A stretch of 64,000 bases of DNA from positions 1-64,000 of the forward strand of contig CAKZLZ010000034.1 of the NCBI GenBank assembly GCA_937127435.1. The letters run 5' to 3'. This document shows positions 1-64,000 of the stretch, piece after piece; positions within the stretch are counted from its first letter, which is position 1; the number at the start of each line of letters is the position of its first letter. The position numbers and the translations under genes were made by a program. Source of the DNA: an uncultured Verrucomicrobiota bacterium (GTDB lineage Bacteria; Verrucomicrobiota; Kiritimatiellia; SS1-B-03-39; UBA6053). The notes below the pieces were generated by a model that saw only the letters and a program-made list of their open reading frames with translations, had not been told where the DNA came from and ran no database searches.

Positions 1-1105
1 CCATTCGCAATACTTGGGGTGCATCATTCAGCAGGCCGAGAATTTTATCCGCAAGTGCTTCAGAATTTCCGGTTCCAAAAAACAAACCCGTCCGGCCATC
101 GATGACCACGGCACGGTTCGCGGGAATATCAGAAACCACTGCAGGCAAGCCTTGCGCCTGGGCTTCCAACAATGCATTTGACATTCCTTCACGATTTGAA
201 GCCAACACAAACACGGATGCGTCTTGATAATAGGGTAAAGGATCTTTTACAAAGCCCGGGAAATCAATCGCCGATTCGCAGTTGCATTGCCGCGCAGAAC
301 TTATCAATGGCTGCGGATTTCCTCGGCCCAATATTGTCAATCGGGCCTCAGGCTTTTCTGCATGAACCCGCCCCCAGGCCCTGATGAGTAAATCAAAACC
401 TTTGTGACCGGATCCCTGGGTAAGATTTCCCACACACAATACTTTTTGCCCGTCCCCATTCTGTCTGGGTTGGATTTCAGAAACATCCACCGCATTGGGG
501 ACAACTGTCACTTGATCCGCCTGGACGCCTGCTTCGGTGAGTTCCCTTTTTAAATCTTCATGTAAAGCAATCCAGTGGCATCCCTTCCGCAATCCTTTCC
601 ATCGCTTTCGTTTCGGAACATCATAACCAATCAATTCCAACGCAGGGGTATTGCGAACTTTCGCCACCACCGGAATACCCTTCGCCAGACTTACCGCAAC
701 CCCCGCGAGCCACCCCGTTTCGTGTACATGTATCAAGTCAGGACGTTTATCCAGACTTTCATAATACCTGTGGACCTCACGAATAAATGCAGAGCGGGAG
801 CGGCGCCAAAACGGCACCCCCAACCAAAACCGTATCGCATGAAAATGCGATTCATTCTTTAGCCCGCTCCCGGAGAGTACCCCTTCAACTTTCTGAAGCA
901 TTTCCATCCGTGCAGGATTTCTTTTGCTGAAGCGTTCGATACGGACCCCCTCATCTTCCCCGGGGGATTCTTCAGATGTACAGGCGCAAATCACCGTCAC
1001 CTGATGCCCCAGCTTTACCAGTTCTTTCGCAAGTCCCCGGCATTGCCGCTCCGCCCCTCCCTGGGGACCCGGCCAATAATCCCAAGTCCACATGTGGATG
1101 TTCAT
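1..1105 (-). CDS. Glycosyltransferase family 4 protein (C-terminus cut by window start)
   Basis: Reverse-strand reading from ATG at 1105 gives MNIHMWTWDYWPGPQGGAERQCRGLAKELVKLGHQV... and ...VVPNAVDVSEI..QGSGHKGFDLLIRAW...SVFVLASNREGMSNALLEAQAQGLPAVVSD, typical GT4; open to base 1; ATGA overlap with the upstream gene stop. Confidence 0.85.
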   Translation of the reverse strand, partial: MNIHMWTWDYWPGPQGGAERQCRGLAKELVKLGHQVTVICACTSEESPGEDEGVRIERFSKRNPARMEMLQKVEGVLSGSGLKNESHFHAIRFWLGVPFWRRSRSAFIREVHRYYESLDKRPDLIHVHETGWLAGVAVSLAKGIPVVAKVRNTPALELIGYDVPKRKRWKGLRKGCHWIALHEDLKRELTEAGVQADQVTVVPNAVDVSEIQPRQNGDGQKVLCVGNLTQGSGHKGFDLLIRAWGRVHAEKPEARLTILGRGNPQPLISSARQCNCESAIDFPGFVKDPLPYYQDASVFVLASNREGMSNALLEAQAQGLPAVVSDIPANRAVVIDGRTGLFFGTGNSEALADKILGLLNDAPQVLRM

Positions 1106-2352
1106 TGAGAAAATCCACCGGTTAAAAGTTCTTGGTAGTTTTTCGAAAGTTGATCAACGACAAAAGAGATTTCGAAACATTCTGCAATATGCTTGCGGGC
1201 ATTGTGACCGAAAGCCTCCCGTAAGGAGTCATCCTGCATCAGTTTGCAAAGTGCGGCTGCCGTTTGCACTTCATCACCATGGGGAAGGATGAAGCCGGTT
1301 TTATCGTCCACGACCACGGCCCGGTTTCCCGGAATATCACTTACCACCCCGGGCAAACCATAACTCTGTGCTTCCAGTAAGGCATTGGAAATCCCTTCCT
1401 TACGGGATACCAATATAAACAGGGCACTTTCACGATAAGCTTCAGCCAGAGAATCCACTCTTCCGGCAAATTCCACCTGCGGGCGGCAACCCAACTCTTC
1501 AGCCATTTTTTCCCAGGGGGAAATATCCCCTCCCCCCGCCAAGTATAGATCCCATTCAGGAAATTTCCGTGAAGCAATGGCCCAGGATTTCAACAATACA
1601 TCGTAAGACTTATGCCCGACACCTTGGGTAAAGTTTCCGACAAAGATCACTCGCTTTGAAAGGGCAACCTCAGCCGTTTTTTCAGGAAGAACCACGCCGT
1701 TCGGCAGAACCCGAATTTGATTTTCCGGTACCCCGGCCCCAATCAAATCCACTTTCATTTCCGCCGTCAGCGCAAAAAATGAACATCGCAAACGCCATTT
1801 TTTCCAGAAGGATGCAAAAGGAACTTCAGACTGAAAATCATCAAAGGCAGGAAGATTTGCCGCTTTGCAAACCACAGGAATTTTCAGCCGTGATCCCAGC
1901 CAGGCCACAAAGCCCGCATTCCAACTGGCCACATGTGTGTGAACCACATCTATTTTTTTGCGATTCCAAAAAATATACCATCCTGCATTCCACATGAAAC
2001 TGGTAGAATTGCATTTAGCGACCCATCTTTCGAAACAGGAGACCGGCACATGCTGTTTTTCGGTTTCAACCGCTGCCGCACTTTCCGATGGGTTTTCCAC
2101 AGGGGGGCTTTTTTTTTGAAAGCGGGATTTCACTCCCAACAAAAAATTGACCGCCAATTGCGCCACCGCCACCCGGCGGATGCTCACCCCCTCATTGGCT
2201 TCATTCCGGGACAGCCCCCATTGTGAACGGGCGGTTAGAACCATACAGCCATGCCCCTGTCGAACCAACTCATTCGCCTGCAGCCGGCACTGACGTTCCG
2301 CCCCGCCTACGGACAGCGGTGGATAACTGTACACAAGCATGCAAATTTTCAT
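1102..2352 (-). CDS. Glycosyltransferase family 4 protein
   Basis: 416 aa; SVGGAERQCRLQANEL N-terminus and ALFILVSRKEGISNALLEAQSYGLPGVVSDIPGNRAVV GT4 signature. Confidence 0.88.
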   Translation of the reverse strand: MKICMLVYSYPPLSVGGAERQCRLQANELVRQGHGCMVLTARSQWGLSRNEANEGVSIRRVAVAQLAVNFLLGVKSRFQKKSPPVENPSESAAAVETEKQHVPVSCFERWVAKCNSTSFMWNAGWYIFWNRKKIDVVHTHVASWNAGFVAWLGSRLKIPVVCKAANLPAFDDFQSEVPFASFWKKWRLRCSFFALTAEMKVDLIGAGVPENQIRVLPNGVVLPEKTAEVALSKRVIFVGNFTQGVGHKSYDVLLKSWAIASRKFPEWDLYLAGGGDISPWEKMAEELGCRPQVEFAGRVDSLAEAYRESALFILVSRKEGISNALLEAQSYGLPGVVSDIPGNRAVVVDDKTGFILPHGDEVQTAAALCKLMQDDSLREAFGHNARKHIAECFEISFVVDQLSKNYQELLTGGFSQ

Positions 2353-3746
2353 TGAGCGCGCAGCCAGAAAAGGTCTTTGCCCAACTGACGGCTTTTCAGA
2401 CCTGTAAAACGTCCGGATATTGTTTGCAACAGATGGATTTCACTTTCCATTTCTCCGGCTTCCAATCCGGGAAACTTTTGCCGTGAATAATCTCCGCGGT
2501 CCCCGTGTCCGGTAACCAGAGCTTCCAGAAAATTATATAAGCGGATATACCCCTGAATATGCAGTCGGTGCAAGCAAAACCAAGGTCTGCGATTCAGTTT
2601 GGGTAATGGGCGGGGAAGTTGATCCACCTCATCCAGAATCGCATCACAGGACGTCTTCCCATCCTCAATGATTAAATGTTGAGCCAGCGCCTCGTAGCCT
2701 TCTGGCAAATCGACAAAAGCCGCCCGGTCCTTTTCAATCAAAAGGCGGTCCATCGCCGAAAACAATGCGGACTCATCATCCGCCTGCACATTGACAGAGT
2801 TAGGCAAATACTGGTCATAGGTCTCAGAGCGCACCGGCCGGTACGCAATCGCCGGACACCCGATTAAAAGCGCTTCAATGCCGGTGAAACATCCATTATG
2901 AACCAACACTTCCGCCGCCCGCAGCCAGGGCATGACCCCGCCTTCGTGAATCACTTCCACATTGGGAAGGTCTTTATACAAGTCACGGTAGGTATCATGA
3001 TTCTCTCCGGGATGGGGCCGGACAATAACTTTCATGTCAGGATACCGCTCGCCTAACTTCGGAATGGCGTCTTTAAAAGCACTGAACAAAACTTCTTTGT
3101 GCGCCAACCACGCCCGGGTAAAGGCCTCCACTTCCGGGCTGGTCATTTTCCCCTGAATCAATTGGAAATATCCATCTTCCCCTTTGCTGTGATTGCAGTG
3201 AGAAAAGTTGGTATTGACCAAAATAAATTTCCCGTGCTTCTCTTTTAAGGCTGCGGCCTCCTGATCAAACACTCCCCGGAAATCCGGTTTTAATAAATCC
3301 ATGCGGGGGTTACCGACTTCCAAAATTTTATCCGCCATGTCCGGAAATGCAGCCCCGAGAACATTGGCTTGGTAAGGGCCCCAAGCAAAGAAACACTCAC
3401 AGTCCCGCAGATCCTCCGGGTTGATTTTTCTCCGGATGTAATCCTCATCATTAAAGAAAACCAAGCCTTCTTCACACCAGGACATCACCCGGTGTCCTTT
3501 GGCTTTCGCGAAATGAAAGCCCTCTGTTTTGGAAGGGGCCACGCCCTTTTCAAGTACAACCCCCGCAGGCATTTGATGCAGGCATCGGCGAACCGCATGC
3601 GCTTCGCCGATGACCACATTGTATCCGCGCTCCGCGGCAAAGCCCGCCAATAAGGTCTTCGCCTGCAGTTCACGAACCTTCACTTCCACTGGAATATAGA
3701 TCCAGCCTTTTGACTTGGAAACGGTCGGTTCGGAACTTTCAGGCAT
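2349..3746 (-). CDS. Surface carbohydrate biosynthesis protein (GT-B-like, LIC13510-type neighbourhood family)
   Basis: 465 aa; GWIYIPVEVKVRELQAKTLLAGFAAERGYNVVIG start and VIVRPHPGEN...EVLVHNGCFTGIEALLIGCPAIAYRP; ATGA overlap with downstream GT. Confidence 0.7.
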   Translation of the reverse strand: MPESSEPTVSKSKGWIYIPVEVKVRELQAKTLLAGFAAERGYNVVIGEAHAVRRCLHQMPAGVVLEKGVAPSKTEGFHFAKAKGHRVMSWCEEGLVFFNDEDYIRRKINPEDLRDCECFFAWGPYQANVLGAAFPDMADKILEVGNPRMDLLKPDFRGVFDQEAAALKEKHGKFILVNTNFSHCNHSKGEDGYFQLIQGKMTSPEVEAFTRAWLAHKEVLFSAFKDAIPKLGERYPDMKVIVRPHPGENHDTYRDLYKDLPNVEVIHEGGVMPWLRAAEVLVHNGCFTGIEALLIGCPAIAYRPVRSETYDQYLPNSVNVQADDESALFSAMDRLLIEKDRAAFVDLPEGYEALAQHLIIEDGKTSCDAILDEVDQLPRPLPKLNRRPWFCLHRLHIQGYIRLYNFLEALVTGHGDRGDYSRQKFPGLEAGEMESEIHLLQTISGRFTGLKSRQLGKDLFWLRAQ

Positions 3747-3763
3747 TTTGACTTTCAGCGGAT

Positions 3764-4819
3764 TCAGGAAAAGTCAGACCAGGCAAATTGCTGATCTTCC
3801 GCGACATCCTGTGACAGCGTTTTTCCAATCACATTATCCCATTCATAGGGAGGGATGCCATCGCCGGGAGATTTCATCGCCAGATTATCGGCATGAATCA
3901 CTTCTCCGGCTTTCAGGTCACAACCTGCAACCAAGGATTTGCCCATTTTGCTAATGGGGGCGGCTTCACTGGCGTACAATTGTTTTTCACCGTCACCAAG
4001 CGCCACTTTCAAGCGACGTAAATCGCGAACCATCTTCCGCATTCCGGTCGGTTCCAGAGAGAAGGCATGATCCGTTCCTTTGTTGGCGCGGTTCAAGGTG
4101 AAATGTTTCTCAATAATACGGGCACCCAGCATGTAACCCGCCACCGCCATGGCAATCCCACTGTCGTGACTTGAAAATCCGATCGTCGCTTTGGGGAATT
4201 CTTTCGCCAGGGTATCAATAACCCGGAGATTGAGTTCTTCCCAGGCCGGAGGATAACCACCGGTACATTGCATAATGCAGAGTTGGGGATTGATGGGCAT
4301 AATGGCTTCATAGGCACGCTGCACATCTTTAAGCGTCGCACCACCTGTACTGATGATCATCGGTTTACCCAACGCAGCCACATACTTCAGCAAAGGAATG
4401 GTTTTCAGATCTCCGGAAGCAATTTTATACGCAGGTAAATCAATTTCTTCCAGGAAGTCGGCACTCGGAATATCAAAAGCCGTGGAGAAAAAATCCAGTT
4501 TCAGTTCATCCGCGTAGCGCTTCAGTTCTAAATATTCTTCACGGCCGAATTCCAAAAATTCCCGGTGTTCGCCATAAGTGGCACCATAACTGTTCCGGTT
4601 GTCATACGCACGGTCATACGCTTCTTTGGTAAACAAGGAGCGGTTGTCCCGTTTCTGTAATTTCACCGCATCCACTCCCGCATACTTGGCTGCTTGAAAC
4701 AACTCTTTACATTGCTCCAGGTCCCCTTGATGGTTGTGGCCAATTTCAGCGATCACATAGCAATCACTGTCATCATGGATTTCATGTTCTCCAATCTTAA
4801 AAACTTTTTCCTGATTCAT
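3764..4819 (-). CDS. N-acetylneuraminate synthase family protein (NeuB-like, with C-terminal SAF domain)
   Basis: 351 aa; CYVIAEIGHNHQGDLEQCKELFQAAKYAGVDAVKLQKRDN, KIASGDL, ISTGGAT, GFSSHDSGIAMAVAGYMLGARIIEKHFTL are NeuB hallmarks; C-terminal SAF-like AGCDLKAGEVIHADNLAMKSPGDGI. Confidence 0.92.
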   Translation of the reverse strand: MNQEKVFKIGEHEIHDDSDCYVIAEIGHNHQGDLEQCKELFQAAKYAGVDAVKLQKRDNRSLFTKEAYDRAYDNRNSYGATYGEHREFLEFGREEYLELKRYADELKLDFFSTAFDIPSADFLEEIDLPAYKIASGDLKTIPLLKYVAALGKPMIISTGGATLKDVQRAYEAIMPINPQLCIMQCTGGYPPAWEELNLRVIDTLAKEFPKATIGFSSHDSGIAMAVAGYMLGARIIEKHFTLNRANKGTDHAFSLEPTGMRKMVRDLRRLKVALGDGEKQLYASEAAPISKMGKSLVAGCDLKAGEVIHADNLAMKSPGDGIPPYEWDNVIGKTLSQDVAEDQQFAWSDFS

Positions 4820-4843
4820 ATGTGTCTCCTTTGAAAGGGTTAA

Positions 4844-6763
4844 TTATTTTTTAAGAGTTTCTTTAATACTTTGTAGAATTTTTTCCGCACTCAAACCGTG
4901 AGCATTCAAAACTTGCTCATGGGTACCACATACAGGCACTCCATCCACGGCGAGGTGAAGCATAGTGGCTTGCACATGTCCAGCTTGTTGCAGTTGGCTC
5001 ATCATAAACTCACCTTGCCCCCCCTGGCGGTAATGATCATCAATAAACACCACGGTTTCAAACCCATGAACCTGATCAACCAACCACGCGGCATCAACCT
5101 GATTTAACCAGGGAAGATTGATAATTTTCGCCTGCACACCTTCTGCGGCCAACAAGTCAGCAGCTTCCCATGCCTGGGCCAACAGAACGGGGCCATAAGC
5201 AAAAATCACCACATCTGTGCCTTCCCGCAAAACGGTACCCTGCCCTTTCACCAGCTTATAATCAGCAGGCAAGGTCCAGGGGATCTCACTGGGAAGAGAG
5301 GCCAATCGGATATAGGTACTTTTTTCCGCATCATTCACCGCATATTTCACGGTCTGGGCGACTTCTTCATTGCAGCAGGGTTGAATCAGTTCCAATCCGG
5401 GAATTCCGGAAAGTGACGCAATATCGCGGACCGCCTGATGCGAATGACCGGGACCACCGGGTAAAATGCCGGCCAAAGATCCCGCATAAATAATCCGGGT
5501 GTGCTCGGTGGCATTGTTATAAATTTGTTCGTTCGGGCGGGTGGAAAGGAAACAGGCAAAGGAATGCACCACCGGGAGCAATCCTTGCAAGGCCATACCG
5601 CCTGCCTGGGAAACCATGTCCATTTCCGCAATTCCGCATTCCAGAAAACGCTCAGGAAATTTTTCCCGGAAAGGAATCAGGCCTGTGTCCAGGACCAAAT
5701 CCGCATCCAAGGCCACCAATTCCGGCTTTTGTTCCGCACATTCAATCAAAGCTTTGGAATAGGCTTCCACCAATTTTTGCGGTGGCGTGGCCGGTGCAGG
5801 TTTGGCTTCGTTGGTTTCGCTGGTTTCCAAAGTTAAAACCGGAGCCCCGGCACCTGTCAGCAACGCATTGGCTGTGGCCAACAGTTCCTGCAGTCCTTTC
5901 AAATACACTTCCAATTGCGGCGCACCGCTGTGGAAGGTGTACATCTCCACATCCGAATCCATGCTGGTATGTTCCATAAATGAAACCCCACAGCCTTTGA
6001 CCGTGTCGGCAATCAAGATTTTCGGTTTTCCGGAAACTGCTTTCAGCTCTGAAAATGCAGCGGCAATTGCAGCCGGATTATTTCCGTCACAGCGGGCCAC
6101 GGCCCATCCAAAGGATGCAAATTTTGCGTCAAGATCTCCAAGATCACTGGTCTTGCTCACAAAGGCATCTGACTGTAATTTGTTATGATCCACGACCACA
6201 TACAAGTTATCGAGTTTGTGGTTCGCAGCTGAAACCAAAGACTCCCAGATTTGACCTTCCTGCAATTCACCATCGCCGGTCATCACAAAAACCCGCCCGT
6301 CTTTGCCCAATTGTTTTTTTCCGAACAACATGCCCTTGGCTTTGGAAATCCCCATGCCGAGCGAACCCGTATTGGTCGGACACACCGGAATCGAAACATC
6401 GGGATGACCGGGAAGTCCTTTATACCTTCTCAAGGTGTGGATCAGAGGAAAATCCAATTCACCCAACCCGCTCAACAACGCATAATGCCCGGGGGCGTCA
6501 TGACCTTTGGAGGAAAAGAAAATATCGTCGGACCCCATCTCTGCGACCTTCAACCAGGTGGCGACCTCCAAACAGGAAAAGCTGCTGCCGATATGTCCCG
6601 ATCCCGCTTTGGAGATCATATACAAGGCATTGATCCGAGACAAAGTTGCCAACAAGGACACCCGTGTGGATTCATCGAGTTCCAGTTTCCGGACCCGGTC
6701 ATATTCAAATTTAGGAACGAAGGACAATACCCCGTTCACTGGACTCGTAATTAAATCACCCAT
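4844..6763 (-). CDS. Transketolase-like protein (N- and C-terminal halves in one chain)
   Basis: 639 aa; SKAGSGHIGSSFSCLEVATWL, TGDGELQEGQIWES, DHNKLQSD (TPP motif) and C-terminal ...ERFLECGIAEMDMVSQAGGMALQGLLPVVHSFACFL. Confidence 0.9.
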   Translation of the reverse strand: MGDLITSPVNGVLSFVPKFEYDRVRKLELDESTRVSLLATLSRINALYMISKAGSGHIGSSFSCLEVATWLKVAEMGSDDIFFSSKGHDAPGHYALLSGLGELDFPLIHTLRRYKGLPGHPDVSIPVCPTNTGSLGMGISKAKGMLFGKKQLGKDGRVFVMTGDGELQEGQIWESLVSAANHKLDNLYVVVDHNKLQSDAFVSKTSDLGDLDAKFASFGWAVARCDGNNPAAIAAAFSELKAVSGKPKILIADTVKGCGVSFMEHTSMDSDVEMYTFHSGAPQLEVYLKGLQELLATANALLTGAGAPVLTLETSETNEAKPAPATPPQKLVEAYSKALIECAEQKPELVALDADLVLDTGLIPFREKFPERFLECGIAEMDMVSQAGGMALQGLLPVVHSFACFLSTRPNEQIYNNATEHTRIIYAGSLAGILPGGPGHSHQAVRDIASLSGIPGLELIQPCCNEEVAQTVKYAVNDAEKSTYIRLASLPSEIPWTLPADYKLVKGQGTVLREGTDVVIFAYGPVLLAQAWEAADLLAAEGVQAKIINLPWLNQVDAAWLVDQVHGFETVVFIDDHYRQGGQGEFMMSQLQQAGHVQATMLHLAVDGVPVCGTHEQVLNAHGLSAEKILQSIKETLKK

Positions 6764-6783
6764 AAGTTTTCCTTTTCGTATGT

Positions 6784-7533
6784 TTAAGATTCCGGATACG
6801 GTGTCTTTGATATTCCGGGAAGCTCTGCACTCCCCTGTGACAGATAACTTTCCGCCAACATCCAGTCTTCCGGATGATTAATATCAAAGCCTTCCATTCC
6901 CTCTGTTAAAAATGGTAACACAATATTCCCTGCAATAGACCGCGTGCGCCTCACCATTTGCGTGTATGCAATTTCCAAACTGGCATTTTGAACATAAACT
7001 TCCGGCAACGAAGCATACTGACTGCTGTGCCAGGGCTGCTCTTCAGGGGAAAGCGGCATCAACGGGTGCATCACGCCCCCGCGGATCACCCACATTTTAC
7101 CGGGATGCTGTGAACATTTTTCCACTGCGCGGAGAGAATCCGCATGACCATGTTCTGAAAATTCTTTCCAGGCACGCTGAATGGTCGCCGGTAACCGGAA
7201 GGGGCTGGTGGGACGCAAAATACTAAAGGATTCAAAATTCCGGCCTGCGGCCTCCAACTGATCCAAAGCCATTTCCACCCAGGCGATATCAGGGGATTTA
7301 TCACCCGATTCCGCTGCCGGCCGTAAGAAGGGCACTTCAGCTCCATAATGCCGGGCAATCTCCGCGTACTTTTCGGAATCCGTCGCCACCACCACCGCAT
7401 CAAATACGTTGGAATCCAAAGCTGCCGCAATGGTGTAAGCCATCAAAGGATGACCATTCAAGCGGAGAATATTTTTATCCGGCACCCGTTTGGATCCGGA
7501 CCGGGCAGGAATAAATGCGACGCAACCGGACAT
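6784..7533 (-). CDS. Acylneuraminate cytidylyltransferase family protein (NeuA-like)
   Basis: 249 aa; VAFIPARSGSKRVPDKNILRLNGHPLMAYTIAAAL signature of CMP-sugar synthetases. Confidence 0.92.
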   Translation of the reverse strand: MSGCVAFIPARSGSKRVPDKNILRLNGHPLMAYTIAAALDSNVFDAVVVATDSEKYAEIARHYGAEVPFLRPAAESGDKSPDIAWVEMALDQLEAAGRNFESFSILRPTSPFRLPATIQRAWKEFSEHGHADSLRAVEKCSQHPGKMWVIRGGVMHPLMPLSPEEQPWHSSQYASLPEVYVQNASLEIAYTQMVRRTRSIAGNIVLPFLTEGMEGFDINHPEDWMLAESYLSQGSAELPGISKTPYPES

Positions 7534-7535
7534 TT

Positions 7536-8981
7536 TTAAATTTTCTCCGGAGAGTGAATCAGGTTGATATATTTCCAGTCGCTGTAGACATCCAATGCCT
7601 CCGCACCGGCTTCCCGCCAGCCCGTTCCGGAATTTTTCAATCCGCCAAACCCCATGTGGGGTTCGCTCCCGTGAGTGCCGCCATTCACCACCACCACGCC
7701 CGTTCGAACCCGGCGGGAATATTCCATCGACCGATGGAGACTTGCCGTGTGAATCGAAGCCGTCAGGCCAAATTCTGAATTGTTGGCCAGGGCAATCGCC
7801 TCGTCCAAAGATTCAACTTTGTAAAGACAGGTAATCGGACCGAACAATTCATTTTGAGAAATCGAGGCCTCCGCAGATACATTTTCAATCAACGTCGGTT
7901 CCATGTAAAATCCGGGATGCACAGCGGAACGGCTTCCACCGGCAGAAATATCGGCGCCCTCCGCCTTGGCGCCTTCAATGGCCGACAGCATATTGTCAAG
8001 TTGGCGTTGATTGATCACCGGCCCGAGATCGTCACCCGGCTCCACACCCAACTTCAAGTTTTTCATTGCGGACAAAACCTTTTCGCGCAACGCGTCATAG
8101 ATGCCGGAAAAAGCGATGATCCGGCTTGCCGCCGCGCAACGCTGGCCCGCATTACTGAAGGAAGAAGCAATGATCCATTTTGCCGCCAGATCCAAATCCG
8201 CATCGTCACAAACCACCAGCGCATTTTTTCCGCCCAGCTCCAAACAAACTTTGGCCAGACGTTCTCCCGCAATGCGGTTAATCACACTTCCGGTTTTATG
8301 TCCGCCGGTAAAGCTGACCAAATCCACTTCCGGGGCCGAGACCAGGGCCGGTCCCACATCCGCTCCCAATCCCTGCACCACATTAAACACGCCGGCCGGC
8401 AATCCGGCTTCATGACAAATTTCCGCAAAAATTGCGGCGGTTCCGGGGGTGTCTTCCGAAGGTTTCATGATCGAAACATTTCCGCAAAACATAGAGGGAA
8501 ACGCTTTCCAGGTCACGTTGGCAATCGGGGTGTTGGACGCAATAATCAAAGCCGCAATTCCCAAAGGCTGACGAACAGTCAGGACTTGACGGTTGGCCAT
8601 ACTTGCTTCCATGGTCTTGCCATAGTTTCGGCGCCCCTCCCCCGCAATAAAGTATCCCATCTCAATTGCAGCCTGGGTTTCCCCCATCGCATGGTCAAAA
8701 ATCTTTCCGGATTCTTCCGCCACGATGCTGGCAATTTCTTCTTTCCGTTGTTCCATTCCTACCGTGATCGCCCGCCCCATGTCCCCCCGTTCCACCGCGG
8801 TTTTGGCCATCCAGCTTTCCTGTACCGATTGCGCAGAAGCAATGGCTGCCGAAACATCCAAGGTATTCGATTTCGCTACTTGGCAAAGCGTTTCTCCGCT
8901 GTGAGGATTTACATTTGCAAAAGTTTCACCGCCTTGCGCGGGAACCCATTTTCCGCCGATATAATTTAAAATGTCTTTCAT
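7536..8981 (-). CDS. Aldehyde dehydrogenase family protein
   Basis: 481 aa; VSFTGGHKTG, LELGGKNALVVCDDADLDLA, NAGQRCAAASRI (catalytic Cys), NNSEFGLTASIHT. Confidence 0.93.
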   Translation of the reverse strand: MKDILNYIGGKWVPAQGGETFANVNPHSGETLCQVAKSNTLDVSAAIASAQSVQESWMAKTAVERGDMGRAITVGMEQRKEEIASIVAEESGKIFDHAMGETQAAIEMGYFIAGEGRRNYGKTMEASMANRQVLTVRQPLGIAALIIASNTPIANVTWKAFPSMFCGNVSIMKPSEDTPGTAAIFAEICHEAGLPAGVFNVVQGLGADVGPALVSAPEVDLVSFTGGHKTGSVINRIAGERLAKVCLELGGKNALVVCDDADLDLAAKWIIASSFSNAGQRCAAASRIIAFSGIYDALREKVLSAMKNLKLGVEPGDDLGPVINQRQLDNMLSAIEGAKAEGADISAGGSRSAVHPGFYMEPTLIENVSAEASISQNELFGPITCLYKVESLDEAIALANNSEFGLTASIHTASLHRSMEYSRRVRTGVVVVNGGTHGSEPHMGFGGLKNSGTGWREAGAEALDVYSDWKYINLIHSPEKI

Positions 8982-9005
8982 TGTGCTCTTCCTTAAGATT
9001 TTTCG

Positions 9006-9860
9006 TTACCAAGCGGACCAACCCCCGTCCACCACCATATTGGATCCTGTCATATACAAAGATGCCTCTGAAGCCAAGAAAAGGACGGGTCCCACATATT
9101 CAGAGGCATCGGCCATCCTTCCGATAGGAATCCGGGCGCAATACCCGTCCAAAAATTCTTCGGGCTGGTTGTTAAAAATCCCCGCCAAAGTAAGGGTATT
9201 GACCCGCACCCCTTGTTTGGCCCAATAAGTAGCTAAATAACGGGTGAAATTCATTATTGCGGATTTTGACACCGAATAGGCCACCGGCTTATAAAAGGTG
9301 CCCCCGTCTTTTCGCCGGAATTCGTAAATATCCTGACAGGGCGAAAGAATGCCATATATCGAGGAGATATTGATAATCGCGCCTTTTCCTGCCTTCGCCA
9401 TGGCCCCGCCAAAAACTTGGCAACATTTAAAGGTTCCGCTCACATTGACATCCATCACATTCTCGAAAGACTCTTCAGGATAGGTTTCAAAGGGTCCCAC
9501 TTCCTCATCAGGGGCATTCGGCGGAGAATCCAGTGCGGCATTGTTTACCAACACCTCCGGAATACCGCCCCATTCCGTCACAATCTCATCCAGAGCATTT
9601 TGCAACGTGGCTTTCTTCGTGATATCCACCACCTTGTGAAGAAAATTCTTCTTCCCTACAAATGGATGCAACTCAGAAGGATGCCCCTCCTCAAGACTTC
9701 CCACATCCATGGTCACCACCCGGGCGCCATTTTCCAAAAATGCTTTTGCATAGGTTGATCCCAGTTGCCCCAGGCCGCCGGTGATCACCACGATTTTATT
9801 TTCTACCGAAAAAACCGATGGATGACCGGCTTTGGATTGATGGCTGGTTTCATTACTCAT
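9006..9860 (-). CDS. Short-chain dehydrogenase/reductase
   Basis: Rossmann motif VVITGGLGQLGSTYAKAF, VNNAALDS, YSVSKSAIMNFTRYLA. Listed ORF begins at 9890; internal start MSNETS (9860) is preferred. Confidence 0.9.
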   Translation of the reverse strand: MSNETSHQSKAGHPSVFSVENKIVVITGGLGQLGSTYAKAFLENGARVVTMDVGSLEEGHPSELHPFVGKKNFLHKVVDITKKATLQNALDEIVTEWGGIPEVLVNNAALDSPPNAPDEEVGPFETYPEESFENVMDVNVSGTFKCCQVFGGAMAKAGKGAIINISSIYGILSPCQDIYEFRRKDGGTFYKPVAYSVSKSAIMNFTRYLATYWAKQGVRVNTLTLAGIFNNQPEEFLDGYCARIPIGRMADASEYVGPVLFLASEASLYMTGSNMVVDGGWSAW

Positions 9861-10374
9861 TGTTCGTTTCCTTTTTCCCCTTACGGGCATTCCAAATTAA
9901 ATCACAAAATTCACGTACGGCACCTTCCCCGCCCTTCCTTTTTAAAATGAGTTTTGCCAGAGGACGCACTTCGTCATAGGCATCCGCCACCACCACCGGC
10001 AATCCCACCCGTTCCAAGCAGGGAATGTCATTTATATCATTTCCGACAAATGCAACTTGATCCCATGACAACCCCCTTTTTTCCACTTCCGCACTCAAAG
10101 CGCTTCCTTTTTCCTCAATGCCATGGAGCGCTTCCATTTTCAGCTTTTCCGCCCGTGCCAACACGACCGGATTGGTTTCGGTGGAAATGATGATGGTTTC
10201 GATTCCGCATTTTCTTATGCGCGACAACCCCAATCCGTCGCTACGATGACAGCGAACAGACTCAACCCCCTCTTGGTTCACATAAACCGCATTGTCTGTA
10301 AACACTCCGTCGAAGTCAAATACCACAAGTTTAAGCGAGGGTAGCCTATTTGCCAGTTCCATATTCATGGTCAT
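9853..10374 (-). CDS. KdsC-type HAD phosphatase
   Basis: 173 aa; LVVFDFDGVFTDNAVYVNQEG, HRSDGLGLSRIRKCGIETIIISTE, VAFVGNDINDIPCLERVGLPVVVADA. Confidence 0.9.
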   Translation of the reverse strand: MTMNMELANRLPSLKLVVFDFDGVFTDNAVYVNQEGVESVRCHRSDGLGLSRIRKCGIETIIISTETNPVVLARAEKLKMEALHGIEEKGSALSAEVEKRGLSWDQVAFVGNDINDIPCLERVGLPVVVADAYDEVRPLAKLILKRKGGEGAVREFCDLIWNARKGKKETNNE

Positions 10375-11810
10375 CCTTTTGTGGGGGCATCCGCAGATGC
10401 GCCAACCAGATTTAATACAAAGTCCGCAAAACGTTTCCCCGCCAATCCATCAGAATTCCCCATATATTCATCCAAGACGCTTTGTTGCGCATTTGTAAGC
10501 TCGCGGGTGACCGGGCAATCCGCATCCAAGACCTCTAAGATTCGTTGTTGTAACACCTCCGGAGATTCAGCGGTGACGGCAGCCCCTCCCAATTCAATTA
10601 AACAGTCCTTCGCTTCCGGCAGCAAAGCTTCTGCAAACCGGGGTGTAATCACAGGAATGCCAGCGGCAATTCCTTCCAGACAGGCCGTGCTGTTAAAGGC
10701 ACAGACCGCATCTGCCTGTTGAAAATATTCCAAAGAAGCGCCTCCACGGGCAATTCGAATATTTGCGGGAAGTTCTCCACCCAGCATCTGATCCGCATGC
10801 TCCTTGTTGTGCGGCCCCACTTTAACTTTTATCAATACGTCAATATCCGGCCGACTCCTCGCAAGGGAAATCACCGCTTCGTGGGTTTTCCGTGAAAGCT
10901 CCTCCCAAGCCACAGACGGTTGCAAATTCCCATCTTCCCCAAACCCGAACCAATGATTTAAATATTTAGGGTCACCGGGAATAGGCAAGGTATCTGCACC
11001 TTCACGTGGCGGAATCCCAATCGGTAGGGGGATCCACGGCAACCCCGCCGCAGCCGTCGGATGAAACGCAAAAAACAACAAGGTTTTGCGGGTATTGGGT
11101 TTGCGGCCCTCTCTGCGTAAATGATGCAACGCATCCAGCCGGGGACAACCCACGACTTCAATCTGCTCGGGTTTGCAAACATCCGAAGCTACCAAGGTAT
11201 GTTTCTCTGTTTCATTATAAACCGTCATCGCCCGCCCACCGAAAGGACCGCGATATCGCTTATAAACATGAATCCAGCCCCGCACCTGTGAGGGGGTTTT
11301 TAAGCACTCTTTATGGCAAACCAAAAAAGGAAGATCAATTTCCGTCAGGGCGTGTGCCAGTTCCCGCTCCGAGTAATAAGCCCAGTTTCCACTCAGAACC
11401 AAATCAAATTGCTGGCGGTCCTGCAATTTGCGCCATACCTGCCGCAATAAAGCGCGGTACTGCTTTTTGGCCTCATCATACTGATCTGTCAAAGCGTAGT
11501 TGTTATCATTTAATTCACGCGGGAAAAACACCCGGCTCAATGTTTTCACGGCCTCACGGCGTAACTGAATTAATTCCACTTCGGGAAAATCTTTAAAAGC
11601 CGTCTCCATGTCTTCATTAAAACCGGATTTTGCCAACAACACCATCCGCACTGATTTCCCATTGCCCTTTGTGCGCTGATACAATTTGTCCAGCGAACCC
11701 TCAGTGCATCGGCTCAGCATTCCCACGGCTCCTTTTCTACCGAAAAAATCGATGAAATTGGCCAGAACTTTCTGTTTGGTTTGATTATATTTTTTGTGCA
11801 AGGATGTCAT
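10371..11810 (-). CDS. Putative surface carbohydrate biosynthesis protein (GT-B-like)
   Basis: 479 aa; C-terminal IRIARGGASLEYFQQADAVCAFNSTACLEGIAAGIPVITPRFAEALLP resembles capsule/surface polysaccharide GT-B proteins; ATGA overlap with KdsC-like gene. Confidence 0.6.
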   Translation of the reverse strand: MTSLHKKYNQTKQKVLANFIDFFGRKGAVGMLSRCTEGSLDKLYQRTKGNGKSVRMVLLAKSGFNEDMETAFKDFPEVELIQLRREAVKTLSRVFFPRELNDNNYALTDQYDEAKKQYRALLRQVWRKLQDRQQFDLVLSGNWAYYSERELAHALTEIDLPFLVCHKECLKTPSQVRGWIHVYKRYRGPFGGRAMTVYNETEKHTLVASDVCKPEQIEVVGCPRLDALHHLRREGRKPNTRKTLLFFAFHPTAAAGLPWIPLPIGIPPREGADTLPIPGDPKYLNHWFGFGEDGNLQPSVAWEELSRKTHEAVISLARSRPDIDVLIKVKVGPHNKEHADQMLGGELPANIRIARGGASLEYFQQADAVCAFNSTACLEGIAAGIPVITPRFAEALLPEAKDCLIELGGAAVTAESPEVLQQRILEVLDADCPVTRELTNAQQSVLDEYMGNSDGLAGKRFADFVLNLVGASADAPTKG

Positions 11811-11837
11811 GGTCTTAAAAATTCGAGGTTAAAGAAA

Positions 11838-12875
11838 TCAAAGGGTAAGGGCGTTTGCAATCATTCGTCCGTGTTTCCTGAAATCATAAAGTGTTTCAAA
11901 GTAAACGCGCCCCTGTTGAGCAATTTTCTTTCGCGCATCCTCTTCCTTTGCATAGAAGGCAGCTTTCTCAATTAAATCAGCCTCGGAGTCAAATGCGATA
12001 TAATGAATTCCCTCTACGGGCTGCTCTTGCGCAGGGAGCTTGACCCTTCGAATTTCAGCACTCGTGAGCATGAACGCCCCCAGATACCAAAGTTCCAAAT
12101 GACGGTAGGTAAATCCTCCGTAACCCGGCAAAGCCAAGTTCACCTTGCTGCGCCGTATCAAGTCCACATATACGTCTACACCTTGCTGGGCCTTCCCGGG
12201 GCCCTCCCACTCTAACGAGCAGTCTTTCCGTTTATGGTTGTACAACCCGCCTTCAAATTTCAGGTTGGATTGGGAAATACCTAAAAGCAATCTCCGGCGG
12301 CTCTCATTGGTGTCCGCCCCCAAAAAGGAAACCTCCACATCCTGCACCCCTTCGACCCACCCGGGCTCCGTGACCCGGGTCACGCGAAGCTGATTTCTTT
12401 TGCGTTGCACCTTCACAAACGGACAACTAATCATGGTTACTTCTAATTTACGAAGCAGTGTATCCGGATATCCATAAGACGCGGGGTTCTGTAAATGTTC
12501 ACGTTTAAACACCCGGTCAAATGGCTCCAACTGTTCAGCGGGAGGTAACTCATCCTCTTCCGCATTGTTCACGATCAACCCCAAACGGGTTCCTGCAGTT
12601 TTGCGCAGGAGTCCGTTCAGAATGCTTTCCGTAAAGTCCGGACCACTCACACTTTTTCGGTTGATCAGGACCCAGTCAAACGCTTCAAAATATGTGGGAG
12701 GCTTTCCCGAGACATCCTGTAAATAACAGAAACGAACATTCGGAAAGGCGGAACAAAGAGACGTTTCGAAAAAACCATCCTGCCCCCCAAGTTCTGTCCC
12801 CCTCAATTCCCGGATCCATCGGGGAAGCGGCCGCTCATGAGGACCAGGTCTACGCTGAATATATAAAACGTTCAT
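11838..12875 (-). CDS. Hypothetical glycosyltransferase-like protein
   Basis: 345 aa; SKVNLALPGYGGFTYRHLELWYLGAFMLTS and C-terminal YFETLYDFRKHGRMIANAL resemble glycosyltransferase family 1-like proteins; position in polysaccharide locus. Confidence 0.55.
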   Translation of the reverse strand: MNVLYIQRRPGPHERPLPRWIRELRGTELGGQDGFFETSLCSAFPNVRFCYLQDVSGKPPTYFEAFDWVLINRKSVSGPDFTESILNGLLRKTAGTRLGLIVNNAEEDELPPAEQLEPFDRVFKREHLQNPASYGYPDTLLRKLEVTMISCPFVKVQRKRNQLRVTRVTEPGWVEGVQDVEVSFLGADTNESRRRLLLGISQSNLKFEGGLYNHKRKDCSLEWEGPGKAQQGVDVYVDLIRRSKVNLALPGYGGFTYRHLELWYLGAFMLTSAEIRRVKLPAQEQPVEGIHYIAFDSEADLIEKAAFYAKEEDARKKIAQQGRVYFETLYDFRKHGRMIANALTL

Positions 12876-12896
12876 CTTTGTTCAAATTCGACGCGC

Positions 12897-13874
12897 TCAA
12901 AAATATCCATGTGCCGAAAGGGGGCAGTCGAGAGCCTTTTCCAACGCGCGGTTTGATTCCGCATAGGCATTTTCAATCATGGCAAGAATTTCAGACGTCA
13001 TTGTCACTTCATGGGTAGCGAATACCCGTTTCTCTATCTTTTTTATCCAGGATTTGGTTTTGGGAGGAAGATGTAGCGCCCGTAGAACCTCATCGGCCAC
13101 CACCACCGCCCGGGTACCCGATACGGGATTGCGGGGGCGGGTTTGCCAGCGCCCTTTCGCCGTGCCCCGGACATTCTGTCGTGAAGATCCCTGCTCTTGT
13201 CGGGGCGGCACCTTCAGTCCACTCCAGGTCTCGAAACGTTGCCAAAACATCGGCGTACCCACCTCCTCCACCGGCAAAAACAAAACCCGCTCCTTTCCAA
13301 AGAGTTTCACCAATTCGCTATAGAGCAGGTAATAGTCCAGAAACGATTTTCCATGGGGCCCTTCATCTTTAATGAAGCGCGTCATCATATGCTCAAAATC
13401 TGCTTGGCCCGGCTCCCGGCGACGGTTACTTATCTGTGCATACTGCGAACCCAGCCAGTTGCTTTGGCGGCGGAAAGTAACCATGACATGCACCCGCCCT
13501 TTTTCTTTCCATACATTGTCCTGAAAAGCTTTAAGGTGCTCCAACGCCATGTGGGTGCTATGTTGAGGGGTCTGCAGTCCAGAATTTGATGGGAAAAAGG
13601 TGGCGGGGCCCCGCAACCAATATTCAGAGCTGTAATATACATCTGATGTTCCACCGGCCAAAGTAGATATCCGTTGTGAAATTTCTTTTCCCCGCGAAGT
13701 CCGCCATACCTCAGCCTGGTCCTCACAAATCACGCTCCTCAAATCATGTTCCAGGCGCCGCGCACCCTCCACTGCGGAATCGTTCCCCAGAAACCCGAAG
13801 TCACGGAACAAGCCCCGTTGAAGATAGGTTGTTGCGGTTTTGGGATACCCTAAATGGATGAAAATATCCTGCAC
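12897..13874 (-). CDS. Sulfotransferase-like protein
   Basis: 325 aa; N-terminal FIHLGYPKTATTYLQRGLF matches the 5'-PSB (PAPS) loop pattern; VHVMVTFRRQSNWLGSQYAQ 3'-phosphate-binding-like segment. Confidence 0.75.
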   Translation of the reverse strand: MQDIFIHLGYPKTATTYLQRGLFRDFGFLGNDSAVEGARRLEHDLRSVICEDQAEVWRTSRGKEISQRISTLAGGTSDVYYSSEYWLRGPATFFPSNSGLQTPQHSTHMALEHLKAFQDNVWKEKGRVHVMVTFRRQSNWLGSQYAQISNRRREPGQADFEHMMTRFIKDEGPHGKSFLDYYLLYSELVKLFGKERVLFLPVEEVGTPMFWQRFETWSGLKVPPRQEQGSSRQNVRGTAKGRWQTRPRNPVSGTRAVVVADEVLRALHLPPKTKSWIKKIEKRVFATHEVTMTSEILAMIENAYAESNRALEKALDCPLSAHGYF

Positions 13875-15695
13875 TTATTTTCCCTCCCCTGTCGGTGTGC
13901 CCGTATGGTGCAATTGTAAACTCGCCATTCTGCAAAAAGCCCCCTTCTTCGCGATCAACTCCGCATAGGTTCCCTGTTCAATAATCCGCCCCTGATCAAA
14001 CACATAAAGCCTATCCACATTCGCAACCGAAGAAAGCCGGTGGGCGATAATTAATATCGTGGTGTCCCCATGAATATTTTCAATGCTTTCGGTGACGAAA
14101 CGTTCTGATTCCGAGTCTAATGCGCTGGTCGCTTCATCCAAAATTAACAGACGGGGATTTTTAAACAGCTCACGTGCGAGAAAGATCCGTTGACGCTGCC
14201 CGCCCGATAACAATATCCCCCGGTCACCAATCTGGGTTTCATATTTATCCGGCATCTGGTCTATAAATATATCTGCATAGGCCTGCTTTGCCGCTGCCCG
14301 GATTCGATCCATGTTTTTCTCAATTTCACTCGGTGGCAAAAGCGAAATATTATGGGCAATCGTTTCGTCAAACATTACGGATTCCTGTGACACAAACCCA
14401 ATCTGTGATCGCCAGGACCTTAACTCAATTTCTTCTCCCGGTACATTATCTACATATACCCCTCCCACTTCCGGCCGCAACATCATCGTGATCAGATCAA
14501 CCATCGTAGATTTTCCAGACCCTGACTCTCCCACGAACGCACAGGTACTGTTCACGGGAATTTCCAGACTCACATCTGAAATCGCGGCTTTTTTCTTATT
14601 CCTGTACCGAAAGGTCACCTCTTGCAGCCGAATGGAATCCGATAATGGCCCAATTTCATGATCTCCGGAAACCTCCCTGTTTTTTTCGAGTTTCAGTAAC
14701 TCTTTTTCGACAATTTCCAGTGAACCAATTTTATTTAACGTCCCCTGCCAGGCCTGCTGTATGTTTAACATGCCCCCCATCGCCCGGTAGAACAACGCAA
14801 GGGATATCAGAATAGGGAGAACAGGCTCTTTCAGGAAGGTGATATAAAAAGCAACAATCATCAAAACAAGGATGATCGCTATCGGCTCCATTAATGCCTG
14901 CGTGAGTGATTGCGCATAGCCCTGGGTCTTTTTGTAAGATACCAGATTACCAATGCTCCGTACGACCTCCCCCCGAAGATGGGATTGTTGATTGGTGGAA
15001 GTAATGTACTTAAACGACTGAATCATCTGCACCAAATATTTATTGAGTTCACCGTTTTCTTTCACAGCTTTGCGGGAAACCAAATAAACTTTCCCATTAA
15101 TATTCCGAAAAAGAAATAAACACACGATTCCCAACCCGAGAGCCATCAGTGCAAACTTCCACGAAAATAAAAATGCACCCGAAATAATAATCCCGGTTGA
15201 GAGCAGGATAGACAGAAATTGTTTAAATTTGTCAAAGGACTGAACCATACTTGTGATCTGAATGGTCAGAATATTCACAAAATATCCGGTATTTTTTTTC
15301 ATATAATATGAATAATTCATAACCGAAATTTTATCATACATTCGTTGCTTCATTTCCCCCATGAGTTCAGCTTTTAAATAGGCCTGATACGCAAACGCGA
15401 CATACAACAACACTCCCTTGATCAAAAAGATCAGGGAAATAAACATGAGAATTGCAATGACCGAATCGCCGACACCTATTTTATCAAATATCCCGATTAA
15501 AAAGTGGCTATTTGAACTCTCTGCCGCCGGCTCTCCCCCCACGCCCACATCCAGTACCCCTAACAAAGGCAACACCATGGCTACGCCTAAGATTTCCAAG
15601 ACGGCTGCCAGGCCGGACAGCAAAAAAACGATATAAAGGCGGGCACCAATATATTTTTGATAAATTTTAAAATACTGTAAGATTTGTTTAATCAT
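13875..15695 (-). CDS. ABC transporter, fused permease and ATPase (lipid/polysaccharide exporter type)
   Basis: 606 aa; N-terminal TM segments; Walker A FVGESGSGKSTMVDLI, signature LLSGGQRQRIFLARELF, Walker B LLILDEATSALDSESE. Confidence 0.95.
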   Translation of the reverse strand: MIKQILQYFKIYQKYIGARLYIVFLLSGLAAVLEILGVAMVLPLLGVLDVGVGGEPAAESSNSHFLIGIFDKIGVGDSVIAILMFISLIFLIKGVLLYVAFAYQAYLKAELMGEMKQRMYDKISVMNYSYYMKKNTGYFVNILTIQITSMVQSFDKFKQFLSILLSTGIIISGAFLFSWKFALMALGLGIVCLFLFRNINGKVYLVSRKAVKENGELNKYLVQMIQSFKYITSTNQQSHLRGEVVRSIGNLVSYKKTQGYAQSLTQALMEPIAIILVLMIVAFYITFLKEPVLPILISLALFYRAMGGMLNIQQAWQGTLNKIGSLEIVEKELLKLEKNREVSGDHEIGPLSDSIRLQEVTFRYRNKKKAAISDVSLEIPVNSTCAFVGESGSGKSTMVDLITMMLRPEVGGVYVDNVPGEEIELRSWRSQIGFVSQESVMFDETIAHNISLLPPSEIEKNMDRIRAAAKQAYADIFIDQMPDKYETQIGDRGILLSGGQRQRIFLARELFKNPRLLILDEATSALDSESERFVTESIENIHGDTTILIIAHRLSSVANVDRLYVFDQGRIIEQGTYAELIAKKGAFCRMASLQLHHTGTPTGEGK

Positions 15696-15757
15696 AAGAG
15701 AGAATCGGGCAACACCGTGTCAGAACGGCTTGCAATCCGACCTGTATTTCGAAGGGA

Positions 15758-16549
15758 TTATTTATGAATCAAAACGCACTGGGCTGAAAGCAAATCCAGG
15801 CGGGTAAAGGTGTTACGGTTTTCCAAAAATTCATCAATAGCTTTCCGTACACCCGGGCAAGTGTGGCAGTCATAATCATCAAGCAAGATCATTCCACCGG
15901 AACACATCTTTGACTCAAATAATTCGAGTCCGTATTTTGTCGGTTCATACAAATCCATGTCCAAATGCACAAACGCAAACCGGGTCGAAGCCATTTCATC
16001 TGCACGATCCTGAATGCGTCCCTTATAAACCTTCACCTTGGAAAATTTTGAAAGATACGCTTTAACCGCTTCAAATGAAGTTTCAGAAAATTTTTGATCG
16101 TTATGAACTTTGGTATTATCCGAGGTTGACGAAATGTCCACCGCGGCATGACCCTCGAAGGTATCAACCGCATGAATATTCACATCATCTAATCCCATTT
16201 TTTCGAGCAACCCTGCCATAAAATACGTTCCCCCGCCTTTAAATACGCCGACTTCAGCAATATCCAAATTTGCTTGATCAAGTTTAGGTAAGTTATTTAG
16301 GCACTGATATATGGTAAAAAGCCGGTCGTAATTTAAATATGTTTTTCGGTCTTCCATGACCGTCCTCGCCAAATCTCCAAAGGGCTGCAGGGTGCGGATA
16401 TCCACCTGTTTCTTCGCAGAACATCCAAAGTATTTCGGAGTTAAATGATAACCTTCCGGCTGGGAAACCCAAACAGTGTCCGCGTGATACTTAACCAATT
16501 GAAAACCCAGTTTCCTTAGAATAAAATTTGCCACACTCATAATTTTCAT
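15758..16549 (-). CDS. TylF/MycF-type methyltransferase
   Basis: 263 aa; IAEVGVFKGGGTYFMAGLLEKMG, VDTFEGH, FAFVHLDMDLYEPTKYGLELFESKMCSGGMILLDDYDCHTCPGVRKAIDEF. Confidence 0.85.
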   Translation of the reverse strand: MKIMSVANFILRKLGFQLVKYHADTVWVSQPEGYHLTPKYFGCSAKKQVDIRTLQPFGDLARTVMEDRKTYLNYDRLFTIYQCLNNLPKLDQANLDIAEVGVFKGGGTYFMAGLLEKMGLDDVNIHAVDTFEGHAAVDISSTSDNTKVHNDQKFSETSFEAVKAYLSKFSKVKVYKGRIQDRADEMASTRFAFVHLDMDLYEPTKYGLELFESKMCSGGMILLDDYDCHTCPGVRKAIDEFLENRNTFTRLDLLSAQCVLIHK

Positions 16550-16625
16550 TTGATATTTTTCCTTTTATACATACCTGACCGTTCATCATCGACCGACAGG
16601 TATTCTCTTGTCCGTATCCCAAATT

Positions 16626-17636
16626 TCAGTTCCATGATTCTTCCAGCATTCTGTCATAAGTCTCCTTGGAGATTTTCTCAACCTGCTCCACCTGCTCCGG
16701 TTCCAGAAATTTCTTCCGATCGGCTGCGGATTTGTCGATACCTATTTTCGCAGTGAATGAGGAGTCGGATGCGATTTTCATTCGATTGAAAGTTGGCATC
16801 GACAGGATCTCTTCATATTGGATTCCCAACATTTCACTGAGTTTCTTCATGGTGGACGGAACATCCTGCAACAATTGGTCGAAGTTTATCAAATAGACAT
16901 TATCCGGATATTTTTTCACATAATCCAAAGAGGTTTTATAAGTTTTCACCCAAAGATTCATCGACTTTTCCAGGTCTCCATACCGGTCAGCATGTTTTTT
17001 TGCCGAAGCGTACCAACTAGCGGGATTGCGGAACATGGTTAAAATTTTCCCTTGTGGAAAATCATGGAGAATCTTGTCAACATTCGTATCCACCACCGCC
17101 AAACGCGCTGAAAATGTGCACCAATATTTTACGGAGGCATCTTCTTTGTATAAATCCTGATAGTCCAACCAGGCATTGAAATAAGAAGATACATACGCAT
17201 CCATCATCCCCCGGTTATCTGTGACTTTGAAATCCTCCATAAATTGCTGAAACAACTTTTTCTGCAATTCCAATGAAAACAAAAAAGGAAGAGATTTTAA
17301 TACCGAATTCGTATCCGGTTTTTCATGACTCTTTCCCGGCTTTTGATAACCGTCATCTATGTATTCTTTTGTCTGCCGCTCTTCATTGTAGAGATCATAA
17401 ATTTTTCCCGGCTTCATACTGAGATCCACCTGGGGATAATGCCACTTCTTCGGTCGGCCAATGTTTAACTCACCCGGATGTACATGCAGTTGGGAATGCC
17501 CATCAAACAACTGGGACATCAGCGTCCCCCCAGACCTTTGAATCTGCGAAATCAATAACAAGGGCTTACGGACAGGTTGCCGGTACTTTAGCCTGCTTTC
17601 AAACACTTTGTTCAATTCTCTACCTTTTTTCAACAT
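16626..17636 (-). CDS. Sulfotransferase-like protein
   Basis: 336 aa; LLLISQIQRSGGTLMSQLFDGHSQLHVHPGE (PAPS loop-like), ILTMFRNPASWYASAKKHADRYGDLEKSMNLW. Confidence 0.75.
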   Translation of the reverse strand: MLKKGRELNKVFESRLKYRQPVRKPLLLISQIQRSGGTLMSQLFDGHSQLHVHPGELNIGRPKKWHYPQVDLSMKPGKIYDLYNEERQTKEYIDDGYQKPGKSHEKPDTNSVLKSLPFLFSLELQKKLFQQFMEDFKVTDNRGMMDAYVSSYFNAWLDYQDLYKEDASVKYWCTFSARLAVVDTNVDKILHDFPQGKILTMFRNPASWYASAKKHADRYGDLEKSMNLWVKTYKTSLDYVKKYPDNVYLINFDQLLQDVPSTMKKLSEMLGIQYEEILSMPTFNRMKIASDSSFTAKIGIDKSAADRKKFLEPEQVEQVEKISKETYDRMLEESWN

Positions 17637-17657
17637 GATCGTTACTCCTGATAAACC

Positions 17658-18164
17658 TTATCCAATGAAATATTTAAAAATGCGGCTACCCAGCAACTTG
17701 CGTGCTCGCGCATTCAATTCTTCCGCGCGGGAAATTCTGCCCCTGAGAAAAGCCATTTCTTCGCTGACCTCATCCTCCCTCTCCGGTTTGACCATTTCCA
17801 GCACTTGTTCAAGTTCGGATTCCACGCTGGTTATTTTCCTGCGGAACATCAACAACAATCCCTCCTGGAAGATCCGGCCTAAATTGTCCCCGGTTCGGTA
17901 ATAGTTCCGGCGGTCACCCGGTTTTGTCACTCTCACTAAAAATCCCATGGTCTCTAATTGGCGGGTAGATTCACTTACCGCCGCTTTACTCAAGCCCAAC
18001 TCTTCTTCGATTTGATCCAGCGACTGCTCCGCTTCCGATAAATACAAATGTACCAACACCTGCCCTAGTAAACGGCCAAAACCAAAATCCTGCGCCGTGC
18101 GGCCCCCTAAATCCACCAAGCGCTTCCGCACTTCCGGCGCTGTTGTATCCACGTTTATTGACAT
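17658..18164 (-). CDS. GbsR/MarR-family winged-helix transcriptional regulator
   Basis: GRLLGQVLVHLYLSEAEQSLDQIEEELGLSKAAVSESTRQLETMGFLVRVTKPGDRRNYYRTGD is a GbsR-type wHTH. Listed ORF extends to 18200; start at MSINVDTT (18164) preferred. Confidence 0.85.
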   Translation of the reverse strand: MSINVDTTAPEVRKRLVDLGGRTAQDFGFGRLLGQVLVHLYLSEAEQSLDQIEEELGLSKAAVSESTRQLETMGFLVRVTKPGDRRNYYRTGDNLGRIFQEGLLLMFRRKITSVESELEQVLEMVKPEREDEVSEEMAFLRGRISRAEELNARARKLLGSRIFKYFIG

Positions 18165-18261
18165 AGCATTACTCCAGACTTCGTCCCGGTCACGTCCCAA
18201 ATTTTACGGACGATCCAAGCGCTATTCACCATGAAAAGGAGTACATTCACCAATATTTTTT

Positions 18262-18285
18262 ATCTTTCACAAAATTGTGAAAGAT
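18262..18285. promoter_or_regulatory. Candidate operator: 11-bp perfect inverted repeat ATCTTTCACAA-aa-TTGTGAAAGAT
   Basis: Read directly from sequence; lies in the divergent gap between the GbsR-like gene (-) and a sulfotransferase-like gene (+). Confidence 0.65.
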
Positions 18286-18492
18286 GTAGAAGCAATATTC
18301 AGACCGCGCTAAAAGTCAAGGCGTTGCGTAAAAATCTTAGATTGAATTTCCCGGGATTCACCACCCCTGTAGACGATGAGGATGGATTCATTTTACTTGA
18401 CTTTCGAGGGAGGGGCGGATTTTTTCATACTCAGCAAGACGCCTCCTGCACCGGGGGCGTATTATCAATGTGTAGGATCGGAAAACACCCAT

Positions 18493-19185
18493 ATGATTAT
18501 TAATCACGAGTACAAATTCATCTTTATCAAAACCCGAAAAACTGCAGGCACCAGCCTGGAAATTGCGCTTTCAAAATTCTGCGGGGAACAGGATGTCATC
18601 ACCCCAGTGAAAAAAAAGGATGAAGAGTTAAGGCAAAACGCCGGATTCCGCGGCCCCCAAAATGAGAAGATTCCTTGGAAATTCTACATCCCCTCCGACT
18701 ACATCACGAGCCTGTTGGAAAAGAAACCCCGCCGGTTTTATAACCATGCAGGAATCCATCTGATAAAAAAAAGCATTCCCCGGAATATTTGGGATCGTTA
18801 TTACAAATTCACCATCGAACGGGATCCCTTCGACAAAGCGGTAAGCCGCTATTTCTGGAGCACCCGCAATGAGAGGCCGGATGGTTTGACGGAATATTTA
18901 GATTCCGCTCCCGCAGAACTTCTCTCAAATTGGGAACTCTACACCGACAACGATCAAATTGCTGTTGACCATGTGATTCGCTATGAAAACCTGCAAGAGG
19001 AACTTGGCCAACTATGCCAGAAACTGGCACTGCCCGAAACCCTCGAATTACCCCATGCAAAAGGCTCTTTCCGCAAAAACAGGGAGCATTACAGCAGAAT
19101 TATCCCGCCTGAAGCCCGGAAACGTATAGAAGTTGTATGCGCCAGGGAAATTGCTGCCTTTGGATACAAATGGGTAGACGCCTAA
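18493..19185 (+). CDS. Sulfotransferase family protein
   Basis: MIINHEYKFIFIKTRKTAGTSLEIALSKFCGEQDV (PAPS loop KTRKTAGTS); FTIERDPFDKAVSRYFW. Listed ORF begins at 18376; ATG 18493 is preferred. Confidence 0.8.
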   Translation: MIINHEYKFIFIKTRKTAGTSLEIALSKFCGEQDVITPVKKKDEELRQNAGFRGPQNEKIPWKFYIPSDYITSLLEKKPRRFYNHAGIHLIKKSIPRNIWDRYYKFTIERDPFDKAVSRYFWSTRNERPDGLTEYLDSAPAELLSNWELYTDNDQIAVDHVIRYENLQEELGQLCQKLALPETLELPHAKGSFRKNREHYSRIIPPEARKRIEVVCAREIAAFGYKWVDA

Positions 19186-19390
19186 GGCTTAAAACAAACG
19201 AAGTACATTCAGGTGTCATCCCGGATGAGGATGGAGCCCGGCATGAAAGCCTAGCCCTCAGGAAGCATGTGATATCCCCCATGAAAGCGTTGAATACGGC
19301 CCCGTATATTCCTGAATTTTTCCCACTTGAATTTACCGCTCTCATCGATACCACAGGCTTGGAACCAAATAAACACTGCCAAGATTTTTC

Positions 19391-20839
19391 GTGATCTTTA
19401 ACTCCATCGATTTTGCGATCTTTTTCCCTTTCGTATTTTTTACGTATTGGTTTTTGTTAAATCATAATCTTAAACTGCAAAATGCATTCATCGTCGTGGC
19501 AAGCTATATCTTTTATGGCATGTGGGATTGGCGGTTTTTATTTCTGATTCTCCTGAGCACAATTGTTGATTTTACAGTTGGAATTGGATTATCCACCTCA
19601 TTCAAACAACAGAAACGCAAAATATGGCTCTGGATAAGTATCTTCGTCAATCTGGGACTTCTCGGCTTCTTTAAATATGCAAATTTCTTTATCGAAAGCT
19701 TCACCCAAACTTTTTCTCTATTCGGCGTAAAGCTGGCCGGATCCTCCCTGAATATTATTCTCCCCGTGGGTATCAGCTTTTACACCTTTCAAACCCTGAG
19801 CTATTCCATCGAAGTCTATAAGAAGAAAATAGAACCAACCCGTGATTTCATCGCATTCGCTTCATTTGTGAGTTTTTTCCCCCAACTCGTCGCCGGCCCT
19901 ATCGAACGCGCGACCCACCTCTTGCCTCAATTTTATCGCAAACGTACTTTTGATTACAATCAGGCTGTCAATGGTCTCCGTCAAATCCTCTGGGGCCTTT
20001 TCAAAAAAATGGTGATTGCGGACAACTGTGCCACCATTGCCAATCAAATCTTTAACCACTCGGATGGGTATAATGGCAGTACCCTCCTGCTTGGGGTCTT
20101 TTTCTTCTCTTTTCAAATCTACGGAGATTTTTCAGGCTATTCAGATATCGCGATTGGATGCTCAAGATTATTAGGTTTTGACCTTATGCAGAATTTTGCT
20201 ACGCCCTATTTCTCCAGGGATATTGCCGAATTTTGGCGCCGCTGGCACATATCACTCTCTACTTGGTTTCGTGACTACCTCTACATTCCTCTGGGTGGAA
20301 GCCGGGGAGGAACATGGAATACGATCCGTAATATTTTTATCATATTTTTTGTCAGCGGTTTCTGGCACGGCGCCAACTGGACCTTCATCGTATGGGGCCT
20401 GATACATGCCTTATTTTTCCTTCCTTTGCTCCTGGTTAAGAAAAACCGCACTCATTTGGATGTGGTAGCCAAAGGACGGCTTCTCCCCACGATGAATGAA
20501 TGCTTTGGAATGCTGAGTACTTATGCTCTCAGCCTCTTTGCCTGGATATTTTTCAGAGCGGAGAATCTCTCCCATGCGGGGAATATCATCACTGAAATTT
20601 TTTCTCCATCTCTGTTTTCATTCCCTCAGCTCCCCAACCTCATCCATGTCATCGCCACTGTAGCGACCCTTTTATTTTTCGTGAGCCTCGAGTGGTTGGG
20701 AAGAGAACAACGATTCGCATTGGAACGACTCGGATTTTCTTGGCCCACCTGGTTCCGTCTTTCTTTTTATGCATCTTTATGCATCACCATATTCCTGCTC
20801 GCCGGTCAGCAGCAAGCATTCATCTATTTCCAATTCTAA
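19391..20839 (+). CDS. MBOAT family O-acyltransferase (AlgI/DltB-like)
   Basis: 482 aa, GTG start; SFYTFQTLSYSIEVYKKKIEPTRDFIAFASFVSFFPQLVAGPIERA, FWRRWHISLSTWFRDYLYIPLGG, SGFWHGANWTFIVWG. Confidence 0.93.
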   Translation: MIFNSIDFAIFFPFVFFTYWFLLNHNLKLQNAFIVVASYIFYGMWDWRFLFLILLSTIVDFTVGIGLSTSFKQQKRKIWLWISIFVNLGLLGFFKYANFFIESFTQTFSLFGVKLAGSSLNIILPVGISFYTFQTLSYSIEVYKKKIEPTRDFIAFASFVSFFPQLVAGPIERATHLLPQFYRKRTFDYNQAVNGLRQILWGLFKKMVIADNCATIANQIFNHSDGYNGSTLLLGVFFFSFQIYGDFSGYSDIAIGCSRLLGFDLMQNFATPYFSRDIAEFWRRWHISLSTWFRDYLYIPLGGSRGGTWNTIRNIFIIFFVSGFWHGANWTFIVWGLIHALFFLPLLLVKKNRTHLDVVAKGRLLPTMNECFGMLSTYALSLFAWIFFRAENLSHAGNIITEIFSPSLFSFPQLPNLIHVIATVATLLFFVSLEWLGREQRFALERLGFSWPTWFRLSFYASLCITIFLLAGQQQAFIYFQF

Positions 20840-20846
20840 ACCCGCT

Positions 20847-21800
20847 ATGAAACGGTTTCTTAAAAAATCCTTGTTGTTTCTGATTTGTACTTTGAGTTTT
20901 TACAGCCTGGTGGTTGCGGTAACCTTAACCTGTATGCGGCAACAGGCGACCGCCAAACTCTCTCATACCCCCGCAAATATCATTCTCGGCCATTCACACC
21001 CTGAATGTGCATTTAATGATGCCCTCATCGAGAACTTCCAAAACCTTTCCGCTTCAGGAGAAGCGGCTTTTTATACGTATCAAAAACTGAAACTTATACT
21101 GAAAGAGAATCCGGGTATCGAAAATGTGTTTATTGAGTTTTCGAATAATATGATCACGGATTCCAAAGATTTATGGATTTGGGGAGATGAAAAGATGAAT
21201 GCATTTTTCCCTCAATACTCTCCCTTTATGGATACGGAAGATCTCTGGATATTACTCAAAAATAATCCTGAATCATTCCTGTTCAACCTCTCCATCGCTA
21301 CCCGAATCCACCTCCAGGATTTACTTCTCGGACGAACAGATTACGCTCATAAGTTAGGCGGCTATCTCCCGCTGAAAAAAAAGTTGGATCTGAAATCGCC
21401 TGTCGCACCAGAACCCAATTCTCACACCACGCAAAAAAAACAAAAGGTCGCCTTGTCCCCCACCCATTTATATTACACGAAACGTTTGGTCGAATACTGC
21501 CAGGCCCACAACATCAACACTTACTTGATTCGATCCCCACAACACCAAAATTTTGCAGGCAGAGAAAATGAAAAGGTTTTCCAGCAACAAAAAGAACGCT
21601 TATTCCCTGATGTTGAATTTCTGGATTTTTGTAACTTTCCCTTGGACAATTCAGAATTCGCAGACAGGGGGCACCTGAATGCCAAAGGGGCTGAAGTATT
21701 TTCGCTATGGTTCCAAAAGCTGATAGAGAATGGTTTATTTAATGAACAAGATAAATCCACCTACATTCAAAAAAATATCCAAGAAATGATCAGCAACTAA
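20847..21800 (+). CDS. Membrane-anchored SGNH/DltD-like hypothetical protein, partner of MBOAT
   Basis: MKRFLKKSLLFLICTLSFYSLVVAV TM anchor; NIILGHSHPECAFNDALIENFQNLS, and C-terminal FADRGHLNAKGAEVFSLWF resembles the SGNH block V; starts just after the MBOAT stop. Confidence 0.6.
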   Translation: MKRFLKKSLLFLICTLSFYSLVVAVTLTCMRQQATAKLSHTPANIILGHSHPECAFNDALIENFQNLSASGEAAFYTYQKLKLILKENPGIENVFIEFSNNMITDSKDLWIWGDEKMNAFFPQYSPFMDTEDLWILLKNNPESFLFNLSIATRIHLQDLLLGRTDYAHKLGGYLPLKKKLDLKSPVAPEPNSHTTQKKQKVALSPTHLYYTKRLVEYCQAHNINTYLIRSPQHQNFAGRENEKVFQQQKERLFPDVEFLDFCNFPLDNSEFADRGHLNAKGAEVFSLWFQKLIENGLFNEQDKSTYIQKNIQEMISN

Positions 21801-21830
21801 CCTGCTCAGGTTGCATTTCGAAAGTTAAGC

Positions 21831-22931
21831 TCACTCGGCTGCAACCGTTAAACAACTCAAACTTCTCTCTGCGGCCTCCCGCCATGAAAACCGGGCCAGC
21901 CAGGCCTCACGTTCATGGTCCATCCCCATCCCGTGATTACGCAAACAATCCGATATCCCTTCTGCCCAAGATGCATCATCGTCGGATTCCACATAATGCA
22001 CAAATGACCCTCCCACCTCCGGAATCGATCCGCATCCTGTCGTCACCACGGGTGTTTGTGCCTGCATTGCCTCCAACACCGGCAATCCAAATCCTTCATA
22101 TAAACTCGGAAAAACAAATACGTCCGCCTGCTGGTAGAGCCGAACCAGCTCGTCTCGCTCAATCCCCGACAGTCGGGTCACCCGCTCCATATCTTTGACT
22201 TCCTGCAACGCTTCCAACACCGCCGCTTCCCCTAAGCGAGGTCGACCTACCCATACCAGTTGATGAGGAATTTCATCCTCCAAACGCGCAAATGCACGGA
22301 TATACTGATCCACATTTTTATGGGGATAACTATTTGCGACGCACAACAAGTATGGCTTCTTCACCGATACCTCTCCTGCCACTTTTTGTGCAAATATAGA
22401 ATCAGCAGCCAGCGGGGTCACCCTGATTTTTTCTGCGGACGCTCTCGTAAAATGGGTGATTTCAGATTTTGAAAATTCAGAGATCGTTAATATTTTTTTC
22501 GCGCGCAGACTCCCCGTCTGCACCAAGACACCGGTCGTCCACCGCCCCAGCCAACTTAAATCCTGGGGAAACCGTTTGTACTGCATGTCTAAGATACTGA
22601 CCACTTGTGGACACCCACAAAATAACGGAGCGGTATACCCCGGCGACCAAAGAACCGCCACTCCCGATTTTTTTACTTTATACGGAAGCTCTGTCTGCTC
22701 ACGTAAAATCCGAACGACCCTGTTAGAGGCTTTGAAGGAACACAACACGCACTGCCAGCCCTCACCGGAAAATTCTGCGTCTAAACGCGCATGATTTTCT
22801 ACATTCGTAAACAAAATCACTTCATGTGGAATTTTCTGATTTTTCCACTCCCGCAGAATTTCCATCAAATACGTTTCGCTTCCCCCCACTTCCCCCGGGA
22901 TTAAAAATAAAGTATTGATTCCAATTTTCAT
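21831..22931 (-). CDS. Glycosyltransferase family 4 protein
   Basis: MKIGINTLFLIPGEVGGSETYLMEIL start; QADVFVFPSLYEGFGLPVLEAMQAQTPVVTTGCGSIPEVGG. Listed ORF begins at 22994; internal start creates an ATGA overlap with the upstream gene. Confidence 0.92.
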   Translation of the reverse strand: MKIGINTLFLIPGEVGGSETYLMEILREWKNQKIPHEVILFTNVENHARLDAEFSGEGWQCVLCSFKASNRVVRILREQTELPYKVKKSGVAVLWSPGYTAPLFCGCPQVVSILDMQYKRFPQDLSWLGRWTTGVLVQTGSLRAKKILTISEFSKSEITHFTRASAEKIRVTPLAADSIFAQKVAGEVSVKKPYLLCVANSYPHKNVDQYIRAFARLEDEIPHQLVWVGRPRLGEAAVLEALQEVKDMERVTRLSGIERDELVRLYQQADVFVFPSLYEGFGLPVLEAMQAQTPVVTTGCGSIPEVGGSFVHYVESDDDASWAEGISDCLRNHGMGMDHEREAWLARFSWREAAERSLSCLTVAAE

Positions 22932-23719
22932 GCCTGCTTCCTCCGCCGCTCCATCATCGAATACGCCCCGATAATCCCCCATTTCACGCCCCAATGAATC
23001 AGTGTCTGCAGCGAGACTGTGCCCGCATCCGCTTTGGCCGCCTGAAACTCTTCATCGAACTGCTGCCGGAAATGCTGACCACTGATCGATCCTTCATGCC
23101 AACAAAATTCAGAAACCGCCGGCGCGGGAATCCGCACCGCTTTTCCCTGCCGCCACAACCGCAGGAAAAATTCATAATCCCAGGCCGCCTTCAAATCAAA
23201 ACACAGCGGCCCCGCCGCTTCCACCGCGCTCCGTCGAAAGAAACAGGCGGGTTGCGAGATATAATTGATGCACTGAAAAGTAAAACGGCTGGAGACCGGA
23301 TAGAAGGCTTCTTTAAAACGGGTAATCCCCTGCCGGATCTCCTGACCTTCCAAATCCACAATCGGACAATGGCCAAAAGCAAAGGAGGCCTCTGGATTCT
23401 TTTCCATCACCTCCACCACCCTTTTTAAGGCACCGGGCCGGTAGCGGTCATCCGCATTGATCCACGCCACCACCTCTCCCGTGGCTTTTTGAAATCCTTT
23501 ATTGATCGCATCTCCCGGTCCCTGATCCGGCTCGGAAACCACCACATCAATTTCATCCCCGAATTGGCGGAGCAACTCCACACTCCCGTCTTTGCTCCCC
23601 CCGTCCATCACGATATACTCCAAATCCACCCCCTCCGCCCGTTGCGAAATAACCGAACGCACACAAGCTTCCAAAAAGCCTGCGGATTCAAAGGTGGGTG
23701 TGATCACGGATATTTTCAT
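22928..23719 (-). CDS. Glycosyltransferase family 2 protein
   Basis: 263 aa; ISVITPTFESAGFLEACVRSVISQ, EYIVMDGGSKDGSVELL, WINADDRYRPGAL. Confidence 0.93.
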   Translation of the reverse strand: MKISVITPTFESAGFLEACVRSVISQRAEGVDLEYIVMDGGSKDGSVELLRQFGDEIDVVVSEPDQGPGDAINKGFQKATGEVVAWINADDRYRPGALKRVVEVMEKNPEASFAFGHCPIVDLEGQEIRQGITRFKEAFYPVSSRFTFQCINYISQPACFFRRSAVEAAGPLCFDLKAAWDYEFFLRLWRQGKAVRIPAPAVSEFCWHEGSISGQHFRQQFDEEFQAAKADAGTVSLQTLIHWGVKWGIIGAYSMMERRRKQA

Positions 23720-24693
23720 TCAGCCGCTTCCGGCTCAGGGTCTTTGGCGGGAATCGAAATCATCTTCAAGGCTCTCACTTGCTGGTTCACAAACCATGAA
23801 ATGGTTTTTTTCTCCAGCAGATTCAATCCGCTGGTCTGCAGATTCCCGCAAAACGCCGTTTCCCAAAGGGTCTCAATCCATTGCCCTTCCAGCTCTGTCC
23901 CGATGCGCTGTTCAAAATCATGCATGTGCGCCGCCCCGTAAAATACCGCAACCGTGCCACCCGCCGGAAGTTTCTCCAGTTGATTATGAATATCGGACAT
24001 GACCTTTTCATTCCGCTTTTCAATCAGCACCTGCATCAAGGTGCGTAAATGTTCCGGAAGTCCGGGATACTCGGAAACATTTCCGGTGACCGACCCCAAC
24101 ATTTTCACCATGCCCCAGCGCATGGCCCGGCTCCAGCCCGGACGCATTTCCAAAAACTCCAAAGCCGCCGCCGCGGCCTGGCCACTGACCGAGGCCTGCT
24201 CCATTCCTGCCAGCAGATCTTCCATCTGCGCTTGCGCCGCCGGACTCGATTCCGGCATCTCTTTTCCGTCAAACAACGCCAACAACTGGGTGCTAGTCAA
24301 ATCGCTATTGATAAAATGCTCCTGCTCGTAATCAATATGATGCAATTGAAATACCAAACCCAATGCCCGGGCCAGATTCACCTGTAAACCGGAACGCTCG
24401 GGACTTTGCTCTGCAGTTGCCTGTCGAAAAGAAGCACGGTCCCCGTCCACCCCTTCAAATAAAACCACATCCGCCCGGTTGAGAATGACCTGCAAGCCTT
24501 CGTAGTATTTTTGCGTGCCCACATGGGATACCCCCACCAGCTGAACCTTTTTTTCGTCCGCCACCCCATAGGTTTTGATTGCCACCTGCAAACAATCCGT
24601 TCCGTTCTGCACGCGTTCCACCCGGATAAACTCCCCTTCGGCAAACAAAGGGAAACAGGTCAGAACACCCAGAATCAGTAGCAGGATCCGCAT
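23716..24693 (-). CDS. TraB/GumN-like secreted protein
   Basis: 325 aa; signal peptide; VQLVGVSHVGTQKYYEGLQVILNRADVVLFEGVDGD and VAVFYGAAHMHDFEQRI resemble the TraB/PrgY/GumN pattern. Confidence 0.55.
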   Translation of the reverse strand: MRILLLILGVLTCFPLFAEGEFIRVERVQNGTDCLQVAIKTYGVADEKKVQLVGVSHVGTQKYYEGLQVILNRADVVLFEGVDGDRASFRQATAEQSPERSGLQVNLARALGLVFQLHHIDYEQEHFINSDLTSTQLLALFDGKEMPESSPAAQAQMEDLLAGMEQASVSGQAAAAALEFLEMRPGWSRAMRWGMVKMLGSVTGNVSEYPGLPEHLRTLMQVLIEKRNEKVMSDIHNQLEKLPAGGTVAVFYGAAHMHDFEQRIGTELEGQWIETLWETAFCGNLQTSGLNLLEKKTISWFVNQQVRALKMISIPAKDPEPEAAE

Positions 24694-25517
24694 TAGGGCA
24701 GCTTGGGAAACTTGTTAAAGTCCGGGCGGCGTTTTTCGTTAAACGCATTTCGTCCTTCCTGACCTTCTTCGCTCATGTAGAATAACAGGGTCGCATTACC
24801 GGCCAACTCCTGCAATCCGGCCTGCCCGTCGCAATCCGCATTCAATGCCGATTTTAAGCAACGCAATGCCATGGGACTGTTTTCCAACATTTCCCGACAC
24901 CATTTCACCGTCTCCGCTTCCAATTCTGCCAAAGGGACGACGGTATTCACCAAGCCCATGTCGAGGGCCTGCTGCGCATCATATTGACGGCAAAGAAACC
25001 AAATTTCGCGCGCCTTTTTCTGTCCCACAATCCGCGCCATATAACTCGCGCCGTAGCCACCATCGAAAGAGCCCACCTTCGGACCCGTCTGACCAAAGCG
25101 TGCATTGTCCGCCGCAATCGTAAGGTCACACATCATATGCAAAACGTGTCCGCCCCCAATGGCGTATCCCGCCACCATCGCCACCACCGGCTTGGGGCAA
25201 ACCCGGATATCACGCTGAAAATCCAACACATTCAAACGATGCATGCCGTCGGCATCTTTATAACCGCTGTCCCCGCGGATCTTCTGATCGCCCCCGGAAC
25301 AAAATGCCAGGTCCCCGGCTCCAGTTAAAATAATCACCCCCACCTCCAAATCATCCCGCGCCTCATTCAACGCATGCCGCATTTCATGCACGGTCTGCGG
25401 ACGAAAGGCATTGCGAACCTGAGGACGGTTAATCGTGATTTTCGCCATTCCTTCCGCTTTCACGTACAAAATGTCTTCATAAGTGCCGGCAGATTTCCAA
25501 TCGGGGAGTGTAGTCAT
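24693..25517 (-). CDS. menB: 1,4-dihydroxy-2-naphthoyl-CoA synthase
   Basis: 274 aa crotonase fold; [115 protein letters not shown] are diagnostic for MenB. Confidence 0.97.
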
Positions 25518-25634
25518 AAAAATATTCCTATAAATTTAAAAGGGCCCTCACCATAAACCACAACCCTCCACGGGGCAAGCGAAACCGGAAGGCCCGCATC
25601 CACCTGGCCGTTGCGAGCGACAGCTCGGGCAGGC

Positions 25635-25768
25635 GCGGTCCAGCAACCGAAGCCTCATCGCGACGGCGGGACGCCGTCGGCCCGGCCGGAGGGCCCGCGT
25701 CCCCGCGGTCCAGCAACCCATGCCTGATCGCGACGGCGGGACGCCGTCGATCCGGCCGGAAAGCCCGC
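25635..25768. repeat. Two direct copies of a ~64-bp GC-rich element, each with a perfect 8-bp hairpin (CGACGGCG-gga-CGCCGTCG)
   Basis: Copies at 25635-25698 and 25705-25768 (GCGGTCCAGCAACC...CGACGGCGGGACGCCGTCG...CCGGCCGGA..GCCCGC), 70-bp period. Confidence 0.8.
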
Positions 25769-25916
25769 TCCATTCATCCGCAACCATTCTTTGCGTTCCC
25801 ACAAATCATCACAGGCACGGAAAAGCAGATTCGAAAGTTGGGAGAGCGTAAGTTTTTTCATAAGTGATTTGGTCATGCACCCCGCCCGGGGGTCCGGCAC
25901 CCCGTTCCTGAAAAAA

Positions 25917-26681
25917 TCAGGGGTGTTTTGAGAACCGGCAAACCAAAAGAAGCCCGGCGAATGCTCCCAGGGCAAGGATCCCGGTCGCAGGTTCAGGAAC
26001 CACAAGGATGTCCCCGTTGATGATCAGGCCCTGTGATGAACCCCCAATCCGGTGAATGGCTGAGGTACCGTTCACATCCGATCCTCCGGAATTTCCGAAA
26101 TAGATACGGAATTCCAAACCGTCTCCGTTACTCAAGCTGGTAAAATCTGTTCCCGCGGCGCTGTTTCCCGAGGTCAAATCTACGTTAACCACCGCGGAAC
26201 GTTCCGCCCCTGCTGCATGGGTATAATCTCCGAGCCGTTCTGACAGACCATATCCGGAAAAATCCGTCCCGTCCGCACCCCCATATACACTGATAAAGAA
26301 AGTCGTATCGGTGTCACCCGTCGTTTCATAAAGGAAGCTGATATCGCTCAGGTTCAGCACTTCGTTGGCCTCCAATCCCCCCACAGTTAATCCAAAGATA
26401 TGATAGGCCGGAGTGCCGTTGACCGGCAAACTGCTGGTGGTAGTGCCGGAAGCTCTCAGATAAGCATTATCTTTTCGTGTAGAAAATCCTGTGATCGTAT
26501 TATTGCTGCCATCATCACCCAGAATCGAGGACCGGGTGTTGTACACATCCGCCGTAATGCCGGCAAAGGCAGGATCCACCGTACCGTTTCCATTGGTATT
26601 GAAAACATAGGTCACAATCGGTGCCGCAGAGGCCGTGCGGACCATGACAAACAAAACGAACAACAAGGCATGAAATTTCAT
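25917..26681 (-). CDS. PEP-CTERM sorting-domain protein
   Basis: 254 aa; signal peptide and C-terminal VVPEPATGILALGAFAGLLLVCRFSKHP. Confidence 0.9.
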   Translation of the reverse strand: MKFHALLFVLFVMVRTASAAPIVTYVFNTNGNGTVDPAFAGITADVYNTRSSILGDDGSNNTITGFSTRKDNAYLRASGTTTSSLPVNGTPAYHIFGLTVGGLEANEVLNLSDISFLYETTGDTDTTFFISVYGGADGTDFSGYGLSERLGDYTHAAGAERSAVVNVDLTSGNSAAGTDFTSLSNGDGLEFRIYFGNSGGSDVNGTSAIHRIGGSSQGLIINGDILVVPEPATGILALGAFAGLLLVCRFSKHP

Positions 26682-26745
26682 AAATCAATTTTTTAAAGAT
26701 AATTTAATTTAACACGAAATGACAATCCTGCACAAGAATTTTACG

Positions 26746-27489
26746 TTACAGGCCTGAATCCGAAGCTTTCAAAACCCCACAAACTGTATTTCCCCATGCG
26801 TTTTTCGCCTGCGCATGCACATTGTGGCCGGTATCGAAGATTTCCACTTCATGCGGGGTGTTCTGCTTTACCCAGTCGGCCTGGGCCGCGTACACCGGAT
26901 CTTTCTGTCCGGCCAGCCATAGGAGCCGACAAGAGCTGTTCAGAATCCACAGACGTAAATCCGGCTGATGTGCCACGGAGAAGAGTTCCAGAGCCCCGGC
27001 CAAATCCACCGCGTCCCCTTCCCGATTCGGAAAATCTGTAAATCCTCCCCACATGTCCATTTGATACCAGGTTTCACAGAAGGTCTCTAATCCCCGGGAT
27101 ATAAGTTCTTCGGCCCGTTGATGATCCACTTTTTTGCGTGTTTCCCGGGCGTTGACATTTTCCAAACCCAGAGAAGCCGATTCGATCACCAATTGCGAAA
27201 AAGCATCCGGATACCGATTCGCCGCCATCATTAATATGCGTCCGCCCATCGAATACCCGCCCGCCCAATCACAGTTTTGGGCCAAAGAAGCCACCGCCTC
27301 CAAGCTGGCATCCAAGTCCCAATCCGCCAGAGGCGTTCCCCCGTGTCCGGGTAAATCAGGACAACAAAGCGCATGCGCATTTCCGAGGGCTTTTTGTAAA
27401 TCATCTCCCTCCCTTCCGGACCCCATCCAGCCGTGTAACCAGAGTCCCCGGACACTCCCCTGCCCAAATTCATGGACGTTCAGCTTCAT
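26746..27489 (-). CDS. menH: Alpha/beta hydrolase, probable 2-succinyl-6-hydroxy-2,4-cyclohexadiene-1-carboxylate synthase
   Basis: 247 aa; LHGWMGSGREGDDL, CCPDLPGHG, GGYSMGGRILMMAANRYPDAFSQLVIESASLGLE; overlaps menD. Confidence 0.85.
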   Translation of the reverse strand: MKLNVHEFGQGSVRGLWLHGWMGSGREGDDLQKALGNAHALCCPDLPGHGGTPLADWDLDASLEAVASLAQNCDWAGGYSMGGRILMMAANRYPDAFSQLVIESASLGLENVNARETRKKVDHQRAEELISRGLETFCETWYQMDMWGGFTDFPNREGDAVDLAGALELFSVAHQPDLRLWILNSSCRLLWLAGQKDPVYAAQADWVKQNTPHEVEIFDTGHNVHAQAKNAWGNTVCGVLKASDSGL

Positions 27490-29231
27490 TTCTTTGGTAA
27501 TTTCAGCATTTCCGCCAATGCCGTGTGTTGTTCGAGATTTTGTTGCCGGTCGGTTTCCACTTCAATCAAGCAGCTTTTGCGGGTGCTCAAGGCCTCATCG
27601 TAGGCTTGCACAAACTCTTCCAAATCCGTGATGCGGGCATAGGGCAAATCGAATTGCCCGGCCGCATGCTCAAAATCCCATTCGTGCGGGGTCCCGAAAA
27701 AGTTTTCAAACTCCGCCGAAGAATCGTTCACCGGCAGAAAATGAAAAATGCCTCCCCCCCGGTTGTTGATCACAATCACGATCACCGGCACCTTTGAATT
27801 GCTGACCAGTGCCAGACTGTTGAGATCATGCAAGGCGGACAAATCGCCCAACAACACCGTCACACACTGATACAATCCCCGCGCAAAGCCCACCGCCGTG
27901 GCCAAGGTGCCGTCAATGCCGCTGGCCCCACGGTTACAGGCCACGTGAATTTGATTTTTGTTCCGGGCCGCAAACTGATTCACATCCCGTACCGGCATGG
28001 AGGCTCCCAGCATCAGCCCCTGTAAATTCGGTAACATGCGGGTCACCGCCCGGGCCACCCCCGGTTCGGTTAACGTATGGGCATCGTCCAGCTGCGCATG
28101 GTAAACCTCTTCCACCTGTCCGTCCGCATCGATCCACCCCTGCTTCCACTCCGCATCGGTGGCGGACATGCGTTCCTGATGCCAAAACAGACAGAAGCGG
28201 TCGATTTCGGTGACAAAACGGTGACTGACCCGGTGCAGAGGATCAAAGCGTCCTTCTCTCCCCGTCACCTGAATCCAAGTCCGGGGGGGCTGTGCTTCGA
28301 GAGCCAACTGAAGTTTTTTCGATAAAAACCGGCATCCAAATTGGAGGACATGGTCAGGACGCAAGACATCCGGAAAGCCAAATCCACCTACCAAAGCATC
28401 CACATGGCGCACCAAAGGATTTCGGCGGGGCCCGAAATGCAAACCCGAGGTGACATCACTCACGATCGGCCAACTCTGCAAGTCCCCCAACTGTTCAATG
28501 GCCAAAGCTTCCGCCTCACTGCATCCCCCCCCGGCAATGATCAGCACCCTGGCATTTTCTCCCAACAGCTCTTTTAATCCGTACAGACTGATTTCATCCG
28601 GCTGGGCCAAAGAAGGAAATACCGAAGTATAAGGACTGTGATCGCGATCCCAGGCGTGCAAAGAAATTAAATAGGCCTCGGAATCCGTGCGGTCCGGCTG
28701 GGTGGCCAAGGGCTCCCGGAATGGGCAATTCAGGTGTACCGGCCCTTTGCGTAAGGATTGGAAAGCCCGGTCCACCGTGGTTAAAACCGCTTCCGGAGAG
28801 ATGGAACTGTCCGGCGTCGACAGATCCATCGACCATTGCACATAGGCACCAAAGGCCTGGGTTTGAGGAATCGCCTGGTTCGCACCACAATTTCTCAATT
28901 CAAAAGGCCGGTCCGCAGTTAAAAGTAACATGGGTTGGGCATCCATCGATGCCTCCACCACCGCGGGTGTCAAATTGGAAACCGCCGTGCCGGAAGTACA
29001 AATAACCACCCCGGGACGACCGGTGGCACGGGCAAAGCCCAAAGCGGCAAAACCCAGGCCCCTTTCATCAAAATGCTGTACCGCCTTTGCTTCCGGATGG
29101 CGGGCCACCGCCAGAGTCAGCGGACTGCAACGCGAACCCGGTGCCAGAAAAAAGGTGTCCGAACCGTTTCGAATACATTCCTCCACAATCAGTGAAGCCC
29201 AGATTAAGTTGATATTTTCCGTCAAAATCAT
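27486..29231 (-). CDS. menD: 2-succinyl-5-enolpyruvyl-6-hydroxy-3-cyclohexene-1-carboxylate synthase
   Basis: 581 aa; FFLAPGSRCSPLTLAVARHPEAKAVQHFDERGLGFAALGFARATGRPGVVICTSGTAVSNLTPAVVEA; RGASGIDGTLATAVGFARG; NNRGGGIFHFLP. Confidence 0.96.
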   Translation of the reverse strand: MILTENINLIWASLIVEECIRNGSDTFFLAPGSRCSPLTLAVARHPEAKAVQHFDERGLGFAALGFARATGRPGVVICTSGTAVSNLTPAVVEASMDAQPMLLLTADRPFELRNCGANQAIPQTQAFGAYVQWSMDLSTPDSSISPEAVLTTVDRAFQSLRKGPVHLNCPFREPLATQPDRTDSEAYLISLHAWDRDHSPYTSVFPSLAQPDEISLYGLKELLGENARVLIIAGGGCSEAEALAIEQLGDLQSWPIVSDVTSGLHFGPRRNPLVRHVDALVGGFGFPDVLRPDHVLQFGCRFLSKKLQLALEAQPPRTWIQVTGREGRFDPLHRVSHRFVTEIDRFCLFWHQERMSATDAEWKQGWIDADGQVEEVYHAQLDDAHTLTEPGVARAVTRMLPNLQGLMLGASMPVRDVNQFAARNKNQIHVACNRGASGIDGTLATAVGFARGLYQCVTVLLGDLSALHDLNSLALVSNSKVPVIVIVINNRGGGIFHFLPVNDSSAEFENFFGTPHEWDFEHAAGQFDLPYARITDLEEFVQAYDEALSTRKSCLIEVETDRQQNLEQHTALAEMLKLPKK

Positions 29232-29497
29232 GGTTTGTCCGGATCCTCAACCGTTTGCCAAAGCCGTTTACGTCCAAATTTCTTACCTTCAGGTGACTTC
29301 AGAAAATCCTCAAATTCATGCGCCCGCTGCTTCCGGGAAAAAGCGGCATAAAACACCAATTTCCAAGGACCGTCCTCACAGGTTGCCTCCACCCGTCCGG
29401 CGTTATGCATCTTCACCCGTCTTTTCACATCCCGACTGGTGCCGATAAAACTTTTTTCAGGCCGGGAACGGCTTCGAATGCGATAAACGTAAAACAT
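29228..29497 (-). CDS. GIY-YIG nuclease family protein
   Basis: 89 aa; MFYVYRIRSRSRPEKSFIGTSRDVKRRVKMHNAGRVEATCEDGPWKLVFYAAFSRKQRAHEFEDFLKSPEGKKFGRKRLW. Confidence 0.85.
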   Translation of the reverse strand: MFYVYRIRSRSRPEKSFIGTSRDVKRRVKMHNAGRVEATCEDGPWKLVFYAAFSRKQRAHEFEDFLKSPEGKKFGRKRLWQTVEDPDKP

Positions 29498-29584
29498 AAA
29501 AATGATCTACCCCATTCGAATCAATATTTCAGCAATAATTCATCATGAAGTACAGGTCTATGCGCATCCCTGCCCGAAAACCCA

Positions 29585-29750
29585 ACCGGAATAAATCAAC
29601 AGGCCCTGAAGCCGGGACTCCGAATTCAAACTCCGAACTCTGCCTCTGCTTCCGGGAGTAAAGTTCCGAGTCACATCTTCAGATGGTTCACCCGAAGCGT
29701 TCACGCGGGGAGTACGTGGAACCCGGAGATATGCCCTGCAGGGTCTGCTG
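29585..29750. repeat. Dispersed intergenic repeat, inverted copy of the 61.3-61.5 kb family
   Basis: Reverse complement ...CGTGAACGCTTCGGGTGAACCATCTGAAGATG..GGAACTTTA...CAGAGGCAGAGTTCGGAGT...GGAGTCCCGGCTTCAGG aligns by eye with CGTAAACGCTTGGGATGAACCCTCTAAAGATGGAACTCTGAACTTT...CAGAGGCTGGGTTCGGAGTCCCGACTTCAGG at about 61.4-61.5 kb. Confidence 0.6.
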
Positions 29751-29847
29751 GATGAAGACTTCCTATTTAAAATATTCGAAATGTGTTAGTAATTTGGTGC
29801 AGGTTTATTAGAGAAGAAACAAGTCTTCAGCATCCCAGGATCCCCTC

Positions 29848-31386
29848 ATGAATGAATCTTTCCTCCTCGTCATCGTTGTTATCGGCATTATCATGCTCAT
29901 TTGGGATTGTGTGGAAGTCGGACGAAACGACGCCGCAAACCTGGTCAACGCCGTATTTGGCGCCCGGGTGATGGCGCGAAATACGGCCGTACTGATTGCC
30001 GGAATTGCCGTGATTTTAGGCGCAACGTTTGCCGCCCCGGTGATGGAAACCGCACGCAAAGGTATTTTTGATCCCAGTGCCTTCAGTGTACTCGACCCCG
30101 CCGTGGCTATTCAGGCGGTGATGGTCATTTATATCACGGCTTACCTTGTCGATACCGTACTGCTTCATACCTATTCCGCTTTCGGGATGCCGGTAAGTAC
30201 CACCGCCTCCCTGGTGTTCGAACTGGTGGGCGCTTCCGCCGCCGTAGCCTGGATCGCCGGTGTAGGCAGCCAGGTCGTCAGCTGGGACAAAGTGGGAACC
30301 GTCATTTCAGCCATCATCATTTCCATTATTATCAGTGGGATCGCCGGCTGGATGATGCAGCGCATGTTCCGCGGCGCGATTCGCGAACAACCCGCCAATC
30401 CCCTCCGTGTCCTCCAACATGGCCCCTGGATCGCCGGCATGATGTTCAGCGGACTCAGCTGGTTTTTGATCATGAAAGGTCTGAAAAGCGTTTCCGCCAT
30501 CAAAAAACTCAAATCCGCCACTTTCGACGAAGTCGGTCCGGTGGTGATGTTGTTGATGATGTGGGCCACCTACACCCTCATCGTCCATATTTGCCTCCGA
30601 TTGAATAAAGAAAAAGGTCCCAAACACCTTTTCCGCATCACCGCAGTGGTGGGCATGATCTGCCTCTCTTTCGCCTTCGGTCAGAACGATCTGGCCAACT
30701 GCGCTTCGCCCGGACTTTCCAGTCTGCAACTCTTCCACAACCGGGCCCAGGGCACCACCGCCGCTACTGAAGTACCCATTCCCATGATAGCCCTCTTCGG
30801 CTGTGGGGTGCTGATGGTCATCGGCATGCGCAGCAAAAACGCCCAACGGGTTACCCGTGCCGCCGTCAATACCGGCAGCCAATACGACCATGTCGCCCTC
30901 TATGCCCCCAAATGGTGCCGCAATATTGCCCGCCTTTTCATTAAAGATCATAATCCGGAAACCGAACTCGCGCCTCCCGCCCAACTGAATGAAGACGGGA
31001 AGCGTGTTCATTTCGACCCCCTCCGCGCCTCGGTAATCATGAGTGTCAGCGCCAGCGTGATTGCGCTGGCCTCCAGTTCCGGGATTCCGGTTTCCACCAC
31101 TTACGTCACCTTTGCCTGTGTGGTTTCTACCGGGATGGCCGACGGGGTGATGGCGCGTGGAGATGCCGACCGCAAAATCGGACGGGCCATTTGGACCGTG
31201 TTTTCCTGGTTCGCCGGTGCGGCTATCGCCATGATCGCGGCCGGCCTGGTTGGTGGATTAATCTTTAAACTCGAATATTTCGGACTCGCTATCGCTCTGG
31301 GCGCAAACTTCTTCATCCGCTTCCTGGTCTCCAAACGGTCAGCCGAACATGAAATCGCCTATCACAAGAACGTGCCCAAGGTGTAA
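29848..31386 (+). CDS. Inorganic phosphate transporter (Pit family)
   Basis: 512 aa; GRNDAANLVNAVFGARVMARNTAVLIAGIAVILGATFAAPVMETARKG; AFGQNDLANCASPGLSS; ASSSGIPVSTTYVTFACVVSTGMADG. Confidence 0.92.
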   Translation: MNESFLLVIVVIGIIMLIWDCVEVGRNDAANLVNAVFGARVMARNTAVLIAGIAVILGATFAAPVMETARKGIFDPSAFSVLDPAVAIQAVMVIYITAYLVDTVLLHTYSAFGMPVSTTASLVFELVGASAAVAWIAGVGSQVVSWDKVGTVISAIIISIIISGIAGWMMQRMFRGAIREQPANPLRVLQHGPWIAGMMFSGLSWFLIMKGLKSVSAIKKLKSATFDEVGPVVMLLMMWATYTLIVHICLRLNKEKGPKHLFRITAVVGMICLSFAFGQNDLANCASPGLSSLQLFHNRAQGTTAATEVPIPMIALFGCGVLMVIGMRSKNAQRVTRAAVNTGSQYDHVALYAPKWCRNIARLFIKDHNPETELAPPAQLNEDGKRVHFDPLRASVIMSVSASVIALASSSGIPVSTTYVTFACVVSTGMADGVMARGDADRKIGRAIWTVFSWFAGAAIAMIAAGLVGGLIFKLEYFGLAIALGANFFIRFLVSKRSAEHEIAYHKNVPKV

Positions 31387-31397
31387 GCCAAACGAAA

Positions 31398-31614
31398 GTT
31401 GAATGCCGAAGGCCACGACGAAGGCGTGGTTGAATGCCGAAGGCCACGACGAAGGCGTGGTTGGATGCCGAAGGCCACGACGTAGGCGTGGTTGGATGCC
31501 GAAGGCCACGACGTAGGCGTGGTTGAATGCCGAAGGCCACGACGAAGGCGTGGTTGAATGCCGAAGGCCACGACGAAGGCGTGGTTGAATGCCGAAGGCC
31601 ACGACGAAGGCGTG
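31398..31614. repeat. Exact tandem array, 7 x 31 bp (GTTGAATGCCGAAGGCCACGACGAAGGCGTG)
   Basis: Seven contiguous 31-bp units; units 3-4 carry GTTGG and CGTAGG variants; each contains CCACG-N7-CGTGG. Confidence 0.97.
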
Positions 31615-31701
31615 GTTCGAAACACGACACCCTTCCTGGCTCTCCAGCCGCAGCTGAAATTTGTGATTCCCCCTTAGATCCTACCAAAAGACTAAGCAAT
31701 G

Positions 31702-31791
31702 CGAACGTTGAACATCCAACGCTCAACATCCAACTTTGAACTTCTACTTCTATGTTCAACGTTCGATGCCGAAGGCCACGACGTAGGCGTG
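31702..31791. repeat. 14-bp inverted repeat (CGAACGTTGAACAT / ATGTTCAACGTTCG) abutting an isolated copy of the 31-bp unit
   Basis: Arms 31702-31715 and 31752-31765; unit copy 31761-31791. Confidence 0.85.
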
Positions 31792-31847
31792 GTTGGATGT
31801 TAAAAAAACTGCCCCGACACCACAAGCCTCCTCCCAACCTCCCGCCC

Positions 31848-31879
31848 AAAAATAAGGGTGTACCCAGCGGTACACCCTT
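31848..31879 (-). terminator. Rho-independent terminator of the 31904-32860 gene
   Basis: Minus strand AAGGGTGTACC-gctg-GGTACACCCTT followed by ATTTTT. Confidence 0.88.
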
Positions 31880-31903
31880 TCATCATTCAAATAGCAGTTG
31901 GCT

Positions 31904-32860
31904 CTATTCTTGCAATGTGCGCGCCAAAGTCACTTTCTGCGCATTCAACAAGTCAATTTGCTGTTTAAGCACCATTCCCTGCTGACGCAGTTTGTTCATG
32001 GTCTGCTTGTAATTATTGATGGCAGCATCAACATCCTGTTCCAGTTGCATTGCATCTTTCAAACTTCCTACGGACTCGGTGGCTGTTCCTTTACCGGTTT
32101 TTAAGTCCATCACATGCTCATCCAACAATTTGAGCATTTCTTTTTTATACGCGATTTCGTCTTCATACTGGGTAGCCAATTCCGTGCCGGCCGCCCGTTT
32201 CTGTTCCGCTTCCATATATCCGATCTGATTGTTGATGTTGAATTTCACCCGGTCCAGATTATCAAACAACTCTTTACGTGCCTGTTCAGCATTCTGTTGT
32301 TGTTTGTTGTCCCGTTTATACTCTTCGGAAACTCTGCGCTTCACTTTGATTTCATCATCGTAGGAGCTCTTTACGTAATTCTCGTATTTCGGAACATCCT
32401 GATGCTGATGCATTGAATCCGCCATGGTCATAATCGCGGTCAGCCGCTCGTTCATCATCTCTTCGGTTAAATCAATCTGTGCCTGTTGACTGGAACCTGC
32501 TTTATAATCTTCAGGCAATCGCGCCAAATCCTGCATCGCGGCGGCACGTTGATTCTGTAAGTTTTTAATGCTGGTCTGCAGATCACTCATGATCATTTTT
32601 TTCAACCGGGCAACCCGGGTTTTGGATTCGCCACTGTCTTCCAACTTGGAGACGTATTCCACCACTTTCATCATGTTAGCTTCCGCTGTTTCATGCAATT
32701 TCAGAAATTCAGTCTGCATCCCTTGTACCCGCTGCTCCTGATCGGCGATGATCGCCTCCATGTCTTCGCGGCTGTATTGAGGGGCTTCCGTCTCAGCTTT
32801 AAGCATCTGCAAGGAGACCATTGCGGCTCCAACAAAAAGAATGGTTTTAAAATTTTTCAT
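31904..32860 (-). CDS. Secreted coiled-coil hypothetical protein
   Basis: 318 aa; signal peptide MKNFKTILFVGAAMVSLQMLKAE; Glu/Gln/Lys-rich heptad-like body; own terminator. Confidence 0.75.
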   Translation of the reverse strand: MKNFKTILFVGAAMVSLQMLKAETEAPQYSREDMEAIIADQEQRVQGMQTEFLKLHETAEANMMKVVEYVSKLEDSGESKTRVARLKKMIMSDLQTSIKNLQNQRAAAMQDLARLPEDYKAGSSQQAQIDLTEEMMNERLTAIMTMADSMHQHQDVPKYENYVKSSYDDEIKVKRRVSEEYKRDNKQQQNAEQARKELFDNLDRVKFNINNQIGYMEAEQKRAAGTELATQYEDEIAYKKEMLKLLDEHVMDLKTGKGTATESVGSLKDAMQLEQDVDAAINNYKQTMNKLRQQGMVLKQQIDLLNAQKVTLARTLQE

Positions 32861-33096
32861 ATTCGGTCTCCGGGTTTAAAAAGGGAAGTATCACGAAAAA
32901 TTAGTTAAAAAGTCCAGCTAGAAAGAGAAGAAGCGCTGGTTATTTTCCGGATTTCAGCCTCCGAATCCCCCCCGTTCCCGATCAAAAATTCGCCCCGCAA
33001 CCTTCAAATCCTCAAATTCCAATCTTTCCACTTGCCTTTAGGTTCAAAATTCCCTATATAACCCAGCTCTCTCAAAAAATTTCCGAGGAATTCATC

Positions 33097-33300
33097 ATGA
33101 AAGCCAATATCCATCCCGAATATGTAGAATCAAAAGTTCATTGCGCCTGTGGTGCCGTGCACGAAACCCGTTCTACCCGCAAAGAAATGCACATTAACAC
33201 CTGTGGCACCTGCCATCCTTTCTATACCGGCAACTCCAAGTTGATCGATACCGAAGGACGCGTAGACCGTTTCAATAAGAAATACGGCCGCCGCCGCTAA
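33097..33300 (+). CDS. rpmE: 50S ribosomal protein L31
   Basis: 67 aa; MKANIHPEYVESKVHCACGAVHETRSTRKEMHINTCGTCHPFYTGNSKLIDTEGRVDRFNKKYG. Confidence 0.97.
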   Translation: MKANIHPEYVESKVHCACGAVHETRSTRKEMHINTCGTCHPFYTGNSKLIDTEGRVDRFNKKYGRRR

Positions 33301-33320
33301 AATTGTACTTTCTGAATCGG

Positions 33321-33359
33321 GCCGTCTCCGCCTACACAGGCAGCAGACGGCTCGTTTTG
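33321..33359 (+). terminator. Probable terminator after rpmE
   Basis: GCCGTCT...AGACGGC stem followed by TCGTTTTGT. Confidence 0.55.
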
Positions 33360-33417
33360 TATCCGCAATTCGTCATTATCCTTAAGTCCCCCGCAATCAC
33401 GCCTCCACCCTTCTCCC

Positions 33418-34518
33418 ATGATTGATGCCCCTTACCTTGAGAAACTGAATGCCCGGCTCCATGAGCTGGAAAATCAGATGGGCACCCCGGAGATCGCCAC
33501 GGATCAAACCCGGATGCGCGGCATCCTGACCGAGCACAAGCACACCAAAACCCTCCGCGATCTGGGTCAGGTTTACGTGGATCTGCAACAGCAAATCACC
33601 GAAACCCGTGAAATGCTTGAGGATGCGGAACTCGACGACGAAATGAAGGAAATGGCGGGCATGGAGCTGGAATCGCTCGAAACCCAACTTCCCGAGTCCG
33701 AAAAAAAACTCAAAGTCGCCCTGCTCACGCCCGACCCCCGCGATGACCGGGGAATCATTCTGGAAATCCGGGCCGGAACCGGCGGAGATGAAGCCGCCAT
33801 CTTTGCCGGCGACCTTTTCCGCATGTACCAACGCTACGCCGAAAGCCGTAAGTGGGAGTGTAAAATTCTGGATGCCAGCCTCTCCGATCTCGGGGGCTAC
33901 AAAGAAATTATCGCCGCCATCCAGGGCGACGAAATTTTCAAACAATTAAAATACGAAAGCGGCGTCCACCGCGTACAACGCGTCCCAGCCACCGAAACCC
34001 AGGGCCGGGTTCACACCTCCGCCGCCACCGTGGCCGTACTGCCGGAAGCGGTGGAAGTCGACGATGTCGCCATCCCCGCCGAAGAAATTCGTTGCGATGT
34101 GTTCCGGGCCTCCGGACCCGGCGGACAATCCGTCAACACCACCGACTCCGCCATCCGCCTCACCCATATTCCCACCGGTCTGGTGGTGCAGTGTCAGGAT
34201 GAAAAATCCCAGCACCGCAACCGCGAAAAAGCCATGAAAGTATTGCAGGCCCGCCTGCTGGATAAAAAACGCCAGGAAGAAGACGCCAAACGCGCAGGCG
34301 ACCGCAAAAGCATGATCGGAACCGGCGACCGCAGCGAACGCATCCGTACTTACAACTTTCCTCAGAACCGTCTTACCGACCATCGAATTGGCCTCACGCT
34401 CTACTCTTTGGCAGCCATCATGGAAGGCGATCTCGATCAGCTGATCGACCCTCTTTTCGATCACGACATCGATGAGCAATTACAGACCCAGTTGAATCAG
34501 GATCAGGTAGGCAACTGA
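33418..34518 (+). CDS. prfA: Peptide chain release factor 1
   Basis: 366 aa; GGQ region [45 protein letters not shown]. Confidence 0.97.
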
Positions 34519-34534
34519 TCGGAAGCGCAGAAAA

Positions 34535-35344
34535 TTGAAAACCTGGGCTCAACTCTTTTCGGAACATCCTGAAGTACCCCTGGAGCTCTTTCACTGGTGG
34601 CTCTCCGATGTTCTCGACCACTCCCTGGTCAATCTGCCTCTGCAGGAGCGACCCGACGAAAAAGCCGAACAAGCCTTTCAGCAAGCCGCCCATCGGCTGG
34701 CGCAAGGTGAACCCGTTCAATACGTCTGTGGACGCGCCCCCTTCCGCGACCTCGATCTGAAAGTCGACAAACGGGTGCTCATCCCCCGCCCCGAAACCGA
34801 ACAACTGGTGCAAATTGCGCTCGACCGTTTCATCCGCCCCGGCCACCGGGTTCTCGATGTCGGCAGCGGAAGCGGCTGCATCGCCCTGAGCATCAAAAAA
34901 ACGCTGCCGGGCTGTCAGGTGGAAGGACGCGACATTTCGCAGGACGCCATCGACCTTGCCCGGGAAAATGCAAAGGCCCTGAATCTCGATGTACCATTCA
35001 AACAAGCCCACCTGCTCTCCGATGAACCTTTCCGAAGCTGGGAAATCATCATTTCCAATCTTCCGTACATCGGAGAAAAGGAAAAAGCGGACCTGCCGTC
35101 GAATGTTTTAGAGTTCGAACCCCACCTGGCGTTGTTTTCCGGACCGGATGGCACCGACCTGATTTTAGAATTGCTCCGTCAGGCAGAAAACGTTTTAGCC
35201 CCCGGGGGCACCCTGTTGCTGGAAACCGGTGAAAGCCAAGGCACGGTTTGGAGACAGGCCGCCGCTGATCAAGGGTGGGGAATAGAAGGGATCAAAGACC
35301 TGGCGGACCGCGAACGTTTTTGGATTTTTCAAAAAGAGGCCTAA
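34535..35344 (+). CDS. prmC: Peptide chain release factor N(5)-glutamine methyltransferase
   Basis: 269 aa; RVLIPRPETEQLV, VLDVGSGSGCIALSI, IISNLPYIGEKE (NPPY variant NLPY). Confidence 0.93.
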   Translation: MKTWAQLFSEHPEVPLELFHWWLSDVLDHSLVNLPLQERPDEKAEQAFQQAAHRLAQGEPVQYVCGRAPFRDLDLKVDKRVLIPRPETEQLVQIALDRFIRPGHRVLDVGSGSGCIALSIKKTLPGCQVEGRDISQDAIDLARENAKALNLDVPFKQAHLLSDEPFRSWEIIISNLPYIGEKEKADLPSNVLEFEPHLALFSGPDGTDLILELLRQAENVLAPGGTLLLETGESQGTVWRQAAADQGWGIEGIKDLADRERFWIFQKEA

Positions 35345-35382
35345 CTCTCGAATCTCCTTGGAAATTCTGTTAGATCGCATTC

Positions 35383-37173
35383 ATGATTTATAGGGTCCTC
35401 ATCTTCAACACGCTCATAGGACTGGCCAGCATGCTGACCGGTTCAGGGGGGATTGCGGCGGAACCTGCGGCCCCGGAGTCCGGGGAAATCCACTATAAAA
35501 TCGAATGGAAGGGACTTAAAAAACATCCCCAAGAAAAAGCGCTGAAAGAAGTTTCCCGTATTGAGAGCCTCAAAGAACTCAGCATCCCCTCCATTCCTTT
35601 ACTCCGAAAGAGGTTAGACGAAGACCTTCTCCGCCTCACCTCGTTTCTTCAAGCGAAAGGATATTATCTGGCTGAAGTTCAGGGTCAATATGACAGCAGT
35701 TCCGTTCCGGGAGTCGTTCGTTTTCAATGTAATCCCGGCCCCTTGTTCACCATCGGAGAACAAACCTTCACCTATCGGGGAGATACCGTCCCCCACAAAA
35801 AATGGCAGCCTTATATAAACGGATCAGATCCGGCCACCACCCAGGTGATATTGAATTCCGAAAAATATATGCTCCGGCATTTTCAAAATACCGGACACCC
35901 CTTTCCCCAAATCCTTACCCGGAATTATGTATTGGATCCGGAACGGAAAAAGATGGATCTGAATTACGAAATCGATCCCGGACCCATCATGCGCATGGGC
36001 AAAGTAACCATCCAGGGCCTGGAATCCGTCGGCGAGAAATCTATCCTTCGGCAAATCAACTGGAAACCCGGCGACCTTTACGATCTACGGTTGCTCGAAG
36101 AGTTTGAAAAAGAACTCATTTTGACCGGTTTGTTTTCACGCGTAAAACTTACCCCGGCTCCTTCCGAAACCGAAGCCCCTCAGATTGACTTCACCCTGGC
36201 GGTTACCGAAAGGTATCATCGGACTTTCCGCTTCGGGGTCGATCACCGCAGTGATGTCGGTTTCGGAATGAAGACCTCCTGGGAACACCGGAACTACTTT
36301 GGCAAAGGGGAAAAACTGCGTTTGGATTTCACCCTGGCGGAAGAAGAAACCATTGCCGGAATCGTCATTCGCAAACCGGGATTTCAAATACGCAATCAAA
36401 GTTTGGTTTTGGGCCTCACCGCTTCGGAAGAACGCCCGGACGCCTACACCAGCCAAAGCCTGGAAAGTTATGTGGGATTGGAACGCGAATATAACCGGCG
36501 GTTCGCAAACAGTATCGGGATCGCTTACAAATACGCCACCGTGGAACAGGGGGGAGACGAAGATCTTTACGGCTTACTCTCCCTGCCGTTACAGTCTGTA
36601 TGGGATACCACTGCAAACGACCTTCATCCATCCAAAGGGCATCGTCTGATTTCGCAGGCAACCCCTTACACAGACCTGCTCAATCAGGATCTCACCTTCG
36701 GGCGCTTACAGGTCATCGGATCCAAATATCACATCATTCACAAGCGGCCTCAATTGGTATTGGCCGGCAGAGTCGCGGTGGGCAGCTTGCTGGGAGCGGA
36801 GGTCGATGACATCCCGGCCGACGAAAGATTTTACGCAGGGGGAGGAGGATCTGTGCGCGGCTTTTCTTATCAGTCCATTGGCCCCAAAGAAGATGGCGAA
36901 AGTATAGGAGGAAGTTCTTTGCTCGAAGTCTCGGCAGAGCTCCGGGCACGCTTCACCGAAACCTGGGGCCTTGCAACTTTTTTGGATGGAGGGATGGTCA
37001 CCAACGAGAAAGCCCCTTTCGGCAACCAGCCCCTGCAATGGGGCGCCGGTGCGGGCTTAAGAATTTTCACCGGCATCGGCCCCTTGCGGCTGGACCTCGC
37101 CTACCCCATCAATCCGGATGAAGATCAGGAAAGCCGTTTGCAGTTTTACATTTCATTGGGGCAGTCCTTCTGA
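35383..37173 (+). CDS. TamA-like BamA/Omp85 family outer-membrane protein
   Basis: 596 aa; POTRA-like repeats, C-terminal barrel with YAGGGGSVRGFSYQSIGP, ending LQFYISLGQSF. Confidence 0.9.
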   Translation: MIYRVLIFNTLIGLASMLTGSGGIAAEPAAPESGEIHYKIEWKGLKKHPQEKALKEVSRIESLKELSIPSIPLLRKRLDEDLLRLTSFLQAKGYYLAEVQGQYDSSSVPGVVRFQCNPGPLFTIGEQTFTYRGDTVPHKKWQPYINGSDPATTQVILNSEKYMLRHFQNTGHPFPQILTRNYVLDPERKKMDLNYEIDPGPIMRMGKVTIQGLESVGEKSILRQINWKPGDLYDLRLLEEFEKELILTGLFSRVKLTPAPSETEAPQIDFTLAVTERYHRTFRFGVDHRSDVGFGMKTSWEHRNYFGKGEKLRLDFTLAEEETIAGIVIRKPGFQIRNQSLVLGLTASEERPDAYTSQSLESYVGLEREYNRRFANSIGIAYKYATVEQGGDEDLYGLLSLPLQSVWDTTANDLHPSKGHRLISQATPYTDLLNQDLTFGRLQVIGSKYHIIHKRPQLVLAGRVAVGSLLGAEVDDIPADERFYAGGGGSVRGFSYQSIGPKEDGESIGGSSLLEVSAELRARFTETWGLATFLDGGMVTNEKAPFGNQPLQWGAGAGLRIFTGIGPLRLDLAYPINPDEDQESRLQFYISLGQSF

Positions 37174-40100
37174 TGGGTAAAGTTAAAAAAAGATCCTGGT
37201 TTACGATCATCCGCAGAATCTTTCTGGGGTTGTGTACATTGTTGCTGTGCCTCTACATCTTCCTGCATACTCCCTACGCCCAGGACCGCATCACCGACTT
37301 CATTTCCGAAAAACTCAGCACCAAAGACCAAACCGTTACCCTGAATGGACTGGGAGGTCTCTGGCCCTTTCACCTGCGTCTGCAAACAGGCAGTATCACC
37401 GATAAAAACGGCGTTTGGGTTGAAGTCCAAAACATTTCTCTGGATTGGAAATACCGGAAACAAAAAATTCACATCCAGGATTTGAATGTGGAAGAACTCA
37501 CGCTTTTCCAACGCCCCGCAGGGGAAGAGAAAACAACCGGTCCTTTAAAACCTTTCCCTGAATTGCCCTGGGAAATAGAGGTGGATAAAATTCACATAAA
37601 CCGCCTGGTTCTCAATGAAAACTTCTCGGGCAAAGAAACCGTTTTGGGCCTAACCGGAAAGCTGCATTTATCAAAAGAAGGTCTGATCAACACCCGGCTT
37701 TCAGCCACAACCTCAGATTCGACATTCACGCTAGACGCAAACTACGAACTTGCGGAAAAATCATTTTCAGGAAAATTGTCTGAAAAATCCCGGAACGAAA
37801 ACCGGCTTTCGATCACCTTCGGTTCTAAAGAGAGCGGTGGAATTTTTGTAAAAGGAAATCTGCAAAGCCAGGACCTCATTGAACGCATTCAATTTGTTGA
37901 ACCCTATCTGCAAGCTTTCAATCTCCCCCCCCGTCTCGTCACGCGATACTTGCGTAAAATTCCCCAAGCCCCCCTACCGGCGAAGATCGGGCTCGACCTT
38001 GACTACGCCCAAAATCTTTTAGCACTGGATACAGAGATACAAATTCATGAAGGCAAAGTTCAGAGCCACATGACCTATGCCAAAGATCAGAAAAAATTCG
38101 ATCTTCAGCTCCAAGCCCGTCTTCCGAAAACACAGCCCTTCGGTGAGCTCTTCGGACAGCCCATAGCCGGTCAACTCGAGGGCACTTTTTCGATCACGCT
38201 ACAAAATGGATTACAGGATTTAACTACCGATATACTTCTCACCGGATTCAGCTACCGGGAATTCAAAATCGAGCACCTGCAGGGGAATCTTCAGCAACAA
38301 AACCATGGCTTTCACATCGATGTGAATGGGAAAGACGGCGAACGAGAAATCTCTTTAACGGGACTCTTTTCAACATCCGTCGACGGTTGGACTTTTAACT
38401 CGGACACATGGACCGCCGACATGCCGCCCCTTTCCTTAGAATCCGAGAAATCCTTCGTCCTGATGAAATCAGGAACGGACTTTGATCTTCAGCCGACATC
38501 CTTCCTGCTCAATGGCATCCCCATGGCCTTAAAAGGAAACTGGAATTCAAAACAAATCGATGTCTCCCTGACCCTACCCGAAATCCCGGCGGCCAAATTG
38601 CCTAACTATGAAGAATTGGAAATCGGGGGGACGCTGATGGGAACCCTGCAGATCAAAGGGAACCTGGATCAGCCCGACCTACACATGACCCTCGCCTGTG
38701 AGGCGCTTGAATTTGTTTACGATCAATTTGAAACCAACACCCAGTTGGACGGAGAACTAAACGCCTCCTGGTCATCTGCAGGATTACAATTAGAAAGCGC
38801 GTTCAAGGACACTCGCCAAAACCAATTCAGCATCTCCCTTCACTCCCCGGAAAGCTGGAGCCTTTCCCCCTTCAAGCTCCCCGATACCCACGCCGATTTT
38901 TCCACCCGCCTACAGGGGACAGTAGACCTTTCACTTTTGAATAAGTTTAACTGGTTACCCAATCAAAGGGTTTCAGGGCAGCTCCATACCCATGTGAATT
39001 TTTCACAAACAAACAAAAAACGGGAACTGAAAGGATCCGTGAAATTGACGCAGGGGAAATATGAAAACTTCCAATTGGGCAGCGTCCTGAATCAGATCGA
39101 AATTGCCGCAGAGATCCTTGACCAAAAGGTCACCCTGACCCAGGCGGATGCGCGCACACCCGGCGATGGAAAACTCAGCGCCAGCGGCCATTGGGATTTG
39201 CAGGAAGTTCCCGGTAGCGGCGAATTATCCCTGGTGATAAACAAAGCCAGGGTTTTACATCTCGACCCGGTGCAAGCCGCCTTGTCCGGAAAAATTCTGG
39301 TTTCCAAAAATGCAAAAGAGAAAGTGAAGGTTTCCGGAAAATTGGTTTTAGAAGAGACCACTTTTCATATGGATCGATTACCAAAACCCGTCCCGAAACC
39401 GGTTCCCTTTGTCGTAAAAAACGGCACCCTGCCCCCTCTCCAAAAAAAGAAAAAGGAAACCAGCCCGCCCCGGATAATGGGAAACTGGGTGAATGGGGAT
39501 ATCGATATCGACATCCCTTCCCAGCTCATTGTGGAAGGCAAAAACATTTACTCCACCTGGGAGGGCGCTTTAAAAGTCTCTCTGCAACCCAGCGGGTTTT
39601 ACCTCAACGGCAAACTGCTTCCGCGTCGCGGAACCGTGAACTTTTTCGGCCGGGCCTTCCGGCTATCCAAAGGAACCGTACACTTTAACGATCAGCTGGG
39701 CTCCTCTCCCATTCTTGATTTGGAAGCCGATTACTCGCGGGAAGATATGGATGCGGTTCTGTTAATTACCGGCAGGGCGGACAATCCCAAATTTAATTTA
39801 CGATCCAACCCGCCTCTCCCCGAAGATGAAATCCTTTCCCGTATCCTCTTCGGCAAAGACATGGCGACCATCACCGGGCTTCAGGCTTTAGAGGTGGGCC
39901 TGGCCCTTAAAAGTATGATGGACAGCGAAGGCAACACCGACTGGGATTTAATGGGCAAAGCCAGGGACTTTCTCGGCGTGGATCAACTGGAACTTCGCGA
40001 AAGCGGAGACGCGGAAGGCAGCACCGAAATTGTAGCCGGCCGGCAAATCAACAACCGCCTCTATTTGGAATTCAACCAAAGCCTCAAAGAACCGGGCAGC

Positions 40101-40205
40101 AGCTTATTGCTCGAATACGAAATCCGCAGAAACCTCTCCATCACCACCGAAACCGGTACCCACACCCTGCCGGGAATTGGCGTGAACTGGAAACGGGATT
40201 ATTAA
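37173..40205 (+). CDS. TamB-like translocation and assembly module protein
   Basis: 1010 aa; N-terminal TM; C-terminal DUF490-type LDLEADYSREDMDAVLLITGRADNPKFNLRSNPPLPEDEILSRILFGKDMATITGLQAL...RQINNRLYLEFNQSL; TGATG overlap with tamA-like gene. Confidence 0.9.
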   Translation: MGKVKKRSWFTIIRRIFLGLCTLLLCLYIFLHTPYAQDRITDFISEKLSTKDQTVTLNGLGGLWPFHLRLQTGSITDKNGVWVEVQNISLDWKYRKQKIHIQDLNVEELTLFQRPAGEEKTTGPLKPFPELPWEIEVDKIHINRLVLNENFSGKETVLGLTGKLHLSKEGLINTRLSATTSDSTFTLDANYELAEKSFSGKLSEKSRNENRLSITFGSKESGGIFVKGNLQSQDLIERIQFVEPYLQAFNLPPRLVTRYLRKIPQAPLPAKIGLDLDYAQNLLALDTEIQIHEGKVQSHMTYAKDQKKFDLQLQARLPKTQPFGELFGQPIAGQLEGTFSITLQNGLQDLTTDILLTGFSYREFKIEHLQGNLQQQNHGFHIDVNGKDGEREISLTGLFSTSVDGWTFNSDTWTADMPPLSLESEKSFVLMKSGTDFDLQPTSFLLNGIPMALKGNWNSKQIDVSLTLPEIPAAKLPNYEELEIGGTLMGTLQIKGNLDQPDLHMTLACEALEFVYDQFETNTQLDGELNASWSSAGLQLESAFKDTRQNQFSISLHSPESWSLSPFKLPDTHADFSTRLQGTVDLSLLNKFNWLPNQRVSGQLHTHVNFSQTNKKRELKGSVKLTQGKYENFQLGSVLNQIEIAAEILDQKVTLTQADARTPGDGKLSASGHWDLQEVPGSGELSLVINKARVLHLDPVQAALSGKILVSKNAKEKVKVSGKLVLEETTFHMDRLPKPVPKPVPFVVKNGTLPPLQKKKKETSPPRIMGNWVNGDIDIDIPSQLIVEGKNIYSTWEGALKVSLQPSGFYLNGKLLPRRGTVNFFGRAFRLSKGTVHFNDQLGSSPILDLEADYSREDMDAVLLITGRADNPKFNLRSNPPLPEDEILSRILFGKDMATITGLQALEVGLALKSMMDSEGNTDWDLMGKARDFLGVDQLELRESGDAEGSTEIVAGRQINNRLYLEFNQSLKEPGSSLLLEYEIRRNLSITTETGTHTLPGIGVNWKRDY

Positions 40206-40268
40206 GAAGTCCAGGTCCGTGAATTAATTTGTTCAACCTTAAACCGCGCGATGAGGCTTCAGCTAAAT

Positions 40269-41714
40269 TCACGGTGCAGAAACCGAATCAATATACAGCG
40301 GATAAGGTCCGATGGTGACCTTTACTTTTCCCTCCAGCACCGGAAGCACCTTTTCATTCCCCACCATATCATATATTTTAATTTCCGTCCCTGACACCGG
40401 AATTTCCACTTCCGTGGGTCCTAACACATTCCAGGCCACCACCACATGATTCGGGGAATCTTGCGTATAATCGGAAATGAATTCATAAATATAACTGTCC
40501 CCTTCCCCATCCGACAGGGCCGCAATTAATTTTGGATTGGGCATCCGCTGGATGAGATTTTGAATCGCAAAAGCCGCCGGACGCCATTTCAGCGAACTCC
40601 GGGTCATCAATCCGCCATTGTAATTGTCTGTGTCGTGCAAATGCATGATAAACACCCGCTCTACCCCCAGACGCATGGCCCACAAATACATGCGGACCAC
40701 AAAAGCGCCATGCAATTCAGGAGTCAACATCTCAGGTTTCCGTTTGTCTGGCACATCATACCTTCCGCCATATTCATGACCAATCTCCCAACCCACTTCG
40801 GTAAACCATACCGGTTTCTCGGCGCCCTGCTCGGAAAGAAACGCCCGCATCTCCGCCAAATTTTTACTCATGGCCACCGGCCCCCAGGATTTTATTTTGT
40901 ACGCTTCCGGGGGTGCGCCTTTCATATAAGGATGGGTGGAAAAAATATCGTAGGTCTCGTGCAAGCCCGCTTCTGACTTTTCGTAAACCCCTTCGACAAA
41001 CCGGAAATCCGCCCGGGTTGCCCCGCCCCCGCCACAGGAAAAACCAACGATGGGTAAGGTGTTGGGATGCGAATAAATGATCTCACTCATCATCGGCAAC
41101 ACTTTTGCATACAACGCTTCCCGTTCCGCCTCAACTTCTTCACGGGGCATCCGGTCCGGAATCATGTATTGATAGTTGGGTTCGTTTAAAATTTCGATCG
41201 CACGGATTGGACTCTCAAATCCTGTCCCTGCATAGAGGGCACCGTTCGGACCATATTCATCCAGAAACCCGTTAAAGCTTTCGGACATGGCCTCCAAATA
41301 AGCTTCATCACTTTCATAAGCGGGACGATTCCACCTCACTCCTTTTTTACGTTCCCTTTCGGTCGCGTTGGAGACGGTAAACATCACCTCCACCCCTTTT
41401 TCCGCCGCAATCAGCAAAGCCTCTTCCGCCTCGGATGTGGGACCCGAGAGGCGAATGGAGCGGACGCCCATCTTTTCAATCTCGGCATGCGCTTTTTGAT
41501 ACTCGTCCCCCCAAAGGTAAATTCCATACACCGGAAAAGGCTGAGCGGGTTTGGCAACAATGTCCGCGATGGGCGGCAAGGGTTGTGCGCCGGTTTCCCA
41601 TTCGCGTTGATCCGGAACTTCCGTTGGTTGGGTAAAATAGTCGGGCACCTCTTCAGCGAAGAGGGATCGGGTGGTCAAAAGAATCAAGCCGGTAGCAAAT
41701 AGTCTGAATTTCAT
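40269..41714 (-). CDS. Secreted clan GH-A-like glycoside hydrolase
   Basis: 481 aa; signal peptide; RAIEILNEPNYQYM (acid/base NEP) and KPVWFTEVGWEIG (nucleophile Glu). Confidence 0.7.
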   Translation of the reverse strand: MKFRLFATGLILLTTRSLFAEEVPDYFTQPTEVPDQREWETGAQPLPPIADIVAKPAQPFPVYGIYLWGDEYQKAHAEIEKMGVRSIRLSGPTSEAEEALLIAAEKGVEVMFTVSNATERERKKGVRWNRPAYESDEAYLEAMSESFNGFLDEYGPNGALYAGTGFESPIRAIEILNEPNYQYMIPDRMPREEVEAEREALYAKVLPMMSEIIYSHPNTLPIVGFSCGGGGATRADFRFVEGVYEKSEAGLHETYDIFSTHPYMKGAPPEAYKIKSWGPVAMSKNLAEMRAFLSEQGAEKPVWFTEVGWEIGHEYGGRYDVPDKRKPEMLTPELHGAFVVRMYLWAMRLGVERVFIMHLHDTDNYNGGLMTRSSLKWRPAAFAIQNLIQRMPNPKLIAALSDGEGDSYIYEFISDYTQDSPNHVVVAWNVLGPTEVEIPVSGTEIKIYDMVGNEKVLPVLEGKVKVTIGPYPLYIDSVSAP

Positions 41715-41846
41715 ATAGAGTCCTTAGCGGTAAACGAATGTGAGCTTTACATCAAAGCTCTCCGTAGATACCTTTGACCAGTAAAAAGTGGATGAAAGTG
41801 GTGCACCGCCCTGTCACCACCATTGGACTTTTACTTTTTCATGGTT

Positions 41847-42662
41847 ATGAAACCCCACCCCATCATAAAGTTTGGAATCCTCCTCAGCTTGCTGTTCGCA
41901 ATCTTAAGTCTTTGGATAGGTACCGGCATCTTCATGCATCAACCGGAAAAACCAGTGTATCAACTTCCGCTGGATACGCGAGCCACCCATTCCCCCGGTT
42001 GCTGTTTAGAGTATGGTCTTACCTATTTCCCTACCCTGGACCGGGATGGCGAGCTCTGGTTGGGCACCCGGAAAATTGAAAAACAAAACAGGGTAAACGA
42101 ACATCAACAATGGATTTCAAAAGAACATCGCCAAAATTCACCTGTGTATATCACTGCGGACAAAAATCTTCCCATGAGAGAGATCCAGGGGCTTTTAGCA
42201 GAACTCTCCAACGTGGGGTTTTATCGGTTCAACTTTGAGGTCACGGAAGGCAAGAAACCTCTTCTCTCCCAACTGAAATTTCTTGAGTGGGACACCCCTT
42301 GGGGAATTTTCCAACAGATTTCTTTTCTCAGGGCTGAACAAATAAACACGATGGGTTTCTATGTACCCGCCTTGTCCGATTGCGATCTCTGCGTTGAAAA
42401 CGCAGTAATGTTAACTCCGGATGATTCAATTTTCATCATTGATCTGAACAGCAGAAGCGCAAAGACCCAAACGGAAAAAGAGATCGCCTGGCCGGACATT
42501 CCGAATCGCATCAGCCGGCTCATGGATCTGAATCCTACAACCCATATCCCGATTGTGATCGACGAAAGCATGTCCTACGGCGAATTCATTGAATTCTTTT
42601 GTGGGGTGTATGAAAAAGGTGCAGTCAACATCAGCCTGCTCCCCCCACACCATCGCTTTTAA
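41847..42662 (+). CDS. Membrane-anchored hypothetical protein with an ExbD/TolR-like segment
   Basis: TM near N-terminus; SPVYITADKNLPMREIQGLLAELSNVGFYRFNFEVTEGK resembles the ExbD periplasmic pattern. Listed ORF starts at 41823; ATG 41847 (MKPHPI) preferred. Confidence 0.5.
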   Translation: MKPHPIIKFGILLSLLFAILSLWIGTGIFMHQPEKPVYQLPLDTRATHSPGCCLEYGLTYFPTLDRDGELWLGTRKIEKQNRVNEHQQWISKEHRQNSPVYITADKNLPMREIQGLLAELSNVGFYRFNFEVTEGKKPLLSQLKFLEWDTPWGIFQQISFLRAEQINTMGFYVPALSDCDLCVENAVMLTPDDSIFIIDLNSRSAKTQTEKEIAWPDIPNRISRLMDLNPTTHIPIVIDESMSYGEFIEFFCGVYEKGAVNISLLPPHHRF

Positions 42663-42670
42663 AATTGACT

Positions 42671-42760
42671 GGAGCGCGGACACTCCTGTCCTGGCGGTAT
42701 GGTTTCAGACGTAAAGTGGCTTGGGTTCCGGGTTCGCTAGGACAGGAGTGTCCGCGCTCC
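42671..42760. repeat. 22-bp perfect inverted repeat (GGAGCGCGGACACTCCTGTCCT / AGGACAGGAGTGTCCGCGCTCC), 46-bp spacer
   Basis: Arms 42671-42692 and 42739-42760, between two convergent genes. Confidence 0.93.
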
Positions 42761-42779
42761 GGTTTTGCCGCATCCATGC

Positions 42780-43910
42780 TTACACCTGCTGCTGAACCAT
42801 CGACGTCATCTCCCGCTCCAATCCCAGAATACATTCCGCTCTTCTGAATTGCGCCCGGCTGCGGACCAGATTGTGTTCAGGATAAGACACTTTAAAATAG
42901 AGGTCGCCGTCCAAATAATCTTTAAGAAAGCGCATGCCCAATTCGTAAGAAATCAGCGCCCCCGACATCGGCAACAGCTCCAGTTCCTTGGGAGTAATAA
43001 AGGCCGAAGCTTTGGTCAAAAAGCCGTTCAACAGCGCTTCGAACAGCGGCATCTCCACCTGGATTTTGTTCAGGTCCGGCTCATCTTCATCCGACAAACT
43101 GGTGGCGGTGCGAACCAGGTCTCCGAAATCATAGAGCAGAGATCCGGTCATCACTGTATCGAGATCAATCACACAAATGCCTTTACCACTTTGACTGTCA
43201 AAAAGGATATTATTGATCTTGGTGTCGTTGTGGGTGACCCGGGTGGGCAACTCCCCCGCTTCCATCAAACCGGCCACCAAATACGCCAAGTCCCGATGCT
43301 GACGCACAAAAGTCATCTCTGCGGAGATCAGATCCGCCCGCCCGGCCAAATCCTGTGAAAAGCTGGATTCCAGCGCGTCGAATCGCGAGGGGGTATGATG
43401 AAAATTCGGAATGGTATCCAGCAAGGTCCCCGGCAGATCCGCCATCTGATATTGAAATTCTCCGAAAGCTTTGGCCGCCTCAAACACCTGGTCTGCGCTC
43501 TCCACCACATCGATACTTTTCACGTTGGAAATAAAATCGAAGGCCCGCCAAAAATTTTCTTCGCCGTCCACGTACAAATCCCGTCCATCCAGGGTCGGAA
43601 TTAACCTCAGGGCCCGGCGCTCCGGTTGATCTCTTTCCCACTCCGCCAATTTGCGGTGCTGGTGATCGGTCACTTCCCGAATATTGGCCATCATCCCCGG
43701 CACATCGGGGAAAACCCGGTGATTGACCCGTTGCAAAACCAGGGGACAACTCCGGGCGGACTCGAATGAAATCAGATAGGTATCATTGATATGACCATTC
43801 CCAAGACAACTGACATCTGAAACGGTTTTAAGATCGGTGAACTGGGAGATTGCGTGGTGGGGTTGAATCATCGTTCGGCCAGAATTAAATGAGTCCATTG
43901 CATTTTGCAA
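42780..43910 (-). CDS. Aminoglycoside phosphotransferase-fold kinase, NahK (N-acetylhexosamine 1-kinase)-like
   Basis: 376 aa; GNGHINDTYLISFES, LVLQRVNHRVFPDVPGMMANI, RVTHNDTKINNILFD, CVIDLDTVMTGSLLYDFGDLVR. Confidence 0.85.
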   Translation of the reverse strand: MQNAMDSFNSGRTMIQPHHAISQFTDLKTVSDVSCLGNGHINDTYLISFESARSCPLVLQRVNHRVFPDVPGMMANIREVTDHQHRKLAEWERDQPERRALRLIPTLDGRDLYVDGEENFWRAFDFISNVKSIDVVESADQVFEAAKAFGEFQYQMADLPGTLLDTIPNFHHTPSRFDALESSFSQDLAGRADLISAEMTFVRQHRDLAYLVAGLMEAGELPTRVTHNDTKINNILFDSQSGKGICVIDLDTVMTGSLLYDFGDLVRTATSLSDEDEPDLNKIQVEMPLFEALLNGFLTKASAFITPKELELLPMSGALISYELGMRFLKDYLDGDLYFKVSYPEHNLVRSRAQFRRAECILGLEREMTSMVQQQV

Positions 43911-44004
43911 CCGTGGAAAGAATCAAAACTCCTCGTTGTATGAACTGGATTAAGGTTGTTGATCATAGCGTGATCATTATTTCTAATGATAGCCTGAGAA
44001 TTTT

Positions 44005-44068
44005 TCGGGCAGGGATGCCCTCACCCCATTTACTTCCGCTAAAACGGCGCAGAGGCATCCCTGCCCGA
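44005..44068. repeat. 15-bp perfect inverted repeat (TCGGGCAGGGATGCC / GGCATCCCTGCCCGA)
   Basis: Arms 44005-44019 and 44054-44068; half-site GCATCCCTGCCCGA recurs at 29564-29577. Confidence 0.9.
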
Positions 44069-44097
44069 TTCTGATGCAAGCAATTGAACCGCTGATT

Positions 44098-44550
44098 TCA
44101 GTCTTTTATTAAAGCTTCCGCAGAAACTTTTGGTGGAGTGGTGGGCTGAGCCGGAGGAGGCGGTTTTAAAGCCCGGACAGAAACCCAATCCATGATCACT
44201 TGTAACAAAGGGAAAACCAGAAGGACTTGCAGGTGATTATGAAAAAGTCTGGTGATCTCATTACTCAAACTCAGGAGCGCCAGAACCGCTATGATCATTG
44301 ATCCCTGATATTCACTACACCTTCCTGTATATTTCATCGAGAGTCGGGTTGCGATCAGGCTAAGAACGAACCCAAAGAAAGTCGAAGAAAAGAATACCTC
44401 ATTCGAGCCGATCGCGAAACTGGCATTGAGGGAAAGAGATAGAAACCCAACCGATTTAGTAATCTCCAGTGGCGTTTTGACTACGGAGACCACAACCCCC
44501 ACCAAAAATATCGTGGCAAGGATCCTTAATGCAATAATGATTTTCTTCAT
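44098..44550 (-). CDS. Hypothetical membrane protein
   Basis: 150 aa; several hydrophobic segments (ILATIFLVGVVVSVV, FFSSTFFGFVLSLIATRL). Confidence 0.55.
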   Translation of the reverse strand: MKKIIIALRILATIFLVGVVVSVVKTPLEITKSVGFLSLSLNASFAIGSNEVFFSSTFFGFVLSLIATRLSMKYTGRCSEYQGSMIIAVLALLSLSNEITRLFHNHLQVLLVFPLLQVIMDWVSVRALKPPPPAQPTTPPKVSAEALIKD

Positions 44551-44809
44551 AGGGGTTTCACTCGTGGGGCTGAACGGATTTTATGAATTCTTTTTTCAAC
44601 AGATAGCGCCTTTGGTTATCTGTTGAGGTTATCCTTGCGGAGCTCCAACTCAGCGGTACCAGTCGCTCGAATATGACTTTCCATAAGGCCTATATAACCT
44701 TCTGGAAAGAAATTTACCCCCTCAATGGCTCCAAATACGCCTTTTCCCCCCTGAATCTTCCCCAGATCGTGCTTGAACCCTCGCCCCTCAATGGTCAAAA
44801 GGCGTTCCT

Positions 44810-46168
44810 ATGTTTGATCAACTGACCCAATCTCTCCAAACCACCTTCAAAAACCTGCGCGGACAGGGAAAACTGACGGAGGAAAATATCCAAAGTGCCC
44901 TGCGGGATGTCCGTATGGCTCTGCTGGAAGCCGATGTGCATTTCCAGGTCGTGAAGACCTTTGTTAAAAATGTGCGCGAAAAAGTGATGGGCGAAGACGT
45001 GCTCAACAGCGTCTCCCCCGGTCAACAGTTTGTAAAATTTGTCCATGACGAAATGGAACGCCTGCTGGGCGATGAACAGGCCCAGTTTATTCAGTCCAGC
45101 CATACCCAGTCCATCGTGATGCTGGGTCTGCACGGGGTGGGAAAAACCACCACCACCGGTAAACTGGCCCGGCGCTTTAAAGGCGAAAAGAAAAAGGTGC
45201 TGTTGGTGGGCTGTGATATCCGCCGTCCGGCCGCGGTGGATCAACTGCGGGTACTGGCCGAACAGGCCGGTGTAGATATGCTCGGCCCTATTCCGGGAGA
45301 AGGCGTGGCCGCAGTGGCACGTCGCGCCCGCACCCAGGCGGAAGATCTGAGTTACGATGTGGTCATTTATGATACCGGCGGCCGTCTGCAGATCGACGAC
45401 GAATTGGTTGCGGAAGTGGCGGAACTCACCCGGGTGACCGATGCCCAGAACAAAATTTTGGTGATCGACGCCGCCATGGGTCAGGAATCCGTCTCCGTCG
45501 CGGAAACCTTTAATGACCGCTGTGGATTAACCGGGTTGATTTTGACCAAACTTGACGGTGACGCCCGTGGCGGGGCCGCCCTCTCCGTGCGTGAAGTCAC
45601 CGGATGCCCCATTCTCATGGTGGGTGTGGGCGAAAAGCAGGAAGATCTGCAACCTTTCTATCCCGACCGCATGGCCGACCGGATTTTAGGCATGGGCGAC
45701 GTGGTTTCCCTGGTGGAAAAAGCGCAGCAGACCGTCGACGAAGATGAAATGAAGCGCATGGAAAAGCGCATGTTCAGCGGCCAGATGGATCTGAACGACT
45801 TCCTCAGCCAAATCCGCCAAATGAAAAAACTCGGTTCAATGACCCAGTTGATGGATATGATGCCCGGGATGCCCCAAATGGATGCGGCCAAAAAAGCCAA
45901 AGCCGCGGAGATGGGTCAACGGCAATCCAAAAAGTTTGAGGCCATCATTCTGAGTATGACCCCTATCGAACGGAAACGCCCCAAGATCATCAACGGCAAA
46001 CGCCGGATTCGCATTGCCAAAGGCAGCGGTACCCGGGTCAAAGACGTAAACGACCTCATCAAACAGTTTGCCCAAGCCCAGAAAATGACCAAAAAGTTAA
46101 AAAGCTTTAAAGGCAAAATGCCCCGCATGCCCAAAGGGATGCCCGGGGGCATGATGCCCCGGATGTAA
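44810..46168 (+). CDS. ffh: Signal recognition particle protein Ffh (SRP54)
   Basis: 452 aa; MLGLHGVGKTTTTGKLARRFK, VLLVGCDIRRPAAVDQL, TKLDGDARGGAALSVREVTGCPI; Met-rich M domain. Confidence 0.97.
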   Translation: MFDQLTQSLQTTFKNLRGQGKLTEENIQSALRDVRMALLEADVHFQVVKTFVKNVREKVMGEDVLNSVSPGQQFVKFVHDEMERLLGDEQAQFIQSSHTQSIVMLGLHGVGKTTTTGKLARRFKGEKKKVLLVGCDIRRPAAVDQLRVLAEQAGVDMLGPIPGEGVAAVARRARTQAEDLSYDVVIYDTGGRLQIDDELVAEVAELTRVTDAQNKILVIDAAMGQESVSVAETFNDRCGLTGLILTKLDGDARGGAALSVREVTGCPILMVGVGEKQEDLQPFYPDRMADRILGMGDVVSLVEKAQQTVDEDEMKRMEKRMFSGQMDLNDFLSQIRQMKKLGSMTQLMDMMPGMPQMDAAKKAKAAEMGQRQSKKFEAIILSMTPIERKRPKIINGKRRIRIAKGSGTRVKDVNDLIKQFAQAQKMTKKLKSFKGKMPRMPKGMPGGMMPRM

Positions 46169-46172
46169 TCCC

Positions 46173-47321
46173 ATGCCCAATCAACTCAACAGAGTCCGAC
46201 TCAAAACCGCCAAACGGGTGGTGATCAAATTCGGTACCCGTGTCCTCGTAGACAGCCGCGGGCGGCCCAATCCCGTGCGAATTCAAGCCATCGTCGACCA
46301 GGTGTCCCAACTGGTCAAAGAAGGCCGGGAAGTGGTCATCGTCTCCTCCGGAGCTGTGGGCGCCGGTTTGGATCCCCTGGGTTTCGCAAAACGGCCCACC
46401 GATCTGGTCTCGCTGCAAATGGCTGCCGCCGTGGGGCAAACCCATCTCATGCGCATGTACAGCGAACGCTTCGAGAAAAAAGGGCTCGCAGTCGGACAAA
46501 TTTTACTGAACCACGACGATTTAAAACAGAGGAACCGCCATCTGAACGCGCGGAACTCCCTGCTGGGTCTGTTGCGCAAAGGCATCGTGCCTATTGTGAA
46601 TGAAAACGATGTGGTCTCAGTCGATGAAATACGCCTGGGCGACAACGATTATTTGGCCTCTCTGGTTTCGGTGCTGGTAGATGCGGATGCCCTCTTGCTC
46701 TGCACCTCGGTAAACGGCCTGCGTGCCCCCCTCGCAGGGAACCGGACCCGGCGGGTGGCTTACATCCCTGAAATCAGTAAAAAAGAATTGGAACTCGTAA
46801 ACGGCAAAGGTTCCGAACTCTCCACGGGCGGAATGGCCACCAAACTCGGGGCCGCTCAAATGGCCAACCGGGCGGGTGCGGTTTCACTGATTCTGGACGG
46901 ACGCAAACCCGATGCCCTCATCCGCGCTCTGAACGGTGACGATCTGGGGACCTGCATCGGGCAATTGGATGATAGCGGACGCATCAAAGGCAAACGCAAA
47001 CACTGGATTGCCTTTTTCCACAAACCCACCGGAAAGCTCACCGTGGACGCCGGAGCGGAAAAAGCGCTGCGTTTCAGCGGAAAAAGCCTTTTGGCCGCCG
47101 GAATCACCGCCGTGGAAGGTCAGTTCAGCACCGGCGCGGTGGTCGAAGTCCGAAACAAAGATAAACAATTAATTGGAAGCGGCTTGTGTCAATTCACCGC
47201 CGAAGATTTAAGACTAATTCAAGGAAAGAAATCCAAACGGATTCTGGAAATACTCGGACCCGCTGTCTCGACAGAAGTGATACATCGGGATAACCTTGTC
47301 CTCTTGACTGAACAGGAATGA
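46173..47321 (+). CDS. proB: Glutamate 5-kinase
   Basis: 382 aa; RVVIKFGTRVLVD, VVIVSSGAVGAGLDPLGF, GGMATKLGAAQMANRAG; C-terminal PUA domain. Confidence 0.96.
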   Translation: MPNQLNRVRLKTAKRVVIKFGTRVLVDSRGRPNPVRIQAIVDQVSQLVKEGREVVIVSSGAVGAGLDPLGFAKRPTDLVSLQMAAAVGQTHLMRMYSERFEKKGLAVGQILLNHDDLKQRNRHLNARNSLLGLLRKGIVPIVNENDVVSVDEIRLGDNDYLASLVSVLVDADALLLCTSVNGLRAPLAGNRTRRVAYIPEISKKELELVNGKGSELSTGGMATKLGAAQMANRAGAVSLILDGRKPDALIRALNGDDLGTCIGQLDDSGRIKGKRKHWIAFFHKPTGKLTVDAGAEKALRFSGKSLLAAGITAVEGQFSTGAVVEVRNKDKQLIGSGLCQFTAEDLRLIQGKKSKRILEILGPAVSTEVIHRDNLVLLTEQE

Positions 47322-47325
47322 GATC

Positions 47326-48579
47326 ATGATTAAAAAAAGTGAAATTTTGGAAATGGGCGAAAAAGCCCAGAAAGCCTCCCTCGGATTGGCAAAACTGAGC
47401 TCCCGCAAAAAGAACAACATTTTGGAAGCCATGGCGGATGAGTTGGATGCCCGCCGCAAAGAAATTCAGGCCGCCAATCAAAAAGATCTGGTCGAAGGCA
47501 AAAAGAACGGCCTCAGTGCCGCCATGCTGGACCGGCTGGAGCTGACAGATGAACGCTTCAAATCCATGGTCAAAGGCATTCTGGATGTGATCGCGCTCAA
47601 AGATCCGGTCGGTGACATTATGAGCACTTGGGTTCGTCCCAACGGTTTGGAAATAAAAAAAGTCAGGGTGCCCATTGGCGTGATCGGCATTATTTTTGAA
47701 TCCCGTCCCAATGTGACCGTGGATGCGGCCGTGCTCTGCTTCAAATCTTCCAACGCCACCATTTTGCGGGGCGGCAAAGAAGCCATTCACAGCAACCGCG
47801 CTTTGGCCCTGGCCATTCAGGAAGGCGGCGAGAAAAAAGGACTTCCCCCCAACGCCATTCAGCTGGTGCAAACCACCGAACGCTCTGCGGTCAAAGAACT
47901 GGTACAGCTTGAAGGTCTGGTCGACTTGGTTATCCCTCGCGGAGGAGAAGGCCTCATCCGTGCGGTGGTGGAAGATGCCCGCGTTCCGGTCATCAAACAC
48001 TACAAGGGCATTTGCCATATCTATGTGGACAAAGATGCGAATTTACCTGCGGCCGTGGATATCGTGGACAACGCAAAAACCCAACGCCCCGGGGTTTGCA
48101 ATGCAGTGGAAACCGTTTTGGTTCACAAAGACATCTCAGAAGAATTTCTGCCCATGCTGGCCAACCGCTTGATTTCCAAAAAAGTGGAGATTCGCGGCGA
48201 CAACGCCACCTGCGCCCTGATTCCGGAAGCGACACCCGCCAAAGAAGAAGATTGGGGTGAAGAGTATCTGGATTTAATTTTATCCGTGAAAGTGGTGGAT
48301 ACCATTGATGATGCCATTTCACATATCGATCAATACGGATCCAAACACTCGGACGCGATTCTCAGTCAGTCAGAGCTCGCGCAGAAACAGTTCCTGCAGG
48401 AAGTAGACAGCTCCACGGTCTACGTGAATGCCAGCACCCGCTTCACCGACGGCAACGAATTCGGCCTGGGTGCGGAAATAGGCATCAGCACCGACAAACT
48501 GCACGCCCGCGGTCCCATGGGTCTCGAAGAGCTGACCACTTACAAATTCCACGTGCTGGGCACTGGTCAGATTCGATAA
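47326..48579 (+). CDS. proA: Gamma-glutamyl phosphate reductase
   Basis: 417 aa; PIGVIGIIFESRPNVTVDAAVLCFKSSNATILRGGKEA; STVYVNASTRFTDGNEFGLGAEIGISTDKLHARGPMGLEELTTYK. Confidence 0.97.
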   Translation: MIKKSEILEMGEKAQKASLGLAKLSSRKKNNILEAMADELDARRKEIQAANQKDLVEGKKNGLSAAMLDRLELTDERFKSMVKGILDVIALKDPVGDIMSTWVRPNGLEIKKVRVPIGVIGIIFESRPNVTVDAAVLCFKSSNATILRGGKEAIHSNRALALAIQEGGEKKGLPPNAIQLVQTTERSAVKELVQLEGLVDLVIPRGGEGLIRAVVEDARVPVIKHYKGICHIYVDKDANLPAAVDIVDNAKTQRPGVCNAVETVLVHKDISEEFLPMLANRLISKKVEIRGDNATCALIPEATPAKEEDWGEEYLDLILSVKVVDTIDDAISHIDQYGSKHSDAILSQSELAQKQFLQEVDSSTVYVNASTRFTDGNEFGLGAEIGISTDKLHARGPMGLEELTTYKFHVLGTGQIR

Positions 48580-48597
48580 GGAAATCAAAAGGCGAAC

Positions 48598-48628
48598 GTT
48601 GAATGCCGAAGACCACGACGTAGGCGTG
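48598..48628. repeat. Isolated copy of the 31-bp unit found as a 7x array at 31398
   Basis: GTTGAATGCCGAAGACCACGACGTAGGCGTG, 2 mismatches to the consensus unit; preceded by GCGAAC as at 31701. Confidence 0.9.
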
Positions 48629-48659
48629 GTTCGATATTCGGTTTCACTATCTTTGCCCC

Positions 48660-48813
48660 CTCGAAGCTTCGCTTCTTCGCCCCCAAAGCGGCAGCTTCAG
48701 TCGTCCCTCCTTGCGCGACCGCACTCCATAAAATCCGCTTATTTTGGAGTGCGCACGCGGAGTGAAGCATGAACGCAGCTTGCGCTTTGGGGGCGAAGAA
48801 GCGAAGCTTCGAG
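48660..48813. repeat. 31-bp perfect inverted repeat enclosing a second internal hairpin
   Basis: Arms CTCGAAGCTTCGCTTCTTCGCCCCCAAAGCG (48660-48690) and its exact reverse complement (48783-48813); internal CGCACTCCA...GGAGTGCG. Confidence 0.93.
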
Positions 48814-48822
48814 AGGGGAAAA

Positions 48823-49779
48823 TCATATCTCAAACCCAATACTGCCTTCCTCTGAACAACAGGGCAAAGGACACATCGGGCAGTACCAAAAACGTTGATA
48901 CCCGGCAGTGAAATGTAGAACACCCATCGCAGTATTCACCACCGGACGTCCCTCCCCTGCGAAAGAACCCTCTTCCTTCTGCCTTTGAACCCAATCCTGA
49001 AACACACTCGCGGGAGTCCTTCCGGCGGGACGGTGTTTGTCGCAAACCAAGAGCGCCGCCCGGGTCGCGATGTAGCTATAGACCGGATCCTCTCCGTAGA
49101 CTTCTGAGCGCTCCTGATTCCCCCAGCCGGGATATTGATCTCCCTTCACAAAATCATCCAAATGCCCGCCCATAGTCGGCGAGGTCAAATTCGTCATTTT
49201 TCCTGCTGTCCGCGCCTCACTTTGCCAAACCTTCAGCCTCCATCCGTCGGATGGATCTGAATGTTCAAACATCCACTGCAACGCCAATTCACAAGGCTGC
49301 CTCAATAAAATATTTTCGGTCATCAGATAGGCCTCTATCAACGCATAGGTCGCAATGGCATGACCATAAACGGGATCAGGTTCCGTCGAAGGAAAACTCC
49401 CGTCTTCCTCCTGGTTCTCCACAAGGAACCGAAGGGTTTTGGCTACGGTGGGGCCAAAGTCAGCAGAGGCCGGAGTTTCCCCGTGGGACAGAAAAGCCAA
49501 TAAGGCCAAGGCGGTTGCTTCTGTGCCAGGACGACGATCCTGCGCCTCCCCACTCATCGACCAGAAACCCTCTTCATGCTGATGGGCCTGTAGCCATCTC
49601 AACTCTTTTTCAGCTGCCGTAGGTTCATAGACTTCATCAGCGAAATCTATCTGATCCTCCTCTTCAGGAGGATGAGATCTTATCAAGAAAAAGCCCGCGG
49701 AAATCAGCACCACCAGTACAATAGGGATTTCAGGACGAAGGCGCAGGGAAGTGGATTTAGATTTTTTCATGACGATCAA
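48823..49779 (-). CDS. Prenyltransferase/squalene-cyclase-repeat (alpha/alpha toroid) protein, paralog 6
   Basis: 318 aa; TM anchor; ELRWLQAHQHEEGFWSM, LALLAFLSHGETPASADFGPTVAKTLRFLVENQEEDGSF; tail YCPMCPLPCCSEEGSIGFEI; start overlaps the upstream stop. Confidence 0.85.
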   Translation of the reverse strand: MIVMKKSKSTSLRLRPEIPIVLVVLISAGFFLIRSHPPEEEDQIDFADEVYEPTAAEKELRWLQAHQHEEGFWSMSGEAQDRRPGTEATALALLAFLSHGETPASADFGPTVAKTLRFLVENQEEDGSFPSTEPDPVYGHAIATYALIEAYLMTENILLRQPCELALQWMFEHSDPSDGWRLKVWQSEARTAGKMTNLTSPTMGGHLDDFVKGDQYPGWGNQERSEVYGEDPVYSYIATRAALLVCDKHRPAGRTPASVFQDWVQRQKEEGSFAGEGRPVVNTAMGVLHFTAGYQRFWYCPMCPLPCCSEEGSIGFEI

Positions 49780-51275
49780 ATCTCAAAAACCACGTCATCC
49801 TTGTTCTGCGTATTTGCAGGGATGGAGACAGGTTTGATTTCCTTCCCCTGCCCCACATTGTAACGGTAGCAGGTCATCAAACTCAAAGCTCCCAGCGTGG
49901 TATTAAACACCGGTCCCTGATGAATGCCTTTGTCGGTAAATCCGATCCAGCGTCCGTCTTCCTCCTGATTGCGTGCGAGCTCGGTCACCATGGCACTGAC
50001 AAATTTCTTGAATTGCCTCCCCTCAGGGTCTTCCTGAAAGAAAGCCTGCACGGTGTAATACCAAAACATAATTTCACCGCCATGTTCCGGATTCAGTTCG
50101 GCATTTCCCCATCGGGGCAACTGATCACTTTCACAAAACCGGTCGATAAATTTTATGCTCTCTCTCGCTTCGCGGCTTTTGCCTCTCCCGCTCAAAAACA
50201 ATCCCAAGGTCCCGGCGGATGAAATAATCCGGCGTGGAGCCTCCACCTTTTCGTTGGTTACGGTGTAGGTAAAACCCCGTCCGCCGCCCTCGGTTTTTTT
50301 AGAACCTAAAAGCATCCCGTCCATCGCCCATTGCAAATGTTGTTTTAATTTTTCATCCGCCACATCGGTCATGGAAACGGCCTTTAACGCCTGGACATGC
50401 CATGCCCCCAGCGACAGGTCGTTCCGATTTTCCCGTTTGTATTCATAATCAAATCCTCCGTTGGACATTTGTCCCTTCATGATCACGGTAACCCCACGTT
50501 CCAGCGGCGCACGCAACAAAGGATTTTCTGTCATGAGATATGCCTCCGCCATCGCGTAAGTCGCAATGGCGTGTCCATAAGCGGTGTGAGAGCCTGCGGG
50601 TTGAAAGACCCCGTTGGCATCCTGATGCTCAACCAGAAACCGGATGCCATTGGCGACAGTACGGCCGTACTTTTCTGAAGCCGGGGTTTCCCCGTGCGCC
50701 AGAAAAGTCAATAAGGCCAAACCGGTGTACCCCGCGTTGCTGCCTCCGCCATTGAGACTTCCTGTTTGCGTCCAGGATCCGTTTTCATGCTGATGCGCTT
50801 TTAACCAATCCAAGGCTTTAACGACACTGGGTTCCGAATAGGTGGCCACAGAAGGCGGCAGGTATTTCGCAACCGCTTTTTCACGCCCCCCTTTCCCCCG
50901 GTCTGTATAAATGCCCTCCAGTTTGATGTCAGAAACTGTGGTCACATATAAAGGCTTGGCCACCGGAGGCGGCGTGGCGGATTCCGGTCCTGGAAAATCC
51001 GGTGTCTGCGTGTATTGATCCGGCAGCATGCAAGTTGTGGTAAATGTATTCAGGCCCGTTTGCACCGGATCCTCAACTTTAAATTCAGGGGTTGGCTCAA
51101 AAATTTCTTTCGGAGGTTCATCATTAACGATTGATTTGAATATTTGCCCGGGAGGGGTCGGGGTTGGCTCGGTCCCCACCCAATGCAGGATGCCTAAAAA
51201 AAGCAGGAAGTTCAGAATGCAGGACAGTCCAAAGCTGGAGTGGTGGGCGATGCGGTTTGCAGTCGGGATGTTCAT
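49776..51275 (-). CDS. Prenyltransferase/squalene-cyclase-repeat protein, paralog 5
   Basis: 499 aa; N-terminal TM; ALDWLKAHQHENGSW, LLTFLAHGETPASEKYGRTVANGIRFLVEHQDANGVF; ends KDDVVFEI. Confidence 0.88.
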   Translation of the reverse strand: MNIPTANRIAHHSSFGLSCILNFLLFLGILHWVGTEPTPTPPGQIFKSIVNDEPPKEIFEPTPEFKVEDPVQTGLNTFTTTCMLPDQYTQTPDFPGPESATPPPVAKPLYVTTVSDIKLEGIYTDRGKGGREKAVAKYLPPSVATYSEPSVVKALDWLKAHQHENGSWTQTGSLNGGGSNAGYTGLALLTFLAHGETPASEKYGRTVANGIRFLVEHQDANGVFQPAGSHTAYGHAIATYAMAEAYLMTENPLLRAPLERGVTVIMKGQMSNGGFDYEYKRENRNDLSLGAWHVQALKAVSMTDVADEKLKQHLQWAMDGMLLGSKKTEGGGRGFTYTVTNEKVEAPRRIISSAGTLGLFLSGRGKSREARESIKFIDRFCESDQLPRWGNAELNPEHGGEIMFWYYTVQAFFQEDPEGRQFKKFVSAMVTELARNQEEDGRWIGFTDKGIHQGPVFNTTLGALSLMTCYRYNVGQGKEIKPVSIPANTQNKDDVVFEI

Positions 51276-51344
51276 ATTTTTCTCCTGGGGTTCAATCAGA
51301 AGAGAAGGTACGCGGCGCCCGGAATTTAGTTTAGATATATTTAC

Positions 51345-51382
51345 AAAAAAAGTGCCGGAAATTAAAAATTAATTTCCGGCAC
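51345..51382 (-). terminator. Rho-independent terminator after paralog 4
   Basis: Minus strand GTGCCGGAAATTAA-ttt-TTAATTTCCGGCAC then TTTTTTTG. Confidence 0.92.
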
Positions 51383-51404
51383 CAACAAGAAAGGTCTTTA
51401 GTTT

Positions 51405-52916
51405 TTAAATATCGAAGCCGACATCTTCTTCATCCTCTTCGGAAACCGGGGGTGCGACATCCACCTGCTGGATATTGTCCGCCTGGGTCGTGGGCAGATA
51501 ACGGTAATACACCATCAGTCCCAAAGCCCCCAAAGCCGTGTTCATGGTCTTTCCCATTTTTTTCCCGCCTTCAGAATAACAAAGCCAATGCCCGTCATCC
51601 GCCTGATTTTGAACCAGAGCTTTTACCAGCGTAGGCATGAAACGTTTAAAGTTCGATCCCTCGGGGTCTTCCTGGAAAAAGGCCTGCACCGCATAATACC
51701 AATAATAGATTTCTCCGCCGTGACCCGAGTGACCCTCTGCACCCCATAAGGGCAATTTATCTTTTTCAGTATATTGCGACATATACTCCACGGCTTGCTT
51801 GGCCTCCTTGCTCTTTCCGCGTCCTGAAAGATGCAGAGCCAGGGTACCGGCGGCACTGACGGTCTTCTGAGCACCCCCTACTTTATCGCTGGTCATCGAA
51901 TAGGTGAAATAGCGCCCTTTCCCGTCCACATCTTTGGAACCCTTGAGCATCCCGTCCATTGCAGACTCAAGATACTTTTTAGTATCCGGCCCGGTCCCTT
52001 TGGAAATGTAGGCAGCCTTCAATGCCTGTAACTGCCAGGAACTGATCGAAAGGTCATTCCGGGTTTCCCGTTTGTAATGATAATCATATCCGCCATTGGG
52101 CATCTGACCTTTGATAATGACATCCACCCCGCGCTGCAGCGGTTCTCTTAATAAAATATTATCGGTCATGGTGTAGGCTTCGGCCAAGGCATAGGTCGCC
52201 ATCGCATGTCCATAACCGGTATTTCCTCCCACCGGCTGAAAAAGTCCTTTTGCATCCTGATGCTCTACCAGGAAACGAATCCCTTTCGCCACCGTCGGAC
52301 CAAAATCAGCGGACGCCGGGGTTTCCCCATGCGCCAAAAATGCCAGCAGCGCCAACCCGGTGTAACCCGCATTCGCACCTCCCCCTCGGGTGGACCCGTC
52401 TTTGTTCCAGGAACCATTTTCATGCTGGTGGTCCCGCAACCACTCCAAAGCCTTCATGACCGCCGGCTCGGAAAATTTTTCCAAACCCTTTCCGTATTTG
52501 GCCGCCGCAGCCTGTCGGGCTTTCGGGGTACGTCCCACCAACAAACCGGTCATCACCACCGGACTGGAAACATCGGACATCAAATCAGAAAGACTGGTCA
52601 CATCCGTGTTGGTCACATCCGCCACTTCTTCGGTTTGTTGCTCAAAATCCGTTTCCATCGGGGTGTCCAAAGTGAAATCCACCAATTCGTTCAGTTCGTC
52701 CGGATCCACAACCTCTTCTGGTTCCAGCTCTTCTTCCAGATCTTCGATATCTTCCTGGGCAGCCGGATCAATGACCATCACCTTGGAGACATCCGGCTCC
52801 ATCCCTTCTGAAAACGTGATAAAGGTGACCAGGGCAAGTACCAGCAAGGCATTGATAATCACGGAGATGAGCACACTTGATGTGTGGGCGAGTTTTAATG
52901 ATTTTTGTACGTTCAT
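51405..52916 (-). CDS. Prenyltransferase/squalene-cyclase-repeat protein, paralog 4
   Basis: 503 aa; TM, acidic linker, ALEWLRDHQHENGSWN, AHGETPASADFGPTVAKGIRFLVEHQDAKGLF; ends EEDVGFDI. Confidence 0.9.
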   Translation of the reverse strand: MNVQKSLKLAHTSSVLISVIINALLVLALVTFITFSEGMEPDVSKVMVIDPAAQEDIEDLEEELEPEEVVDPDELNELVDFTLDTPMETDFEQQTEEVADVTNTDVTSLSDLMSDVSSPVVMTGLLVGRTPKARQAAAAKYGKGLEKFSEPAVMKALEWLRDHQHENGSWNKDGSTRGGGANAGYTGLALLAFLAHGETPASADFGPTVAKGIRFLVEHQDAKGLFQPVGGNTGYGHAMATYALAEAYTMTDNILLREPLQRGVDVIIKGQMPNGGYDYHYKRETRNDLSISSWQLQALKAAYISKGTGPDTKKYLESAMDGMLKGSKDVDGKGRYFTYSMTSDKVGGAQKTVSAAGTLALHLSGRGKSKEAKQAVEYMSQYTEKDKLPLWGAEGHSGHGGEIYYWYYAVQAFFQEDPEGSNFKRFMPTLVKALVQNQADDGHWLCYSEGGKKMGKTMNTALGALGLMVYYRYLPTTQADNIQQVDVAPPVSEEDEEDVGFDI

Positions 52917-52955
52917 GGCGTTTTTGGGGGTTATGAAGCCTATTAACAGAGGGAT

Positions 52956-52984
52956 GTTAGGGTATTCAGGAAAATATGTTTAGG
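52956..52984 (-). promoter_or_regulatory. Promoter-like motif CCTAAAC-N17-CTAAC upstream of paralog 4
   Basis: Minus strand CCTAAAC ATATTTTCCTGAATACC CTAAC; same motif and 17-bp spacing at two other paralogs. Confidence 0.5.
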
Positions 52985-53069
52985 AAAAAGATGATAAAAA
53001 GTTCGAAAACTTCAGCCCCTCTCTATTTCTTGAAAAGAAAACAGCCATCTCCTATCCGGAAATGGCCAT

Positions 53070-53092
53070 AAAACCCCCGAAAATCGGGGTTA
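53070..53092 (-). terminator. Rho-independent terminator after paralog 3
   Basis: Minus strand AACCCCGA-ttt-TCGGGGGTT followed by TTA. Confidence 0.7.
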
Positions 53093-53107
53093 GTTTAGAA
53101 GGCAGGA

Positions 53108-54637
53108 TCAAATATCAAAGCCCACATCCCCGTCCTCTTCCCCGGAACCCGGGTCAACAAGTGCATCCGCTTGTTGAATATTGTCCGCCTGGGTGGTGGG
53201 CAAATACCGATAATAAACCATAAGACCCAATGCACCCAGGGTTGTATTAAAGACCGGGCCCCGGGCTTTCCCTTTTACAGAATAACAATCCCAATGCCCG
53301 TCCGAGGCCTGATTTTGTGCCAGTGCTTTCACCATCGCCGCCATATAGCGGGTGAAATTCTTGCCATTGGGATCCTCCTGAAAGAAGGCCTGTACGGTAT
53401 AATACCAAAGCATGATTTCCCCTCCATGTTCATCCTTTGTCAGCGTTTCCATATTTCCCCAGCGGGGCAGGTGATCCGTATCGGCAAACTTCTCAATAAA
53501 CTTTATAGATTCCCGCGCCTCTTTAGATTTTGCCCGGCCGGCAAGATGGAGTCCCAAGGTTCCGGCGGAAGAGATGATCATGCGGGGACCGCGACTATCC
53601 AGCTTGCCCGCATTCGTAACCACATAATAAAAAGGCCGCTCCCCATTGTCATTTCTCTTAGAGCCTAAAAGCATCCCATCCATGGCTTTTTGGAAATATT
53701 TTTTGATTTCCGGATGGTCAGGCAGGGCAATCGACGACGCTTTGAGGGCCTGTACATGCCATGCACCCGCAGATATATCATTCCGGGTCTCGATTTTATA
53801 CTCATAATCATAGCCCCCGTTCGGCATTTGACCCTTCATAATGACATTCACCCCGCGTTCCAGAGGTTCACGCAACAGCATATTATCGGTCATGGTATAC
53901 GCTTCGGCAAGCGCATAGGTGGCCATCGCATGCCCATAAACTGTGTGATGCCCCACGGGCTGAAAAAGCCCCTTGGAATCCTGATTTTCCACCAGAAAAC
54001 GAATCCCTTTGGCAACCGCTTCCCCGAAATCAGCCGATGCAGGCGTCTCCCCATGCGCCAAAAAAGCCAACAAGGCCAAACCCGTATACCCGGCACTGCT
54101 TCCCCCGGAAGCCGTCCCCTTTTCATTCCAGGATCCATTGCTTTGCTGATGATCCCGTAACCATTCCAAGGATTTTAATACCGCCGGCTCTGAATATTTT
54201 TCCAACCCTCTTCCGTATTTGGCGGCGGCCGCCTGACGGGCTTTCGGAGTGCGCCCCACCAACAGACCGGTCATCACCACCGGACTGGAGACATCGGACA
54301 TCAGATCAGAAAGACTGGTCATATCCGTATTGCTCACGTCTGCCACTTCCTCCGGCTGTTGCTCGAAATCAGTTTCCATCGGGGTATCTATCGTAAAATC
54401 CACCAACTCATTCAGTTCGTCCGGATCCACAACCTCTTCCGGCTCCAACTCTTCTTCCAGATCGTCGATATCTTCCTGGGTAGCCGGATCAATCACCATG
54501 ACCTTGGAGACATCCGGCTCCATTCCCTCCGAAAAAGTGATAAAGGTGACCAAAGCCAGCACCAGCAAGGCATTGATAATCACGGAGATGAGCACACTGG
54601 AGGTGTGTGCGAGTTTTATAGATTTTTGTACATTCAT
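53108..54637 (-). CDS. Prenyltransferase/squalene-cyclase-repeat protein, paralog 3
   Basis: Start MNVQKSIKLAHTSSVLISVIINALL (54637) preferred over listed 54667; SLEWLRDHQQSNGSWN, AHGETPASADFGEAVAKGIRFLVENQDSKGLF; ends DGDVGFDI. Confidence 0.9.
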   Translation of the reverse strand: MNVQKSIKLAHTSSVLISVIINALLVLALVTFITFSEGMEPDVSKVMVIDPATQEDIDDLEEELEPEEVVDPDELNELVDFTIDTPMETDFEQQPEEVADVSNTDMTSLSDLMSDVSSPVVMTGLLVGRTPKARQAAAAKYGRGLEKYSEPAVLKSLEWLRDHQQSNGSWNEKGTASGGSSAGYTGLALLAFLAHGETPASADFGEAVAKGIRFLVENQDSKGLFQPVGHHTVYGHAMATYALAEAYTMTDNMLLREPLERGVNVIMKGQMPNGGYDYEYKIETRNDISAGAWHVQALKASSIALPDHPEIKKYFQKAMDGMLLGSKRNDNGERPFYYVVTNAGKLDSRGPRMIISSAGTLGLHLAGRAKSKEARESIKFIEKFADTDHLPRWGNMETLTKDEHGGEIMLWYYTVQAFFQEDPNGKNFTRYMAAMVKALAQNQASDGHWDCYSVKGKARGPVFNTTLGALGLMVYYRYLPTTQADNIQQADALVDPGSGEEDGDVGFDI

Positions 54638-54673
54638 GGTCTGATAAGTTTCCTGATTCTTGAACAACCGGAC

Positions 54674-54702
54674 CTTAGTACTTTGAAAGGATAATGTTTA
54701 GG
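54674..54702 (-). promoter_or_regulatory. Promoter-like motif CCTAAAC-N17-CTAAG upstream of paralog 3
   Basis: Minus strand CCTAAAC ATTATCCTTTCAAAGTA CTAAG, about 37 bp upstream of the chosen start. Confidence 0.5.
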
Positions 54703-54735
54703 GAAAAGAGAAAGAATTGTTTCAATTCATTATTT

Positions 54736-55926
54736 TCATCGAAGGTAGGGGTAATACACCATCAACGTCATGGCTCCCAATGCGGTATTTACCACGGACC
54801 CCAAACGCTTCCCATTCTCCGCAAACCCGTCCCAATGCCCGTCATCCGCTTGAGTTTCCTCCAAGATTTCCACCCATGCGGACTTAAAGCGACTGAAATT
54901 TTCCCCTTCGGGATTTTGCTGAAAGAAGGCGTGCACCGCAACATATCCAAAAAGTATTTCTTCCCGGGGCTCCGCTTTGATCTTCAAATTTTCCCGTGAG
55001 GGCAAAGTATCCGGCTGGGTAACTTTTTCTAAAAATGTAATGGATTCACGGGCCGCTTCTGATTCAGCGCGTCCGCTAAGATGGAGAGCGAGTGCCTGGA
55101 CAGCCCTGAGGGTTTTATTCGTATCGCCATTCGGAGACAGTGCGGAGCGAAGAAGCAACTCGTCCACGGCCAGTTGCAACAACTTTTCAACTTCCAAATC
55201 TGCACGCAGGGTCAACGATGCTGATTCTAAGGCCAGAACCTGCCAAATTCCGGTCAGGAGATTCTCTGCATTTTCCCCCTCCGCTTCGACATCGAATACT
55301 CCCGGATCCGTCAGTTGTATTTTCATTACGTTCACCCCGCGTTCTAAAGGCTCCCGCAGCAGAATATTGTCGGTCACTTCGTAGGCAGCCGCCAACGCAT
55401 AGGTGGCGATGGCCTGTCCATTCGCGCTGTAAGCGCCCCTCGGCCGGAAAAATCCTTTTTTATCCTGATGTTCAACCAGAAAACGAAGCCCTTTCGCGAC
55501 CGTGGGGCCGGAATCAGAAGAGGACGGCGTATCCCCATTGGCCAAAAACGCGAGCAGAGCCAATCCTGTACAGGCCACATTCCCCTCTCCCTCGGGCGTT
55601 CCCAAAGCATTCCAGGATCCGTCTTTCCGTTGATGCTCCTTTAACCAACTCAGGGCTTTCGGCACGGCGGGTTCTGCAAATTGCGCATGGTAAGCTGACC
55701 AATCAAAGGAAAGTGGCGTCATTCCTCCGGAAGGGATCACGACAACCGCCCCCTCGTCTTCATTCAAATGTTCAATTTCTTCCTGCGCCACCGGGGTGAT
55801 CACCATCACAGAGGAGGAATCATCGGTGCCCGGTCCTTCAGAGAAGACATGCAAGGGCAGCAAGGCCAACAGGATCCATAGGGACCGGAATTTGAGGACG
55901 GTACAAAGAGGATTTTCAATTTTCAT
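54736..55926 (-). CDS. Prenyltransferase/squalene-cyclase-repeat protein, paralog 2 (lacks acidic C-terminal tail)
   Basis: 396 aa; signal peptide; ALSWLKEHQRKDGSWNALGTPEGEGNVACTGLALLAFLANGDTPSSSDSGPTVAKGLRFLVEHQDKKGFF; ends LMVYYPYLR. Confidence 0.88.
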   Translation of the reverse strand: MKIENPLCTVLKFRSLWILLALLPLHVFSEGPGTDDSSSVMVITPVAQEEIEHLNEDEGAVVVIPSGGMTPLSFDWSAYHAQFAEPAVPKALSWLKEHQRKDGSWNALGTPEGEGNVACTGLALLAFLANGDTPSSSDSGPTVAKGLRFLVEHQDKKGFFRPRGAYSANGQAIATYALAAAYEVTDNILLREPLERGVNVMKIQLTDPGVFDVEAEGENAENLLTGIWQVLALESASLTLRADLEVEKLLQLAVDELLLRSALSPNGDTNKTLRAVQALALHLSGRAESEAARESITFLEKVTQPDTLPSRENLKIKAEPREEILFGYVAVHAFFQQNPEGENFSRFKSAWVEILEETQADDGHWDGFAENGKRLGSVVNTALGAMTLMVYYPYLR

Positions 55927-55963
55927 GGTTTTTTGAAGGTCCGGATTTCAGACCAAAAGAAAC

Positions 55964-55992
55964 CTTAGAGCTTTAGAAGAATGAAGTTTAGG
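55964..55992 (-). promoter_or_regulatory. Promoter-like motif CCTAAAC-N17-CTAAG upstream of paralog 2
   Basis: Minus strand CCTAAAC TTCATTCTTCTAAAGCT CTAAG. Confidence 0.5.
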
Positions 55993-56044
55993 AAAAAGAA
56001 CATCAAAGGGAGACTTTAATGAAAACACCCGTTCCACTGGAGAT

Positions 56045-57283
56045 TTAAAAATCAAATTCGACACCTTCCTCTTCTTCGACCTCATCCGCTTCCTGATCGA
56101 ATTCACCGGGCACGGGAATATACACATAGTTTACATGATGAAACACGTAAAAAACCATCAGAGACATGGATGCGAGAGAGGTGTTCACCACCGGACCCAA
56201 GCGCTTCCCTTCCTCCGTATAGCCGTTCCAATGTCCATCTTCCGCCTGATTTTGAACCAGGGCTTTCACCAATGCCGGCATAAAGCGCCCGAAGTTGTCC
56301 CCGGCGGGATCTTCACAAAAAAATGCATTCACAGCCAAATACCAAAACAAAATCCCACCTCCCGGTTCCGCATCCACCTTGGAATTCCCCCACCGGGGCA
56401 CCGTATCCGGCAGGGTATATTTTCCCAAAAACTGTATCGCCTCTCGAAGCTCTTCGGAATTCATGCGTCTTGCGAGATGGAGCGCAAAGGCCTCCGCGGC
56501 CACAGTTGTTTTATTTACCTCTTGCTTCCCGGATCGTAGGAGCATCTCATCCATAGCCAATTGCACGAGTTTTCCCACTTCCGGATCCCCGCGGAACACC
56601 CAGGAAGCCGATGACAGGGCCTGCACCTGCCAAGCCCCGCTCAAAGTCCCCCTTTTCTCTTCCGGATTACCCATTTGTAAACGCATCACCTCGATCCCGC
56701 GTTTCAATGATTCGCGTAACACAGGATTTTCAGTCATAATAAAGGCCTCCGCCAAGGCATAGCTGGCGATGGCCTGTCCAGTGACGGGGTCAGCATCCAC
56801 CGGCCGGAAGACACCCTGTTCATCCTGTTGCGCCACAAGATATTGAAGTGCCTTGCTCACCGTTGCACCGTATTCCGCCGAAGCTGGCGTTTCTCCGTGG
56901 CCTATAAATGCAAGTAAAGCCAGACTGGTACAGATCACATTCCCCTCTCCCTCCGGAGTTCCCTCTACATTCCAGGATCCGTCTTTTTGTTGATGCGTCT
57001 TTAACCATTTCAGGGCTTTCGAAACTACCGGTTCCGAGAATTTTTCCACCCCGCCACCGTATTGTGCCTCCGCCGCCTGGCGGGATTCCGGCGTGCGTCC
57101 CTTAAACAGGCCCATCAGCACCGGACTGGAAACCTCAGGCATTAAATCATCCAATTCATCCCGGGCCGCTTCTTCAGCCCGGCCGGGACCGATCAAAAAG
57201 CACAACAGACAGACGCCCCTCAAAAGAACAGAATTGAAGGACAGGGAAATTCTCACACCTTTTAATGCCTTTTCTACTTTCAT
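56045..57283 (-). CDS. Prenyltransferase/squalene-cyclase-repeat protein, paralog 1
   Basis: 412 aa; LFKGRTPESRQAAEAQYGGGVEKFSEPVVSKALKWLKTHQQKDGSWN, IGHGETPASAEYGATVSKALQYLVAQQDEQGVF; ends EEEGVEFDF. Confidence 0.88.
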   Translation of the reverse strand: MKVEKALKGVRISLSFNSVLLRGVCLLCFLIGPGRAEEAARDELDDLMPEVSSPVLMGLFKGRTPESRQAAEAQYGGGVEKFSEPVVSKALKWLKTHQQKDGSWNVEGTPEGEGNVICTSLALLAFIGHGETPASAEYGATVSKALQYLVAQQDEQGVFRPVDADPVTGQAIASYALAEAFIMTENPVLRESLKRGIEVMRLQMGNPEEKRGTLSGAWQVQALSSASWVFRGDPEVGKLVQLAMDEMLLRSGKQEVNKTTVAAEAFALHLARRMNSEELREAIQFLGKYTLPDTVPRWGNSKVDAEPGGGILFWYLAVNAFFCEDPAGDNFGRFMPALVKALVQNQAEDGHWNGYTEEGKRLGPVVNTSLASMSLMVFYVFHHVNYVYIPVPGEFDQEADEVEEEEGVEFDF

Positions 57284-57450
57284 GATTTAAAAGGACGTAA
57301 TACATTCACCACATTGTCGCAAGAAACCCAATAAAACGCGATGTTTTGGCTTAAGTAAAGAAATCTCACCCTTTTTATCGTTATTTATTTGTCAAATACC
57401 CGGAACGTTCGTAAAGTGCGTTGTCGAAAATATTTAAGGAAGCTCCACAC

Positions 57451-58221
57451 ATGATAAATTTGAAAGAACCGCAGGTCTCCTCCGTTTGTAAAAAGATGCT
57501 AACCGGAATCACCGGATTGTCTCTGGTAATGTTTCTGGTCGCCCATCTGATCGGAAATCTCACCTTGTTTGCCGGTCCCGATGTCTTTAATGCTTACGCG
57601 CAGTTCTTGCATCATTTCATGCATGGCATGTTCATCCGCATTGCCGAAGTGGGACTCTTGGGTTTCTTCGCGCTGCATATCTGGTCCGCCCTGAGCGTAC
57701 AGCGCAGCAAAAAGAAAGCCCGCCCTGCCGGATACGAAGTGAATGCCTACGCTGGTGGCGCCAGCAAAAAGAGTATTCACTCTTTATATATGGCCGTAAG
57801 CGGAATCACCATTCTGGTATTCATCATTATCCACCTGATCAACTTCAAGTATGCCGATCATGATGTGGTAGGAACCATGACCATGGAAAACGGTATTGAA
57901 GTCACCAATGTCTATAAACTGGTGGTCTTAACCTTCCAAGGCAACTTCGGATTGGTTCTCCTTTATATGGTCGCCATGGGCTTCCTCTGCTCCCACTTGC
58001 TGCACGGCATTTGGAGTGCGATTCAAAGTTTGGGACTCACCCGTCCTTCCACCATCCCCTACCTGAATTTGGTGGGAATGGCCATTGCCGTCGCCCTCGC
58101 GGTCGGCTTCCTCCTTCTGCCCTTGCTCATCTTCATGATGCGCGGCACTTTCGATCCCGACGCGGTTCCCGAATACGGAACCCACGCCCGCCTGATGCTC
58201 GCCCCCTGGATGCTCGGTTAA
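57451..58221 (+). CDS. sdhC: Succinate dehydrogenase/fumarate reductase cytochrome b subunit
   Basis: Five-TM cytochrome b; MLTGITGLSLVMFLVAHLIGNLTLFAGPDVFNAYAQFLHH; adjacent sdhA and sdhB. ATG 57451 with AAGGA RBS preferred over the listed 57421. Confidence 0.93.
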   Translation: MINLKEPQVSSVCKKMLTGITGLSLVMFLVAHLIGNLTLFAGPDVFNAYAQFLHHFMHGMFIRIAEVGLLGFFALHIWSALSVQRSKKKARPAGYEVNAYAGGASKKSIHSLYMAVSGITILVFIIIHLINFKYADHDVVGTMTMENGIEVTNVYKLVVLTFQGNFGLVLLYMVAMGFLCSHLLHGIWSAIQSLGLTRPSTIPYLNLVGMAIAVALAVGFLLLPLLIFMMRGTFDPDAVPEYGTHARLMLAPWMLG

Positions 58222-58245
58222 CCCATTTGAAACAAAGGTTCTAAA

Positions 58246-60171
58246 ATGATCAAAAAACCAACCCTCGACGCAAAAATCCCGGAAGGTCCCATCGGCGAAA
58301 AGTGGACCAATCACAAATTCAACATGAAATTGGTGAATCCGGCCAACAAACGGAAACACGAAGTCATCGTGGTCGGTTCCGGACTGGCCGGTGCCTCGGC
58401 CGCGGCCTCCCTCGGAGAACTCGGCTACAAAGTGAAATGCTTCTGCATTCAGGATTCCCCCCGCCGCGCCCACTCCGTGGCCGCTCAGGGAGGCATCAAC
58501 GCCGCGAAAAACTACCAAAATGACGGCGACAGTGTTTACCGTCTCTTTTACGACACTGTAAAAGGCGGAGATTTCCGTGCCCGCGAAGCCAATGTACACC
58601 GTCTGGCGGAAGTCAGTAACAGCATTATCGACCAATGTGTTGCCCAGGGTGTTCCTTTTGCCCGTGAATACGGCGGAACCTTGAGCAACCGTTCTTTCGG
58701 TGGCGCGCAAGTTTCACGTACCTTTTACGCACGTGGCCAGACCGGCCAGCAGTTGCTCCTCGGTGCCTACGGCGCCCTGATGCGTCAGGTGGATGCCGGC
58801 AGCGTGGAAATGTTCACCCGCCGGGAAATGCTGGACGTCGTGGTCGTCGACGGCAAAGCCCGCGGCATCATTGTCCGCAATCTGGTCAGTGGCGAACTCG
58901 AAGAGTACGCCGCCGACGCGGTACTGCTTTGCACCGGCGGATATTCCACCGTATTCTATCTGAGTACCAACGCGGTAAACTGCAACGCAACCGCCGCCTG
59001 GCGCTGCTACAAGAAAGGCGCTCATTTCGCCAATCCTTGTTTCACGCAGATTCACCCGACCTGTATTCCCCGTTTTGGTGAAACCCAATCCAAACTCACC
59101 CTGATGAGTGAATCCCTCCGCAATGACGGTCGGGTATGGGTTCCCAAAAAGAAAGAAGACGACCGCAAACCCATCGATATTCCCGAAGCGGAACGTGACT
59201 ATTATCTGGAAACCAAATATCCGGCCTTCGGAAACCTGGTTCCCCGCGATATCGCCTCCCGGAACGCTGAAGAAGTTTGTGTGCAGGGACGCGGCGTAGG
59301 CCCCACCGGTTACGCGGTCTACCTCGACTTTGCGGATGCCATCAACCGCCTGGGTAAAGATGTGATCGCCGCCCGTTATGGCAATCTCTTTGCCATGTAT
59401 CATGAAATTACCGGTGACGATCCCTACGAAACCCCGATGATGATTTATCCCGCCCCGCATTATACCATGGGCGGACTCTGGGTGGATTACAACTTGATGA
59501 CCACCATCGAAGGTCTGTTCGCACTGGGAGAAGCCAACTTCTCCGATCACGGTGCCAACCGCCTCGGGGCTTCCGCTCTGATGCAGGGTCTGGCCGACGG
59601 GTACTTTGTGATCCCCTACACCCTGGGCAACTACCTCGCCACCGAAAAACCGGCACCGGTAAATACCAATGCCCCGGAATTCGCGGAAGCGAGAAAACAG
59701 GTCAGCCAAGGCATTAAAGACCTCATGAACATCAACGGCAAAACCACCGCCGATGAGATTCACCGTCAACTGGGCGATGTCATGATCGAATACGTCGGCA
59801 TGTCCCGCTCGGAAGAAGGTCTGAAAAAAGCCCTGAAGAAAATCCCGGAAATCCGCAAGAAGTTCTACGAGGATCTCTGCATTCCCGGAAATACCAAAGA
59901 CTATAACAAAGAGCTGGAAAAAGCTGCCCGGGTAGCTGACTTCCTCGAACTGGGTGAACTCATGGCCCGTGACGCACTGGAACGTAAAGAATCCTGTGGC
60001 GGACACTACCGGGTGGAATCCCAGGACGAAGAAGGCGAAGCCAAACGCGACGACGAAAACTTCTGTCACGGCGCAGTATGGAAATTCAAGGGCGAAGGCA
60101 AAGTGCCTGAACGCCTGATCGAAGAACTCCATTACGAACACGTCATTCCCAGCAACCGCAGTTACAAATAA
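58246..60171 (+). CDS. sdhA: Succinate dehydrogenase/fumarate reductase flavoprotein subunit
   Basis: 641 aa; [80 protein letters not shown]. Confidence 0.97.
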
Positions 60172-60194
60172 ACCCTTCTCCAAGGTCAAAACAC

Positions 60195-60938
60195 ATGAAA
60201 GTAAATCTCAAAATTTGGCGGCAGGCAGGACCGGATGCACCCGGTAAGCTGGTCGATTATAGCGTGGAAAATATTGATCCTTCCCAGTCTTTTCTGGAAA
60301 TGCTCGATACCCTGAACGAACAACTGGTCAAATCCGGCCAGGAACCGGTCGCCTTCGAAAGTGACTGCCGTGAAGGGATCTGCGGAAACTGCGGTCTGGT
60401 CATCAACGGCGTCGCCCACGGTGCCAAGGGCGGCTGTACCACCTGTGAAATCCGCATGCGTCAATACAATGACGGCGACACCATCACCGTGGAACCCTTC
60501 CGCGCCAGAGCCTTCCCGCTGATCAAAGATCTGGTGGTCAACCGTACCGCCTTTGACCGGATTATGAGCAAAGGCGGATATGTCGCCATGAATGCCGGTT
60601 CCGCCCAGGATGCAAACCTGCAACCCATTCACCAGGACCTGGCCGAAGCGGCCATGGATGCAGCCTCCTGCATCGGTTGTGGTGCCTGTGTCGCTGCCTG
60701 CCCCAATGCAAGCGCCAGTCTGTTTGTGGGTGCAAAAGTTTCTCAATACACCTGGTTGCCCCAGGGACAGGTGGAACGCAGCACCCGCGCCTTAAAAATG
60801 GTCAAACAAATGGACAGCGAAGGCTTCGGCGATTGCTCCAACCACGCGGAATGTGAAGCGGTATGCCCGAAAGAGATTTCCATCGCCAACATCAGCCGTA
60901 TGCGGCGTGAATTCTCCAAAGCGCTGTTTGCACGTTAA
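60195..60938 (+). CDS. sdhB: Succinate dehydrogenase/fumarate reductase iron-sulfur subunit
   Basis: 247 aa; ESDCREGICGNCGLVINGVAHG...TTCEI and ASCIGCGACVAACPNASASLF. Confidence 0.97.
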   Translation: MKVNLKIWRQAGPDAPGKLVDYSVENIDPSQSFLEMLDTLNEQLVKSGQEPVAFESDCREGICGNCGLVINGVAHGAKGGCTTCEIRMRQYNDGDTITVEPFRARAFPLIKDLVVNRTAFDRIMSKGGYVAMNAGSAQDANLQPIHQDLAEAAMDAASCIGCGACVAACPNASASLFVGAKVSQYTWLPQGQVERSTRALKMVKQMDSEGFGDCSNHAECEAVCPKEISIANISRMRREFSKALFAR

Positions 60939-60971
60939 GCAACCGCGACACCGCTCTCCAGCGGTGAACCA

Positions 60972-61005
60972 AAAAAAACCTCATGGCAACATGAGGTTTT
61001 TTTTG
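60972..61005. terminator. Bidirectional-type intrinsic terminator after sdhB
   Basis: AAAAAAAACCTCATG-gcaa-CATGAGGTTTTTTTT, perfect. Confidence 0.95.
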
Positions 61006-61329
61006 TGCTGTTGGAAAACACCTCTTTTCATTTTCGACGACCCAAATGCCTTTTCAGTCCCGCATACCCGGGTTCCGCGTACCCTTCGCGTAAACGCTTG
61101 GAACTCTACCTCTGGTTTTTGCGCGGGTTTTAGATTCAAGTTCCGACTTCAGGTGCAGCCGTAGTTCCATCGCCCCGATGGAAAACGAATGCTTTCGTAT
61201 TTACCGCGGGGGCCCCTGGCCGCTGGGGCGTCCTTCGGGCAGGCGCGGAACTACGCCTTGAAACTTCAGGAGCCGAACCATCTGGGATGGAACCCGGAAC
61301 GTTCCCGCCGGCTTTTGCGCGGATGTCGA

Positions 61330-61549
61330 GTTCGGAGTCCCGCCTTCAGGCGGTTCGACGGAACGCCTTCAGGCTTCCGGTTTCGGAACCCGGGTTCCGC
61401 ACAGCCCTTCGCGTAAACGCTTGGGATGAACCCTCTAAAGATGGAACTCTGAACTTTCCCAATGGGAACAGAGGCTGGGTTCGGAGTCCCGACTTCAGGC
61501 GGTTCGACGGAATGCCTTCAGGCTTCCGGTTTCAGAACCCGGGTTCCGC
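61330..61549. repeat. Two 71-bp direct repeats (61330-61400, 61479-61549), 149-bp period
   Basis: GTTCGGAGTCCCGMCTTCAGGCGGTTCGACGGAAYGCCTTCAGGCTTCCGGTTTCRGAACCCGGGTTCCGC, 3 mismatches; partial related copy at about 61062-61165. Confidence 0.9.
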
Positions 61550-61555
61550 GCACCC

Positions 61556-62611
61556 TCAAGCCGGAATATCGTCAGACAGATCCGGCTCATTGCTTCCTCC
61601 CGAGGAAGCCCGGATTTTCAGCGTCGGTTCGAAAACCTTTTGCTCCACTGATTTCCCTTCTCTGATTTGCATCAGCATTTCCACCGCAAGTTTCCCCCGG
61701 GGATAGTTTAATTGGTTTACAGACGAAAGCGAAGGAAGGGAGTACGCACAAAACGGGGAGTCATCCACACCGATCACCAATAAATCATCCGGGGTTTTGA
61801 TTCCGGCAGCCGTAAAGGTGTTCATTAATCCGGCGGCCAGCGTATCCGATTGCGCCACCACCCCGTCCGGAATTTGGCCGGCATCAATCCAATGTTTGGC
61901 GGCCGCGACCCCTGACTGATAACCAAAACTACTCTCCCCGCACTGATAGATCCATTTGTCTTCAATCTGCATACCCGCTTCCTTCATGGCTTTTTTGTAG
62001 CCCGCAGTACGATTTTCCATTACCGCCACATGGCCGATGGTTTTACAGCCCTGTTCAATCAGATGCTTGGTGGGAAGCTCCCCGGTGGCGATGACATTTA
62101 CCCCGACATTGGGCAGATCAGGATGCAGCGCCTCCTCGACGATGGTCACCATCGGCAAACCATCTTTCTGTAAATCCATGATCACTTCACACAATTCCCG
62201 GTGGGGAACCCCGCCAACGATCAACCCGTCCACCAATCCCCGGTGCGCAGACTCACACACTTCCAAAAACTCGGATTTCTGTTCGAAGAACCCCAACATT
62301 AACTTTTGATCGTACTCGTTGGATTTTTCAAAAATGCCGCGCACCATATAATCAACCAATGGACTTCCGCGTTCCCCGTGACGGTGAATCATCACCGAGA
62401 TACTGTTATGAAAGCCGGAGCGGAGCGAAAGGGCCGAACTGTTTTTCCGGTAGTTCCGCTCTTTCGCGACTTTCTTAATCTTTTCAGCAAGTTCATCCGA
62501 AACCCGCGTGTTTCCCAGACGATTGTTCAATACTTTGGATACTAAAGAAATTGAAACATCTAATTCCGTGGCGATATCCTTCAGTGAAACAGTCGGTAAC
62601 GTATAACTCAT
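61556..62611 (-). CDS. LacI-family transcriptional regulator
   Basis: 351 aa; VSLKDIATELDVSISLVSKVLNNRLGNTRVSDELAEKIKKVAKERNYRKN HTH; periplasmic-binding-protein-like domain. Confidence 0.95.
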   Translation of the reverse strand: MSYTLPTVSLKDIATELDVSISLVSKVLNNRLGNTRVSDELAEKIKKVAKERNYRKNSSALSLRSGFHNSISVMIHRHGERGSPLVDYMVRGIFEKSNEYDQKLMLGFFEQKSEFLEVCESAHRGLVDGLIVGGVPHRELCEVIMDLQKDGLPMVTIVEEALHPDLPNVGVNVIATGELPTKHLIEQGCKTIGHVAVMENRTAGYKKAMKEAGMQIEDKWIYQCGESSFGYQSGVAAAKHWIDAGQIPDGVVAQSDTLAAGLMNTFTAAGIKTPDDLLVIGVDDSPFCAYSLPSLSSVNQLNYPRGKLAVEMLMQIREGKSVEQKVFEPTLKIRASSGGSNEPDLSDDIPA

Positions 62612-63066
62612 AATAAATGACTATACCTTTAACATTTCGTCATAAAAGTCCTTACTGCAAAAAAGATACAGCCATAAAAGAGCAAAAAGGGATTTTTCGG
62701 ACCTCCAACCGGAAACAGCACCCTGGCCGTAATGTGCCGTCTAAAACGAGATAAAAACAGTACCCAACCCTTTTACACCCTTTAAAATCATCAGGGGTCC
62801 CCCAAAGGCATAAATCAATAAACTCTATAAATCTAAGTTTTGATCATTGCGTAAATTCAGAGGGATATGATAAAAATATTATCAATCCCCACTCACATTA
62901 TATTCAATCTGTTTTCCCGCCCTGTTTCCAAAAGTCTGTTTTAAGTCAGACCCATCCCGCTTTGTTACCCGACTCGCGGAGAAACGAACGGCACAAAACG
63001 CCACTGAACCAACCTTCCTAACCGATACGGTTCAACTTTAGACACAGCCCATAAGAATAAGAACCT

Positions 63067-64000
63067 ATGCAAAACCCATTCCCACGCTTCGTCATCTCTA
63101 TTGTAATCGGATGCCTCCCTATACTTTCTGCCCAAGTTTGGAATTGGTCAGGAGGCGCATGGGAACCTCTTTACAATATACTTGGTAGCCAGAACGACCC
63201 TGGATTTACCACGATTCCCATGGATGCCATCGTATCTGAATCCCCGGCCGAAATCACCCTGAGATTTTTTTCCGCTTCGAGCCCCAGCTCAGCAGATGTC
63301 AGTGGTGATTACGATATTTACCGTAAACATCCCGATGATTTAACTTGGGCAGATGGAGACGGAAAAATCGGTTCCGTCACCATCGGAACCGTTTTGACCA
63401 CCTGGACAGATACAAACGTAGTGGTGGGCGAACGTTATGAGTACGGGATCGCTCTCGCCTCTACCAGTAGTGGCGGTGATGGCAGTAGTGGCGATGATGC
63501 CCCTGGCAGCGGCGGAGGGTACACCCCGCCCCCTGTATTTATGAATGGAAATGTCATCGCCGGCATCAAAGCTGATATGACGGAAGCCCGTGGACGCGTC
63601 GCCTTGGTGCTCACCCGCGAAATCGCAGCCGCACTACCCGACGAACTTGCCACCTACGAAGCTGACCTTGTGCGTGACGGTTGGGTTGTGCACCGAATAT
63701 TGGTGGACCGTGCTCCGGATTATTTATCAAACGGCAGTGGGCCCAATGATGAGGATGGGATTCCCACCGCCCCTTATCCAGATGACCACGTGACCCTGAA
63801 AAGTCAGCTTGTTACGCTTTATCAACAATATCCGTCCGAACTAAAACAGGTCGTTCTCATCGGAAAAGTCCCGGTGGCCCGAAGCGGCACTGGATATTTC
63901 GGTCCCGATGGACACGGAAACAAAACCTCCTTTGCCGCAGACGCCTATTACGCGGACATGGACGGCATCTGGGAAGACAGCCGCAGCAATAAGCCCTATT
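63067..64000 (+). CDS. Secreted C25-peptidase-like protein (C-terminus cut by window end)
   Basis: ATG 63067: MQNPFPRFVISIVIGCLPILSAQVWNWSGGAWEPLY...; LKSQLVTLYQQYPSELKQVVLIGKVPVARSG...PDGHGNKTSFAADAYYADMDGIWEDS resembles the C25 (gingipain-type) region; open to window end. Confidence 0.7.
   Translation, partial: MQNPFPRFVISIVIGCLPILSAQVWNWSGGAWEPLYNILGSQNDPGFTTIPMDAIVSESPAEITLRFFSASSPSSADVSGDYDIYRKHPDDLTWADGDGKIGSVTIGTVLTTWTDTNVVVGERYEYGIALASTSSGGDGSSGDDAPGSGGGYTPPPVFMNGNVIAGIKADMTEARGRVALVLTREIAAALPDELATYEADLVRDGWVVHRILVDRAPDYLSNGSGPNDEDGIPTAPYPDDHVTLKSQLVTLYQQYPSELKQVVLIGKVPVARSGTGYFGPDGHGNKTSFAADAYYADMDGIWEDSRSNKPY

Follow-up and report, generated by a model that had tools for sequence, protein, structure and literature searches.

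The window of 64,000 nucleotides contains an array of six consecutive open reading frames on the minus strand (48823-57283), and no further sizeable gene lies between them on that strand. The products align over their length, including the motifs quoted in the initial annotation, which had correctly recognised six minus-strand paralogues; these motifs are best preserved in genes 3-5 and have decayed in genes 1, 2 and 6. The other five genes are 75, 53, 35, 49 and 50% identical to gene 3. A closed sister genome (CP120722.1) carries three such genes at the same site, between proA and sdh, which rules out an artefact of assembly. The organism is a member of Kiritimatiellota, not of Opitutae as had been assumed. 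The genes and their principal features are as follows.

56045..57283, minus strand: gene 1, 412 aa, signal-peptide-like N-terminus
54736..55926, minus strand: gene 2, 396 aa, hydrophobic but shortened N-terminus
53108..54637, minus strand: gene 3, 509 aa, ATG start, complete predicted transducer architecture, transmembrane helix with S-x3-N, tail GDVGFDI
54182..54637, minus strand: gene 3 stem, about residues 1-152 (border approximate), homogenised with the gene 4 stem
51405..52916, minus strand: gene 4, 503 aa, complete predicted transducer architecture
52461..52916, minus strand: gene 4 stem, about residues 1-152 (border approximate), homogenised with the gene 3 stem
52851..52865, minus strand: gene 4 residues 18-22, SVIIN, located where TonB/TolA have the motor-binding motif S-x3-H, with Asn replacing His
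52767..52790, minus strand: gene 4 residues 43-50, VSKVMVID, a degenerate D-box-like strand (D-box as defined in PMC10907165), followed by proline
51408..51428, minus strand: gene 4 C-terminal tail EDVGFDI, a strand motif common to the whole family
49776..51275, minus strand: gene 5, 499 aa, complete predicted architecture with a differing stem, S-x3-N retained, D-box weak, tail DDVVFEI
48823..49770, or from a TTG start at 49779, minus strand: gene 6, 315 aa, its start abutting or overlapping gene 5

Genes 3 and 4 retain every highly conserved residue of the family and gene 5 all but three, and these three genes look intact, whereas genes 1, 2 and 6 have lost the stem or core residues. Gene 1 lacks the stem and has several family-invariant toroid residues altered, but keeps the C-terminal tail (GVEFDF); gene 2 keeps a D-box-like strand (SVMVITP) but has lost conserved toroid residues (for example, E246 is changed to A) and the tail; and gene 6 has a membrane anchor without S-x3-H/N, no stem, a degenerate toroid, and a retained tail (GSIGFEI). 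All six proteins had been credited with a transmembrane segment or a signal peptide; by eye, genes 3-5 have a transmembrane anchor and gene 6 one of a different type, and the N-termini of genes 1 and 2 resemble signal peptides.

Several putative transcription signals lie within the array.

55986..55991, minus strand: CTAAAC box 5' of gene 2
54696..54701, minus strand: CTAAAC box 5' of gene 3
53075..53089, minus strand: terminator-like hairpin 3' of gene 3, CCCCGATTTTCGGGG GTTTTA
52978..52983, minus strand: CTAAAC box 5' of gene 4
51351..51383, minus strand: strong terminator-like hairpin 3' of gene 4, 15 pairs, T-rich tail
51329..51334, minus strand: CTAAAC box 5' of gene 5

The CTAAAC box thus precedes most genes and is a putative promoter element. 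Hairpins number 16 in the array region, only slightly more than the mean of 12.3 in shuffled sequences. The terminator-like hairpins behind genes 3 and 4, together with the CTAAAC box ahead of most genes, make transcription as a single long operon doubtful.

The AlphaFold model of gene 4 has a transmembrane helix (residues 2-38), a disordered segment (38-125), an alpha/alpha toroid (131-472, pLDDT about 95) and a disordered tail, and so agrees with the toroid fold expected from the initial annotation. The array proteins belong to a family that is common throughout Kiritimatiellota. The same architecture recurs elsewhere in this phylum, where full-length homologues lie directly behind ExbD in an operon of the order TPR (YfiO-like), TPR, ExbB, ExbD (one to three copies) and toroid, with the MotA_ExbB and ExbD partners verified by Pfam. 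Among 118 distinct toroid proteins, in a survey of relatives that left out Planctomycetota, ExbB/ExbD motor genes lie upstream of 72 and the complete order is found for 62, with a median gap of 35 bp between exbD and the toroid gene. The array proteins are homologous to the operon-linked ones over their full length, helix and tail included, at 30-35% identity. Members of the family have a TonB/TolA-like N-terminal helix with S-x3-H, often a D-box-type strand, a disordered stem, the toroid and a conserved C-terminal strand. S-x3-H is present in the helix of 52 of the 72 motor-linked proteins; about a quarter of these lack the His and have A-x3-P or other types, and Asn takes its place in the motor-linked proteins of genomes G028 and G040 as it does in genes 3-5 (genes 1, 2 and 6 are without the motif). 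The D-box is an alternating hydrophobic/polar strand (PMC10907165), and its strict pattern occurs within 40 residues following the helix in 39 of the 72, compared with 4.7 expected from shuffles; the array proteins have only a degenerate version (VSKVMVIDP).

There is no ExbB or ExbD gene beside the array. The same genome nonetheless retains an orthologous motor operon, with three ExbD genes, on contigs C96 and C5, and its ExbB is 98% identical between sister genomes. No toroid gene follows this operon, either here or in the sister genomes, and a copy hidden at a contig end is excluded because C96 and C5 join through a 20-nt overlap and the sister genomes agree. In G011, a member of the same order, the toroid gene still lies behind ExbD. 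The motor that would serve the array is not certain, because the genome also has further ExbB/ExbD pairs, a TonB and a Tol-Pal locus.

TonB and TolA transmit force from a proton-driven motor through the cell envelope. The toroid family shares with them an N-terminal helix, mostly with S-x3-H (SHLS), often a D-box right behind it, a disordered linker and partner ExbB-ExbD genes, but differs in having a toroid as its C-terminal domain, an additional C-terminal strand tail and two TPR genes in the operon; the array copies differ further in having S-x3-N. We propose from these sequence features that the toroid proteins work like TonB and TolA, and do not class them as either, because the head is a toroid and none of the six matches the TonB/TolA C-terminal domain families PF03544 and PF13103.

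It is probable that the family comprises envelope force transducers energised by the proton motive force, in which a toroid replaces the C-terminal domain of TonB and TolA, and that in this genome genes 3-5 are working members that have left their motor operon behind. The N-terminal helix would dock on the ExbB pentamer, the D-box, as a short strand immediately after it, would be caught by the ExbD dimer, the acidic disordered stem would cross part of the periplasm, and the toroid would act as a head gripping a periplasmic or outer-membrane target. A plausible scenario is that one or two toroid genes behind a TPR-TPR-ExbB-ExbD-ExbD operon represent the ancestral state, from which the transducer genes moved out in this bacterial family while the motor genes stayed; the transducers may then have multiplied beside sdh, with genes 1, 2 and 6 as derived or decaying copies. 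The scaffold or carbohydrate-binding role suggested initially misses both the TonB/TolA-like N-terminal motor-coupling half and the ExbB-ExbD operon found elsewhere in the class.

It is unlikely that the copies became uncoupled in this genus on leaving the motor operon and now serve as structural envelope proteins or are decaying, although the lack of an adjacent motor gene, the Asn for His, the weak D-box and the losses in genes 1, 2 and 6 would all accord with this. Against it, genes 3-5 keep nearly all of the highly conserved family residues, the motor operon itself is retained with its near-identical ExbB, and dN/dS relative to orthologues is 0.04 for gene 4 (orthologue in G004) and 0.10 for gene 5, such that both genes are, on these estimates, under strong purifying selection.

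The fold also invites an enzymatic reading, in which the proteins are membrane-tethered and the toroid is a catalytic domain resembling a polysaccharide lyase or glycosidase, with the motor link serving only for anchoring or regulation. Foldseek matches the model to alpha/alpha barrels, the top ones being GH76 mannanases and sugar epimerases, and the family alignment contains an invariant Glu (E246, in 107/107), a conserved D288 and many conserved aromatic residues. However, the fold matches share just 9-18% identity, few acids other than E246 and D288 are conserved, the Pfam Pec_lyase match is weak and partial (about 40 residues, barely above cut-off in one of the six proteins), and a free periplasmic enzyme would need neither a TonB-like stem nor a D-box; we regard this reading as rather improbable.

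That the genes are tandem squalene-hopene-type terpene cyclases can be dismissed with near certainty: they share with the squalene-hopene cyclase/prenyltransferase superfamily the toroid fold (Foldseek match to 8pak, TMt 0.64), QW-like repeats (L-x-W-L-x3-Q-x3-G-S-W) and SQHop_cyclase_C as best Pfam family (above the gathering cut-off in 5/6), but that match spans a single repeat of 75-90 residues, each protein has just one toroid, the predicted topology is periplasmic, NCBIfam cyclase models score 14-44 bits against cut-offs of 322-851, and DxDD, whose presence had been named as grounds for abandoning the envelope-protein view, is absent from all six and found in only 5/118 relatives. The complement/alpha-2-macroglobulin TED domain is likewise an alpha/alpha toroid, but its Pfam match is weak and under cut-off, and the identity is ruled out by the absence of the CGEQ thioester from the array proteins.

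Returning to the force-transducer interpretation, the expansion of the array is stepwise within the genus, with genomes carrying 2, 3, 4 or 6 genes, and three-gene arrays occur independently in two other families. The idea of an expanded system stands, whereas rapid diversification by positive selection is unsupported for genes 4 and 5 given their dN/dS. Seven tandem pairs, drawn from five families and including genes 3/4, have a dS of 0.03-0.64 in the stem and 0.57-3.1 in the toroid, and the break falls at the stem/toroid border; the pattern is seen neither in a dispersed paralogue nor in orthologues. Because dS itself differs between the halves, homogenisation of the stems accounts better for the contrast. 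Recombination between neighbours would hold the gene 3 and 4 stems alike while the heads remain different, and it is this pairing of like stems with unlike heads that suggests one motor driving several heads. More generally, one ExbB-ExbD motor may drive various alternative toroid heads, all mounted on a common coupling stem, with tandem arrays holding the heads and recombination keeping the stem motor-compatible as the heads diverge for different targets; we advance this tentatively, and the split could also be gene conversion without functional meaning. If true, it would constitute a modular multi-head trans-envelope force system.

The closest parallel is provided by the force transducers with vWA heads in PVC and other bacteria (Williams-Jones et al. 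2025, PMC12204202), which likewise have an SHLS-motif transmembrane helix, a disordered region with a motor box, and a globular head that bears no relation to the TonB/TolA domain. The TPR, tolQ-like and paired tolR-like genes upstream of them have counterparts in the toroid family operon but not at the array, and their head is a vWA fold, as opposed to the alpha/alpha toroid of the Kiritimatiellota family; neither Pfam nor the AlphaFold model places a vWA head in the array proteins. The words 'toroid' and 'prenyltransferase' do not occur in the text, the consulted parts of which describe neither tandem arrays nor stem homogenisation, and no toroid-headed transducer was found in the open-access literature. 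The toroid would thus follow vWA as the second head fold, other than that of TonB, to serve the TolA/TonB principle. This reading would also assign the proteins labelled 'prenyltransferase/squalene oxidase repeat' in Kiritimatiellota and related bacteria a specific function that can be tested, namely to form the heads of envelope machines driven by protons. The array genome would exemplify a motor operon parted from its transducers, and the natural series of stems and heads should allow motor coupling and target recognition to be studied separately. Close relatives with assembled, named genomes are the Kiritimatiellota bacteria B12222 and B1221.

Six successive ORFs occupy the minus strand of the window between proA (plus strand, ending at 48579) and a succinate dehydrogenase (sdh) operon (plus strand, from 57421), both flanks being named by eye. 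Numbered in transcription order they are:

56045-57283, minus strand, gene 1 (ORF)
54736-55926, minus strand, gene 2 (ORF)
53108-54637, minus strand, gene 3 (ORF)
51405-52916, minus strand, gene 4 (ORF)
49776-51275, minus strand, gene 5 (ORF)
48823-49770, minus strand, gene 6 (ORF)

The products are homologous, with 35-75% identity to gene 3 as reference, in keeping with the tandem array of six paralogues proposed in the initial annotation. Its squalene-cyclase affinity is borne out in part: Pfam SQHop_cyclase_C matches five of the six above cut-off over a single stretch of 75-90 residues, whereas NCBIfam cyclase models score far under their cut-offs, and neither the DxDD motif, whose absence had been noted, nor CGEQ is present in any of the six. 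The predicted alpha/alpha toroid is recovered by AlphaFold for gene 4 (helix 2-38, disorder 38-125, toroid 131-472, pLDDT about 95), and Foldseek matches this model to alpha/alpha barrels (GH76, sugar epimerases, squalene-hopene cyclase 8pak; TMt about 0.65, 9-18% identity). For gene 6 the model still shows a helical, toroid-like domain; its C-terminal half is predicted less confidently. A REP/MITE-like near-palindrome of 170 bp (48652-48821) lies between gene 6 and proA; its identity to its reverse complement is 78%, and the same genome carries partial copies of it on contigs C161, C59, C14 and C39.

Toroid proteins match in 51 genomes (58 relatives searched), most being full-length including the N-terminal helix, and in 146 of 289 genomes sampled from the GTDB phylum. 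Outside the family of this bacterium a recurrent gene order is seen: a ~950-residue TPR/YfiO-like protein, a 265-residue TPR protein, MotA_ExbB, one to three ExbD and then the toroid gene, with mutL after it in some cases. Of 118 distinct toroid proteins gathered, 72 are motor-linked: ExbD lies upstream of their genes in the same orientation, in 63 within 700 bp, and the remainder are mostly second copies. The full order is found for 62, and the median distance from exbD to the toroid gene is 35 bp. This place behind exbD is the one that tonB or tolA takes.

Of the 72 motor-linked proteins, 52 have S-x3-H in the first helix, part of the SHLS motif through which TonB and TolA bind their motors (PMC12204202). 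A D-box that strictly follows the TonB definition of Loll et al. (PMC10907165), scanned over the 40 residues after the helix, occurs in 39 of 72 (for example IEVTVVEP) versus 4.7 expected from shuffled segments, and an acidic disordered stem follows. Genes 3-5 have S-x3-N and a degenerate D-box (VSKVMVIDP); since two motor-linked homologues (in G028 and G040) also carry Asn at the His position, this change alone does not exclude coupling. The toroid proteins end in a strand with the consensus D-D-[VI]-x-[IV]-[EQ]-[IV]-[IL]-COOH (EDVGFDI or similar in the family of this bacterium); 63 of 71 motor-linked proteins have its core pattern, versus 5.5 expected. This strand resembles a second D-box, and ExbD, a TPR protein or the target of the head are possible partners. 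A plausible scenario, drawn by analogy with TonB and TolA and going beyond homology and motifs, is that the N-terminal helix would dock on ExbB, an ExbD dimer would catch the D-box, proton flow would pull or wind the stem, and the toroid would pass the pull to a bound partner.

The arrangement differs in the family of this bacterium; named matches assign the bacterium to the genus of Kiritimatiellota bacterium B12222 and B1221. Its genome keeps the orthologous operon SOD-TPR-TPR-ExbB-ExbD-ExbD-ExbD, on contigs C96 and C5 that a 20-nt overlap joins, and no toroid gene lies behind it. The same is true of relatives G001, G002, G004, G005, G006, G008 and G009, whereas in G011, from another family within this order, the toroid gene is still in place. 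The putative transducer gene therefore left the motor operon in this family and multiplied: sister genomes have two, three and four copies beside sdh (one of the four a fragment) versus six here, and a seventh full-length copy lies on contig C156. G216 and G081 likewise gained three-gene arrays that lack motor genes. Such arrays, independent in origin and with no motor genes nearby, lie at L251:9771-15023 and L253:6676-11610 in genomes from other families of the phylum; the L253 copies lack the C-terminal strand tail.

Of 51 family positions conserved at least 93%, genes 3 and 4 retain all and gene 5 all but three; several are gone from genes 1, 2 and 6, and genes 1 and 6 have also lost the stem. 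For genes 4 and 5 rapid diversification, as initially suggested, finds no support: relative to the G004 orthologues their dN/dS is 0.04 and 0.10. Values of 0.2-0.3 come from comparisons that involve genes 1, 2 and 6. Separate transcripts are suggested by terminator-like hairpins 3' of genes 3 and 4 and by a CTAAAC box that precedes each of genes 2-5 by 59-67 bp and recurs near most copies in the genus.

In seven tandem pairs (genes 3/4, G002 a/b, L062 a/b, L081 a/b, L149 a/b, L251 a/b and L253 b/c) the stems are alike (86-100% protein identity, dS 0.03-0.64) and the toroids diverged (49-88%, dS 0.57-3.1), the drop falling at or near the stem/toroid border. The stems of genes 3 and 4 are 94% identical but 76-80% identical to their G002 counterparts, and homogenisation within each genome is therefore indicated. 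The split is absent between gene 4 and its G004 orthologue (dS 1.29 and 1.40 for the two parts) and between gene 4 and the dispersed C156 paralogue (54% and 54% identity). It is recurrent but not universal: in six other tandem comparisons the pattern is reversed, the heads being closer to each other than the stems are. Gene conversion confined to the stem is the simplest mechanism, and it may have been selected so that several heads stay fit for one motor.

The nearest known system is the family of vWA-headed transducers described by Williams-Jones et al. (PMC12204202). The genome studied here encodes a vWA (YfbK-type) protein in which a stretch of 31 residues matches the pre-toroid linker of the array (52% identity, E 0.003) and YQIQIIEP, resembling a D-box, follows the helix; this protein links the vWA- and toroid-headed kinds. 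Open-access literature searches found no toroid-headed transducer, and as far as they reach this head is undescribed. At L017:5790-8138 an ECF sigma factor precedes the gene of a YfbK-type vWA protein; its N-terminus is anti-sigma-like, the D-box-like YQIQIIEP follows the TM helix, and it has the linker SLSxLMSxVSSPVVM as in toroid proteins. At L016:1839-3460 an ECF sigma factor precedes a protein whose anti-sigma-like N-terminus is combined with a single TM helix and a small toroid domain. At L112:4724-5956 a 410-residue protein adjoins an ExbB/ExbD pair; its N-terminus is TonB-like (VLLHVIF), and it has no Pfam head domain that scores above cut-off. A 965-residue protein at L109:2913-6900, possibly another kind of transducer head, combines a TonB-like helix (SVILH) with a CBM9-like domain and has ExbB and ExbD immediately downstream.
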